Source: Lachnospiraceae bacterium (GTDB taxonomy: Bacteria; Bacillota; Clostridia; Lachnospirales; Lachnospiraceae). From it: a DNA stretch of 43,800 nt. Under the pieces are notes generated by a model. It ran no database searches and had not been told where the DNA came from. It saw only the letters and a list, made by a program, of their open reading frames with translations. The DNA lies in contig SVFB01000049.1 in the NCBI GenBank assembly GCA_015057085.1, forward strand, positions 1 to 43,800, written 5' to 3'. A program made the position numbers and the translations under genes. This document shows, one piece after another, positions 1-43,800 of the stretch (its first letter is position 1; each line of letters opens with the position of its first letter).

Positions 1-127
1 CCATTTCAAAAAAAGGAACTTCTCATTTAAGTGAATGCACTCAGGCCCTTATATTGATTGCCAAGGAACAACAGCGATTGCTAGCTGCATAAACAAACCA
101 AACACCTAAAGGTGAATTTACACCACA

Positions 128-380
128 AAAAGGACTTGACCGCCAGAGAGGGAGAGCGGTCAGCAGGAACAGTAAAAAAGGGAATAGTTGCTGACTAATA
201 TTGGCCAGCTAGGGAGAGCGGTCAGCAGAAGAAGACGAAAAAGGAAAAGTTGCTGACAAATCTTTGCCAGAGAGGGAGAGCGGTCAGCAGAAACAGGCGG
301 AAAAGGAATAAGTGCTGACCAATCATTGTCAGCCCAGGAGAACGGTCAGCAAAAAGAGGCGGAAAAGGAAAAGTTGTGAC
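128..380. repeat. 62-bp tandem repeat array, left copy (about 4 units)
   Basis: Repeat units begin at 190, 252 and 314, exactly 62 bp apart. A decayed unit begins near 128 and another near 376. Each unit starts with GCTGAC and carries GGTCAGC 30 bases later, so each can form a 7-bp hairpin. A purine-rich stretch fills the rest. The period is not a multiple of 3 and the units contain no conserved reading frame, so the array is non-coding. The same repeat forms a longer array at 43034-43650. In positions 1-127 I see nothing recognisable. Confidence 0.9.
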
Positions 381-396
381 GTTCAGTGTGCAATGC

Positions 397-425
397 TTGT
401 TAATTTGGGCATTTTCGGATATAAT
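397..425 (+). promoter_or_regulatory. Sigma-A type promoter for GtrA-like gene and arcC
   Basis: TTGTTA at 397-402 and a perfect TATAAT at 420-425 are separated by 17 bp. Transcription would start near 432, just past the repeat array. The promoter lies inside the longest open frame of the GtrA-like gene, which argues for a downstream start codon. Confidence 0.65.
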
Positions 426-494
426 AAAGTGTCAATCTATCTACAAATTTGTGTAGTTGGATTGTATATGAAAAAGTATGAAAATGAGGAATTT

Positions 495-884
495 ATGAAA
501 AGCGCAAGAACGATTATGTTTCAGTTCGCGAAATTCAGCGCTGTAGGTTTAACCTGCTTTGGCGTTGATTACGGTCTTCTCATTATCCTTACAGAGTTTA
601 CATCACTAGAGTATTTTAGCTCTAGCGCGATTTCGTTTATTGTATCAACATTGTTGAACTATGTTTTGAGTATGCGATTCGTGTTCAGTGGCAAGGAAGG
701 AATGACCAGATGGGCGGAACTGTTGATATTCATCACACTTAGTGTGATAGGGCTCGGTTTAAACCAGATGATTATGTGGATTGTGGTAGAAGAAATGAAA
801 ATCTTTTATCTATTCGCCAAAATATTATCGAGTATCATAGTATCAGTATTTAATTTTATCTCCAGAAAAGTATTTTTGGAGTAG
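495..884 (+). CDS. GtrA-like family membrane protein
   Basis: A 129-residue polytopic membrane protein with the features of the GtrA/DPMS family. These include an early Phe-Gly-x-Asp-Tyr-Gly segment after the first helix, four predicted transmembrane helices, and an Asn-Tyr-x-Leu-Ser-Met-Arg-Phe-Val-Phe segment between helices 2 and 3. Family members are thought to help move polyprenyl-linked sugars across the membrane during surface glycan synthesis. The substrate cannot be told here, because no glycosyltransferase is adjacent. Start: ATG 495 follows GAGGA at 486-490. ATG 468 is an in-frame alternative with a weaker ribosome site. The longer upstream frame runs through the repeat array and the promoter and is not credible. 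It ends 16 bp before arcC, so the two are probably co-transcribed although functionally unrelated. Confidence 0.8.
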   Translation: MKSARTIMFQFAKFSAVGLTCFGVDYGLLIILTEFTSLEYFSSSAISFIVSTLLNYVLSMRFVFSGKEGMTRWAELLIFITLSVIGLGLNQMIMWIVVEEMKIFYLFAKILSSIIVSVFNFISRKVFLE

Positions 885-900
885 CAGGAGGAATAAAGAC

Positions 901-1833
901 ATGAAGAAAAAGAGAATTGTCATCGCATTGGGACATGAAGCACTCGGCAGCACTTTGCCGGAACAGCAGGCAGCAGCAAAGCGTTCCGCAGCAGCAATTG
1001 CTGATTTTATCCGCGATGATTATCAGGTAGTGATTACGCACAGCAACGGACCTCAGGTTGGTATGATTCACACTGCTATGAGTGAGTTCGCAAAGCTGTA
1101 TCCGGAATATACGAGTACACCGACTGCTGTATGCTCTGCAATGAGCCAGGGTTATATTGGTTATGATCTTCAGAGTGCAATTCGTACAGAACTTTTGAAT
1201 CGCGGTATTTACAAGCCGGTGAGCACTATTTTGACACAGGTGGTTGTGGATCCGTACGATGAGGCTTTTTATCATCCAACCAAAATTATCGGACGACTTT
1301 TGAATGAAGAGGAAGCGAACGCAGAGGAAAAGAAGGGCAATCATGTTACTGCAGTAGAGGGCGGTTTTAAGCGTGTAGTAGCAGCTCCAAAGCCGATGGA
1401 TATTGTGGAAATCGATGCGATTAAAGCACTTTGTGATGCGGATCAGATTGTGATCGCTTGCGGTGGCGGCGGAATTCCGGTGCTTTCTCAGGAGAATCAT
1501 TTGAAGGGAGCAAGTGCAGTCATCGAGAAGGATCTTGCGGCAGGAAAGCTTGCAGAATTGATTGATGCTGATATGCTTGTCATTTTAACCGGTGTGGATA
1601 AGGTTTGCTTGAATTATGGTACTTCTGATGAGAAGCCGCTTGATACACTTTCACTTGCAGATGCAAAGAAGTATCTTGAGGCAGGCGAGTTTGAAGAAGG
1701 AACCATGGCACCAAAGATTGAAGCTGCAATCAACTTCATTGGTGAATCTGCTATTCGTTCTGCGCTGATTACCAAATTAAACAAGGATGGAGCCCAGATT
1801 ACCGGTGGTATGGGAACCTTAATTAAGAAATAA
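901..1833 (+). CDS. arcC: Carbamate kinase
   Basis: A 310-residue amino-acid-kinase fold enzyme that interconverts carbamoyl phosphate plus ADP and carbamate plus ATP in the cytoplasm. Visible family signatures are ITHSNGPQVG near residue 50, the PTKIIGR segment, ACGGGGIPV, an ILTGVDKV nucleotide-binding segment and MAPKIEAA near the C-terminus. These supply the expected lysines and glycines. The usual N-terminal GGNAL glycine loop reads GHEAL instead, which I recall as a recurrent clostridial subtype rather than a defect. The length is normal. The start is set by AGGAGG ending 10 bases upstream. No arginine deiminase or ornithine carbamoyltransferase gene is adjacent, so a role in arginine fermentation is not shown by context. 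Other carbamoyl-phosphate sources, such as allantoin or agmatine breakdown, are possible. Confidence 0.93.
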   Translation: MKKKRIVIALGHEALGSTLPEQQAAAKRSAAAIADFIRDDYQVVITHSNGPQVGMIHTAMSEFAKLYPEYTSTPTAVCSAMSQGYIGYDLQSAIRTELLNRGIYKPVSTILTQVVVDPYDEAFYHPTKIIGRLLNEEEANAEEKKGNHVTAVEGGFKRVVAAPKPMDIVEIDAIKALCDADQIVIACGGGGIPVLSQENHLKGASAVIEKDLAAGKLAELIDADMLVILTGVDKVCLNYGTSDEKPLDTLSLADAKKYLEAGEFEEGTMAPKIEAAINFIGESAIRSALITKLNKDGAQITGGMGTLIKK

Positions 1834-1922
1834 ATAGTTGATAAATAGTCGGAAATCAAGAAATACAGATATAATCAAAGTAGAGAAATTTAATGATAGT
1901 AACAGTATAGGAGAATCGAGAT

Positions 1923-3728
1923 ATGGCAGCAGAAATTAAAAGACGTGATGAAATTGATGATCAATTTAAATGGTGTCTCGAGGACATGTACGAAAGTGAA
2001 GCGCTTTGGGATCAGGAATATGACAAGTTGATGGATCTGGAAAAGCAAGTCAAACAGTTCGAGGGAAACCTGGGTGCAAGTGCAAAGCAACTTTTGAACT
2101 TTTTCAAAACTGTGGATGAGATGGATTATTATCTGGGACGTTTAGTTGTATATTCCAACGAGCGCTTCCATCAGGATACCACAGTCACAAAATATCAGGC
2201 CATGGCGGCAAAAGCCGAGAATGCAGAAGTGGCTTTTAGCGGTGCTGTGTCATTTTCATCTCCTGAAATTCTTCAGATCCCGCGAGAGACCATTGAAGGT
2301 TTCTTTCAGGAGGAGCCGGAACTTGAGCAATATCGCAGGGCAATCGATGAGGAATTCAGATTAAAAGATCATGTTCTTTCTCCATCGGAGGAGGAGCTTC
2401 TTGCAAATGCCGCTGAAGTCAAGAGTGCGCCATCCAACATCTTTGAGATGTTTAACAATGCGGACATTAAATTCCCATCCATCCGTGATGTGGAAGGAAA
2501 TCGTCTTCCGATTACGCATGGAACCTTTATTCAATTGTTGGAGAATTCTGATCGTACTGTGAGAAAGGGCGCATACGAAAGCTTATATGGAACCTTTAAG
2601 CAGTGGGGAAATACGGTGGCATCCACCTTTACCGGACATCTGCGCGGAGAGAAATTTTTTGCAAAGGCCAGAAAATATCACTCCACAAGAGCTTGGCATA
2701 TGAGCAACGGTAACATTCCCGAAAGCGTATATGACAATCTAATCGAAACCGTGCATAAGCATTTGCCGAAGATGCATGAATACGTATCGGTTCGCAAGCA
2801 GATTTTGGATGTGGAAGAACTTCATACCTATGATTTGTATGTACCAATCGTAGAGGATGTGGATAAGAAATATACCTTCGATGAGGCCAAGGCAATGGTG
2901 CTTGAGGCAGTTCGTCCAATGGGTGAAGAGTATGTAAATATCATGAAAGAGGGATTTGAAAATCGCTGGATAGATGTTTACGAAAATACCAATAAGCGTT
3001 CGGGTGCATATTCCTGGTCCGCTTATGGCACGCATCCGTATGTGCTTTTGAATTTCAGCGGCACGCTGGACAGTGTTTTCACACTGGCGCACGAGATGGG
3101 ACATGCGATTCATTCGTATTATTCCAACAAGAATCAGCCCATTACCTACAGTGGTTATCTGACCTTTGTCGCAGAGGTGGCTTCCACTTGCAATGAAAAT
3201 CTTCTGATGCAGCATTTGCTTAAGGTGACAACTGATTCGAGGGAACGCAAATATCTGATTAATCATTATCTTGAAGGTTTCAGAGGCACGGTATATCGTC
3301 AGTGCATGTTTGCGGAATTTGAGAAGATTGTTCACGAAAAGATTTGGAATGGTGAAGCGTTAACCTTAGAGAATTTAAATGAAATCTATGGCAATTTGGT
3401 TGCAACCTACTACGGTGCGGATTTGACCGTAGATGATGAGATTACACATGAGTGGATGAGAATTCCACATTTCTATACATCATTCTATGTATATCAATAT
3501 GCCACAGGATATTCTGCTGCAACTGCATTCGCGAAGCTCATCCTTGATGGAGGAGAGGCTGCAGCACAAAGATATATCACAAACTTCCTGAGTGGAGGTT
3601 CGTCAAAGGATCCGATTGATCTTTTGGCATCAGCCGGTGTGGATTTAAGTACGCCGAAGCCGGTGGATGAAGCGCTTGAGGTATTTGGTGACTACCTTGA
3701 GTTGTTTAAAAAGGAAATGAATGTTTAG
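1923..3728 (+). CDS. pepF: Oligoendopeptidase F (M3 family zinc peptidase)
   Basis: A 601-residue cytoplasmic metallopeptidase that cleaves short peptides, probably for peptide recycling or amino-acid supply. The zinc site is the HEMGH motif at residues 390-394, followed by a conserved Glu in the FVAEVAST segment about 25 residues later. This is the M3 arrangement of two His, a catalytic Glu and a third ligand Glu. The N-terminal helical lobe and the C-terminal [10 protein letters not shown] segment are typical of PepF. Length matches the family at about 600 residues. AGGAG lies 10 bases upstream of the ATG. A TATAAT at 1870-1875 could be its -10 box, but no convincing -35 is present. No signal peptide is seen. 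The chemoreceptor gene follows after 28 bp. Confidence 0.95.
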
Positions 3729-3756
3729 TTCGTGGTGGCGAATCAAAGGAGGAAAA

Positions 3757-5226
3757 ATGGATATTAAGACTCGACATCTATTAGAAAAGAACAATCGTGC
3801 ATTGTATGCAGTAACGATGATTTGTATCGGATTATTGCTGGTAAGTGCATATCGAGTAGTTGTTACGCATGAGACAAGATATATTGTGATGATAGCATTG
3901 GATGTTATCGTATGTGTAGCGAATGCCGGGTTATATGCAAAGACAAAGCTTTCAGACTTATATAGTCATCTTTGCAGTGGAAGTCTGTGTGTATTATATA
4001 TTGCGGCTCTGGCTACATTTATAACTGGGGATATTTATGCAATTGCATTTCCGATTGCGATTACCGTTATGGTATTTGGAAGCAAGCAAATTACGCTTGC
4101 CGGAAGTATTTTGGCTCTGATTGGAACAATTGTTCATGGAATTTTGTGCATCAGCGTTTACAAAACTACAACTGTGGAAGTATTTGTGATGCATCTGGTA
4201 TTTGTTGCGATTGCATGTTTTATGGCTTCGTTGATTTCAATTATGCAGGGAAGACAGAGTTTAGAGACAATCGACGCAGTGCAGGAAGGTGCAAAAGCAC
4301 AGGCGCAAACTGCCGGAAAAGTGGTGGAGCTGGCAAATCGTTTGGGCGGAAGATTCGAACGTGCAAAAGAAGTTTCTGATCATTTAAATGAAAGTATGGA
4401 GACTTCGCATTCCTCTGTTCATGACATTTCCGAAAGCTCAAAGGTTACAGCTGAAGCAATCGAACAACAGACAGGACAGACTGCGGATATTCAGAGAAGT
4501 ATTCAGGCAGTTGCGGAAGAAGCTAAGATTGTGGATGAGATTTCGCGTCGCACCAGTGAGACTGTGGATGGTGGTGTGGAATTGATTCACAAACTGCGCA
4601 ACCAGGCGGAAGAGGTTGTAAAGATTAACAGCGATACCCGCGAAACCACAGAGCAATTAAATAACAGTATACAGGATGTGCAGGATATTACCGGTACCAT
4701 TCTTGGTATTTCAGGACAGACCAACCTGTTGGCATTGAATGCTTCAATTGAGGCAGCACGTGCAGGAGAAGCCGGAAAAGGATTTGCCGTTGTCGCAGAT
4801 GAAATTCGTCAGCTGGCAGAGCAGACACGTCAGGCAACTGAAAAGATTAGTGACATCATCGAGCGACTGACAGCGGATGCTGAGAATGCAGTATCTTCTA
4901 TGGCAAAATCAGCAGAATATGCAGATCGTCAGAATTCCTTGATTGAAGAGACTGAGGAAATGTTAAATGCCATCAAGGCAGATACAGATGAGCTCTCTTC
5001 AAATGTAGCAGGAATCAATGATTCGGTTGAAAGCGTAGAGAGTGCATCTCAAATTATCATGGATAACATCAGCAATCTTTCTGCGACAAGCGAGGAAGTT
5101 GCAGCATCCACAGAAACTGCATTTGGTGTAACAGATGATTCAATGAATGCATTAAAGGATATGAATGCCTTATTGGATGAGATTCACGAAATTGCCGGCA
5201 ATATGGAAGAGGTTGTGCGTTCATAA
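3757..5226 (+). CDS. Methyl-accepting chemotaxis protein, polytopic
   Basis: A 489-residue chemoreceptor. The first 165 or so residues form about six closely spaced hydrophobic helices with no sizeable extracellular loop, so it lacks the usual ligand-binding domain between two helices. The remainder is a long coiled-coil signalling domain. Its conserved tip, around residues 320-355, reads [20 protein letters not shown] and then [16 protein letters not shown], which contacts CheA and CheW. The ligand is unknown; it may sense a membrane-associated or energy-related signal. The start is ATG 3757 with AAAGGAGG just upstream. An in-frame ATG at 3721 overlaps the end of pepF and has no ribosome site. 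Its presence suggests chemotaxis and motility, though no che or flagellar genes lie in the window. Confidence 0.93.
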
Positions 5227-5250
5227 ATCAGGCAAAAGAGGTATTAAGAA

Positions 5251-5715
5251 ATGGAACGAATTAAGAGTTTTGAAATTAATCACGATGTTTTAGTGCCGGG
5301 ATTTTATATTTCCCGCAAAGACGGCGATGTAATCACTTATGATCTTCGCACCAGAAGACCGAATAAAGGTGATTATATGTCAGATGCGACAATGCATTCC
5401 GTAGAGCACATGTTTGCAACACTTGCCAGAAACAGCAAGTACGCGGATCAGGTCATCTACTTCGGACCGATGGGTTGTCAGACCGGATTCTATTTTCTGT
5501 TGAGAGATACGGTCAGTCCGATGGAAGCCTTTGAATTGACAAAAGATATCTTAAGAAAGACCATTGCCCACGAAGGAGAAGTCTTCGGAAAAAGTGCAAT
5601 CGAATGTGGTCATTACGAAAATCTGGATATCAATCTGGCAAAGGAAGAGTGCAAGACTTATCTTGCAGCCCTCGAAGCCCAGACCAATATGGAGTTTACT
5701 TATCCGACCAAGTAA
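5251..5715 (+). CDS. luxS: S-ribosylhomocysteine lyase (AI-2 synthase)
   Basis: A 154-residue enzyme that splits S-ribosylhomocysteine into homocysteine and DPD, the precursor of autoinducer-2. The metal-binding HSVEH motif provides His49 and His53 with Glu52 as the general acid/base. Cys119 in the IECGHYENLD segment is the third ligand. The catalytic Cys76 sits in GPMGCQTGFY. Length and motif order match LuxS throughout. It is followed 30 bp later by mtnN, which makes its substrate from S-adenosylhomocysteine. The pair therefore forms a complete two-step detoxification arm of the activated methyl cycle and may produce AI-2. An AGAGG ribosome site lies about 12 bases upstream of the ATG. Confidence 0.97.
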   Translation: MERIKSFEINHDVLVPGFYISRKDGDVITYDLRTRRPNKGDYMSDATMHSVEHMFATLARNSKYADQVIYFGPMGCQTGFYFLLRDTVSPMEAFELTKDILRKTIAHEGEVFGKSAIECGHYENLDINLAKEECKTYLAALEAQTNMEFTYPTK

Positions 5716-5745
5716 GGAGTCGTTGATACAGGAGGATGTGGATAC

Positions 5746-6429
5746 ATGAAATTAGGAATCATCGGCGCTATGCAAATGGAAGTCGATAATTTAAAAGAGA
5801 AGTTAGAAAATCAAAAGACAACCACCGTGAGCGGTGTGGATTTTGTCTCCGGAACAATCGGAGAAGTGGAAGTGATTGCAGCAGTATGCGGTGTTGGAAA
5901 AGTCTTTGCCGCAATTTGCACAGAGGCGATGATTTTAACATTTCATCCTGACAAAATCATCAACATCGGTGTCGCAGGTTCCTTGACAAAAGACCTGGGC
6001 ATTTTAGATATGGCAGTGGCAAAGAGTGTATGCCAGCATGATATGGATACCTCTCCAATCGGAGACCCGGTTGGATTGATTTCCGGAATTAACGAAATCC
6101 TGTTGCCGACGGATCCGGAAATGGTTGAAATGCTTTGCGAATGTATCAAGGAAGACGGAATCAATTATCGAAAAGGAATCATTGCTTCCGGTGATCAGTT
6201 CATTGCAAGAGATGAGCAGAGAGATTTCATTCGCGACCATTTTGAAGCCATTGCGGCAGAAATGGAAGGTGGAAGCATCGGTCATGTATGCTACGTAAAT
6301 AAGATTCCTTTCGCAGTGCTTCGCGCAATTTCAGATAGCGAAGGCGGCGAGATGGATTATCAAACATTTGCGGAAAAAGCAGCTGAGAAATCAGTGGATG
6401 TGGTTTTGAAATTTATTTCAAAATTATAA
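5746..6429 (+). CDS. mtnN: 5'-methylthioadenosine/S-adenosylhomocysteine nucleosidase
   Basis: A 227-residue nucleosidase that hydrolyses methylthioadenosine and S-adenosylhomocysteine to adenine plus the thioribose moiety. The N-terminal IGAMQMEV contains the expected Glu12. The AAEMEGGSIGHVC segment provides the ribose-binding Met-Glu. RAISDSEGG supplies the Asp that protonates the adenine ring. Length is standard for the family. AGGAGG precedes the ATG by about 10 bases. It lies directly downstream of luxS in the same orientation, so the two probably form an operon that recycles methylation by-products. No obvious terminator follows, and a new promoter appears at 6452. Confidence 0.96.
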   Translation: MKLGIIGAMQMEVDNLKEKLENQKTTTVSGVDFVSGTIGEVEVIAAVCGVGKVFAAICTEAMILTFHPDKIINIGVAGSLTKDLGILDMAVAKSVCQHDMDTSPIGDPVGLISGINEILLPTDPEMVEMLCECIKEDGINYRKGIIASGDQFIARDEQRDFIRDHFEAIAAEMEGGSIGHVCYVNKIPFAVLRAISDSEGGEMDYQTFAEKAAEKSVDVVLKFISKL

Positions 6430-6451
6430 GATGATTTCTGGATGATAAATC

Positions 6452-6480
6452 TTGAAATTAAATAGTGAAAAAGGTACACT
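6452..6480 (+). promoter_or_regulatory. Candidate promoter for the 48-aa membrane protein
   Basis: TTGAAA at 6452-6457 and TACACT at 6475-6480 are separated by 17 bp. They lie 46 bp upstream of the small gene start at 6526. The -10 is a moderate match only. Confidence 0.4.
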
Positions 6481-6525
6481 AGATATAGTAGCGGTTGAAA
6501 GTATCAAGAAAAGGATGGCGTATAT

Positions 6526-6672
6526 ATGTCAGAATCACAATTATTGATGTTTTTATTGATCGTAGTTATATTTGTTGTAATTGTTGCGGTGATAGCAGTT
6601 GTGGCAGCAGTTGTTGCATCTGTCGGAGCAATCAACGATGAAGAAGATGAGGAAGAAGCCGGCGGGGCTTGA
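6526..6672 (+). CDS. 48-residue single-pass membrane microprotein
   Basis: An open frame of 48 residues with ATG at 6526 and TGA at 6670-6672. After a short polar N-terminus (MSESQLL) it has a continuous, strongly valine-rich hydrophobic stretch of about 28 residues, then an acidic tail dominated by Asp and Glu, ending in Gly-Gly-Ala. This predicts one transmembrane helix with a charged tail. AAGGA at 6511-6515 lies about 10 bases upstream, and a plausible promoter is at 6452-6480. Its stop codon overlaps the -35 box of the valS promoter. I do not recognise the family. Strongly biased composition makes a chance frame less likely but does not exclude it. Confidence 0.5.
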   Translation: MSESQLLMFLLIVVIFVVIVAVIAVVAAVVASVGAINDEEDEEEAGGA

Positions 6673-6697
6673 CAAATTCCAAAGTCGCAAGTATGAT
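6669..6697 (+). promoter_or_regulatory. Sigma-A type promoter for the valS T-box transcript
   Basis: A consensus TTGACA at 6669-6674 and TATGAT at 6692-6697 are separated by 17 bp. The start of transcription would be near 6704, which gives a leader of about 320 bases before valS. The -35 box overlaps the stop codon of the upstream small gene. Confidence 0.8.
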
Positions 6698-6703
6698 AAA
6701 CAA

Positions 6704-6990
6704 AAGTTGAATCCATAGATACATAGATAAAGGTAATGAGAAAGAGGAGTATGCATTTTCATCTTTTCTAAAGAGAAGGCGTTCCCCGAAAGGGTGGCTG
6801 AGAAACGCCGGAAAGATATTTGCAGAAGGTAGCTTTCGAACTGAATTTCTGAACCGTAAGACCAGTAGGAAGTTCCGATTCACCCACGTTATAGGGTATG
6901 AGGCGTTCGCATATTTTATGCCGACGTGAATGAAGGTGGTACAGCGTTTGACAGCGCCCTTCCGATTTTTCGGGAGGGCGCTTTTTTACC
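6704..6990 (+). promoter_or_regulatory. T-box riboswitch (tRNA-Val type) upstream of valS
   Basis: The leader contains the conserved T-box sequence AAGGTGGTACAGCG at 6933-6946, followed at once by an intrinsic terminator. In T-box RNAs the UGGN bulge pairs with the tRNA acceptor end. Here it is UGGU (6937-6940), which pairs with ACCA, matching the A discriminator expected for tRNA-Val. Upstream, 6740-6900 is rich in potential stems, as expected for stem I and the specifier loop. A GTA valine triplet at 6829-6831 is a possible specifier but I could not fold it with certainty. Uncharged tRNA-Val would stabilise the antiterminator and switch valS on. Confidence 0.88.
6953..6987 (+). terminator. 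Intrinsic terminator of the valS T-box
   Basis: AGCGCCCTTCCG at 6953-6964 pairs with CGGGAGGGCGCT at 6971-6982 in a 12-bp GC-rich stem with one G-U pair and an ATTTTT loop. It is followed by a run of six T residues. It sits between the T-box motif and valS, as expected for the attenuator. Confidence 0.9.
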
Positions 6991-7022
6991 GCTATGGATG
7001 ATTAATAAAGGAGAGACAAAAG

Positions 7023-9662
7023 ATGAGCAAAGAATTAAGCAAGACATACGATCCAAAGGATATTGAAGATCGTTTGTATGAAAACTGGGAAAAGATGAAC
7101 TACTTCCATGCTGAAGTAGATCGCAGCAAAAAGCCATTCACCATTGTGATGCCTCCACCAAATATTACAGGTCAGCTTCACATGGGACATGCTTTGGATA
7201 ATACAATGCAGGATATTATCATTCGTTATAAGAGAATGCAGGGATATTCCGCTTTATGGCTTCCTGGAACAGATCATGCTTCCATCGCTACCGAAGTAAA
7301 GGTTGTAGAGCAGATTGCAAAGGAAGGTTTGACCAAGGAAGATTTAGGAAGAGAAAAATTCTTAGATCGCGTTTGGGATTGGAAGAAAGAATACGGCGGA
7401 CGTATTGTAAAGCAGCTTCGCAAGATGGGATCTTCTGCTGATTGGCAGCGTGAGCGTTTCACTATGGATGAAGGCTGCAACAAGGCGGTTAAGGAAGTAT
7501 TCGTAAATTTATATAACAAGGGCTTAATCTATCGCGGTGAGAGAATCATCAACTGGTGCCCATGCTGCTTGACATCACTTTCTGATGCAGAGGTTGAATA
7601 TGAAGATCAGGCAGGACATTTCTGGCATTTACGCTATCCTCTCACAGATGGAAGCGGATATATTCAGATGGCTACAACTCGTCCGGAGACGATGCTCGGC
7701 GATACCGCTGTTGCTGTAAATCCAAAGGATGAACGCTATAAGGATTATGTTGGAAAGACAGTTACACTTCCGATTGTACACAGAGAGATTCCAATCATCG
7801 CAGATGATTATGTTGATATGGAATTCGGTACCGGTGTTGTAAAGATTACTCCGGCACATGATCCGAATGACTTTGAAGTTGGACAGAGACACAATCTCGA
7901 AATCATCAATGTTTTAACAGATGATGCAAAGATTACTGAGGATTATCCACAGTTCGCTGGAATGGACCGATATGAGGCTCGTGAGGCTATTGTAAAGGCA
8001 CTTGATGAAGAGGGCGCCTTGGTTAAAATCGAAGATTATAGCCATAATGTAGGAACCTGTTATCGTTGTCATACCACCATCGAGCCACGTATTTCAAAGC
8101 AGTGGTTTGTAAAGATGGACGGACTTGCTAAGCCTGCAATTGATGCTGTAAAGGATGGAGAGACAAGATTTATTCCGGAGCATTTTGAGAAGACCTATTT
8201 CCATTGGCTGGAGAATATCAAGGATTGGTGTATTTCCCGTCAGCTTTGGTGGGGACACAGAATTCCTGCATTCTATTGTGATGACTGCGGTGAAGTTGTG
8301 GTTACAAAGGAAGACAGCTGCAACTGTCCGAAGTGCGGCAAGCCAATGCGTCAGGATCCGGACACTTTGGATACCTGGTTCTCTTCTGCGCTTTGGCCAT
8401 TCTCAACCTTAGGTTGGCCGGAAAAGACAGAGGATCTGGAATATTTCTACCCGACCAATGTTTTGGTAACAGGATATGATATCATCCTCTTCTGGGTAAT
8501 GCGTATGATGTTTTCAGGCATCGAGCATACCGGAAAGGCTCCGTTTGATACAGTATTGATCCACGGTTTGGTTCGTGATTCTCAGGGACGCAAGATGAGT
8601 AAATCTCTTGGAAACGGAATTGATCCGCTTGAGATTATCGATCAGTATGGTGCGGATGCACTTCGTCTGACATTGATTACAGGTAATGCACCTGGAAACG
8701 ATATGCGTTTCTACATGGAGCGTGTTGAGGCTTCCAGAAACTTTGCAAACAAGGTTTGGAATGCATCACGTTTCATTATGATGAACTTAGAAGGAACAGA
8801 AATTACTGAGCCGAAGACAGAAGATCTTCATGCAGCTGATAAGTGGATTCTTTCTCGCGTAAACACCCTTGCAAAGGATGTTACAGAGAACATGGATAAG
8901 TATGAACTTGGTATCGCAGTTCAAAAAGTATATGACTTTATCTGGGATGAGTTCTGTGATTGGTATATCGAAATTGCAAAGGTTCGTACCTATAAAAAGG
9001 ACGAGAATCCGGTTTCTGCAAATGCAGCACTCTGGACTTTACGCACCGCTTTGACAAACGGATTAAAGATGCTTCATCCATTTATGCCATTTATCACAGA
9101 GGAAATCTTTACCACATTGCAGTCTGAGGAAGAAACCATTATGCTTTCTCAGTGGCCGGAGTACAAAGAAGAGTGGAACTTCCCGGTTGAGGAAGAGGCG
9201 CTTTCCCGTTGCCAGGATTTGGTACGCGCAGTACGTAACACTCGTACAGGAATGGATGTACCGCCATCAAGAAAGGCAAAACTGATTATCGTATCCGAGA
9301 ATGCAGATGTACGTAAGGTTTTCGAAGAAAATAAAGAAGTATATGTAAATCTTGCATTTACAAGCGGAATTGAAGTTCAGGCCGATAAGGCAGGCATTTC
9401 CGAAAATGCAGTTAGCTGTGTGATCCCGGATGCAGTTGCATATTTGCCGCTTGAAGATTTGGTTGATTTCGAAAAGGAACGCGAACGTTTGAACAAGGAA
9501 AAGGATCGCCTTATCAAGGAACTTGCTCGTTCCAGAGGTATGCTTTCTGACGAAAAATTCCTTTCAAATGCAAAGCCTGAGAAGGTTGCAGAGGAGAAGG
9601 AAAAACTTGCAAAATATGAGCAGATGATGGCTTCTGTTGAAGAGCGTTTGGCACAAATGTAA
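7023..9662 (+). CDS. valS: Valyl-tRNA synthetase
   Basis: An 879-residue class I aminoacyl-tRNA synthetase that charges tRNA-Val with valine. The ATP-binding HIGH-type motif is HMGH at residues 53-56 in PPPNITGQLHMGHAL. The second signature, KMSKS, lies at about residue 524. The insertion between them is the editing (CP1) domain, with the TTRPETMLGDTAVAV segment that removes mischarged threonine. A Cys-rich zinc-binding cluster (CPKCG near residue 440) lies before the KMSKS half. The C-terminal 70 residues form the coiled coil typical of ValRS. Length is normal. GGAGAG precedes the ATG. Expression is governed by the T-box leader directly upstream. Confidence 0.98.
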   Translation: MSKELSKTYDPKDIEDRLYENWEKMNYFHAEVDRSKKPFTIVMPPPNITGQLHMGHALDNTMQDIIIRYKRMQGYSALWLPGTDHASIATEVKVVEQIAKEGLTKEDLGREKFLDRVWDWKKEYGGRIVKQLRKMGSSADWQRERFTMDEGCNKAVKEVFVNLYNKGLIYRGERIINWCPCCLTSLSDAEVEYEDQAGHFWHLRYPLTDGSGYIQMATTRPETMLGDTAVAVNPKDERYKDYVGKTVTLPIVHREIPIIADDYVDMEFGTGVVKITPAHDPNDFEVGQRHNLEIINVLTDDAKITEDYPQFAGMDRYEAREAIVKALDEEGALVKIEDYSHNVGTCYRCHTTIEPRISKQWFVKMDGLAKPAIDAVKDGETRFIPEHFEKTYFHWLENIKDWCISRQLWWGHRIPAFYCDDCGEVVVTKEDSCNCPKCGKPMRQDPDTLDTWFSSALWPFSTLGWPEKTEDLEYFYPTNVLVTGYDIILFWVMRMMFSGIEHTGKAPFDTVLIHGLVRDSQGRKMSKSLGNGIDPLEIIDQYGADALRLTLITGNAPGNDMRFYMERVEASRNFANKVWNASRFIMMNLEGTEITEPKTEDLHAADKWILSRVNTLAKDVTENMDKYELGIAVQKVYDFIWDEFCDWYIEIAKVRTYKKDENPVSANAALWTLRTALTNGLKMLHPFMPFITEEIFTTLQSEEETIMLSQWPEYKEEWNFPVEEEALSRCQDLVRAVRNTRTGMDVPPSRKAKLIIVSENADVRKVFEENKEVYVNLAFTSGIEVQADKAGISENAVSCVIPDAVAYLPLEDLVDFEKERERLNKEKDRLIKELARSRGMLSDEKFLSNAKPEKVAEEKEKLAKYEQMMASVEERLAQM

Positions 9663-9672
9663 TGACAAAAGA

Positions 9673-9709
9673 GATAGCCGTGGCGAAAGTGCTACGGCTG
9701 TCTTTTTTT
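9673..9709 (+). terminator. Intrinsic terminator after valS
   Basis: GATAGCCGTGGC pairs with GCTACGGCTGTC across a CGAAAGT loop and is followed by seven T residues. It starts 11 bases after the valS stop codon. Confidence 0.88.
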
Positions 9710-9734
9710 CTTGCATAAAACACGTTTGTAAGGA

Positions 9735-9763
9735 TTGCGAATTGATTGGCAAAACATTATAAT
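9735..9763 (+). promoter_or_regulatory. Promoter for the FapA/TPR operon
   Basis: TTGCGA at 9735-9740 and a perfect TATAAT at 9758-9763 are separated by 17 bp. A start near 9770 would exclude a TTG start codon at 9735 and supports ATG 9804 as the true start of the FapA-family gene. Confidence 0.7.
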
Positions 9764-9803
9764 AAAAGTGGTAGAGTTTATTGTGGATTCAACGGGGGAA
9801 ACC

Positions 9804-11192
9804 ATGGCGCAGAAAGCTGCTGATGTACTTTCAGTACGCATCACACAGGATGACATGGAAGGCTATATGTCTCTTCGCATTCCGGAGGACGGTACGAAGT
9901 ATGACTTCAATACTGTCATGACTATGATGAATGCAAAGGGAATTCGTTATGGCGTGAAAGAAAATGTGGTCCGTGAGATGATTGAAAAAGAACAGTATAA
10001 TCGAGAACGCCTTGTAGCTGTCGGTGTCGCATCTCAGGATGGGATTGACGGCTTCTTTCAGTTGAATTTTAACGTGGACTTTAACTGCAGACCAACTGTT
10101 CGTGCGGATGGTTCTGTGGATTATTGGAATATTCACGTCGTGGAGATTGTGGAAGAAGGACAGGTCATTGCGATTTACCACGAGCCGATAACCGGTTCAA
10201 ACGGAATGGGAGTCTCTGGTAAGCCGAAGACTTGCAAGAGAGGCAGACCGCTTCCACCGATGACAGGAAGAGGATTTACAAGATCCGAAGATGGTAAACT
10301 TTACATTGCGGATGTCACCGGTAAAATCGAAAAGAATGGCAACCGTATTCAAATTTCACCGGTTTACGAAGTTTACGGAAATGTGGACTTGAAGACCGGA
10401 AACATTGATTTCCGTGGGGATGTATTGATTCACGGAAATGTCACCACCGGTTCGGAAATTCATGCAACCGGTACTGTAACAGTAGATGGAATCGTAGAAG
10501 CGGCGATCATCGAAGCAGATAAGGATATTGTCCTAAGAGGTGGCGTACTTGGAAAAGGTAAGGCAGTAATTTCTTCCAAGTCTAATATTTCAGCTAAATT
10601 TATAGAGTATGCAACGGTGAAAGCGGAGGGCTTTTTGGAAGCCTCATCTGCTTTGGACTGCGACATAGAAGTTCATGACAAAATCCTGATGTCATCATTA
10701 AATTCCACAATTGTGGGTGGCAATGTCTATGCAGCTCGCGGAATTGAATTATATAATTGTGGAAATGACAGCGAAGTTCATACCGTTCTTCAGGTCGGTA
10801 TGGATAAGGTAATGGCAGCGGAAGTGGTTCGTTTGCAGAACATCGTGCGCGAAAAAAGAGGAATGCTCGATAAGATTAATCTCGGCCTGAAACAGATCGA
10901 AGAATTGGCTGTTACAAAGGGCGTAGATATCAGTAAAGACGAGCGCAGGCTCGGACTTTTGAGAGCAAAGATTTCAACGCAGGCTGATCTGGCAAAGGGA
11001 CAGGAAGAATTGGATTATTATAATACCATTATCGATTCATCAAAGGGTGCGACTGTGGCAATCACGAATCAGGTCTATCCCGGTGTCATGGTAATCATCG
11101 ACAATATCGCGGCTCATGTGAAAGATGTGCAGCACTCCGTGCAATTTATATTGCGTGAAGGACATGTAATTATGATTCCTGTAGAATTTTAG
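9804..11192 (+). CDS. FapA family protein (DUF342)
   Basis: A 462-residue protein with the DUF342/FapA architecture. An alpha/beta N-terminal region is followed by a right-handed beta-helix of short repeats. These are visible as runs such as DVLIHGNVTTGSEIHATGTV and VEAAIIEADKDIVLRGGVLG around residues 200-280. A coiled-coil-prone helical region around residues 350-430 and a short beta-rich tail follow. Pfam names the family after a flagellar assembly protein, but its biochemical role is not settled. It is cytoplasmic by sequence, with no signal peptide or membrane helix. Start: ATG 9804 has GGGGGAA upstream; the longer TTG-initiated frame overlaps the promoter. It leads an apparent operon with a 44-residue acidic protein and a TPR membrane protein. 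Confidence 0.85.
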   Translation: MAQKAADVLSVRITQDDMEGYMSLRIPEDGTKYDFNTVMTMMNAKGIRYGVKENVVREMIEKEQYNRERLVAVGVASQDGIDGFFQLNFNVDFNCRPTVRADGSVDYWNIHVVEIVEEGQVIAIYHEPITGSNGMGVSGKPKTCKRGRPLPPMTGRGFTRSEDGKLYIADVTGKIEKNGNRIQISPVYEVYGNVDLKTGNIDFRGDVLIHGNVTTGSEIHATGTVTVDGIVEAAIIEADKDIVLRGGVLGKGKAVISSKSNISAKFIEYATVKAEGFLEASSALDCDIEVHDKILMSSLNSTIVGGNVYAARGIELYNCGNDSEVHTVLQVGMDKVMAAEVVRLQNIVREKRGMLDKINLGLKQIEELAVTKGVDISKDERRLGLLRAKISTQADLAKGQEELDYYNTIIDSSKGATVAITNQVYPGVMVIIDNIAAHVKDVQHSVQFILREGHVIMIPVEF

Positions 11193-11209
11193 GAGAGAGA
11201 ATAAAAGCA

Positions 11210-11344
11210 ATGATTAACTTTGAAGAAGAATTGAAAAATTTTCAGCCGAGTCTGGAAGTAGAAGAGGCTGAGGAGGCAATTAAAAATAAAGATTTGACCG
11301 ATGTAACAGATTTACTGGCAGAGGCACTTCGCGAACATTTATAA
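11210..11344 (+). CDS. 44-residue acidic protein between FapA and TPR genes
   Basis: A short frame, ATG 11210 to TAA 11342-11344, encoding 44 residues. The sequence begins MINFEEELKNF and is rich in Glu and Leu, with no hydrophobic segment; it should be a small helical cytoplasmic protein. It sits 17 bp after the FapA-family stop and 15 bp before the TPR gene, which begins with its own AGGAGG. The tight spacing and same orientation favour a real gene. AGGAGAG lies upstream at a rather long distance of about 13 bases. From memory, similar short acidic proteins occur at this position in related genomes, but I cannot verify this here. Function unknown. Confidence 0.6.
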   Translation: MINFEEELKNFQPSLEVEEAEEAIKNKDLTDVTDLLAEALREHL

Positions 11345-11359
11345 TCAGGAGGAATTGAC

Positions 11360-12721
11360 ATGTTTTGCTATCGATGCAATCATCAGGCCGGTTCCGAAGA
11401 GGTATGTCCAAAGTGCGGTGCCAATCTTCATTATTTTCAGAAGGCGCGTAAGATTTCAAATGCATATTATAATGATGGCTTATTAAAGGCCAACGTACGC
11501 AATATTTCCGGCGCCATCATCAGCCTGAGACAGAGCTTAAAATTTAATAAATACAATACAGATGCAAGAAATTTGCTGGGTCTTTGCTATCTTGAGGTGG
11601 GAGAGACTGTGGATGCCTTAAGCGAGTGGGTAATCAGCAAGAATTATCAGCCTGAAGGGAATCGCGCCAGCGAATATCTTGAATCCATTCAAAACAATAA
11701 AGGCCGACTTGAGGCGATTAATCAGACCATCAAGAAATATAATCAAGCACTTTTATATTGCAATCAGGATAGCCGCGATTTGGCAATTATCCAGTTGAAA
11801 AAGGTAATCGGACTCAATCCGCGTTTGGTGAAAGCGCATCAGCTTTTGGCTCTTTTGTATATGCAGGAAGGCAAGCTTGAAGCTGCAAAGAAGACTTTGC
11901 GCAATGCGGGAAAAGTGGATACGGACAATACCACAACCTTGCGTTACATCAAGGAAGTGAATCGTCGCATCAAAGAAGAAAAACCAAATAAAAATAAAAC
12001 TTCAGATGATTTGATTTCATATCAAAGTGGCAACGAAACCATTATCATGCCAAAACGCTTCCGTGAGACTTCATTGGCCGGAACATTGGCTGCACTTGTA
12101 ATCGGAATTGCGGTTGGCTGCGCTGTACTTGGACTTTTGGTGGTACCGAATGTGCGAAAGAATGCAAAGGCTGAAGCAAAGGCGCAATTGGTTGAAGCAA
12201 ATGATACCATATCACAGAATACACAGATGATTTCCACCTTGAATGAGCAAATCGAAGAATTGCAGCAGCAATTAGAAACGCAGACAGATACTTCAGAGAC
12301 CTTGGAGAATTCTGTAACCGCATACGATAATCTGGTTCGCGCATACTATTACTATTATGTGAAAGAAGATGTGGTAAAGGCCGGAAAGGTATTGGCAAAG
12401 ATAGATACGTCACTTTTGTCTAAAACAGGTGCAAAGCTTTATAAATCTGTGAATACAACGGTGAGCGATACGTTCTTAGAGACCGCATTCAACCAGGGAT
12501 ATACCGCATATATCAGCGATGATTATGAAACAGCGATTACCGATTTGAAAGCGGTATGTGATCAGGACGAATCATATCAGGATGGACAAGCAGCTTATTA
12601 TCTCGCACAGGCTTATCGCAAAAATGGTGATGATGATAATGCGGCAACATATTATAAGTATATTCTCGAGAATTATGCCGGAACAGAAATGGCAAGAACG
12701 GCATCTCAATATGTTGAATAG
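11360..12721 (+). CDS. Zinc-ribbon, TPR and coiled-coil membrane protein
   Basis: A 453-residue protein with a clear modular layout. The N-terminus is a zinc ribbon with Cys3, Cys6, Cys16 and Cys19. Residues 30-205 hold several tetratricopeptide repeats (for example the NARNLLGLCYLEVGETVDAL segment). One transmembrane helix lies at about residues 240-265. A coiled coil of Gln and Glu follows (about 268-315), then a second TPR region of two to three repeats up to the C-terminus. By charge the TPR/zinc-ribbon half is probably cytoplasmic and the C-terminal half outside. It probably scaffolds an envelope protein complex, but partners are unknown. AGGAGG precedes ATG 11360. It ends the FapA-led operon. 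Confidence 0.8.
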   Translation: MFCYRCNHQAGSEEVCPKCGANLHYFQKARKISNAYYNDGLLKANVRNISGAIISLRQSLKFNKYNTDARNLLGLCYLEVGETVDALSEWVISKNYQPEGNRASEYLESIQNNKGRLEAINQTIKKYNQALLYCNQDSRDLAIIQLKKVIGLNPRLVKAHQLLALLYMQEGKLEAAKKTLRNAGKVDTDNTTTLRYIKEVNRRIKEEKPNKNKTSDDLISYQSGNETIIMPKRFRETSLAGTLAALVIGIAVGCAVLGLLVVPNVRKNAKAEAKAQLVEANDTISQNTQMISTLNEQIEELQQQLETQTDTSETLENSVTAYDNLVRAYYYYYVKEDVVKAGKVLAKIDTSLLSKTGAKLYKSVNTTVSDTFLETAFNQGYTAYISDDYETAITDLKAVCDQDESYQDGQAAYYLAQAYRKNGDDDNAATYYKYILENYAGTEMARTASQYVE

Positions 12722-12860
12722 AATTGAATAGAAATTTAAGGTATTTGTAATCTCAAAAATTTGTGTAGCAATTATATATTTGCCTGCGCAATTGAGATTA
12801 TTTAGATACAAAAATTGGGGGAATTAAAAAATTTTTTCGAAAATAAGAAAAAAAGGCTTA

Positions 12861-12896
12861 TTTGTCCACCTTTTGTCCACCCGACAATGGTACTAT
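12861..12896 (+). promoter_or_regulatory. Extended -10 promoter with two direct repeats
   Basis: TGGTACTAT at 12888-12896 fits an extended -10 element. In place of a -35 box there are two exact direct repeats, TTTGTCCACC, at 12861-12870 and 12872-12881. Their period is 11 bp, about one helical turn, as in activator or repressor binding sites. Transcription would start near 12903. Confidence 0.45.
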
Positions 12897-12902
12897 GTAC
12901 CC

Positions 12903-13013
12903 AAGAAGGAAGACTATTCATAGCCTCCCCAATAAGATTATTCCCAATAATCTATTTTTTATTTCATACTCCCAAATGAGAAAAAAGCCATCGATCCCTT
13001 CGGTGGCTTTTTT
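12903..13013 (+). ncRNA. Candidate small RNA or leader of the LpdD-like gene
   Basis: The gap 12722-13042 holds no gene. A transcript from the promoter above would contain an AT-rich hairpin at 12935-12953 (AGATTATT, CCC, AATAATCT) followed by ATTTTTT. It would then meet a strong terminator ending at 13013. The downstream gene starts only 30 bp later, with no room for its own promoter. The region is therefore either a short free RNA or an attenuated leader. No known riboswitch consensus was recognised. Confidence 0.35.
12981..13013 (+). terminator. Intrinsic terminator or attenuator before the LpdD-like gene
   Basis: AAAAAAGCCATCGA pairs with TTCGGTGGCTTTTTT around a TCCCT loop, giving a stem with T-rich and A-rich flanks that could work in either direction. 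It lies 30 bp upstream of the LpdD-like start codon. Confidence 0.8.
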
Positions 13014-13042
13014 CTGTATAAAAAGATATGCGAGGTAATCTT

Positions 13043-13408
13043 ATGATTAATGTGAAAAAATTTAGAGTGACAAGAAATTTATATGATCATTCCATTGATG
13101 CAGAAATAATTTGCACAGGCGGCGGAATCAATATCACATTGACAGGAGGAGAGCGGCCGCATATTGGCGCGATTACCATCATCGCTCCGGATGGAAAAAT
13201 GGAGACGAAAGCTTTTCCGACGCATAGAGAATCTGTGATTTCTGAAGAGTGGGCAAAGTCGATTTATGATGCGACCGGACAGCCGGTTGTGGTTGCAGCG
13301 GGAATTCACTATGAAGGAGCTACACAGGAAATGATTTCCGCTGTGGTGAATATAACAAAAGAAATGCTGCTTGATGTCATGAAAGAAATCACTGCAACAC
13401 AAATATAA
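13043..13408 (+). CDS. LpdD-like (prenylated-flavin chaperone domain) protein
   Basis: A 121-residue alpha/beta protein. The central GAITIIAPDGKM, the VISEEWAKSIYDATGQPVVV helix-strand unit and the AAGIHYEGATQEMISAVVN segment resemble the LpdD-like domain. That family is associated with small subunits or chaperones of UbiD-type (hydroxy)arylic acid decarboxylases, and is often mis-annotated as an amino acid decarboxylase. No ubiD or ubiX homologue is nearby, so the role here is open. ATG 13043 follows GAGGTAA at a good distance. An in-frame ATG at 13028 is closer to the terminator and lacks a ribosome site. The length is usual for this small domain. It is cytoplasmic, with no signal peptide. 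Confidence 0.6.
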   Translation: MINVKKFRVTRNLYDHSIDAEIICTGGGINITLTGGERPHIGAITIIAPDGKMETKAFPTHRESVISEEWAKSIYDATGQPVVVAAGIHYEGATQEMISAVVNITKEMLLDVMKEITATQI

Positions 13409-13439
13409 TAGATATGTTTAGAAAGATTTAATATTTTTA

Positions 13440-13466
13440 TTAGCACTCTCTGTTGACGAGTGCTAA
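13440..13466 (+). promoter_or_regulatory. CIRCE operator (HrcA binding site)
   Basis: A perfect CIRCE element: TTAGCACTC, nine bases, then GAGTGCTAA. HrcA binds this inverted repeat and represses heat-shock genes in Firmicutes. It overlaps the -35 box of the clpB promoter. Confidence 0.97.
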
Positions 13467-13481
13467 TTTTCGTGTTATAAC
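13453..13481 (+). promoter_or_regulatory. clpB promoter
   Basis: TTGACG at 13453-13458 and TATAAC at 13476-13481 are separated by 17 bp, and the -35 lies within CIRCE. Transcription would begin near 13488, giving an untranslated leader of about 187 bases. Confidence 0.85.
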
Positions 13482-13487
13482 AAAATC

Positions 13488-13674
13488 AGCACAAGGAAGA
13501 ATATAACATAACAGTCGGGCTTGCCCTTGTGGCAAGTCCTAATTTTATCTCAGTCGGGGTTGCAATCTCCGAGCGAGACCAGTTTGTTATAACCCCTACT
13601 TTCGCTTCGCTTAGAGGATGGGGTCTTATCCGACTGAGATAAATCAAACCTAGATTGATAAGGGAGGTGAAGAG
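13488..13674 (+). promoter_or_regulatory. Long structured 5' leader of clpB
   Basis: The leader holds a 9-bp hairpin near its 5' end (GGGCTTGCC with GGCAAGTCC, about 13517-13539). A 14-bp perfect inverted repeat follows, TTTATCTCAGTCGG at 13544-13557 and CCGACTGAGATAAA at 13630-13643. The enclosed 72 bases can form further stems, including GGGGTT with AACCCC. The clpB ribosome site (GGGAGGTGAAGAG) lies after the large stem and is not obviously paired. Function unknown; a post-transcriptional heat-response element or an inserted repeat are both possible. Confidence 0.6.
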
Positions 13675-16242
13675 ATGAATATTCAGAAATTTACACAGAA
13701 ATCAATTGAGGCAGTGAATGATTGCGAAAAACTGGCATACGATTACGGAAATCAGGAAATTGAGCAGGAGCATTTGATGGTTGCGCTTTTAGAGCAACAA
13801 GAGGGGCTGATTCCAAAACTCATCGAAAAGATGGAGATTGATTTGTCTCACTTTACGCAGAATGCGAAAAATAAATTGAATGCCCGCACCAAAGTCAGCG
13901 GCAGCGGCCAGTTATATGTGGGAAAAGATTTGAATAATGTCTTGATTCATGCGGAGGATGAAGCAAAGCGGATGGGAGACGAATATGTCTCTGTGGAGCA
14001 TTTGTTCCTATGCCTGTTGAAACATCCAAATGCTGCAATGAAGGCTTTGTTTAAAGAATATGGCATCACCAACGAGCGATTTTTGGAGGCATTGTCATCT
14101 GTGCGCGGAAATCAGAAAATCACATCGGATAATCCGGAAGCAACTTATGACACCTTAGAAAAGTATGGCTATGATATGGTGGAGCGCGCCAGAGAACAGA
14201 AGCTTGATCCGGTGATTGGCCGAGATGATGAAATCCGAAATACAGTGCGCATCCTTTCAAGAAAAACAAAGAATAATCCGGTTTTAATAGGTGAGCCCGG
14301 AGTTGGTAAAACAGCAGTCGTAGAAGGACTTGCACAGCGAATCGTGAAAGGTGATGTGCCGGAAGGGTTGAAGGATAAGCGGCTGTTTGCATTGGATATG
14401 GGAGCGCTTGTGGCCGGCGCAAAATACCGGGGCGAGTTTGAAGAGCGTCTGAAAGCTGTATTGGATGAGATTGCTCGTTCAGAAGGCAAAATCATCCTTT
14501 TCATCGACGAATTGCATACCATTGTGGGTGCAGGAAAAACAGATGGAGCTATGGATGCAGGCCAGCTTTTAAAGCCGATGCTTGCGCGTGGAGAGCTGCA
14601 TTGTATCGGTGCTACCACATTGGATGAGTATCGTGAATATATTGAAAAAGATGCGGCTTTGGAACGTCGTTTTCAGCCTGTTATGGTGGACGAACCGACA
14701 GTGGAAGATACCGTATCCATCCTTCGTGGACTGAAGGAGCGCTATGAGGTTTATCACGGAGTGAAGATCACAGACGGTGCGTTGGTATCAGCAGCTGTGT
14801 TATCAAACCGTTATATCTCCGATCGATTCTTGCCGGATAAGGCAATTGATCTGGTGGATGAAGCCTGCGCGTTGATCAAGACAGAACTTGATTCTATGCC
14901 GACTGAATTAGATGAAATGAATCGTCGAATTATGCAGCTCGAAATCGAGGAGACTGCGTTGAAAAAAGAAACAGATCACCTTTCCGTGGAGCGTCTTGCT
15001 GCACTGCAGAAAGAACTGGCAGAACTGCGCGATACCTTTAATCAGCAGAAGGCAAAATGGGACAATGAAAAAGATGCAGTAGATAAAGTCAGCAAGCTGC
15101 GTGAAAGCATTGACCAGACCAAGCGTGAAATCGAGCATGCAAATCAGTCCTATGACCTTGAAAAAGCAGCAGAATTGCAATATGGAATCCTGCCTCGATT
15201 GGAGCGCCAGTTGGAAAGTGAAGAAGAAGTATTGAAAAACCGCGATCTTTCCCTGGTTCGCGAGAATGTAAGCGAGGAAGAAATTGCGCAGATTGTATCC
15301 AGATGGACTGGAATTCCGGTGGCCAAACTAACCGAAAGTGAACGTAATAAAACGCTTCATTTGGACGAAGAATTGCATAAGCGCGTGATTGGTCAGGATG
15401 ATGCAGTGACGAAGGTTTCTGAGGCGATTATCCGCTCAAAAGCAGGGATTAAGGACCCGAAACGCCCGATTGGTTCATTCCTGTTCATGGGACCGACCGG
15501 TGTCGGAAAGACGGAATTGGCAAAGTCTCTGGCGCAGAGTCTGTTCGATGATGAAGGAAATATGGTTCGTATCGATATGAGTGAATATATGGAGAAGTAT
15601 TCTGTTTCCAGATTGATCGGAGCGCCTCCGGGATATGTAGGCTATGATGAAGGCGGACAGTTGACAGAAGCCGTGCGAAGAAAGCCTTATTCGGTTGTGC
15701 TGTTTGATGAGGTGGAAAAAGCACATCCGGATGTCTTTAACGTGCTTTTGCAAGTGCTTGATGACGGACGTATCACAGATTCACAGGGAAGAACCGTGGA
15801 CTTTAAGAATACCATCATCATTATGACCAGCAACCTTGGATCTCAGGAATTGCTTGCAGGAATTGATGATGAAGGAAATATTCGACCGGATGCAGAAGAA
15901 ATGGTAATGGGAGAATTGCAACAGCATTTCAGGCCAGAATTTTTGAACCGTTTAGACGAAATCATTCTCTTTAAACCATTGACGAAAAACAACATTGCAC
16001 ATATCATTAAATTAATGCTTTTAGACTTAAATAAGCGGCTTGCCGATCGTGAAATATCCGTTTCACTGACTCCGGAAGCAGAAAGATATGTCATCGATCA
16101 TGGATACGATCCGATTTACGGAGCGCGCCCGCTGAAGCGATATCTGCAAAAGCATGTGGAAACCTATGCGGCCCGTAAGATTTTGGCGGATGAAGTACGC
16201 GGTGGCGATGTAATCACGGTTGATGTGGATGCACTCCAATAA
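13675..16242 (+). CDS. clpB: ATP-dependent disaggregase ClpB
   Basis: An 855-residue Hsp100 chaperone that extracts polypeptides from aggregates together with DnaK. Two N-terminal Clp_N repeats (residues 1-145) are followed by nucleotide-binding domain 1 with Walker A GEPGVGKT near residue 206 and Walker [10 protein letters not shown]. The long coiled-coil middle domain at about 405-525 distinguishes ClpB from ClpA and ClpC. Domain 2 has Walker A GPTGVGKT near residue 606 and [11 protein letters not shown]. The C-terminal [16 protein letters not shown] is typical. No ClpP-binding loop was recognised. The start is set by GGGAGG. Expression should be heat-induced through CIRCE. Confidence 0.98.
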
Positions 16243-16362
16243 AGCAATATTATAGAGCGATTGAATAAGAGAAATTACATAAAGAAATCATATAAAGAAT
16301 CGCATATAATAGGTCGGATAAATAAATCGTATAAAGAGACGATATAAGGGAACGGGAAATAT

Positions 16363-17691
16363 ATGGATCTGTTTGATTACATGCGAGAACAAAATAAGGA
16401 AGAGTCTTCACCGCTTGCCTCGCGCATGCGACCGACCACCCTCGAGGAGGTTGTGGGGCAGCAGCACATTGTAGGAAAGGATAAGTTGCTCTATCGCGCA
16501 ATCAAAGCCGATAAACTTAGCTCCATTATTTTCTACGGACCTCCGGGAACCGGAAAGACCACATTGGCCAGAGTGATTGCAAATACCACCAGTGCTGAAT
16601 TTATGCAAATCAATGCGACTGCAGCCGGAAAAAAGGATATGGAGGATGTGATTGCGCAAGCCAAGGACAATCAAGGGATGTATGGCAAAAAGACCATTCT
16701 CTTCATCGACGAGATTCATCGTTTTAATAAAGGGCAGCAGGATTATCTACTGCCTTTTGTGGAGGATGGAACCATTATTTTGATTGGAGCAACCACTGAG
16801 AATCCTTATTTTGAGGTGAATGGAGCGCTTTTGTCCAGATCAGTGATCTTTGAATTGCGAAAGTTAACTGTGGAGGACTTAAAGGAACTGATTCAGCGTG
16901 CAGTAACTGATGAGAAGAAGGGCATGGGAGCCTACAAAGCTCTCATAGAAGAAGATGCCTTAGAATTTCTTGCAAATGTGGCAAACGGAGACGCCAGAGC
17001 CGCTTTAACAGCCGTTGAACTTGGCGTGTTAACCACCGAAAGAAGCGAAGATGGACTGATTCATATCACACTGGATGTGGCTGCGGAATGTATCCAAAAG
17101 CGAGTGGTATCCTATGATAAGAATGGCGACAATCACTACGATACAATTTCAGCTTTTATCAAGAGCATGCGTGGTTCTGATCCGGATGCGGCAGTATATT
17201 ATCTGGCAAGAATGCTTTATGCAGGAGAGGATATCAAATTTATCGCACGCAGAATGATGATTCTGGCATCGGAAGATATCGGAAATGCAGATCCGATGGC
17301 GCTTGTAGTAGCCACTTCCTGCGCACAGGCCATTGAAAGAATCGGAATGCCTGAGGCACAGATTATCTTGTCACAGGCAGTGACTTATCTTGCAAGCGCA
17401 CCAAAGAGCAATGCAGCCTACGAAGCCATTGACTCTGCAATGGCGTGCGTGAAAGAGACAAAGACGCCACCGATTCCAACGCATTTGCAGGATGCGCATT
17501 ATAAATCTGCTGAAAAGCTGGGACATGGATTGGGCTATAAATATGCGCATATTTATCCGAAACATTTTGTAGAGCAGCAATATTTGCCAGACGGATTGAC
17601 GGATCGAAGCTTTTATGTGCCTTCTGACCAGGGGTATGAGAAGCAAATAAAAGAGCATATGCGTTGGTTGCATGAACCGGAAGAAGAATAA
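16363..17691 (+). CDS. rarA: Replication-associated recombination protein A (MgsA/RarA)
   Basis: A 442-residue AAA+ ATPase of the RarA/MgsA/WRNIP1 family that acts at stalled replication forks. The N-terminus carries the family hallmark RMRPTTLEEVVGQQHIVG. Walker A is GPPGTGKTT near residue 59, and Walker B is ILFIDEIHRFN near residue 111. Sensor 1 is seen in LIGATTENPYFEV. The C-terminal tetramerisation region contains YDTISAFIKSMRGSDPDAAV and the KSNAAYEAI segment, both typical. Length is as expected. The ribosome site (GGGAACGGG) is imperfect. It lies 120 bp downstream of clpB in an AT-rich gap that contains two near-identical 23-bp segments (from 16288 and about 16327). Confidence 0.95.
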   Translation: MDLFDYMREQNKEESSPLASRMRPTTLEEVVGQQHIVGKDKLLYRAIKADKLSSIIFYGPPGTGKTTLARVIANTTSAEFMQINATAAGKKDMEDVIAQAKDNQGMYGKKTILFIDEIHRFNKGQQDYLLPFVEDGTIILIGATTENPYFEVNGALLSRSVIFELRKLTVEDLKELIQRAVTDEKKGMGAYKALIEEDALEFLANVANGDARAALTAVELGVLTTERSEDGLIHITLDVAAECIQKRVVSYDKNGDNHYDTISAFIKSMRGSDPDAAVYYLARMLYAGEDIKFIARRMMILASEDIGNADPMALVVATSCAQAIERIGMPEAQIILSQAVTYLASAPKSNAAYEAIDSAMACVKETKTPPIPTHLQDAHYKSAEKLGHGLGYKYAHIYPKHFVEQQYLPDGLTDRSFYVPSDQGYEKQIKEHMRWLHEPEEE

Positions 17692-17707
17692 TTGCAAGAA
17701 ATAAAGA

Positions 17708-17736
17708 TTTACGAGAAATATGGAGTTTGCTATAAT
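17708..17736 (+). promoter_or_regulatory. Promoter for the soluble chemoreceptor
   Basis: TTTACG at 17708-17713 and a perfect TATAAT at 17731-17736 are separated by 17 bp. An inverted pair GGAGTTT (17722-17728) and AAACTCC (17759-17765) brackets the -10 and start region and might bind a regulator. The leader is about 130 bases long. Confidence 0.6.
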
Positions 17737-17872
17737 TAGTATGTAGGTGCTGATTTGGTAAACTCCATTTTAATTTTATCTGTTTGGCCAGATGATTCGG
17801 GAGTTTTGACGTTGAAAAAATCAATTTTGAACATCAATTTCAGATATTTAATCAGAGTTTAAGGAGCTGAAT

Positions 17873-18832
17873 ATGATTAGAAAAACAAAGGGAAACAGCG
17901 ATTTTGAACAAAAAAATCTCCTTTTGAAAGAACAACTTGCGGCTATTCAGAAAAATGCAGGCGACCTTGCAAAATGCCTCGAAACAATAGAGCAAAAGTC
18001 ACAGGACGTCAGTGACGCATCTGACTCACTTCAGGCTCTGATGGAGGGGGCATATGAACAGATTTTGACCATGTCAGACGATGTTGCAAACATAAGTAAT
18101 GTCATGGAAGAGATGAAGGACTCTTTTGTGGATATGAGCGAAGAGTCTAAAGATGGCGCGGACTATGCCGAAAACTCCAACAAGGATGCCTATGAGATTA
18201 TGATGAATTCAGAGCGGGAGCGCCAGGAAGTTGAAGCCATGGCTGCAACCGTTGAACGAAATATGAATGAGAAAATCGAGGAATCCCGTAAAGCAGAGTT
18301 AATATTAAATCTAACTTCAAATATTATCGAGATTTCGGATCAGACAAATCTATTGGCTTTGAATGCTTCCATTGAGGCGGCACATGCAGGAGAAGAGGGA
18401 CGTGGGTTTGCTGTTGTGGCAGAAGAGATTAAGAAGCTGGCGGCAAGCTCCAGCGAAACAGCCTCTCAAATCAAAGATATTTCAAATATCGTATTGGATG
18501 CAGTTTCCGGTTTGGCAGAAGAAGCGAAGAACGTGTTGGAATTTATGAAGGATAAAACAGTCGGCAGTTATAATCAGCTGGTTGAAGTCGGTAGAAAATA
18601 TCAGAACGATTCTAAGATTATGTTCGATAAGATGCAGGATTTCTCATTCATCGCGCAGAATCTTACAGACCAGGTTAAAATATCCACCAGTTCGATTGAT
18701 ACCCTAAAGAATTCTGCAGAAGAATCCGCAGAAGGCATGAGAGACTTTATTGAAAATATAAAACAGATCTCAGAAATGGCTTCCGAGATCTGCAATCATT
18801 GCGATGAAAATGTGGACGAAACGAGAGATTAA
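17873..18832 (+). CDS. Soluble methyl-accepting chemotaxis protein
   Basis: A 319-residue receptor-like protein with no transmembrane helix. It begins with a charged coiled coil and contains the conserved signalling tip at about residues 150-190. The tip reads [20 protein letters not shown], then [20 protein letters not shown]. The coiled coil then continues to the C-terminus. No PAS, GAF, globin or CZB-type sensor was recognised, although the C-terminal [13 protein letters not shown] segment has a Cys-His cluster that might bind a metal. It would work in the cytoplasm with CheA/CheW or as a receptor for an internal signal. AAGGAG precedes the ATG. Its stop codon overlaps by 4 bp with the end of the convergent LacI-like gene. 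Confidence 0.9.
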
Positions 18833-19686
18833 ATATCTTCTAAAATATTTAAACCATTGTATTTGTGCATATGGAGTGTTCCTTTTAATTGGAGCACTCT
18901 TTCTTTTTGCACTTCGTCCGGATGGTTGATTTGATATATCAGAGATTGAAATGCTAAACTTGTAATCTCAAGGCATGAATGACGAATTAAATCCACATTC
19001 AAATTGCTTGTGATGTTCATTTCGGATACACCAAAGCCTAAAAGTGCGATTGATTTGTTTGTTAAATTATGATTATAATATATCAGACAATCGGTCATTG
19101 ATACTGTAAGAGCACTGGTTGAACAAAAGATTGCATCGCAGTCGTGAGCAATTATTTGGGTAAATACCTGTGTCGGGTTAAAGGTGGTGAAATTTTCAAT
19201 GTTAAAAATAATATTCTCATCGTACGAAATGCCGGAGGCTGTAATCGCATCCTTATATGCCTTTAAAATTGCCTGGCCTGAGGCAGATTCGCGATGATCA
19301 ACGACGCAAGCGATGCGCTCAAGTTTTCTGTTTAGCAAAGAAATAATGCCTTGATATATTGCTGAATAATCATTTACCATGATTGCAGTCTTCGGACATC
19401 CTGCAGGATGAGAAAGCAAAAAGATAATCGGAAATTGATCAGGAATGACATCGGCGATTTCGCTATATTCAGATGCACAAGATGTAATAATGATTCCGTC
19501 CGCATCTTTTGCAAAATATTTTAGCGATTCGCGTTCCGCTTCGAGATTCCCTTGGGTATTGACAAACATTGTGAAATGACCTGCTTTTTGAAAGGTATGA
19601 TTCAAAGATTCAAGCAAGCCATCAGCTGTATGGGACATAAAATTCGGCAAAATAATACCAATTCGAAGCTGTCTGTTTTCTGTCAT
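18829..19686 (-). CDS. LacI-family sensor domain protein lacking the HTH
   Basis: A 285-residue protein matching the periplasmic-binding-protein-like sensor half of LacI/GalR regulators. It starts with a strand segment RIGIILPNF followed by the [18 protein letters not shown] helix-strand unit. [10 protein letters not shown] and the [15 protein letters not shown] segment are also typical. The DNA-binding helix-turn-helix that should precede this is missing: the start, ATG at 19686 with AAAGGAG upstream, leads directly into the sensor domain. The in-frame upstream extension overlaps the promoter and does not look like a helix-turn-helix. No signal peptide is seen, so it should be cytoplasmic. 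It may bind a sugar or nucleoside and act through a partner, or it may be a remnant. Confidence 0.75.
18874..18908 (+). terminator. Terminator for the soluble MCP, inside the convergent gene
   Basis: GAGTGTTCC pairs with GGAGCACTC around TTTTAATT, followed by TTTCTTTTT. It terminates plus-strand transcription of the chemoreceptor but lies within the coding region of the minus-strand LacI-like gene. Confidence 0.75.
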
Positions 19687-19731
19687 ATACAAGTCTCTCC
19701 TTTCCGGTAAAAGAAACTTTTCTACTAGTTT

Positions 19732-19760
19732 ATTATAAGGGATAAATGTACTATTTACAA
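19732..19760 (-). promoter_or_regulatory. Promoter of the LacI-like sensor gene
   Basis: On the minus strand TTGTAA (19755-19760) and a perfect TATAAT (19732-19737) are separated by 17 bp. The start of transcription would be near 19725, about 40 bases before the ATG at 19686. This supports that start. Confidence 0.65.
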
Positions 19761-19900
19761 ATCCAAAATAATTTTGTATAAATAAAATTACTTTTTCGAA
19801 AATCACATGAGAGTTCAAGTGCATTCGCACAATGAATCCCAAATTTTTTATTGAATAACAGTATGATTGACTGTTGAATTACTGACGCAAATCTCGCGCC

Positions 19901-19920
19901 AAGTCTCGCGAGCGAGACTT
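19901..19920. repeat. 20-bp palindromic repeat, copy upstream of the pilus operon
   Basis: AAGTCTCGCGAGCGAGACTT, an inverted repeat with 8-bp arms around CGAG. An identical copy lies at 38074-38093 before hflX. The following bases are also similar at both sites (GAAnTT, then TGAG, then GAAC and ATATATTT before the next start codon). The rest of the gap 19687-19975 holds the minus-strand promoter and no further gene. Confidence 0.85.
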
Positions 19921-19975
19921 GAATTTGGCATGAGTAGAACACATATATATTTGATGAAAAGGAGAAGATGAATTT

Positions 19976-20152
19976 ATGAAAGAAATATTTCAGGAATATG
20001 GTGGGATTTTAATTACGATTACAGCAATTTTGACTGTGATCGCAGTGATTGTAGTAGTTGTTGGACAAGGAGATTCAGGAGTGGTGGGAAAAGCATTTTC
20101 AAACCTGATTTCAAAGTTTATCGAGTCGGCAAATACCGCCGGCGGCATGTGA
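19976..20152 (+). CDS. Flp-pilin-like microprotein 1 (58 aa)
   Basis: A 58-residue protein starting MKEIFQEYGGILI, with Glu7-Tyr8-Gly9 followed by a hydrophobic helix to about residue 30 and a short amphipathic tail. Flp pilins of Tad systems are cleaved so that the mature chain starts a few residues before a Glu-Tyr pair. This protein looks like such a mature chain with no leader peptide. It precedes the secretion ATPase by 11 bp and has AAGGAGAAG upstream. Two more proteins with the same E7-Y8-G9 pattern lie downstream in the operon. By analogy it may be a fibre subunit or an inner-membrane platform component. The family assignment rests on pattern and context only. Confidence 0.65.
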   Translation: MKEIFQEYGGILITITAILTVIAVIVVVVGQGDSGVVGKAFSNLISKFIESANTAGGM

Positions 20153-20163
20153 TGGAGTAGAAA

Positions 20164-21219
20164 ATGGAGCTTGGTAAAACCTACTTTGGACCTTTATGGC
20201 GCTTTGTGGAAGCGGAGGATGTGACAGATATCGATTACAACGGAAAAGAAATCTGGCTTACGAATATTTTCAATGAACGATATCGTGCAAAGGATAGTTT
20301 TGTGAAGCAGTATATGACACCTGCATTTGTGGAGCAGTTTACCAATCGTATTGCAAATGTGATATCACAGCAATTTAACAAGCGAAATCCTGTGCTCGAA
20401 GCAGAAACTCCGGAATTGCGTGTGACAATTTTACATGAGTCTGTGGCACGAACAGGGCGTACCATCAGCATTCGAAAGACGCCTCCTGTGGTACGAATTA
20501 CGGAGGAATCGGCATTGCGCAATCACTATTGTTCCAAAGAGGTGCTAAATCTGCTTTTGAATCTTGTTCAAGCGAAGTTTAATATGGTTTTTTGCGGGAT
20601 GCCGGGAGTTGGAAAAACAGAGTGCGTAAAATTCTTGTCTGGGTTTATTCCGCCGGAGGAGCGGGTGATTACGATCGAGGATACACTGGAAATTCGTTTT
20701 AGCAAGACCAATCCTCAGAATGATTGTGTAGAAATGAAAGTGAGCGAAGATACTTTCACCTATGCAAATGCAATTAAGTCCTCCCTCCGATTAAATCCAA
20801 AGTGGATCATGCTTTCAGAATCACGTGGTGCAGAAGTGAAATATCTTTTGGAGAGTTGGTCCACCGGGGTTTGCGGAATGACAACTTTGCATACGGATGA
20901 CGTGCGCAATATCCCGGATCGCATTTTGAGTATGTTGGAAAATCGAGTGGATGCAGATCGGTTGGAAAATGATATTTACGAATCGGTGGATGTGGGAATC
21001 TTAATTCGCAAAAAGAAAAGTACAAGGGGAGAGGTCTATCGGTATATTGATCAGATATCCTTCTTTTATCGAGAAAACAGTGAAAATAAAATCTCGATGA
21101 TATTAAATCACGGCGAATTGACAGGCGAATTTCCGGCTGCTGTTTTAGACCGTTTGTCGCTACATGGTATCACAGATCCCTTTGAAAGAATAAGGGAAGA
21201 GAAGGAGGCATGGGCATGA
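20164..21219 (+). CDS. Tad/CpaF-type secretion ATPase
   Basis: A 351-residue hexameric-type ATPase of the GspE/VirB11 superfamily, closest in layout to TadA/CpaF. It would power pilus assembly or secretion from the cytoplasmic face. The N-terminal domain contains the SVARTGRTISIRK segment. Walker A is GMPGVGKTE with Lys151. The Asp box is ITIEDTLEIRF. Walker B reads KWIMLSESRGAEV, where most CpaF proteins have a Gly-Glu-x-Arg-Gly; the catalytic-position Glu is kept. The His box is CGMTTLHTDD. It is shorter than typical CpaF (over 400 residues) and lacks part of the N-terminal region. GGAG precedes the ATG. Its stop codon overlaps the next start by ATGA, which predicts translational coupling. 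Confidence 0.85.
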   Translation: MELGKTYFGPLWRFVEAEDVTDIDYNGKEIWLTNIFNERYRAKDSFVKQYMTPAFVEQFTNRIANVISQQFNKRNPVLEAETPELRVTILHESVARTGRTISIRKTPPVVRITEESALRNHYCSKEVLNLLLNLVQAKFNMVFCGMPGVGKTECVKFLSGFIPPEERVITIEDTLEIRFSKTNPQNDCVEMKVSEDTFTYANAIKSSLRLNPKWIMLSESRGAEVKYLLESWSTGVCGMTTLHTDDVRNIPDRILSMLENRVDADRLENDIYESVDVGILIRKKKSTRGEVYRYIDQISFFYRENSENKISMILNHGELTGEFPAAVLDRLSLHGITDPFERIREEKEAWA

Positions 21220-22607
21220 GCTATTTATGTATGGGAATCGTAGTGTATTTATTGCATTTGATTTTAAAGTTGAATTGGATTGCCACAGGAATCGCCCTTC
21301 TTTCCGGTGTTGCATTTTTATTGCAATTAAAAAAGAGACAGCAGGCGGCAAATATCATGAAGAATCGTTTTCAGGAAACCTGTATTTATTTAGAAATGAT
21401 GATGAATGCTTTTGCTAGGGAAGGGAAAATCGAAGCTGCACTTTCTGACGTATTGGCCTCTGTTGCATCAGGACATTTGAAAGACGTCTTGCAGCACGCA
21501 TATGATCATGTTTCGCTCACCTTCGATGAATCAGAGGTGATGAAGGATGCCTTGCAAATCATTGAGACGGAATACGATTGCAAGCGTGTGAGTGCATTGC
21601 ATCAGTTTATGCTTCATGTGGAATATTTTGGCGGAGATCGAAGTGATGCAATTGAGTTGATGGAGAAGGATGAAGCTCGCTGGAAGCGCAGGCTCGAAGA
21701 ACATCAAAATGACAGGCATAAAGATTTTCGGGAGATTGTGCTCTCTGTTGCAGTTTCAATCATCATCTGTGGTTGTATTATGTATCTTCCGGTGATGGAT
21801 ATTGATATCAGTCAAAAGGTGATTACGCAAGTGTTAAGCGTAGTATTGATTATGCTCGATGAGTTGATTGTGCTGCGTGGAATGAAATACTTAAATGTTG
21901 ATTGGATAAAATTGGACAGCTTTTGGAACGAAAATGATACCAGAAAATCCATGGAGGATTATCGTGCCTTTGATGAAAGAAGAGAAGGTAGGAGAGCAAT
22001 GTTTTATGCGCTTCCTGCAATTGTTGCAACGGTAGCTTTGTTTGTTTTGAGACACAGATGGCTTGGTGCTTTGGGATTGGGAATTAGTTTTATTTGCTTA
22101 AACAGTCACAGAATCGGTCATCGTCTGAAGGAAAAGAATTTATTAAAAGAAATCCGCAGTGCGTTTCCTGTATGGTTGGTGGATTTGGTGTTGCTCTTGC
22201 AAACCGAAAATGTCCAAAATGCAATTCAAAAGTCAAGAGAGCAGGCCCCTCGTGTGCTGTCCATGGACCTGGAACGATTGGAAGATGAACTGGTGATGAA
22301 TCCGGAGTCCTCAGGTCCTTATCATAAGTTCTTAAAAGAATTTGAGTTGCCGCAGGTGCGCACTGCGATGAGTATGCTATATGCACTTTCCATGGGAACT
22401 GCAAAAGATGGTGGCACACAGTTGATGGAGTTGGTCAACAGCAACTTTTATCTGCTGGATGAAGCAGAAAAAGTGCGCTTAAAGGATAAGAGCAGCGGCA
22501 TGTATCTTTTGTTTCTTGCGCCGGTTTTGACGGCCTCATTTAAATTGGTGGTGGACATGGCGATGTTTATGATCTCTTTTATGGGCTCATCTGCAGTCAG
22601 TTTTTAG
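21216..22607 (+). CDS. Tad platform membrane protein, TadB-TadC-like fusion
   Basis: A 463-residue membrane protein with two copies of the type II secretion F-type arrangement. Helices at the N-terminus precede a first cytoplasmic helical module (about residues 45-160, RFQETCIYLEMMMNAFAREG). Helices at about 170-215 and 260-300 follow, then a second module (about 310-420, EIRSAFPVWLVDLVLLLQTE) and a C-terminal hydrophobic stretch. Tad systems normally split these modules between TadB and TadC. Start: AAGGAGG at 21202-21208 is 7 bases before ATG 21216 but only 1 base before ATG 21210, so the second ATG is chosen. That ATG overlaps the ATPase stop as ATGA. Confidence 0.75.
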   Translation: MSYLCMGIVVYLLHLILKLNWIATGIALLSGVAFLLQLKKRQQAANIMKNRFQETCIYLEMMMNAFAREGKIEAALSDVLASVASGHLKDVLQHAYDHVSLTFDESEVMKDALQIIETEYDCKRVSALHQFMLHVEYFGGDRSDAIELMEKDEARWKRRLEEHQNDRHKDFREIVLSVAVSIIICGCIMYLPVMDIDISQKVITQVLSVVLIMLDELIVLRGMKYLNVDWIKLDSFWNENDTRKSMEDYRAFDERREGRRAMFYALPAIVATVALFVLRHRWLGALGLGISFICLNSHRIGHRLKEKNLLKEIRSAFPVWLVDLVLLLQTENVQNAIQKSREQAPRVLSMDLERLEDELVMNPESSGPYHKFLKEFELPQVRTAMSMLYALSMGTAKDGGTQLMELVNSNFYLLDEAEKVRLKDKSSGMYLLFLAPVLTASFKLVVDMAMFMISFMGSSAVSF

Positions 22608-22627
22608 TTCAAGCGGAGGAAGATAAA

Positions 22628-23005
22628 ATGAATCAAATCATCAAATCATTTCTTGGTGTGTTTTTGATCTTGTTTATGTGTGCCAGCAGCATCGCTATCT
22701 TTACGATGTTTTTGACTGTGTTGCAAGCACAGAATGCACAGGCAGAAATCGTACGGGAATTAGAAGATAGTAATTATTATCCGTCTGTGACGAAAGCATG
22801 CTTTACCCGTGCAGAAGAAGCCGGATATGATCTTAAGATTGCTGTGATTCGCCATGGAGCAGAAGCTGAGGAATGGTTATGTGCGGCGGATGTTCCGGCA
22901 CAGGCTGAGGAATGCGATTGTGTTCGTGTGAGCTTGGAATTTCCCATTCGCATTGCGCTGTTTCAAATCGGAGAGGTTCATTCTCTACAGGCATATGCAT
23001 ATTAG
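22628..23005 (+). CDS. TadE/TadF-like pseudopilin (125 aa)
   Basis: A 125-residue protein with one N-terminal hydrophobic helix (about residues 8-32), then a soluble domain with four cysteines. The helix leads into an AQNAQAEIVRELEDSNYYP segment like the amphipathic continuation in pseudopilins. Size, topology and position next to the platform protein suggest a TadE/TadF-type minor pilin. A processing site of the usual Gly-x-x-x-x-Glu type is not obvious. GGAGGA precedes ATG 22628, 20 bp after the platform gene. The cysteines may form disulfides outside the membrane. Assignment is by layout, not by recognised sequence. Confidence 0.55.
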   Translation: MNQIIKSFLGVFLILFMCASSIAIFTMFLTVLQAQNAQAEIVRELEDSNYYPSVTKACFTRAEEAGYDLKIAVIRHGAEAEEWLCAADVPAQAEECDCVRVSLEFPIRIALFQIGEVHSLQAYAY

Positions 23006-23021
23006 GAATAGGAGCAACAGT

Positions 23022-23120
23022 ATGTATCAAATCATGGAAGAATACGGAATCAGTATTATTTTGATCTTGATGGGGGCAGCAGCAATTCGAATGCTGTGTC
23101 TCATTGGAACTATCATCTAA
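23022..23120 (+). CDS. Flp-pilin-like microprotein 2 (32 aa)
   Basis: A 32-residue frame beginning MYQIMEEYGISIILIL, with Glu7-Tyr8-Gly9 at exactly the same positions as in the proteins at 19976 and 23134. Nearly the whole remaining chain is hydrophobic. AGGAG lies about 8 bases upstream, and the gene is tightly packed (16 bp after the previous stop, 13 bp before the next start). The shared N-terminal pattern in three consecutive tiny frames, each with its own ribosome site, is the main reason to believe it is expressed. Likely a membrane-embedded pilin-like subunit. Confidence 0.6.
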   Translation: MYQIMEEYGISIILILMGAAAIRMLCLIGTII

Positions 23121-23133
23121 GGAGTGAAGGCAC

Positions 23134-23280
23134 ATGAAAGATATTTTAATTGAATATGGTGGCGCAATCATTGGAATTGTAGGCGCGATCGGCATGCTTT
23201 GGGTACTTCGAGTGCCATTGTTTTCGCCGGATGGGTTGCTGGCTCAATTGGTTCGCTTTTGGCAGACTAGCGCTTGTTGA
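23134..23280 (+). CDS. Flp-pilin-like microprotein 3 (48 aa)
   Basis: A 48-residue protein beginning MKDILIEYGGAIIGIVG. It has the Glu7-Tyr8-Gly9-Gly10 pattern identical to microprotein 1, a hydrophobic helix to about residue 30 and a short amphipathic tail ending in Cys. The tail (LLAQLVRFWQTSA) resembles in character the tail of microprotein 1 (VGKAFSNLISKFIESA). AAGGAGTGAAGG lies directly upstream. Probably a paralogue of the 58-residue protein at the head of the operon. Confidence 0.62.
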   Translation: MKDILIEYGGAIIGIVGAIGMLWVLRVPLFSPDGLLAQLVRFWQTSAC

Positions 23281-23291
23281 AAGGGGAAAGT

Positions 23292-23795
23292 ATGAAGGTA
23301 ATAGTATCACAATACGGAAGAGCTTTTGTGGCAATTATGATTGCAGGCATTATCTTGATGGCGATGGGGGGAATTCGCTCCGGAGTAGAATTGGCAAAAC
23401 TCTATCACGGAAGTAATGCTGTATTTACTGAGACTGATGCTTTTTTGAAGTTTCGCAGCAGAGAAGGTATCACGGCATCATATTTGACCGACTGTCCAAT
23501 TGTAGCAAAGGAAAAAGTGGTGATTGCGAATCATTTTGCAGGCAAAAATTCTCTTGGTGAGACAGTGCAATTGAATTTGATTTATGTGGAGTCTGATTCC
23601 GGACAGACCATTGGGCCGCAGGAAGGAATCACAGGTCAATGGGTGGAAATAGAAAATCCCGGAGTCTACACCTTTTATTTTGAAGGAACCGATGCAAATG
23701 GCAATATATGTGAAATTCATATTGCAGTCCCTGTTCAGAGTCAATTGCCGCAGGAGGCAGCAATTAGCAGGCGGCCGACGGAGGAATGCATATGA
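23292..23795 (+). CDS. Pilin-like N-terminus fused to an extracellular domain
   Basis: A 167-residue protein. It starts MKVIVSQYGRAFVAIMIAG, so Gln7-Tyr8-Gly9 sits where the three microproteins have Glu7-Tyr8-Gly9, followed by a single transmembrane helix to about residue 30. The rest is predicted beta-rich and exported, with an Ig-like ending (VYTFYFEGTDANGNICEIHI). It could be a minor pilin or tip subunit with a functional head. Start: ATG 23292 with AAGGGGAAAG upstream; a TTG at 23274 would overlap the previous gene and lacks support. Its stop overlaps the next start as ATGA. Confidence 0.6.
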   Translation: MKVIVSQYGRAFVAIMIAGIILMAMGGIRSGVELAKLYHGSNAVFTETDAFLKFRSREGITASYLTDCPIVAKEKVVIANHFAGKNSLGETVQLNLIYVESDSGQTIGPQEGITGQWVEIENPGVYTFYFEGTDANGNICEIHIAVPVQSQLPQEAAISRRPTEECI

Positions 23796-24154
23796 AGAAT
23801 GTTATTATCGGAATTACCGGCGGTTTTATCCTATTGTACACAGTCGTGATTTGCTTATCGATATATGGCTCTGTTTCTCGCTCAAACGAGATGGAACATG
23901 GGCTTTCACGCTCGGTGGAGACGGTGCTTCTGCGCTCGTATCAGACTTCTACCAGTCATTCAGAGGTGTTAACTCAGGTAGAACAAGAATTGCAACAATG
24001 GATTGCTTCAGAATCTGAAGTGGAAATCACCTTGAAAGTATGCGATTTGCAAAAGGGGATTTTGTCTGTGGAAGTAATAGAGCAATATCGCACACCCTTT
24101 GGTGCCGTGCGTAAGAAGCAATACGAAAAAACAGCCATCATAGAGACGGCATAG
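23792..24154 (+). CDS. TadE/TadF-like pseudopilin, second copy (120 aa)
   Basis: A 120-residue protein with an N-terminal hydrophobic helix (residues 5-27) followed by a soluble alpha/beta region (SRSVETVLLRSYQTS, then a Gln/Glu-rich helix and ITLKVCDLQKGILSVEVIEQ). The topology is like the 125-residue protein at 22628, and both resemble TadE/TadF minor pilins. Start: GGAGG at 23780-23784 is 7 bases before ATG 23792, so this is preferred over ATG 23786, which lies only 1 base after it. The ATGA overlap with the preceding gene indicates coupling. Confidence 0.55.
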   Translation: MKNVIIGITGGFILLYTVVICLSIYGSVSRSNEMEHGLSRSVETVLLRSYQTSTSHSEVLTQVEQELQQWIASESEVEITLKVCDLQKGILSVEVIEQYRTPFGAVRKKQYEKTAIIETA

Positions 24155-24196
24155 AGCGAGACTTGAACCCAAAAAAATAGAATTGGAGGGAAAATT

Positions 24197-25963
24197 ATAA
24201 AAAAATATTGGAAAAAAATTTTTATCATTCTTGCTGCACTCGTACTTTGCAAAGGCCTTTCGACCACTGAGTCTGTGCGTGCAGATTATACGGGGCAGGC
24301 GCATGAATTTTATGAAAAATACGGTTCAGAGACCGTATTTTTCCCGACCGGTAAAACAGATGGGAAAATATATTTTGCAAGCCGTGGAGCTGCTGCTTCC
24401 AGCGGGACCAAATATAAGACCATCGGTTGGAAGATGGTGATCAGCAATACGTCCGGAACGGTGATGCAAAATTTGTATTTTAAGTTGGGCGGATCTTATT
24501 TGACACTGTCAAATTCCTCAAGAAAGGATGGTTATGTTTATAATTTATATAGTGTCAAACTTTCTACAATTTTATCCCGATTGAACCAAAAGGCTCTCGA
24601 ACAGTTTCAAAAGGGAAGTGCGATATTAAGATTAAATGCTTGTATGGTGGTCTCTCGAAATGGTGTTTTGTCCGGAAGTATGACTGATTCGGGACCTTCC
24701 GGAGGCCAGGTTTATACCACTTATGCCGGAATTGTATCAGCGGCAGATTGGTCATCAAGTTCTGTTGAGACTTTGAAGTCTTATTTCGGAAAAGAAGTGA
24801 CCGGATTGTTTTTTAAAGTAAAAGTTGGAAAAGGCAAAGGAATCGATGAAGTCTCGGGAGCCGGGACCTATGTGTATGGCACGAAAGTGACAATCAAGGC
24901 TACCTGCGCAACCGGATATGTGTTCTCTAAATGGACAGGGCCATCGACACAGACGAAACAATCTTATTCTTTTTACGTAAATCAAAACTGTAGCTGGATT
25001 GCATATGCCACGCCAATGAAGATTACTGTGACATATTATCGCAATCATTCCAATACGGATACTACGCGAAAAGCAGATACATTTGTCTATGCAAAAACCG
25101 GTCAAAAGTTGCTGGCTCCATCCTGGACAAAGACCGGATATACCTTGTCCGGATGGGCGCTTGAACGGGATTCAAACAAAGCAAATTACAGTCTGAATGC
25201 AGAAGTGAAATCATCATGGATTGTAAAGTATTATGAGGCCGTCAATCTCTATGCGGTATGGAAGCCGAATACATATACCCTTCGATTTTTTGGTCCCTCG
25301 AAGGATGGAAAAACGCAGGTGATTTGTTCGACAATCAAACTGGTTTGGGGAGATACATTTGTATTTCCAAAATCTCCGGGCGAACAGAATGATTTTGCAG
25401 GATGGCGGTGTGATTCAGGAAAGACATATTCGGCCGGAACTCAGGAAAGCGTGAAAAATATAGCCACAGGAGCAGGCGTTGCCAATACAAATCAGGCGGT
25501 AATTGATTTCTATGCCCTATGGGATTCGAAGCCCTTGATAGAAGCTGAGAATTTATATTTTCCTTTGGAAGATGCGCAATCCGGAAAGTTGACAGAAACT
25601 TATTTGGCGACTTATTTCCGCGCAACGGATAAACAAGACGGAGTGATTTCTTATGGGATTCATGGAACGAATCGGTTTGTCATCGAAAATTATAAGCAGT
25701 TGAACTTAAAAAAGATGAAGGATCGTGATGTTGCAGAATTGGTCCTATATGCAAAGGACAGTGATGGGAATGAAGTGCGCAAGAATATAACGCTTACAGT
25801 GGTGGATACTGCTATGGAGACACCCGAAAAAGTAACGGTACGTTTTGTGGATGGCAGATTCTCGCAGGAGGATTATTATTTGCCGGCCGATTCAAAGTGG
25901 CTAAATCATCCGGATTATCGCAGTTTGCTGGAGACGGCTACAAAAAAAGAGGAAATACCATGA
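24197..25963 (+). CDS. Secreted InlB-repeat / Ig-like protein with an ATA start
   Basis: A 588-residue exported protein, probably the adhesin or tip protein of the pilus operon. The frame opens with Lys-rich residues, a hydrophobic core (IFIILAALVL) and a likely signal-peptidase site after VRA near residue 29. A unique region (about 30-190) is followed by an InlB-type repeat (about 190-280), two further repeats with YTLSGWA and NDFAGWR motifs ending in LYAVW and FYALW (about 280-430), and a C-terminal Ig-like domain. No LPXTG anchor is present. The start codon is unusual: GGAGGG at 24185-24190 points to ATA 24197 (or ATT 24194). No ATG, GTG or TTG lies in frame before GTG 24275, which would remove the signal peptide. 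Confidence 0.7.
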   Translation: MKKYWKKIFIILAALVLCKGLSTTESVRADYTGQAHEFYEKYGSETVFFPTGKTDGKIYFASRGAAASSGTKYKTIGWKMVISNTSGTVMQNLYFKLGGSYLTLSNSSRKDGYVYNLYSVKLSTILSRLNQKALEQFQKGSAILRLNACMVVSRNGVLSGSMTDSGPSGGQVYTTYAGIVSAADWSSSSVETLKSYFGKEVTGLFFKVKVGKGKGIDEVSGAGTYVYGTKVTIKATCATGYVFSKWTGPSTQTKQSYSFYVNQNCSWIAYATPMKITVTYYRNHSNTDTTRKADTFVYAKTGQKLLAPSWTKTGYTLSGWALERDSNKANYSLNAEVKSSWIVKYYEAVNLYAVWKPNTYTLRFFGPSKDGKTQVICSTIKLVWGDTFVFPKSPGEQNDFAGWRCDSGKTYSAGTQESVKNIATGAGVANTNQAVIDFYALWDSKPLIEAENLYFPLEDAQSGKLTETYLATYFRATDKQDGVISYGIHGTNRFVIENYKQLNLKKMKDRDVAELVLYAKDSDGNEVRKNITLTVVDTAMETPEKVTVRFVDGRFSQEDYYLPADSKWLNHPDYRSLLETATKKEEIP

Positions 25964-25976
25964 TGGTATTTCCTCT
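25942..25976 (-). terminator. guaB terminator overlapping the end of the pilus operon
   Basis: AGAGGAAATACCA (25948-25960) and TGGTATTTCCTCT (25964-25976) form a perfect 13-bp stem with a TGA loop. The seven A residues before it give a T-run on the minus strand, so it terminates guaB. The stop codon of the InlB-repeat gene (25961-25963) is the loop itself. Confidence 0.88.
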
Positions 25977-25997
25977 GGATTTTCGTAAATGAGAATC

Positions 25998-27473
<1,476 letters not shown>

Positions 27474-27495
27474 TTATGTAATATATAAAATTCTA

Positions 27496-27532
27496 TTTGC
27501 TATACGATAGCAAAATCTTTTTGCGGTGTCAA
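27496..27532 (-). promoter_or_regulatory. guaB promoter with overlapping palindrome
   Basis: On the minus strand TTGACA (27527-27532) and TATCGT (27504-27509) are separated by 17 bp. A perfect palindrome, TTTGCTAT-ACG-ATAGCAAA (27496-27514), covers the -10 box and would be a suitable operator. No guanine riboswitch signature was seen in the short leader. Confidence 0.65.
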
Positions 27533-27543
27533 TCGCAAAAACA

Positions 27544-27572
27544 TTTAAAAGTCGTATCAATTATGGTAAAAT
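27544..27572 (+). promoter_or_regulatory. Promoter for the rsmF gene group
   Basis: TTTAAA (27544-27549) and TAAAAT (27567-27572) are separated by 17 bp. TGG before the -10 makes it an extended -10 promoter. It diverges from the guaB promoter and lies 39 bp before the ATG. Confidence 0.6.
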
Positions 27573-27610
27573 GACTAGGCAATTTTGCAAAAAAATTGAG
27601 GGATTGATTT

Positions 27611-28948
27611 ATGACTTTACCACGTGAATTTATTGAACATATGAAACTAATTTTAGGTAATGAGGCGGATGAATTTTTCGCAATCTATGACATGCCGGAG
27701 GTGCATGGGCTTCGTTTTCGAAATGCTTATGCAAAAGAACAGATTCTAGACAAGGAAAACATGGGGCATGACCTGGGAATTGAAGATGAAGTCCCTTGGT
27801 CGTCGCTTTCGTATTATTATAGGGCAGATGCACGCCCGGGACTAAATCCGCTTCATGAGATGGGAATCTATTATATTCAGGAACCGTCAGCGATGGGACC
27901 GGCGGCTTTGCTACATCCGAATCCGGGGGAGCGCGTCTTGGATTTGTGCGCAGCACCCGGCGGAAAAACCACGGAGCTTGCGACTTATTTAGATGGCAAG
28001 GGGCTTTTGGTTGCAAATGAGATTCATCCGGCGAGGGCGAAGATTTTAGCATCCAATGTGGAACGCATGGGAATTGCGAATGCTCTTGTTTTAAATGAAG
28101 ATACATCAAAACTCAGGGAGGTATTTCCTGCATTTTTCCATAGAATTCTGGTGGATGCACCTTGCTCCGGAGAAGGAATGTTTCGCAAAAATCCGGAAGC
28201 AATCGCTCAATGGAGCATGGAGAATGTGCAAATCTGCGCCCAGAGACAGGCGATGATTTTGGATAATGCAGCTGCGATGCTGATGCCGGGAGGTACTTTG
28301 GTTTATTCTACCTGCACCTTTGCAAAGGAAGAAAATGAAGATACCATAAATGATTTTTTGAAATCACATCCTGAATTTTCTATAATAGAAGAAAAGAGAT
28401 TCTGGCCTCACAAGGAAAAGGGTGAAGGGCACTTTATGGCACTGCTTCAAAAAGAAGGCCGTTTGTCTGATTCCCAAATGCCGTCCCACGCAGGCGGATT
28501 GGACCGCGCAAAGGAAAAGATATTCCTTGCCTTTTTGGAGGATTTATTTACTTCGGATTATGTGGATTGGTTTTTGAAGGCGCGAGATAATCGCGGATTG
28601 TTGAGTTTTAAGGATCGCATATATTTGGCGCCGCCGGAATGCCCTGAGTTGAAGGGATTAAAGGTGATGCGCGCCGGACTCGAACTCGGCGAATTTAAAA
28701 AGGATCGCTTTGAACCGGCGCATGCCTGGGCACTGAGTGTGTTGCCAATGCAAGCCAAAAGAAGCATTGTTCTTGAAACGGAACAAGAGGCACTTTCCTA
28801 TCTAAGAGGAGAGGCGAAAACAGGATTAGAACTGCAAAAGCAGGATTTGGGCTGGACAGTGGTTTCGTATAAAGGTTTTTCGATGGGCTGGGGCAAAGCC
28901 AGTGGAAATCAAGTGAAAAATCACTATCCAAAGGGGCTGCGTCGTTGA
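27611..28948 (+). CDS. rsmF: RsmB/NOP-family rRNA m5C methyltransferase (RsmF-like)
   Basis: A 445-residue SAM-dependent RNA cytosine-C5 methyltransferase. An N-terminal RNA-binding region (LPREFIEHMKLILG) precedes the Rossmann core with the SAM motif VLDLCAAPGGKTTELA near residue 115. The two catalytic cysteines are in VDAPCSGEGMFRKNP and YSTCTF, the arrangement of the NOL1/NOP2/Sun family. A C-terminal PUA-like extension from about residue 300 places it with RsmF/YebU rather than RsmB. The target is probably an rRNA cytosine; the exact position cannot be read from sequence. GAGGGATTG lies upstream of the ATG. It is followed by another RNA methyltransferase gene 29 bp later. Confidence 0.88.
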   Translation: MTLPREFIEHMKLILGNEADEFFAIYDMPEVHGLRFRNAYAKEQILDKENMGHDLGIEDEVPWSSLSYYYRADARPGLNPLHEMGIYYIQEPSAMGPAALLHPNPGERVLDLCAAPGGKTTELATYLDGKGLLVANEIHPARAKILASNVERMGIANALVLNEDTSKLREVFPAFFHRILVDAPCSGEGMFRKNPEAIAQWSMENVQICAQRQAMILDNAAAMLMPGGTLVYSTCTFAKEENEDTINDFLKSHPEFSIIEEKRFWPHKEKGEGHFMALLQKEGRLSDSQMPSHAGGLDRAKEKIFLAFLEDLFTSDYVDWFLKARDNRGLLSFKDRIYLAPPECPELKGLKVMRAGLELGEFKKDRFEPAHAWALSVLPMQAKRSIVLETEQEALSYLRGEAKTGLELQKQDLGWTVVSYKGFSMGWGKASGNQVKNHYPKGLRR

Positions 28949-28977
28949 CTTTACTGACTTTATAGGGTACTTTAATA

Positions 28978-29688
28978 ATGGAAATAATCGCAATAATTCA
29001 TACGGATTTCCCGGATAAATTTGGGATTCCCAGACAGAGCGGTTTGGTCTCTTCTCTTAGGGCTGAGATTGTATTTGAACCGAAGTTTCGCAATCCTGAT
29101 GCAATCCGAGGAATCGAAGAATATTCATATTTATGGTTGATTTGGAATTTTTCTAAAGCAAAGCAGGATCACTTTGTGGCGACAGTCGCACCTCCGCGCC
29201 TTGGAGGCAAGGAGAAAAAAGGTGTCTTTGCAACCAGATCGCCTTTTCGACCGAATTCACTGGGACTTTCTTCCGTTCGATTGGAAGAGGTTTATCTGGA
29301 TGAAAATCGCGGGCCCGTTTTGGTGGTGTCGGGAGCGGATTTGCTCGATGGAACGCCTATCTATGATATCAAACCATATTTGGCTTATACGGATTCGCAT
29401 CCTGATGCGAAAGGCAGTTTTGGCGAAGTTCATAAAGAGGACCGAATCGACGTGAATTTTCCGCAGGAATTGTTGGAGCGTCTTCCGGAGGACAAGCGTA
29501 CAGCCGCATTTGATGTGTTGGCGCAGGATCCGCGCGCTTCCTACAATAAAAAGCCGGATTATATTTATGGACTTAGTTTTGCCGGATATGATTTGCGCTT
29601 TACGGTTTCGCAGAATCAGTTGAATGTTTGTGATGTGGTAAAGATCGACTCAAACTTTTCTCATGTGAAAGGTGTAAAAGGAAGGTAA
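28978..29688 (+). CDS. trmO: tRNA (adenine-N6)-methyltransferase TrmO
   Basis: A 236-residue protein of the TsaA/UPF0066 family. Members use SAM to methylate the t6A37 of tRNA-Thr. The hallmark segment KGVFATRSPFRPNSLGLSSV lies near residue 80, and GADLLDGTPIYDIKPYLAY follows, both diagnostic. The beta-barrel SAM-binding domain is complete, and the C-terminal extension (FDVLAQDPRASYNKKPD) is of the usual type. The ribosome site is weak (AGGG at long distance), which suggests coupling to the upstream gene. The next gene starts 2 bases after the stop. Confidence 0.92.
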   Translation: MEIIAIIHTDFPDKFGIPRQSGLVSSLRAEIVFEPKFRNPDAIRGIEEYSYLWLIWNFSKAKQDHFVATVAPPRLGGKEKKGVFATRSPFRPNSLGLSSVRLEEVYLDENRGPVLVVSGADLLDGTPIYDIKPYLAYTDSHPDAKGSFGEVHKEDRIDVNFPQELLERLPEDKRTAAFDVLAQDPRASYNKKPDYIYGLSFAGYDLRFTVSQNQLNVCDVVKIDSNFSHVKGVKGR

Positions 29689-29689
29689 T

Positions 29690-31387
29690 ATGCCAAAATT
29701 ACAAAAGACTACAATTCATAATTGTATCATTGCATTCTTGTTAGTGGTAGTATTTGCCATCTTTATGGTGACTTTGGTTCGCTTTGCGCGGCCATATGAA
29801 GACTGGGATTATGGCTTGCAGGATATTGATTCCGGGTGGACAATCATCGATAAACACGATGAGCTTGAGAATGTAACATTAAGCGAATTAAAACTTGCAG
29901 AACAGGATGTGGGCGATGAAATCTATATGTCGCGGATTTTGCCGACAGAAGAGGTTTCGAATCCCGTTCTTTATCTATATTCGATTCATTGCTATATGAA
30001 GGTTTATCTCGACGGAGAATTAATCTTTGAACTTGGATATCATAGCGATGATGAGAAACGGATGCCGGGCTATGGCCTTAATGAAATCGGACTTCCGACA
30101 GGCTATGGCGGAAAATTGCTGGAAGTTTATTTTGTGGCAGCAGAAAGTATTCATGATGAAGGTCTGCAGAGACCTAGCATTATGAGTGGCACATATAGTT
30201 CGCAGTTTATATTTGCTCATAACTGGTTTAATATTATCATGTGTGCGATGCTGACAACTTATGGATTTGTCGGAATGATTTTGGCGGTTTATCTGACCAT
30301 TCGTAACAGAGAATTTTTAAAAGTATTTTGGCTGGCAGCTTTTACAATGTCAACCGGCCTTTGGTCCATGTGCAACAATGATACGCTTTCCATGTTTGTG
30401 CTTGGTGTAAGTGATAAATCCTATATTGAATACGGTTCATTTTTCTTTATGGGAATTCCGTTGCTTTTGTATTTCAAAGATCGGGTTATGCAGAAGGAAA
30501 TGCCGCTATGGATTAAGATTTATTTCTGGACAATCACAGGTATCCAGATTGTTTTATATATGGGAACGCATATCCTTCATTATACGGATATTGCGCATTT
30601 CCCGAAGTTTGTGCTTGCGCAGCATGTGCTATTGGTTGGAATATTATTATTCCTGCTTCTGCTTTGGTTTACAATTTGGAAGACATATCGTAAAGTGCAA
30701 TACAGGCTGGTTGTGGGATTTGGTCTGGCAGGTGTATTAGCGCTGTTTGAGATGACTCGATACAATCTCTTAAAATATACGGTCGGATTTTCGGGAAACA
30801 GATTTTCAAGTCATCTTGCCATCGGAGTCGTGATTATAGTCATAACTTTATTTTATGATTTCGCGAATAAGATTCTGGGTGCGTTAAAGCGCGATACCAG
30901 AAATCAATTGCTTCAGCAATTGGCATATAAGGATGATCTGACAGGTCTTGCAAATCGCAGAAGTTGCGAGGAAAAATTAAATGAATTAGAACAGACCGGT
31001 GAAGTTTATGCACTGGTAAATATGGATATGAACCTGCTAAAAGCAATCAATGATACCTTTGGACATCAGGCCGGAGACCGTGCGCTAAGAGCCTTTGCTA
31101 AGGTGCTATGTGATGTTTTTCCACCGGAGGCTTTGGTTTGCAGAACCGGTGGAGATGAATTCGCAGTCATTCTTCCGGGGTTTGATCGGGATCAAACGAA
31201 AAAGATTGTGCAGGAAATGAATGAAGAGATGGAACGCAGAAATACGCAGTGTAATGATGAGATTACACTTTCTGCAGCCTATGGATGTGCTTACAGTGAT
31301 GAGAGTAGCAACCCTCATGCCGTATATAAAATAGCGGACCAGAGAATGTATGCATGCAAAAAAGAAATGCATATGGGCCGTCAGTAG
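29690..31387 (+). CDS. Membrane-bound diguanylate cyclase (GGDEF)
   Basis: A 565-residue signalling protein. One N-terminal helix (about 10-32) leads to an extracellular beta-rich sensor domain (about 35-180). A block of seven predicted transmembrane helices (about 183-395) follows, the 7TMR-DISM-like layout. The C-terminal GGDEF domain has intact catalytic signatures: DDLTGLANRRSCEEKL, a NDTFGHQAGD segment and GGDEF itself at residues 487-491. It should therefore make cyclic di-GMP. The inhibitory RxxD site five residues before GGDEF is absent (PPEA there), so feedback control of the usual type is unlikely. Ligand unknown. The start ATG follows the trmO stop by one base. Confidence 0.9.
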   Translation: MPKLQKTTIHNCIIAFLLVVVFAIFMVTLVRFARPYEDWDYGLQDIDSGWTIIDKHDELENVTLSELKLAEQDVGDEIYMSRILPTEEVSNPVLYLYSIHCYMKVYLDGELIFELGYHSDDEKRMPGYGLNEIGLPTGYGGKLLEVYFVAAESIHDEGLQRPSIMSGTYSSQFIFAHNWFNIIMCAMLTTYGFVGMILAVYLTIRNREFLKVFWLAAFTMSTGLWSMCNNDTLSMFVLGVSDKSYIEYGSFFFMGIPLLLYFKDRVMQKEMPLWIKIYFWTITGIQIVLYMGTHILHYTDIAHFPKFVLAQHVLLVGILLFLLLLWFTIWKTYRKVQYRLVVGFGLAGVLALFEMTRYNLLKYTVGFSGNRFSSHLAIGVVIIVITLFYDFANKILGALKRDTRNQLLQQLAYKDDLTGLANRRSCEEKLNELEQTGEVYALVNMDMNLLKAINDTFGHQAGDRALRAFAKVLCDVFPPEALVCRTGGDEFAVILPGFDRDQTKKIVQEMNEEMERRNTQCNDEITLSAAYGCAYSDESSNPHAVYKIADQRMYACKKEMHMGRQ

Positions 31388-31408
31388 AGAAAGGATGGAT
31401 TTTTGAAA

Positions 31409-31933
31409 ATGAGTAAAGTAGAGGATTATATCACAACGATTCCGGACTTCCCTGAACCGGGAATTATGTTTCGTGATATTACCAGTGTTGTGCAGGATGC
31501 AGAAGGCCTTAAGCTTGCAATCGACGAGATGGTGAAATTGTTGGACGGATTGGATTTTGATGTAATCGCAGGAGCAGAATCCCGTGGATTTATTTTCGGT
31601 ATGCCAATTGCTTACCTTTTACATAAGCCATTTGTTTTGATTAGAAAAGCAGGAAAGCTTCCTCGCGAGACAGTATCCAAAACTTATGATTTAGAGTATG
31701 GCACTGCAACCATCGAGATCCATAAGGATGCCATTCAACCTGGACAAAAGGTGGTATTGGTTGACGATTTGATTGCAACCGGCGGTACAATGAAAGCAGC
31801 TGCTGAATTGATCGAAGAACTTGGCGGAGAGGTCGTGAAGGCAATCTTTTTGATGGAACTTGCAGGATTAAAGGGAAGAGAAGCCTTAAAGGGATATGAT
31901 GTCGCTTCTGTTGTGAGTTACGAAGGTAAGTAA
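31409..31933 (+). CDS. apt: Adenine phosphoribosyltransferase
   Basis: A 174-residue purine salvage enzyme that joins adenine and PRPP to form AMP. The N-terminal YITTIPDFPEPGIMFRDITS is diagnostic of Apt. The PRPP-binding motif VVLVDDLIATGGTM lies around residues 118-131, and the AGAESRGFIFG loop binds the base. Length is normal. Start: ATG 31409 gives the family-typical length, but TTG 31403 is better placed behind AAGGATGG, so a two-residue longer protein is possible. It shares one base with the start of the TetR-type gene. The substrate is adenine such as that released by MtnN, encoded 25 kb upstream. Confidence 0.96.
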   Translation: MSKVEDYITTIPDFPEPGIMFRDITSVVQDAEGLKLAIDEMVKLLDGLDFDVIAGAESRGFIFGMPIAYLLHKPFVLIRKAGKLPRETVSKTYDLEYGTATIEIHKDAIQPGQKVVLVDDLIATGGTMKAAAELIEELGGEVVKAIFLMELAGLKGREALKGYDVASVVSYEGK

Positions 31934-32469
31934 TGGGAGAATTTATTAATTATAAGATTACTACATCTGATGCAATCTTAGAGAAAGCATTTGCAATTGC
32001 CAGAAGGGACGGAATCGATGGATTGACAGTTCGAAAGCTTGCAAAGGAATGCAAGATTGCTGTGGGCTCTGTATATAATTATTTTCCGAACAAAGATGCG
32101 GTGGTATCCGCCTGCAGAAGTTTGTTTTGGAGAGAGGTATTAAAGGATCAGGAGAAACTGATTCGACCGGGGATGCGGTTTACGGATTTTTTGACACAAT
32201 ATTATGCGTTCCTTTCCGTGCGTTTGTCCAAGGACGATAATAGCTGGCTTGGGGTCATGGATCATCAGACAATGCGAGATATGCAAAATTTGTTTGGGGA
32301 AGTATTGGCACAGGATGACCGCATTAGCGGATCTATCTGGAATCTGGAATTGACACCGGATAATTTTACAGAACATGTATGCGCAAATCTGTGGGCCTTG
32401 TTGCAGGCCGGAGAGCGTGATTGCAGATTTTATATCTATTTGCTGGAACATCTGCTCTACGAAAGATAG
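31933..32469 (+). CDS. TetR-family transcriptional regulator
   Basis: A 178-residue regulator. The N-terminal DNA-binding domain is clear: the segment from ILEKAFAIARRDGIDGLTVR to KECKIAVGSVYNYFPNKDAV includes the TetR helix-turn-helix and the conserved Tyr-x-Tyr-Phe. The C-terminal ligand-binding half (residues 65-178) is all-helical and not diagnostic. The start ATG overlaps the apt stop by one base (TAATG), so it is translated with apt. Its targets might include the PAP2 phosphatase gene 38 bp downstream, but no operator palindrome was identified there. Confidence 0.87.
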   Translation: MGEFINYKITTSDAILEKAFAIARRDGIDGLTVRKLAKECKIAVGSVYNYFPNKDAVVSACRSLFWREVLKDQEKLIRPGMRFTDFLTQYYAFLSVRLSKDDNSWLGVMDHQTMRDMQNLFGEVLAQDDRISGSIWNLELTPDNFTEHVCANLWALLQAGERDCRFYIYLLEHLLYER

Positions 32470-32507
32470 ATTATGATTAAGTCTGCAAGCTTCAGAAAGG
32501 GAACTTC

Positions 32508-33005
32508 ATGGAACTGTTTTATGTGAGTATGGTGGAATGGTTTGCTGCCCATAAGAAAATCACAGCCGTAATTCGCTGGATGAACAAAATCGTTACGATT
32601 TTGGTTATGCTATCCTATCCTGCATTGCTGATTTATTTGCTGATTACTAAGAGTTCGCTTTTGTATCGCGCGATTGTAGTGCCATTAGACGGGTTTATCA
32701 TACTATCGGTATTTCGATATTTTGTCAATCGGAAGCGGCCGTATGAATTGTATGAAATCAAACCTCTAATCGAAAAAGACACGAAGGGAAAATCATTTCC
32801 GAGCAGACATGTATTCAGTGCAGTGGCAATCGCTGCAACCTTTTGGCTCTGGTCACCATTTCCGGTGCTGGGCGTTGTGATAGCAGCGCTGTCTGTACTT
32901 TTGGCAGCAGTACGCGTGATGATGGGTGTACACTTTATCAGTGATGTCTGCGCAGGCATCATATGTGGAGTGGCATGCGGACTCATCGGATATGTACTTT
33001 TATAA
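32508..33005 (+). CDS. PAP2-type membrane phosphatase
   Basis: A 165-residue integral membrane phosphatase of the type 2 phosphatidic acid phosphatase superfamily. All three catalytic signatures are present. Lys-Arg-Pro occurs in NRKRPYELYE, PSRH in GKSFPSRHVFS near residue 105, and RVMMGVHFISDV provides the final Arg, His and Asp. About five transmembrane helices surround them. Likely substrates are undecaprenyl pyrophosphate or a lipid phosphate; sequence alone does not decide. AAAGGG precedes the ATG. A terminator follows within the convergent AraC gene. Confidence 0.88.
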   Translation: MELFYVSMVEWFAAHKKITAVIRWMNKIVTILVMLSYPALLIYLLITKSSLLYRAIVVPLDGFIILSVFRYFVNRKRPYELYEIKPLIEKDTKGKSFPSRHVFSAVAIAATFWLWSPFPVLGVVIAALSVLLAAVRVMMGVHFISDVCAGIICGVACGLIGYVLL

Positions 33006-33020
33006 GTGAATACGAAATGA

Positions 33021-33899
33021 TTAGGATGACATCTTGCGATACTCGCGAGGTGTCATTTTGTATTTGTTCTTAAAGCTGCGGTTAAAGTAGGACAGGTTGG
33101 AAAAGCCTGCTTCTTCGGATACCGCAAGCACGGATTCGTCGGAACTTTGCAGCATGCGTGCAGCCATCGTCAAACGATAATCCTTGAGATAGTCGATGAA
33201 CGAAGTACCCATTGCTTCTTTGAAATAGCGCATAAAATGAGATTCCGAAAAACCTGCGACAGCAGCCACGTCAGCGATGGAGAGATGCTCTCTGTAATTG
33301 TTTTCCACGTATTTTAGAACGATTCTCATTTTCTCTAAAGTCTTCTTGTTCGAAGACTCATTTCCGAAATTCTTACAGCGATTGTCCAATATAAATAGCA
33401 ATTCAAACAATTTGCTCTTGATAAAAAATTCAAAGCCCTGAGGACGCGTCTTCATGATTTCATCGCAGGAATCCACGCAGTGAGCGATGTCCTCATAATA
33501 CGGATAGACAGGCGTATAATGCGTCGGCACATGAATGAGTCCGGATAACAGACCGGATAAGAAGTCGCTGATTCTGGAATCATCTTTTTTTGAAATCAGC
33601 AAATCAGGGGAGAAAAGAATATTCTCGTATTCCATTGTTTCACCGGGTTGCTGCTCGATGGAATGTAATTGTCCCGGACGAACCAAAATCAAATCTTTCC
33701 CGGAAACATAATAGCTGCGAAAGTCTACTGTGACAATTCCGGTTCCCTTTTTGATATAGATGATTTCCATTTCGTCATGCCAGTGAAGCGGCACTTCGGT
33801 GAAATCTAAAGGGATAGAGCAAAGGTATGTGTTATATGGAAAGTCCGCAAGGGAGTGATCCTTATTCTCTTGATAGTTTTCGTATTCGACAATGTTCAT
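33021..33899 (-). CDS. AraC-family transcriptional regulator
   Basis: A 292-residue regulator with an N-terminal cupin sensor (HWHDEMEIIYIKKGTGIVTV) and a C-terminal double helix-turn-helix (HLSIADVAAVAGFSESHFMR, then SVLAVSEEAGFSNLSYFNRS and a TPREYR end). This arrangement is typical of sugar-responsive AraC proteins. Start: ATG at 33899 has GGAG 7 bases upstream; the longer in-frame extension to 34076 runs through the promoter. It diverges from glgP, so it may control that gene or an unlinked sugar-use system. Confidence 0.88.
   Translation of the reverse strand: MNIVEYENYQENKDHSLADFPYNTYLCSIPLDFTEVPLHWHDEMEIIYIKKGTGIVTVDFRSYYVSGKDLILVRPGQLHSIEQQPGETMEYENILFSPDLLISKKDDSRISDFLSGLLSGLIHVPTHYTPVYPYYEDIAHCVDSCDEIMKTRPQGFEFFIKSKLFELLFILDNRCKNFGNESSNKKTLEKMRIVLKYVENNYREHLSIADVAAVAGFSESHFMRYFKEAMGTSFIDYLKDYRLTMAARMLQSSDESVLAVSEEAGFSNLSYFNRSFKNKYKMTPREYRKMSS
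33026..33060 (+). terminator. Terminator after the PAP2 gene, inside the AraC coding end
   Basis: ATGACATCTTGCG pairs with CGCGAGGTGTCAT around ATACT, with three G-U pairs, followed by a short T-run (TTTT). It overlaps the last codons of the convergent AraC gene. Confidence 0.5.
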
Positions 33900-33973
33900 G
33901 AAAATGCTCCAAGTGGTAGAATAATGCCAATAAAATACAACGAAATTGTTTTTGGTAACGTTTTTGTGATAGG

Positions 33974-34003
33974 ATTGTACCATTATTTGATGAAATATTG
34001 CAA
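33974..34003 (-). promoter_or_regulatory. Promoter of the AraC gene
   Basis: On the minus strand TTGCAA (33998-34003) and TACAAT (33974-33979) are separated by 18 bp, with TGG before the -10. The start of transcription near 33967 lies 68 bases before the ATG at 33899. I could not identify a convincing glgP promoter in the same gap. Confidence 0.6.
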
Positions 34004-34091
34004 GTATTGAACAAAAAACTGTGAAATAATTGAGACATAACGAGGACGTAAACAATGTATTCTTAATGGGACACAAAAAAAGGAGAAGATT

Positions 34092-36341
34092 ATGTCTATT
34101 ATGAACGAATTAGAGCGTAAGCTCTGCAACAGCATTACAGCTGCAAGCAATGAACAGATTTATTTTGCACTTCTTGATTTGGTTAAGGAGAAGGCACATG
34201 AAAAGGAAAAACTGGCAGGAAAGAAGAAACTGTATTATGTTTCTGCTGAGTTTTTGATCGGAAAGCTTTTATCCAATAACTTAATCAATCTTGGTATTTA
34301 TGAAGAAACCAAGCAGGCTTTGGCTCAGCAGGGCAAGTCTCTTGCAGAAATCGAAGAAATCGAAATGGAGCCATCTCTTGGAAATGGTGGTTTGGGAAGA
34401 CTGGCAGCTTGCTTTTTGGATTCTCTTGCAACCTTGGGATTGCCGGGTGACGGTGTTGGTTTAAATTATCATTTCGGATTGTTTAAGCAGGTATTCGAAA
34501 AGAATCTTCAGAAAGAAACTCCAAATCCATGGATTACAGAGAAGAGCTGGTTAAACCCAACCGAGACAACTTATAAAGTAAACTTTGGCGGATTTGAAGT
34601 TACTTCCCGCATGTATGATATTGATGTGGTTGGTTATAACAATCGCACAAATAAATTACATTTATTTGATATCGAAAGTGTTGATGAAAGTCTTGTAGGA
34701 GAGACCATCGATTTTGATAAGGATGAAGTAGAAAAGAATCTGACCTTATTCTTATATCCGGATGATTCTGATGATAAGGGTAGAATTCTTCGTGTATATC
34801 AGCAGTACTTTATGGTATCAAACGCAGCACAACTGATTATTGATGAGGCGGTTGAACGAGGCTCAAACCTTCATGATCTGGCAGACTATGCTGTAATCCA
34901 GATCAATGATACACATCCATCAATGATCATTCCGGAGATGATTCGTCTTCTTTGCCAGAAGGGACTTTTGATGGATGAAGCAATCGAAATTGTATCAAAG
35001 ATGTGCGCATATACAAACCATACCATTCTTGCAGAAGCATTGGAGAAATGGCCAATCTTCTTCATGAATAAGGCTGTACCTCAGTTGATGCCGATTATTG
35101 TGGAATTGGATAACCGCATTCGTGCAAAGGTAAAGGATGAGACCACTTATATCATTCAAAATGATTTGGTACACATGGCTCATATGGACATCCATTACGG
35201 CTATTCCATCAACGGTGTTGCATATTTGCATACTGAAATTTTGAAGAATACAGAATTAAACAACTTCTACAAAATCTATCCTGAGAAGTTTAATAATAAG
35301 ACAAATGGTATTACTTTCCGCCGTTGGTTAATGAGCTGCAATCCGGAATTATCCGCATTGATTACAGAATTAATCGGCGAAGGATGGAAAAAGGATGCAA
35401 ATGAATTAGAGAAGCTTGGCAATTTCATCAATGATGATGCTGTATTGGATCGCATCTTAGATGTAAAGCATAATAAGAAAAAGGAATTGGCAGCTTACTT
35501 GAAAGAGAAGCAGGGCATCGAAATCGATACCCATTCCATTTTTGATATTCAGGTAAAGCGTTTGCATGAGTATAAGCGTCAGCAGTTGAATGCGCTTTAT
35601 GTAATTAACAAATACTTTGAAATCAAGGAAGGAAAGAAGCCGAATCGCCCAATTACAGTAATCTTTGGTGCAAAGGCAGCACCTGCATATATTATTGCAA
35701 AGGATATCATTCATTTGATTCTTTGCTTGCAGGAAATTATTAATAACGATCCTGAAGTAAGCCCTTATTTGAAAGTCATTATGGTAGAAAACTACAATGT
35801 GACATTGGCAGAGAAGCTGATTCCTGCATGTGATGTGTCTGAACAGATTTCACTTGCATCTAAGGAAGCTTCTGGAACCGGTAATATGAAGTTCATGTTA
35901 AACGGTGCTGTCACACTTGGAACCAGCGATGGCGCAAATGTAGAGATTGCACAGTTGGTTGGCGAGGACAATATCTATGTCTTTGGTGAGGATTCTGAAA
36001 CCGTTATCGCTCGCTACGAGAGAGGCGATTACGTATCAAAGGATTACATCAAAAAGGACAAAAAGATTGCACGTGCCGTAGAATTTATTATCAGTGATGA
36101 TATGATGAAGGTGGGTTGCAAGGAAAACTTAGAGCGCCTGTATAAGGAATTGAATGTGAAGGATTGGTTCATGACCTTCCCGGATTTCGAAGATTATTGC
36201 AAGACCAAGGATCAGGTGGTTGCAGACTTTGATGATAGAAAAGCATGGGCAAAGAAGATGCTTGTAAATATTTCAAAGGCAGGATTCTTCTCATCTGACA
36301 GAACCATCGAACAATATAATACCGATATCTGGCATTTATAG
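34092..36341 (+). CDS. glgP: Glycogen/maltodextrin phosphorylase
   Basis: A 749-residue GT35 phosphorylase that releases glucose-1-phosphate from alpha-1,4-glucans. The N-terminal region has [20 protein letters not shown] and [13 protein letters not shown], both diagnostic. The pyridoxal-phosphate lysine is Lys600 in [20 protein letters not shown]. The chain is somewhat shorter than enterobacterial enzymes (about 800 residues), with a compact N-terminus. Regulatory phosphorylation or AMP sites are not evident. AAAAGGAGAAG precedes the ATG. It is followed by a terminator that overlaps the promoter of the beta-phosphoglucomutase gene, so the two are partly uncoupled. Confidence 0.96.
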
Positions 36342-36348
36342 AGATTCT

Positions 36349-36376
36349 TTGACGAAAACTCTTCTTGTGATATAAT
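36349..36376 (+). promoter_or_regulatory. pgmB promoter embedded in the glgP terminator
   Basis: TTGACG (36349-36354) and a perfect TATAAT (36371-36376) are separated by 16 bp. The -10 lies in the inner stem of the glgP terminator hairpin. Transcripts starting near 36383 would lack the 5' arm of that hairpin. Confidence 0.8.
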
Positions 36377-36406
36377 AATTCATTATATACGCAAGGAGAG
36401 TTTTTT
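36355..36406 (+). terminator. glgP terminator that also masks the pgmB ribosome site
   Basis: AAAACTCTTCTTG (36355-36367) pairs with CAAGGAGAGTTTT (36392-36404), 13 bp with one G-U pair. An inner 7-bp stem (ATATAAT with ATTATAT) lies inside, and six T residues (36401-36406) follow. The 3' arm contains the pgmB ribosome site AAGGAG (36393-36398). Confidence 0.75.
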
Positions 36407-36409
36407 AGT

Positions 36410-37066
36410 ATGAGCAAGGTAAAAGGACTGATTTTTGACTTAGATGGCGTTATCGTATTTACAGATAAATTTCATTATCAGGCATGGAAAAAGATGGCTG
36501 ATGGAATGGGAATTTATTTTGATGAAGAGATTAACAACCGTCTTCGTGGCGTAAGCCGTATGGATTCATTGGAAATTATTTTGGAAAGATATGAAGGCGA
36601 ACCGCTTTCTCAGGAAAAGAAGGATGCTTTGGCTGCTGAAAAGAATGAGACTTATCGTGAGCTTTTAAAGACAATGACACCGGCAGATGTCAGCCAGGAA
36701 GTGCGCGATACTTTGGCAAAATTAAGAGAGATGGGAATTAAGATTTCTCTTGGATCATCTTCAAAGAATGCCAAATTTATCTTAGAGAGAGTGGACCTTT
36801 TGGATGCATTTGATGCCATCAGCGATGGCACAAATATCACCAAGTCAAAGCCGGATCCGGAAGTGTTCTTAAAGGGCGCTGAATTCTTAGGCTTGACACC
36901 GGCTGATTGTGGCGTCGTCGAGGATGCTTATGCAGGAATCGATGCAGCAAAGGATGGTGGCATGATAGGAATTGCCATTGGTGATGCATGCAGCTATGAT
37001 CGCGCGGATTATCGTTTGAATACGTTCTCCGATTTGATTCAGGTTGTAAAGGAAATTAATCAGTAA
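36410..37066 (+). CDS. pgmB: Beta-phosphoglucomutase
   Basis: A 218-residue HAD-superfamily mutase that converts beta-glucose-1-phosphate to glucose-6-phosphate. The phosphoryl-accepting Asp10 and general acid/base Asp12 lie in IFDLDGVI. The cap domain carries LRGVSRMDSLEIIL, the beta-PGM hallmark. SLGSSSKNAKFIL, a Lys in TKSKPDPEVF and the GVVEDAYAGIDAAK metal-binding segment complete the active site. Length is normal. The start is ATG 36410 after AAGGAG. Its substrate anomer normally comes from a maltose- or trehalose-type (GH65) phosphorylase, not from GlgP, and no such gene is in the window. Confidence 0.93.
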   Translation: MSKVKGLIFDLDGVIVFTDKFHYQAWKKMADGMGIYFDEEINNRLRGVSRMDSLEIILERYEGEPLSQEKKDALAAEKNETYRELLKTMTPADVSQEVRDTLAKLREMGIKISLGSSSKNAKFILERVDLLDAFDAISDGTNITKSKPDPEVFLKGAEFLGLTPADCGVVEDAYAGIDAAKDGGMIGIAIGDACSYDRADYRLNTFSDLIQVVKEINQ

Positions 37067-37094
37067 ATCAAAGATTTGGATAAAGGGAAATCGA

Positions 37095-38075
37095 ATGTTA
37101 AAGCGTAACAGACATCGAATTTCACAGATATTTAGAAGGGGACTGCTGGCAGCGGCGGTATCCCTTCTTCTTGTGTCTTGTGGAGAGACGGAAAGCACAG
37201 ATCAGGAAGCATATCGTTCTTACGGAATTACTTGCTTAGAAAAGGGCGAGTATGATGAAGCCGTAAAGGCATTTCAGAGAGCGCTTTCTGTTTCACACAG
37301 CGTCGGTGAAGTCGAAATCGACATCAATATGTATCTGGCCAGAGCTCAGTATTTGGCAGGTGATTCAGAGGGCGCCATTGAGACATATTCTGTATTGATT
37401 CAATACAATCATTATGCGGCAGCTTATTATCAGCGGGGAAATCTGTATCTAGCAATCGGTGAGACGGATAAGGCGTTGGCCGACTATGATAGCGCTGTGG
37501 ATGAGAACCGCAGCGACTACGAAATGTATATTGGAATCTATGAAACCTTATCCGCTTCAGGGATGAAGGATCAGGGGCTTGCCTATTTGGAAAAGGCCTC
37601 AGATATCTCAGGAGAAAAGGGAAAGGATCACTTTTATAAAGGACGCATACAGCTCTTGCTTGGCAATACGGATGAAGCAATTTCGCTTTTGAAAACAGCA
37701 ATCGAGCAAAACTATGCAGAGGCCAATTTCTATTTGGCGACTTTGTACAGAGAACAAGGTGATGATACCACGGCACAATCCTATTTGGATGCCTATTTGT
37801 CATCAGAGGATGTGGATGCGCTGGCGCTTTATAATGCGGGAGTGACGGAAATGTCCGCCGGCGATTACGAATCCGCGGTTGTCTTTTTTGATGCAGTGAG
37901 AAAGCAAAGTGAAACCGAGGAAGTGAATATGCAGTCGGTTTTAAAGAATCTGGCTGTGGCTTATGAGAAACTTGGCGATTTTGAGAGCGCGAAGGCAATC
38001 CTTGAGGATTATGTGGAAACATATCCGGAGGATGATGAAGCCAGTCGAGAGTTGACATTTTTGGAGACACGCTAA
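37095..38075 (+). CDS. TPR lipoprotein
   Basis: A 326-residue exported lipoprotein. A basic N-terminus and hydrophobic core lead to a lipobox LLVSC with the lipidated Cys29. The rest consists of about seven tetratricopeptide repeats (for example YGITCLEKGEYDEAVKAFQR and AYYQRGNLYLAIGETDKALA). It should sit on the outer face of the membrane and mediate protein contacts. No enzymatic domain is seen. AAGGGAA precedes the ATG. It lies 28 bp after pgmB and is probably co-transcribed with it, though a functional link is not evident. Its stop codon overlaps the 20-bp palindromic repeat. Confidence 0.88.
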   Translation: MLKRNRHRISQIFRRGLLAAAVSLLLVSCGETESTDQEAYRSYGITCLEKGEYDEAVKAFQRALSVSHSVGEVEIDINMYLARAQYLAGDSEGAIETYSVLIQYNHYAAAYYQRGNLYLAIGETDKALADYDSAVDENRSDYEMYIGIYETLSASGMKDQGLAYLEKASDISGEKGKDHFYKGRIQLLLGNTDEAISLLKTAIEQNYAEANFYLATLYREQGDDTTAQSYLDAYLSSEDVDALALYNAGVTEMSAGDYESAVVFFDAVRKQSETEEVNMQSVLKNLAVAYEKLGDFESAKAILEDYVETYPEDDEASRELTFLETR

Positions 38076-38093
38076 GTCTCGCGAGCGAGACTT
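38074..38093. repeat. 20-bp palindromic repeat, copy upstream of hflX
   Basis: AAGTCTCGCGAGCGAGACTT, identical to 19901-19920, overlapping the TPR lipoprotein stop codon and ending 24 bp before hflX. The downstream bases resemble those after the other copy. No T-run follows, so it is not a standard terminator. Confidence 0.85.
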
Positions 38094-38117
38094 GAACTTT
38101 GTGAGGAACATATATTT

Positions 38118-39383
38118 ATGATAGAAAATACACAAACTGAGTTGGAACGTGTGATTCTGGTGGGCGTCAGTGAAAATGACGGCGATGATACCGTAGACTC
38201 CCTGGCAGAACTGGCGGAACTGGTGAAAACCGCCGGAGCCGAAGCTGTCGAAACCATCATTCAGAATCGAGAAAAGATTCATCCGGGAACTTATGTAGGA
38301 AGCGGAAAGGTGGATGAAATCCGCATGGCGCTTGCACGAACCGGAGCGATTGCCATAGTCTGCGATGATGAATTATCGCCGGCTCAGCTTTCAAATTTAT
38401 CGGATCTTCTGGATGTGCGAATCTTGGATCGCACATTGATTATTTTAGATATTTTTGCGGCGCATGCCACCACCAGCGAGGGTAAGATTCAGGTTGAGCT
38501 TGCTCAGCTTCGCTATCGCAGCAGTCGTTTGATTGGACTTGGAAAGTCCTTATCCCGTCAGGGCGGACAAATGGGAAACAAAGGACCCGGTGAGAAAAAA
38601 CTGGAGTTGGATCGCCGATTGATTCAGGATCGCGTGGCTCAGCTTCGCAGAGAATTAAAAGAAGTAGAGCAGCATCGCGATATCACCCGTGCCAAGCGCA
38701 AGAAAAATGCAAAGCCGGTGGCTGCGATTGTTGGATATACCAATGCCGGAAAATCCACACTGCTCAATCATTTGACAGATGCAAAAGTGCTGGAGGAAGA
38801 CAAACTCTTTGCAACCTTGGATCCTACCACACGAGTGTTGGAATTATCCGGTAAGCAGGAGATTCTGCTGACAGATACCGTTGGATTTATTCGAAAATTG
38901 CCGCATCATTTGATCGAGGCCTTTAAAAGCACATTAGAGGAAGCAAAGTATGCGGATTACATCATTCATGTAGTTGATGCATCGAATCCGCAGCGCGACA
39001 AACATATGCAGATTGTATATCAGACCTTGAATGAATTAGGTGTAAAGGATAAGCCGATTGTGACGCTGTTTAACAAGCAGGATTTACGTTCGGATGATGA
39101 ACCATTGCGGGATTTCAGAGCGGACCATGTCCTTAGTATTTCCGCAAAGCAAAATGATGGTTTGGATCGTGTTAAGGAATTGTTGGAACAATTGCTTAGA
39201 GAAAACAAAGTGCTTTTCGAAGGCATTATCCCATTCACGGAGGGCGGATTGATGCAGCAGATTCGAAAACAGGGCGAGCTGATTTCGGAAGAATATGTGG
39301 CAGAAGGCGTTGAAGTGAAAGCTTATTTGACACAGGAAGTTTTAGGACGTGTCCTTGCGACAGTTTCTAAATCAAAACAATAA
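38118..39383 (+). CDS. hflX: GTPase HflX
   Basis: A 421-residue translation GTPase that binds the 50S subunit and helps split or rescue stalled ribosomes. The N-terminal HflX domain contains HPGTYVGSGKVDEI and the family hallmark GKSLSRQGGQMGNKGPGEKK, followed by a coiled coil. The G domain has G1 GYTNAGKST near residue 206, a LDPTTR switch, G3 DTVGFIRKLP, G4 NKQD and an ISAKQ segment for G5. Length and order are standard. The ribosome site (TGAGGAAC) is modest and at long distance from the ATG. The palindromic repeat lies just upstream. Confidence 0.96.
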   Translation: MIENTQTELERVILVGVSENDGDDTVDSLAELAELVKTAGAEAVETIIQNREKIHPGTYVGSGKVDEIRMALARTGAIAIVCDDELSPAQLSNLSDLLDVRILDRTLIILDIFAAHATTSEGKIQVELAQLRYRSSRLIGLGKSLSRQGGQMGNKGPGEKKLELDRRLIQDRVAQLRRELKEVEQHRDITRAKRKKNAKPVAAIVGYTNAGKSTLLNHLTDAKVLEEDKLFATLDPTTRVLELSGKQEILLTDTVGFIRKLPHHLIEAFKSTLEEAKYADYIIHVVDASNPQRDKHMQIVYQTLNELGVKDKPIVTLFNKQDLRSDDEPLRDFRADHVLSISAKQNDGLDRVKELLEQLLRENKVLFEGIIPFTEGGLMQQIRKQGELISEEYVAEGVEVKAYLTQEVLGRVLATVSKSKQ

Positions 39384-39412
39384 TTGTTAAAATTAAACAC
39401 AAAAAGTATAAA
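39384..39412 (+). promoter_or_regulatory. Promoter for rpiB
   Basis: TTGTTA (39384-39389) and TATAAA (39407-39412) are separated by 17 bp, starting immediately after the hflX stop codon. The AT-rich leader of about 60 bases contains two near-identical CACAAAAAG-TATAAA-like segments. Confidence 0.55.
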
Positions 39413-39478
39413 ACACAAAAAGAATAAATCATAAATAAGAATCATTATAAAACGATTAGACAAGGAGATTAAGATAAC

Positions 39479-39871
39479 ATGAAAATTGGAATTGGAAATG
39501 ATCACAGTGCAGTTGAGATGAAGAATCAGATTAAAGAGTATCTTGAGAGCATGGGTCACGAAGTGGTTAATTACGGAACTGATTCTACAGATAGTTGTAA
39601 TTATCCGGAATTCGGAGAGAAAGTGGGACGTGCAGTCGCAGACAAAGAAGTAGATTGTGCAGTTTTGATTTGTGGAACCGGTGTAGGTATTTCAATCGCA
39701 GCAAATAAAGTAAATGGTGTGCGCGCAGCAGTTTGCTCAGACTGTGCAACTGCGCGATTGGTTAAACAGCACAATAATGCAAATATTATTGCTTTTGGTG
39801 CTCGTATCGTGGGCATTGAACTTGCAAAGGATATCGTAAAGGCATATCTGGATGCAGAATTTGAAGGCTGA
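39479..39871 (+). CDS. rpiB: Ribose-5-phosphate isomerase B, truncated by an in-frame TGA
   Basis: A sugar-phosphate isomerase of the RpiB/LacAB family; the frame stops at 130 residues where the family has about 145-150. The N-terminal IGNDHSAVEMK, the NYPEFGEKVGRAV segment and LICGTGVGISIAANK (with the catalytic Cys) are intact. The frame stops at TGA 39869-39871 right after EFEG. If the TGA is read through, the same frame goes on with RHATRIAMFTDIENRNK to TAA 39923-39925, giving 148 residues. This extension matches the usual family ending EGGRHxxR, so the stop most likely replaces a Gly codon (GGA to TGA). The lost arginines are the ones known to bind the substrate phosphate. Either the enzyme is impaired, the stop is suppressed, or there is a sequence error. 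Confidence 0.85.
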   Translation: MKIGIGNDHSAVEMKNQIKEYLESMGHEVVNYGTDSTDSCNYPEFGEKVGRAVADKEVDCAVLICGTGVGISIAANKVNGVRAAVCSDCATARLVKQHNNANIIAFGARIVGIELAKDIVKAYLDAEFEG

Positions 39872-39968
39872 AGACATGCCACTCGAATTGCAATGTTTAC
39901 TGATATCGAAAATCGCAATAAATAATTTCTTTGATGAAAGCAAGCAAAAAGGACGTTAGATTAGTTTT

Positions 39969-41342
39969 ATGAGTAAGAATGCTGAGAAGGCTGCGAAGAA
40001 GGCTGAGAAAAAAGCAATCAAAAATGCAGCGAAAGCGGATGCAAAAAAATTTAATATGACTTCCGATGCTTCGAATCGGCGATATATCAGATGGCAGAAA
40101 TTAGATAATACAGCGCTGTTGTTCCCGGCAATTGCAGGGGAAAATATGACCAATGTCTATCGCATTTCTATTACTTTAAAAGAAAAAGTCAGACCGGAGT
40201 TATTGCAGCAGGCGTTGGATATCATATTGCCGAAGTTTGATGGCTTTAATGTGCGTTTGCGCTCCGGTGTTTTCTGGTATTACTTTGAAGAAAACGGCAA
40301 GCCGGCGCCACGTGTGACGGAGGAAGTTTTATTCCCGTGCAGATATATCAGAGCCAATCGAAATCACAGTTATCTGTTTCAGGTGACTTATTATCAATGC
40401 CGCATCAATCTGGAAGTGTTCCATGTGTTGGCAGATGGAATGGGCGGTGTCAATTTCCTTCGTGAATTGACTTATCAGTATTTGCGATTGGCGCATGCTG
40501 AACTTGCAAATCAGTGCGAGGATCGAATTTCGGATCAGACTTCATTTTCGGTGGAGGATTCCTTCCTGAAGAATTATAAAAGTGCAAAGCCAAGCGGATT
40601 TGAGAAAAAGAAAGCTTATCTCATCAAAGAAGAAAAGCTTCCGGCCGGAGAATTTGCTTTGATGCACGGATATATGAAGGTGGAGGAGCTAAAGGCGGTG
40701 TCTCATCGTCTGGATGTTTCTTTGAACGAGTATCTGGTATCTGTATTTATTTACAGTGTCTATACGGAGCATATGCATCGCGCGGCAGACTCGCGTCCAA
40801 TCCGTGTGGCAGTTCCGGTGAATTTGCGCCCTTATTTTGATTCGGATACTACGCGCAATTTCTTTATTATGGTTTCGGCTGAATTTAATCCGACAAAAGA
40901 TGATATGACATTTGAGGATATTTTGACGGCGGTTAAGGAATCTTTGCGCTCGCAGATTACAAAAGAGCATATGGAAGATTTGTTTTCTTATAGTGTTTCT
41001 AATCAGGAGAACAAATTCCTTCGTGCAGTCCCGCTTCCGCTGAAGAAGCCGGCGATTCGACTGGTGTATTCTAAATCGGCGACTGCAAATACCAGCACGA
41101 TTACGAATATCGGGAATTTGCAGGTGGAAGATGAGTATGCACCTTATATAGAGAAGGTGACAGCCTGCATTGCCATGTCGAAGGGACAGTCCTTGAAAGG
41201 GACAATCTGTTCTTACAACGGTATGCTTTGCTTTACCTTTAGTTCGATCTTCCGTGAAACTACGATTCAAAAGGCTTTCTTCCGCAAGTTGACTGCGGAT
41301 GGAGTGAATGTTTCGATTGAAACAAATAATGTTTATTATTAG
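39969..41342 (+). CDS. Acyltransferase of the condensation/AATase-like superfamily
   Basis: A 457-residue protein with the chloramphenicol-acetyltransferase-like fold shared by condensation domains, wax-ester synthases and alcohol acetyltransferases. The catalytic His-x-x-x-Asp-Gly is FHVLADGMGG, with His152 and Asp156. A SRPIRVAVPVNLRPYFDSDT segment, typical of the second half, is near residue 277. The first 28 residues are an Ala/Lys-rich charged helix. Acyl donor and acceptor are unknown. The ribosome site AAGGA is about 14 bases from the ATG, longer than usual. It leads a three-gene operon with a zinc-ribbon membrane protein and an alpha/beta hydrolase, which suggests acyl-ester synthesis and turnover. 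Confidence 0.75.
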   Translation: MSKNAEKAAKKAEKKAIKNAAKADAKKFNMTSDASNRRYIRWQKLDNTALLFPAIAGENMTNVYRISITLKEKVRPELLQQALDIILPKFDGFNVRLRSGVFWYYFEENGKPAPRVTEEVLFPCRYIRANRNHSYLFQVTYYQCRINLEVFHVLADGMGGVNFLRELTYQYLRLAHAELANQCEDRISDQTSFSVEDSFLKNYKSAKPSGFEKKKAYLIKEEKLPAGEFALMHGYMKVEELKAVSHRLDVSLNEYLVSVFIYSVYTEHMHRAADSRPIRVAVPVNLRPYFDSDTTRNFFIMVSAEFNPTKDDMTFEDILTAVKESLRSQITKEHMEDLFSYSVSNQENKFLRAVPLPLKKPAIRLVYSKSATANTSTITNIGNLQVEDEYAPYIEKVTACIAMSKGQSLKGTICSYNGMLCFTFSSIFRETTIQKAFFRKLTADGVNVSIETNNVYY

Positions 41343-41351
41343 GATGATTCT

Positions 41352-42014
41352 ATGAAAACATGTCCAAAATGTAATGTGAAAATTTTAGATGATACAGATC
41401 GTTGTCCGTTGTGCCGTCATGCATTATCCGGCCCGGAAGGAGGCTTGCATTCCTATCCGGATGCGGTGCGCAGCATTCGCAAAGCGAGAATGTTGGAGAA
41501 TATGTTTTTATTTCTATCTGTAATCGGAGGCTTTGCGATGGTTTGCGTCAATTATCTGGTGAATCCGGATTATTGGTGGAGCTTGATTGGTATTTTGGCT
41601 TTAATTTATATCAATGTGGTATTGCGATATGCTATCTTGGGACGCTCCGGGTATCAGGCAAAAGTTTACGGCTTAGTGATTCTCGCGCTTTTGATGCTGG
41701 AAGGAATTGATTTTCTTACCGGAGATCGCGGTTGGGCCCTGACTTATGTCTATCCGAGTGGAATTATGGCCCTCGAAGTGACGCTTTTGATTTTGATGTT
41801 GGTCAATCGCCGAAATTGGCAGAGTTACATGCTACCGCAAATCATGGTATTTTTGATGTCTCTTTTGTCTTTTGTTTTTTACTGGACGGGTTTGGTTACT
41901 CATATGACTGTTGCATTTGTTGCAATGATTTTTACACTATTTTCTTTTTTGGGAACTTTGATTCTCGGCGATCAGCGTGCTCGAAATGAGATGAAGAGGA
42001 GGTTTCATATATGA
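41352..42014 (+). CDS. Zinc-ribbon membrane protein (DUF6320-like)
   Basis: A 220-residue protein. The N-terminus is a zinc ribbon with Cys4, Cys7, Cys18 and Cys21 (MKTCPKCNVKILDDTDRCPL). From about residue 48 it has six predicted transmembrane helices with short loops. I recall this combination as DUF6320, found next to acyltransferase genes of this type in related bacteria. Its function is unknown. It starts 9 bp after the acyltransferase stop with an AGGATG ribosome site and overlaps the hydrolase start by ATGA, so the three are co-translated. It may anchor the soluble enzymes to the membrane. Confidence 0.72.
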   Translation: MKTCPKCNVKILDDTDRCPLCRHALSGPEGGLHSYPDAVRSIRKARMLENMFLFLSVIGGFAMVCVNYLVNPDYWWSLIGILALIYINVVLRYAILGRSGYQAKVYGLVILALLMLEGIDFLTGDRGWALTYVYPSGIMALEVTLLILMLVNRRNWQSYMLPQIMVFLMSLLSFVFYWTGLVTHMTVAFVAMIFTLFSFLGTLILGDQRARNEMKRRFHI

Positions 42015-42946
42015 GTAAGGGCACAAGCCTGCAGGGTCGTGTGCTTTCGGAATTGATAAACCGCTTCACGGCTGATCATTTATTGGGACGAAAGATTCGC
42101 ACCGGGGAATTGCGCAAGAAGATGACGGAACCGGCCTGGTCTGTTCCTGACATTTTTCGTTTTACGCATATTGATATGGGCGATTTCAGTATGAAATTGC
42201 TTGAGAGAAAAGAAAATCCAAAGCCGCGTCAGGCAATTTTGCAATTGCATGGCGGCGGATATATGGCCGGCGTTCGCAATGCATATTATGTGATGGCCGG
42301 CTTATATAATGAGGTGAGTGGCGGCGCAGCAGTGCTGACACCGGATTATCGCGTGGCGCCGGAGCATCCTTATCCTGCGGCTTTGCAGGATGCGTTGGCT
42401 GCATATCAGTGGCTTTTGGATCAGAATTATTTTGGCGAGGAGATTATTCTTGCCGGTGATTCTGCGGGTGGCGGTCTTGCGATGGCTTTGACGATGTATT
42501 TGAAGGAGCACAATCTTCCGATGCCGGGTGGGATTGTGGCGATGTCGCCGTGGACGGATTTGACGGCGAGTGGTGAGAGCTACACTTCAAATTTCGAGAA
42601 GGATCCTTTGTTTGGGAATACGAGGGAGAGTATGATTTATTTGAATGATTATCCCGGGAATCATGATCCTATGGATCCGTATATTTCGCCTCTTTTCGGG
42701 GATTTTCGTGGCTTTCCGCCGATGCTGATTCAGGTGGGCGGCAATGAGATGCTGTTGTCTGATTCTGTTGGCGTGGCTGCGAAGGCGCGGGAACAGGGTG
42801 TGAAGCTTCGCATTTCTATCTACGAGGGGATGTTCCACGATTTCCAGTTGGCCTACTTGAGCATCCCGGAATCCAAGCAGGCCTGGGAAGAAGTCCGTCG
42901 CTTCTTCACAGCCCTACAGCAACAATCCTCCACCCTATCCATCTAA
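42011..42946 (+). CDS. Alpha/beta hydrolase (HSL-type esterase)
   Basis: A 311-residue esterase/lipase of the hormone-sensitive-lipase group. The oxyanion motif HGGG lies at residues 80-83 and the nucleophile Ser151 in GDSAGGG. An acidic residue in the QVGGNEMLLSDS region and a His in GMFHDFQ complete the triad. No signal peptide is evident, so it is cytoplasmic or membrane-associated. The start overlaps the DUF6320-like gene by ATGA, with GAGGAGG upstream. The central third (about 42530-42720) uses more GGG, GCG and TTG codons than its neighbours, a mild hint of different ancestry. Substrate unknown; context suggests acyl esters made by the first gene of the operon. Confidence 0.88.
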   Translation: MSKGTSLQGRVLSELINRFTADHLLGRKIRTGELRKKMTEPAWSVPDIFRFTHIDMGDFSMKLLERKENPKPRQAILQLHGGGYMAGVRNAYYVMAGLYNEVSGGAAVLTPDYRVAPEHPYPAALQDALAAYQWLLDQNYFGEEIILAGDSAGGGLAMALTMYLKEHNLPMPGGIVAMSPWTDLTASGESYTSNFEKDPLFGNTRESMIYLNDYPGNHDPMDPYISPLFGDFRGFPPMLIQVGGNEMLLSDSVGVAAKAREQGVKLRISIYEGMFHDFQLAYLSIPESKQAWEEVRRFFTALQQQSSTLSI

Positions 42947-42984
42947 AAAGCGCTCCGTTATGGATGCGCACCCACTCCAACATT

Positions 42985-43026
42985 CCCTCTTCCCGTAGCA
43001 AGTCCCGATTTTGTGCAGGAAGAGGG
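42985..43026. repeat. Inverted repeat before the right array
   Basis: CCCTCTTCC (42985-42993) and GGAAGAGGG (43018-43026) can form a 9-bp stem with a 24-base loop. There is no T-run, so a terminator role is doubtful. It borders the first unit of the 62-bp array. Confidence 0.5.
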
Positions 43027-43033
43027 AAAAGAT

Positions 43034-43653
43034 GCTGACCAATCTTTGCCAGGGAGGGAGAACGGTCAGCAGAAACAGAATAAAAAGAAAAAGATGCTGA
43101 CCAATCTTTGCCAGGGTGCGGGAGCGGTCAGCAGAAACAGGTTAAAAAGGAAAAGTTGCTGACCAATCTTTGCCAGGGTGTGGGAGCGGTCAGCAAAAAC
43201 AGAATAAAAAGAATAAGTTGCTGACCAATCTTCGCCGGTGAGGGAGAGCGGTCAGCAAAAACAGGATAAAAAGAAAAAGATGCTGACCAATCTTTGCCAG
43301 GGAGGGAGAGCGGTCAGCAGAAACAGGATAAAAAGAAAAAGATGCTGACCAATCTTTGCCAGGGTGCGGGAGCGGTCAGCAGAAACAGGTTAAAAAGGAA
43401 AAGATGCTGACCAATCTTTGCCAGGGTGCGGGAGCGGTCAGCAGAAAACGAATAAAAAGGAATAGTTGCTGACCAATCTTCGCCGGGGTGCGGGAGCGGT
43501 CAGCAGAAAACGAATAAAAAGGAATAGTTGCTGACCAATCTTTGCCAGGGTGCGGGAGCGGTCAGCAGAAACAGGATTAAAGGGAAAAGATGCTGACGAA
43601 TCTTTCCTCGCCCAGGAGAGCGGTCCGCAGAAATAGGCAAAAAGGGTTTGTTG
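43034..43653. repeat. 62-bp tandem repeat array, right copy (10 units)
   Basis: Ten units begin at 43034, 43096, 43158, 43220, 43282, 43344, 43406, 43468, 43530 and 43592, always exactly 62 bp apart. Each starts GCTGACC (GCTGACG in the last) and has GGTCAGC 30 bases later, except the last, which has decayed to GGTCCGC. A purine-rich segment follows. Units differ by a few substitutions, mainly in the loop. The last unit shares a CCCAGGAGA variant with the last full unit of the left array, so the two arrays have the same polarity. No unique spacers exist. After the array, 43654-43800 holds a GC-rich stretch in which I see no gene. Confidence 0.95.
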
Positions 43654-43800
43654 GTGTGGCACAGTATCAAAATTTGCGCGGCCTAAGTCCCGCACCGCCG
43701 CCACCCGCCTCACAGGCAAAAGTCCACATTTGAAGTATTTCAATCAGCAACAGGTCTTTGTAGTTCTTGCTTTATGCAGGCTCCATAGACTTTAAAGACG

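Follow-up and report, generated by a model that had tools for sequence, protein, structure and literature searches.

A conserved Tad-like operon of Lachnospiraceae whose pilin-like proteins begin with a near-constant nine-residue segment

Results

A compact pilus-like gene set

The window analyzed here, 43,800 nucleotides of Lachnospiraceae contig SVFB01000049.1, contains an operon (19976-24154) in which genes for an ATPase and a two-domain platform protein stand together with genes for four pilin-like proteins, P1 to P4, of 58, 32, 48 and 167 amino acids (Table 1). The gene set is conserved, and the compact pilus-like machine is widespread and little studied, in a host group of gut-type bacteria. 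Our best explanation of the whole is a chromosomal Tad-like filament machine whose subunits carry a nine-residue leader that would be cut by an A24 peptidase encoded elsewhere in the genome; we consider the chances of this reading to be about even. No description of the operon was found in the titles and abstract openings of the open-access literature searched.

Table 1. Features of the operon and its flanks (positions in the window).
Feature	Position	Strand	Remarks
P1, 58 aa, putative major mini-pilin	19976..20152	+	MKEIFQEYGGILITITAIL...; MKEIFQEYGG...
CpaF/TadA/VirB11-type ATPase, 351 aa	20164..21219	+	PF00437 2.6e-20
Platform protein, 463 aa, two GspF-like domains, single chain (TadB+TadC equivalent)	21216..22607	+	
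E1, 125 aa, N-terminal helix and soluble part	22628..23005	+	best-model match in 41/42 loci
P2, 32 aa, mini-pilin-like	23022..23120	+	MYQIMEEYGI...
P3, 48 aa, mini-pilin-like	23134..23280	+	MKDILIEYGG...
P4, 167 aa, pilin-like helix (residues 2-29) bearing a beta-sandwich; possible minor/tip subunit	23292..23795	+	MKVIVSQYGR...
E2, 122 aa, E1 relative	23786..24154	+	best-model match in 39/42 loci
S, ~588 aa, secreted surface protein, InlB-type repeats	24197..25963	+	PF18998 1.1e-8
Soluble MCP-type signalling protein, possible regulator, upstream of operon	17873..18832	+	PF00015 6.5e-26

The original prediction grouped a CpaF-like ATPase, a fused platform protein and pilin-like micro-proteins; profile searches, comparison of loci and the platform model agree that these form one conserved operon. 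It had also placed Glu7-Tyr8-Gly9, followed by a hydrophobic helix, in P1, P2 and P3, where we find it as well. A fourth pilin-like protein, P4 (Gln7-Tyr8-Gly9), had been overlooked, and [E/Q]-Y-G occupies residues 7-9 in all four proteins of the window. The operon has no secretin, as would be foreseen for a bacterium with one membrane. Housekeeping genes lie on the operon's flanks.

The operon was found in 54 of the 60 genus genomes searched and in 36 of 299 genomes sampled from the family. The order P1-ATPase-platform-E1-P2-P3-P4-E2 recurs in the genus (order listed for some loci) and, with losses and shuffles, in most of 35 loci of other genera. P1 is present in all 38 loci of clades A and B. 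Of the 24 other clade A loci, 20 have an S-like tblastn match next to the operon; weak ones lie near it in 6 of 13 clade B, 3 of 4 clade C and 8 of 35 loci outside the genus. The MCP-type gene stands upstream in 13 of these 24 clade A loci and in 2 of 4 in clade C, and in none of the 13 in clade B or the 35 in other genera.

ATPase and platform

The nearest solved structures to the ATPase are of CpaF (8rkd, 1.9e-18, residues 8-260), and its best NCBIfam row is VirB11, at 113.5 bits, under that row's cut-off of 250. In a 48-row tree, from which one plasmid VirB11 stretch missed by the frame finder is absent, the ATPase family forms its own group of 27 rows (98/97), apart from same-genus CpaF and from VirB11/TrbB; reference rows are few in this tree and several of its branches are long. 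It did not fall inside the TadA/CpaF clade of this tree and was weakly sister (94/70, long branch) to the ATPase of a B. badius plasmid.

The platform protein is modeled as a single chain with two GspF-like domains, and the model supports a GspF-like fold for the first. Its halves scored 5% or less by hhalign against the genome's own single TadB/TadC sequences, and they matched the two T2SSF proteins beside the B. badius ATPase better, at 92% and 75% (E 5e-7 and 2.6e-5). Among the parts of a Tad system, a T2SSE/CpaF-type ATPase and a TadB+TadC-type platform of GspF fold are found here. We take the operon to encode a Tad-like system with an ATPase clade of its own, to which a pLS20-type plasmid module is perhaps related.

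P4, E1, E2 and S

The AlphaFold2 model of P4 (pLDDT 83.4) has an unbroken helix from residue 2 to 29, and in Foldseek its matches were CBM/PKD/Ig-like sandwiches, with a best E of 7.7e-4 and a TM of about 0.3. The models of E1 and E2 match each other. E1 resembles TadE/DUF4320 proteins in its size and its place; E2 fits TadE in these respects too, and neither of them matched Pfam TadE. In the case of S, the signal-peptide frame holds no ATG, GTG or TTG start codon, and translation probably begins at an ATA codon 7 bases downstream of GGAGG.

Motif and start codons of the P proteins

Neither Pfam nor NCBIfam gave a family name to P1-P4, E1 or E2. Pfam returned no family up to E 1 for the window's P1, and NCBIfam a single meaningless row (0.025). 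Scanning 68 P proteins yielded one touch of Flp_Fap (E 0.041), and hhalign of P1 against Flp1 was weak (probability 14%), with 2 of 100 locally shuffled controls scoring as high. The P2 slot of two clade B loci holds a Flp1_like protein (2.7e-10 and 1.3e-9).

The motif was counted in 136 P proteins from the 38 clade A and B loci, the four clade C loci being left out. Each start was picked on its ribosome-site score and on how near it lay to the model match. At residue 9, G stands in 122 of the proteins, A in 7 and S in 2; residue 8 is Y or F in 126, and residue 7 is E in 68. The exact EYG is found in 56; the small residue at 9 is kept in orthologues, and Glu7 is not. In clade C, EYG is missing from the P1-slot and P4 proteins. 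A second set, of 135 copies, was used for helix positions; in it, starts without G/A/S at residue 9 were re-chosen if another in-frame start supplied one, and one clade B P2 was dropped. Because of this re-choosing, the residue 9 count is quoted from the 136-protein set.

A start codon lies exactly 8 codons ahead of the small residue in 131 of 136 proteins of the genus, as scored by a motif finder that accepts some residues only and favours hydrophobic sequence after them, and whose residue tallies are left aside for that reason. Outside the genus, 33 of 34 operon genomes were covered (G144 was left out), and the P models picked up 116 fragments, spread over 33 of the 35 loci; one fragment had no motif. 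The spacing from Met to residue 9 was held in 103 of the other 115; these 103 were kept for residue counts, and the remaining 12 had no start at the expected place. Two other-genus P genes retain the spacing with ATA at position 1.

Translation from a start further upstream, with a leader, was an outcome named as fatal to the idea of unprocessed proteins. There is no room for one in the window's P1, with an in-frame stop 6 codons upstream and no start codon between, or in P3, with a stop 2 codons upstream. Upstream starts do exist for P2 (an in-frame ATG 9 codons upstream, with a weak ribosome site, a run of 3, and a TTG 23 upstream) and for P4 (TTG codons 5 and 6 upstream). Upstream in-frame starts are absent in 73 of 136 P proteins; in 48 there is one that adds at least 5 residues, with a ribosome-site run of at least 4 in 4 of the 48, figures that are partly a product of choosing starts by ribosome-site score.

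Register of the nine-residue segment

Flp pilins are stated to have E5 and Y6 (Imam et al. 2011, PMC3244431), and the original prediction equated E7-Y8 with this pair, so that Met1 would stand about at the mature N-terminus. Neither proposal is borne out. Glu7 is poorly kept, and across helix positions 11-22 acidic residues occur solely at 14, in 16 of 238 P copies, of which 11 belong to the 135 genus copies and 5 to the 103 from other genera; the equation was therefore rejected. Residue 14 is polar in 83 of 238 copies, compared with 3-37 at each other position. E or D at 14 occurs in P2, P3 and P4 proteins, and the loci concerned belong to clades A and B and, in five cases, to other genera, so this is not a single inherited change.

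With G, A or S at residue 9 (131/136) as the -1 position and acidic residues only at 14, or +5, residues 1-9 occupy the place of a class III leader. This register is supported by sequence comparison, and Gly or Ala at -1 followed by a hydrophobic stretch of about 20 residues is what type IV prepilins have; Glu at +5 is frequent in them but not universal. P1 itself lacks the E5 and Y6 of a Flp pilin: 37 of its 38 copies carry T or A at +5, and Y stands at -2. The tiny subunits probably have a very short leader, nearly always of nine residues, rather than none.

Is the segment removed?

The Flp1 pattern was found in 48 of 61 loci, and two in-genus Flp1 starts (leaders of 5 and 9) look mis-chosen. 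In other genera Flp1 leaders range from 11 to 28 residues, with 6 of 18 at the modal 13; against this the P spacing is more fixed (Fisher 7e-7). In each of the six P groups tested, conservation is also higher in residues 2-9 than in 10-30 (0.90 versus 0.69 in clade A P1), the reverse of ordinary same-genus Flp1, where the leader scores 0.57 and the mature part 0.90. Near-fixed length and high conservation make residues 1-9 unlike a disposable leader. At residue 10 (+1), 22 of 135 genus copies and 33 of 103 other-genus copies have a charged residue, and 7 of these 103 have Pro; 19 of 31 P2 copies have no K or R in residues 2-8. Counts of K/R on either side of the helix gave no decision on topology.

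As originally claimed, no prepilin peptidase lies nearby: none of the nine operon proteins matches A24 in Pfam or NCBIfam. A search for a distant gene gave two A24 matches on another contig (C54). All 62 genus genomes and all 36 operon genomes examined have A24 matches; the background is 295 of 299 genomes of the family sample, and co-occurrence was dropped as an argument for that reason. Denise et al. (2019, PMC6668835) describe systems that share a peptidase. With A24 genes elsewhere in the genome and sharing described, the lack of a peptidase nearby is a weak argument.

Discussion

We propose that this one-membrane bacterium may have a stand-alone type IV filament machine of Tad-like kind, encoded on its chromosome by the operon. 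P1 would be the likely main subunit and P2, P3 and P4 related minor ones, with the Ig-like domain of P4 outside the cell. E1 and E2 would be TadE-like, and S a secreted surface protein that may be co-produced. The P proteins would begin with a leader-like segment, M-x-x-phi-phi-x-x-Y-G, with Gly9 as -1 and residue 14 as +5 of a class III (prepilin) signal; it would probably be removed by an A24 prepilin peptidase encoded elsewhere, after which the ATPase and fused platform may assemble the helices into a filament or pseudopilus. Points against this proposal are the fixed spacing and inverted conservation of the segment, the charged or Pro residues at 10, the P2 copies lacking K or R, the small number of copies (16 of 238) that are acidic at +5, and the weak matches to Flp1 and Flp_Fap.

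The same machine might instead keep residues 1-9 as a short amphipathic segment ending in Gly, at the cytoplasmic face or within the assembly, which we consider possible but less likely than not. No peptidase would then be needed, as originally suggested, with the register corrected. The near-fixed spacing, the inverted conservation, charge or Pro at residue 10, the many P2 proteins without positive charge, the two genes with ATA at position 1 and the single helix of the P4 model all favor retention. However, residue 9 obeys the -1 rule, the acidic +5 is counted from it, and every operon genome checked has an A24 peptidase (as do nearly all sampled genomes of the family). A type IV filament of never-processed subunits, in which the 9-mer replaces the freed N-terminus and Glu5, is to us likewise less likely than not; the segment's length is near-fixed in four related subunits over about 30 genera.

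A reading without a filament is improbable: a small membrane export or contact device, with the P proteins as its membrane subunits, that descends from the VirB11/T2SSF module found on pLS20-type conjugation plasmids or is shared with it. The weak sister relation to the B. badius ATPase, the T2SSF matches of the platform halves and the sub-threshold VirB11 row point toward it. Against it, CpaF is the nearest solved structure, none of six neighbouring genes tested is a transfer gene (VirD4 and VirB4 are not among their names), and the genome's sole match to a VirD4-type C-terminal domain (TraG-D_C) is partial, at the end of contig C82. That the P genes are short hydrophobic ORFs of mere resemblance, being tiny, one-helix and unnamed by family libraries, has next to no probability and was rejected, because place, start codon and motif are kept over 38 genus loci and 33 of 35 other-genus loci.

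These loci represent a Lachnospiraceae machine family with subunits down to 32 residues, a leader-like segment of near-constant length and no peptidase of its own. Prepilins need peptidase processing before assembly, according to a review (PMC10191384). If the P proteins are unprocessed, they would be an exception to this rule, and prepilin peptidase would be dispensable for the operon's system. If they are cleaved, they would show how short and fixed a class III leader can be, with a peptidase from elsewhere in the genome serving a second machine. Gram-positive conjugation plasmids are said to lack pili (PMC8092201, PMC11730352); kinship with their VirB11/T2SSF module would link DNA transfer with a surface device encoded on the chromosome.

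Comparison with known systems

The Tad (type IVc) pilus (CpaF/TadA, TadB/TadC, Flp, TadE, TadV) shares with this operon a CpaF-like ATPase, two GspF-type platform domains and tiny one-helix pilin-like subunits, and has monoderm versions without a secretin. Here, however, the platform halves are fused in one chain, the ATPase lies outside the same-genus CpaF group, and there are four P proteins, no E5-Y6 and no tadV match in the operon. The pLS20-type modules of B. badius pPM400, B. subtilis pBS72 and a Peribacillus asahii plasmid likewise have an ATPase, flanked on either side by T2SSF-type proteins. The B. badius and P. asahii plasmids also encode E-like small proteins and a one-helix protein of 55 or 64 residues starting MGEHKG or MGEKSG. 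In these modules the platform is not fused and the N-terminal segment has 6 residues rather than 9, and in B. badius and B. subtilis VirB4 and VirD4 accompany it. Imam et al. (2011, PMC3244431) describe comparable tad-like loci of Gram-positive Clostridia (C. kluyveri, C. bolteae, C. sp. L2-50 and others) in which no protein has an apparent prepilin signal; by that description they differ in having their own tadV, tadZ and rcpC. MSH pili belong to a different subfamily of type IV filaments, but their locus too lacks a prepilin peptidase of its own and may borrow that of another system, as Denise et al. (2019, PMC6668835) describe.

Organization and distribution of the operon

At the level of sequence, the operon is a real and conserved variant of a Tad-like machine. 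Literature searches confined to open-access sources returned no published description of this variant. The window is the entire contig G000:C46 of a 2.79 Mb genome, and within it the operon is flanked on one side by a gene matching a LacI-type sensor and on the other by an IMP dehydrogenase gene.

Features of the operon and its upstream neighbour in the window
Feature	Position	Strand	Length
Soluble MCP signalling protein	17873-18832		
P1, pilin-like	19976-20152	+	58 aa
ATPase	20164-21219	+	
Platform protein, two GspF-like domains in one chain	21216-22607	+	
E1, small, TadE-like in size	22628-23005	+	
P2, pilin-like	23022-23120	+	32 aa
P3, pilin-like	23134-23280	+	48 aa
P4, pilin-like	23292-23795	+	167 aa
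E2, small, TadE-like in size	23786-24154	+	
S, secreted repeat protein	24197-25963	+	

The ATPase was matched at E <= 1e-60 in 54 of 60 genus genomes searched (its own included). Among 299 genomes drawn evenly from the family, 36 had a match at E <= 1e-40, covering 35 of 298 genera. By ATPase identity, the 42 genus loci (the window, L027 and 40 further operon loci) fall into three clades, with 25 loci in A, 13 in B and 4 in C; a further 35 loci came from 33 genomes of other genera. Gene order is mostly conserved, with losses and shuffles in some loci. One locus (L115) carries P1 as two tandem copies with an identical 56-aa sequence. The MCP protein, often the operon's upstream neighbour, recurs at 13/24 other clade A and 2/4 clade C loci, and at 0/13 clade B loci and 0/35 outside the genus; its recurrence suggests that the operon may be under chemosensory control.

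Position of the N-terminal segment

The original prediction likened Glu7-Tyr8 of a Glu7-Tyr8-Gly9 motif to the Glu-Tyr pair of Flp pilins, placed Met1 near the mature N-terminus and proposed pilin-like subunits needing no processing. The motif itself is present in the translated P1-P3 of the window, and P4 has Q7-Y8-G9. Cleaved Flp pilins carry a Glu-Tyr pair, with E +5 and Y +6 (PMC3244431, excerpt); were E7-Y8 this pair, E7 would be expected to be conserved, with Met1 at -2. This reading is rejected, as E7 occurs in only 68 of 136 P proteins (38 clade A and B loci) and the sole acidic position of helix 11-22 is 14. Of the same 136 proteins, 113 have E, Q or H at residue 7 and 126 have Y or F at residue 8; at residue 9, 122 have G, 7 have A and 2 have S. 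Exact EYG occurs in 56, and was not found in the P1-slot or P4 proteins of the four clade C loci.

Among the 238 copies having G, A or S at residue 9, 16 have an acidic residue within positions 11-22, always at 14 (11/135 in the genus, 5/103 outside). These are P2, P3 and P4 proteins from clades A and B and five other-genus loci. Position 14 is polar in 83/238, against 3-37 for each other position from 11 to 22. Counted with residue 9 as -1, position 14 is +5, the class III signature. Prepilin leaders end in Gly or Ala and vary in length, and Glu5 of type IV pilins is frequent but not universal (PMC10191384, excerpt). We conclude from these alignments that residues 1-9 occupy the position of a leader, because a small residue stands at -1 and acidic residues fall only at +5; the predicted register was probably wrong.

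A longer leader is unlikely as a general rule, because a start codon lies exactly 8 codons ahead of the small residue in 131/136 genus proteins and 103/115 outside, and 73/136 have no in-frame upstream start. An upstream start would add at least 5 residues in 48/136, and a ribosome-site run of at least 4 accompanies 4 of these 48. Within the window, neither P1 nor P3 leaves room for an upstream extension, and two TTG codons precede P4 by 5 and 6 codons; P2, with an ATG 9 codons up and a weak ribosome site, is a possible exception to the rule. The term leaderless thus holds insofar as these genes generally lack a long leader, but the 9-residue segment sits where a leader would.

The signal-peptide frame of S lacks an ATG, GTG or TTG start at 24180-24200. 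ATA may be used as a start codon in the operon, because one stands there 7 bases after GGAGG and another falls exactly at position 1 of a P gene in two other genera (L113, L121).

In two clade B loci (L072, L077), the P2 slot, some 3000 bases beyond the start of the ATPase gene, is occupied by a Flp1_like match. By eye this protein has no Glu at the +5 place, and a second hydrophobic stretch precedes it.

Possible cleavage of residues 1-9

The chance that residues 1-9 are removed appears somewhat better than even. Removal is favoured by the small residue at -1 and the placing of acidic residues at +5, and by the A24 prepilin peptidases encoded in 62/62 genus genomes and 36/36 operon genomes, although 295/299 family genomes encode them too. 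One prepilin peptidase serving several systems, and MSH loci lacking one, have been described (PMC6668835, excerpt). Against cleavage, the P segment has a nearly fixed length, being 9 in 103/115 other-genus copies versus 6/18 at 13 for ordinary Flp pilins (Flp1) of other genera, whose leaders range from 11 to 28 (Fisher 7e-7); within the genus, 25/30 Flp1 leaders are 13 long. Each of the six P groups tested also shows higher conservation in residues 2-9 than in residues 10-30 (scores of 0.90 v 0.69, 0.80 v 0.73, 0.64 v 0.28, 0.49 v 0.25, 0.49 v 0.20 and 0.48 v 0.35). Flp1 leader and mature parts show the opposite, with 0.57 v 0.90 within the genus and 0.39 v 0.78 in other genera. Further points against removal are a charged residue 10 in 22/135 genus and 33/103 outside copies, Pro there in 7/103 other-genus copies, and the absence of K or R from residues 2-8 in 19/31 P2 copies. 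By eye, the +1 residue of 48 Flp1 proteins is V, I, A, L, M or F only.

Related loci and comparison with plasmid systems

The cpaF gene of the ordinary Tad locus in this genome (G000:C54; L008:2046-2975, L009:4001-4330) is split at its NTGH stretch, where some 13-14 kb have been inserted that carry genes judged recombinase-like by eye. As long as the insert stays in place, the ordinary Tad pilus may be switched off. At a further locus (G000:C24; L010:7255-11205), four small pseudopilin-like proteins with no prepilin site by eye are encoded next to a T2SSF protein (PF00482, 1.8e-49) and a PilT-like ATPase.

In a 48-row tree, the operon ATPases form a separate group (27 rows, 98/97) outside CpaF of the same genus, with a Bacillus badius plasmid ATPase as weak sister (94/70, long branch). 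A Peribacillus asahii plasmid (L200:5696-6448) carries three near-identical tandem 64-aa one-helix proteins (MGEKSGSLFN...) ahead of a T2SSF-like/ATPase module. Aligned with P1 by hhalign, these showed no genuine similarity (probability 2%), and neither VirB4 nor VirD4 is annotated in the 17 kb of that plasmid shown. The B. badius plasmid region encodes T2SSF-ATPase-T2SSF, VirB4, VirD4, a pLS20_p028-family protein and a 55-aa protein (MGEHKGAITLSL...) that aligns weakly with P1 (probability 46%); a search for A24 found no match on this plasmid. Its two separate T2SSF proteins match the two halves of the operon's single-chain platform (E 5e-7 and 2.6e-5).
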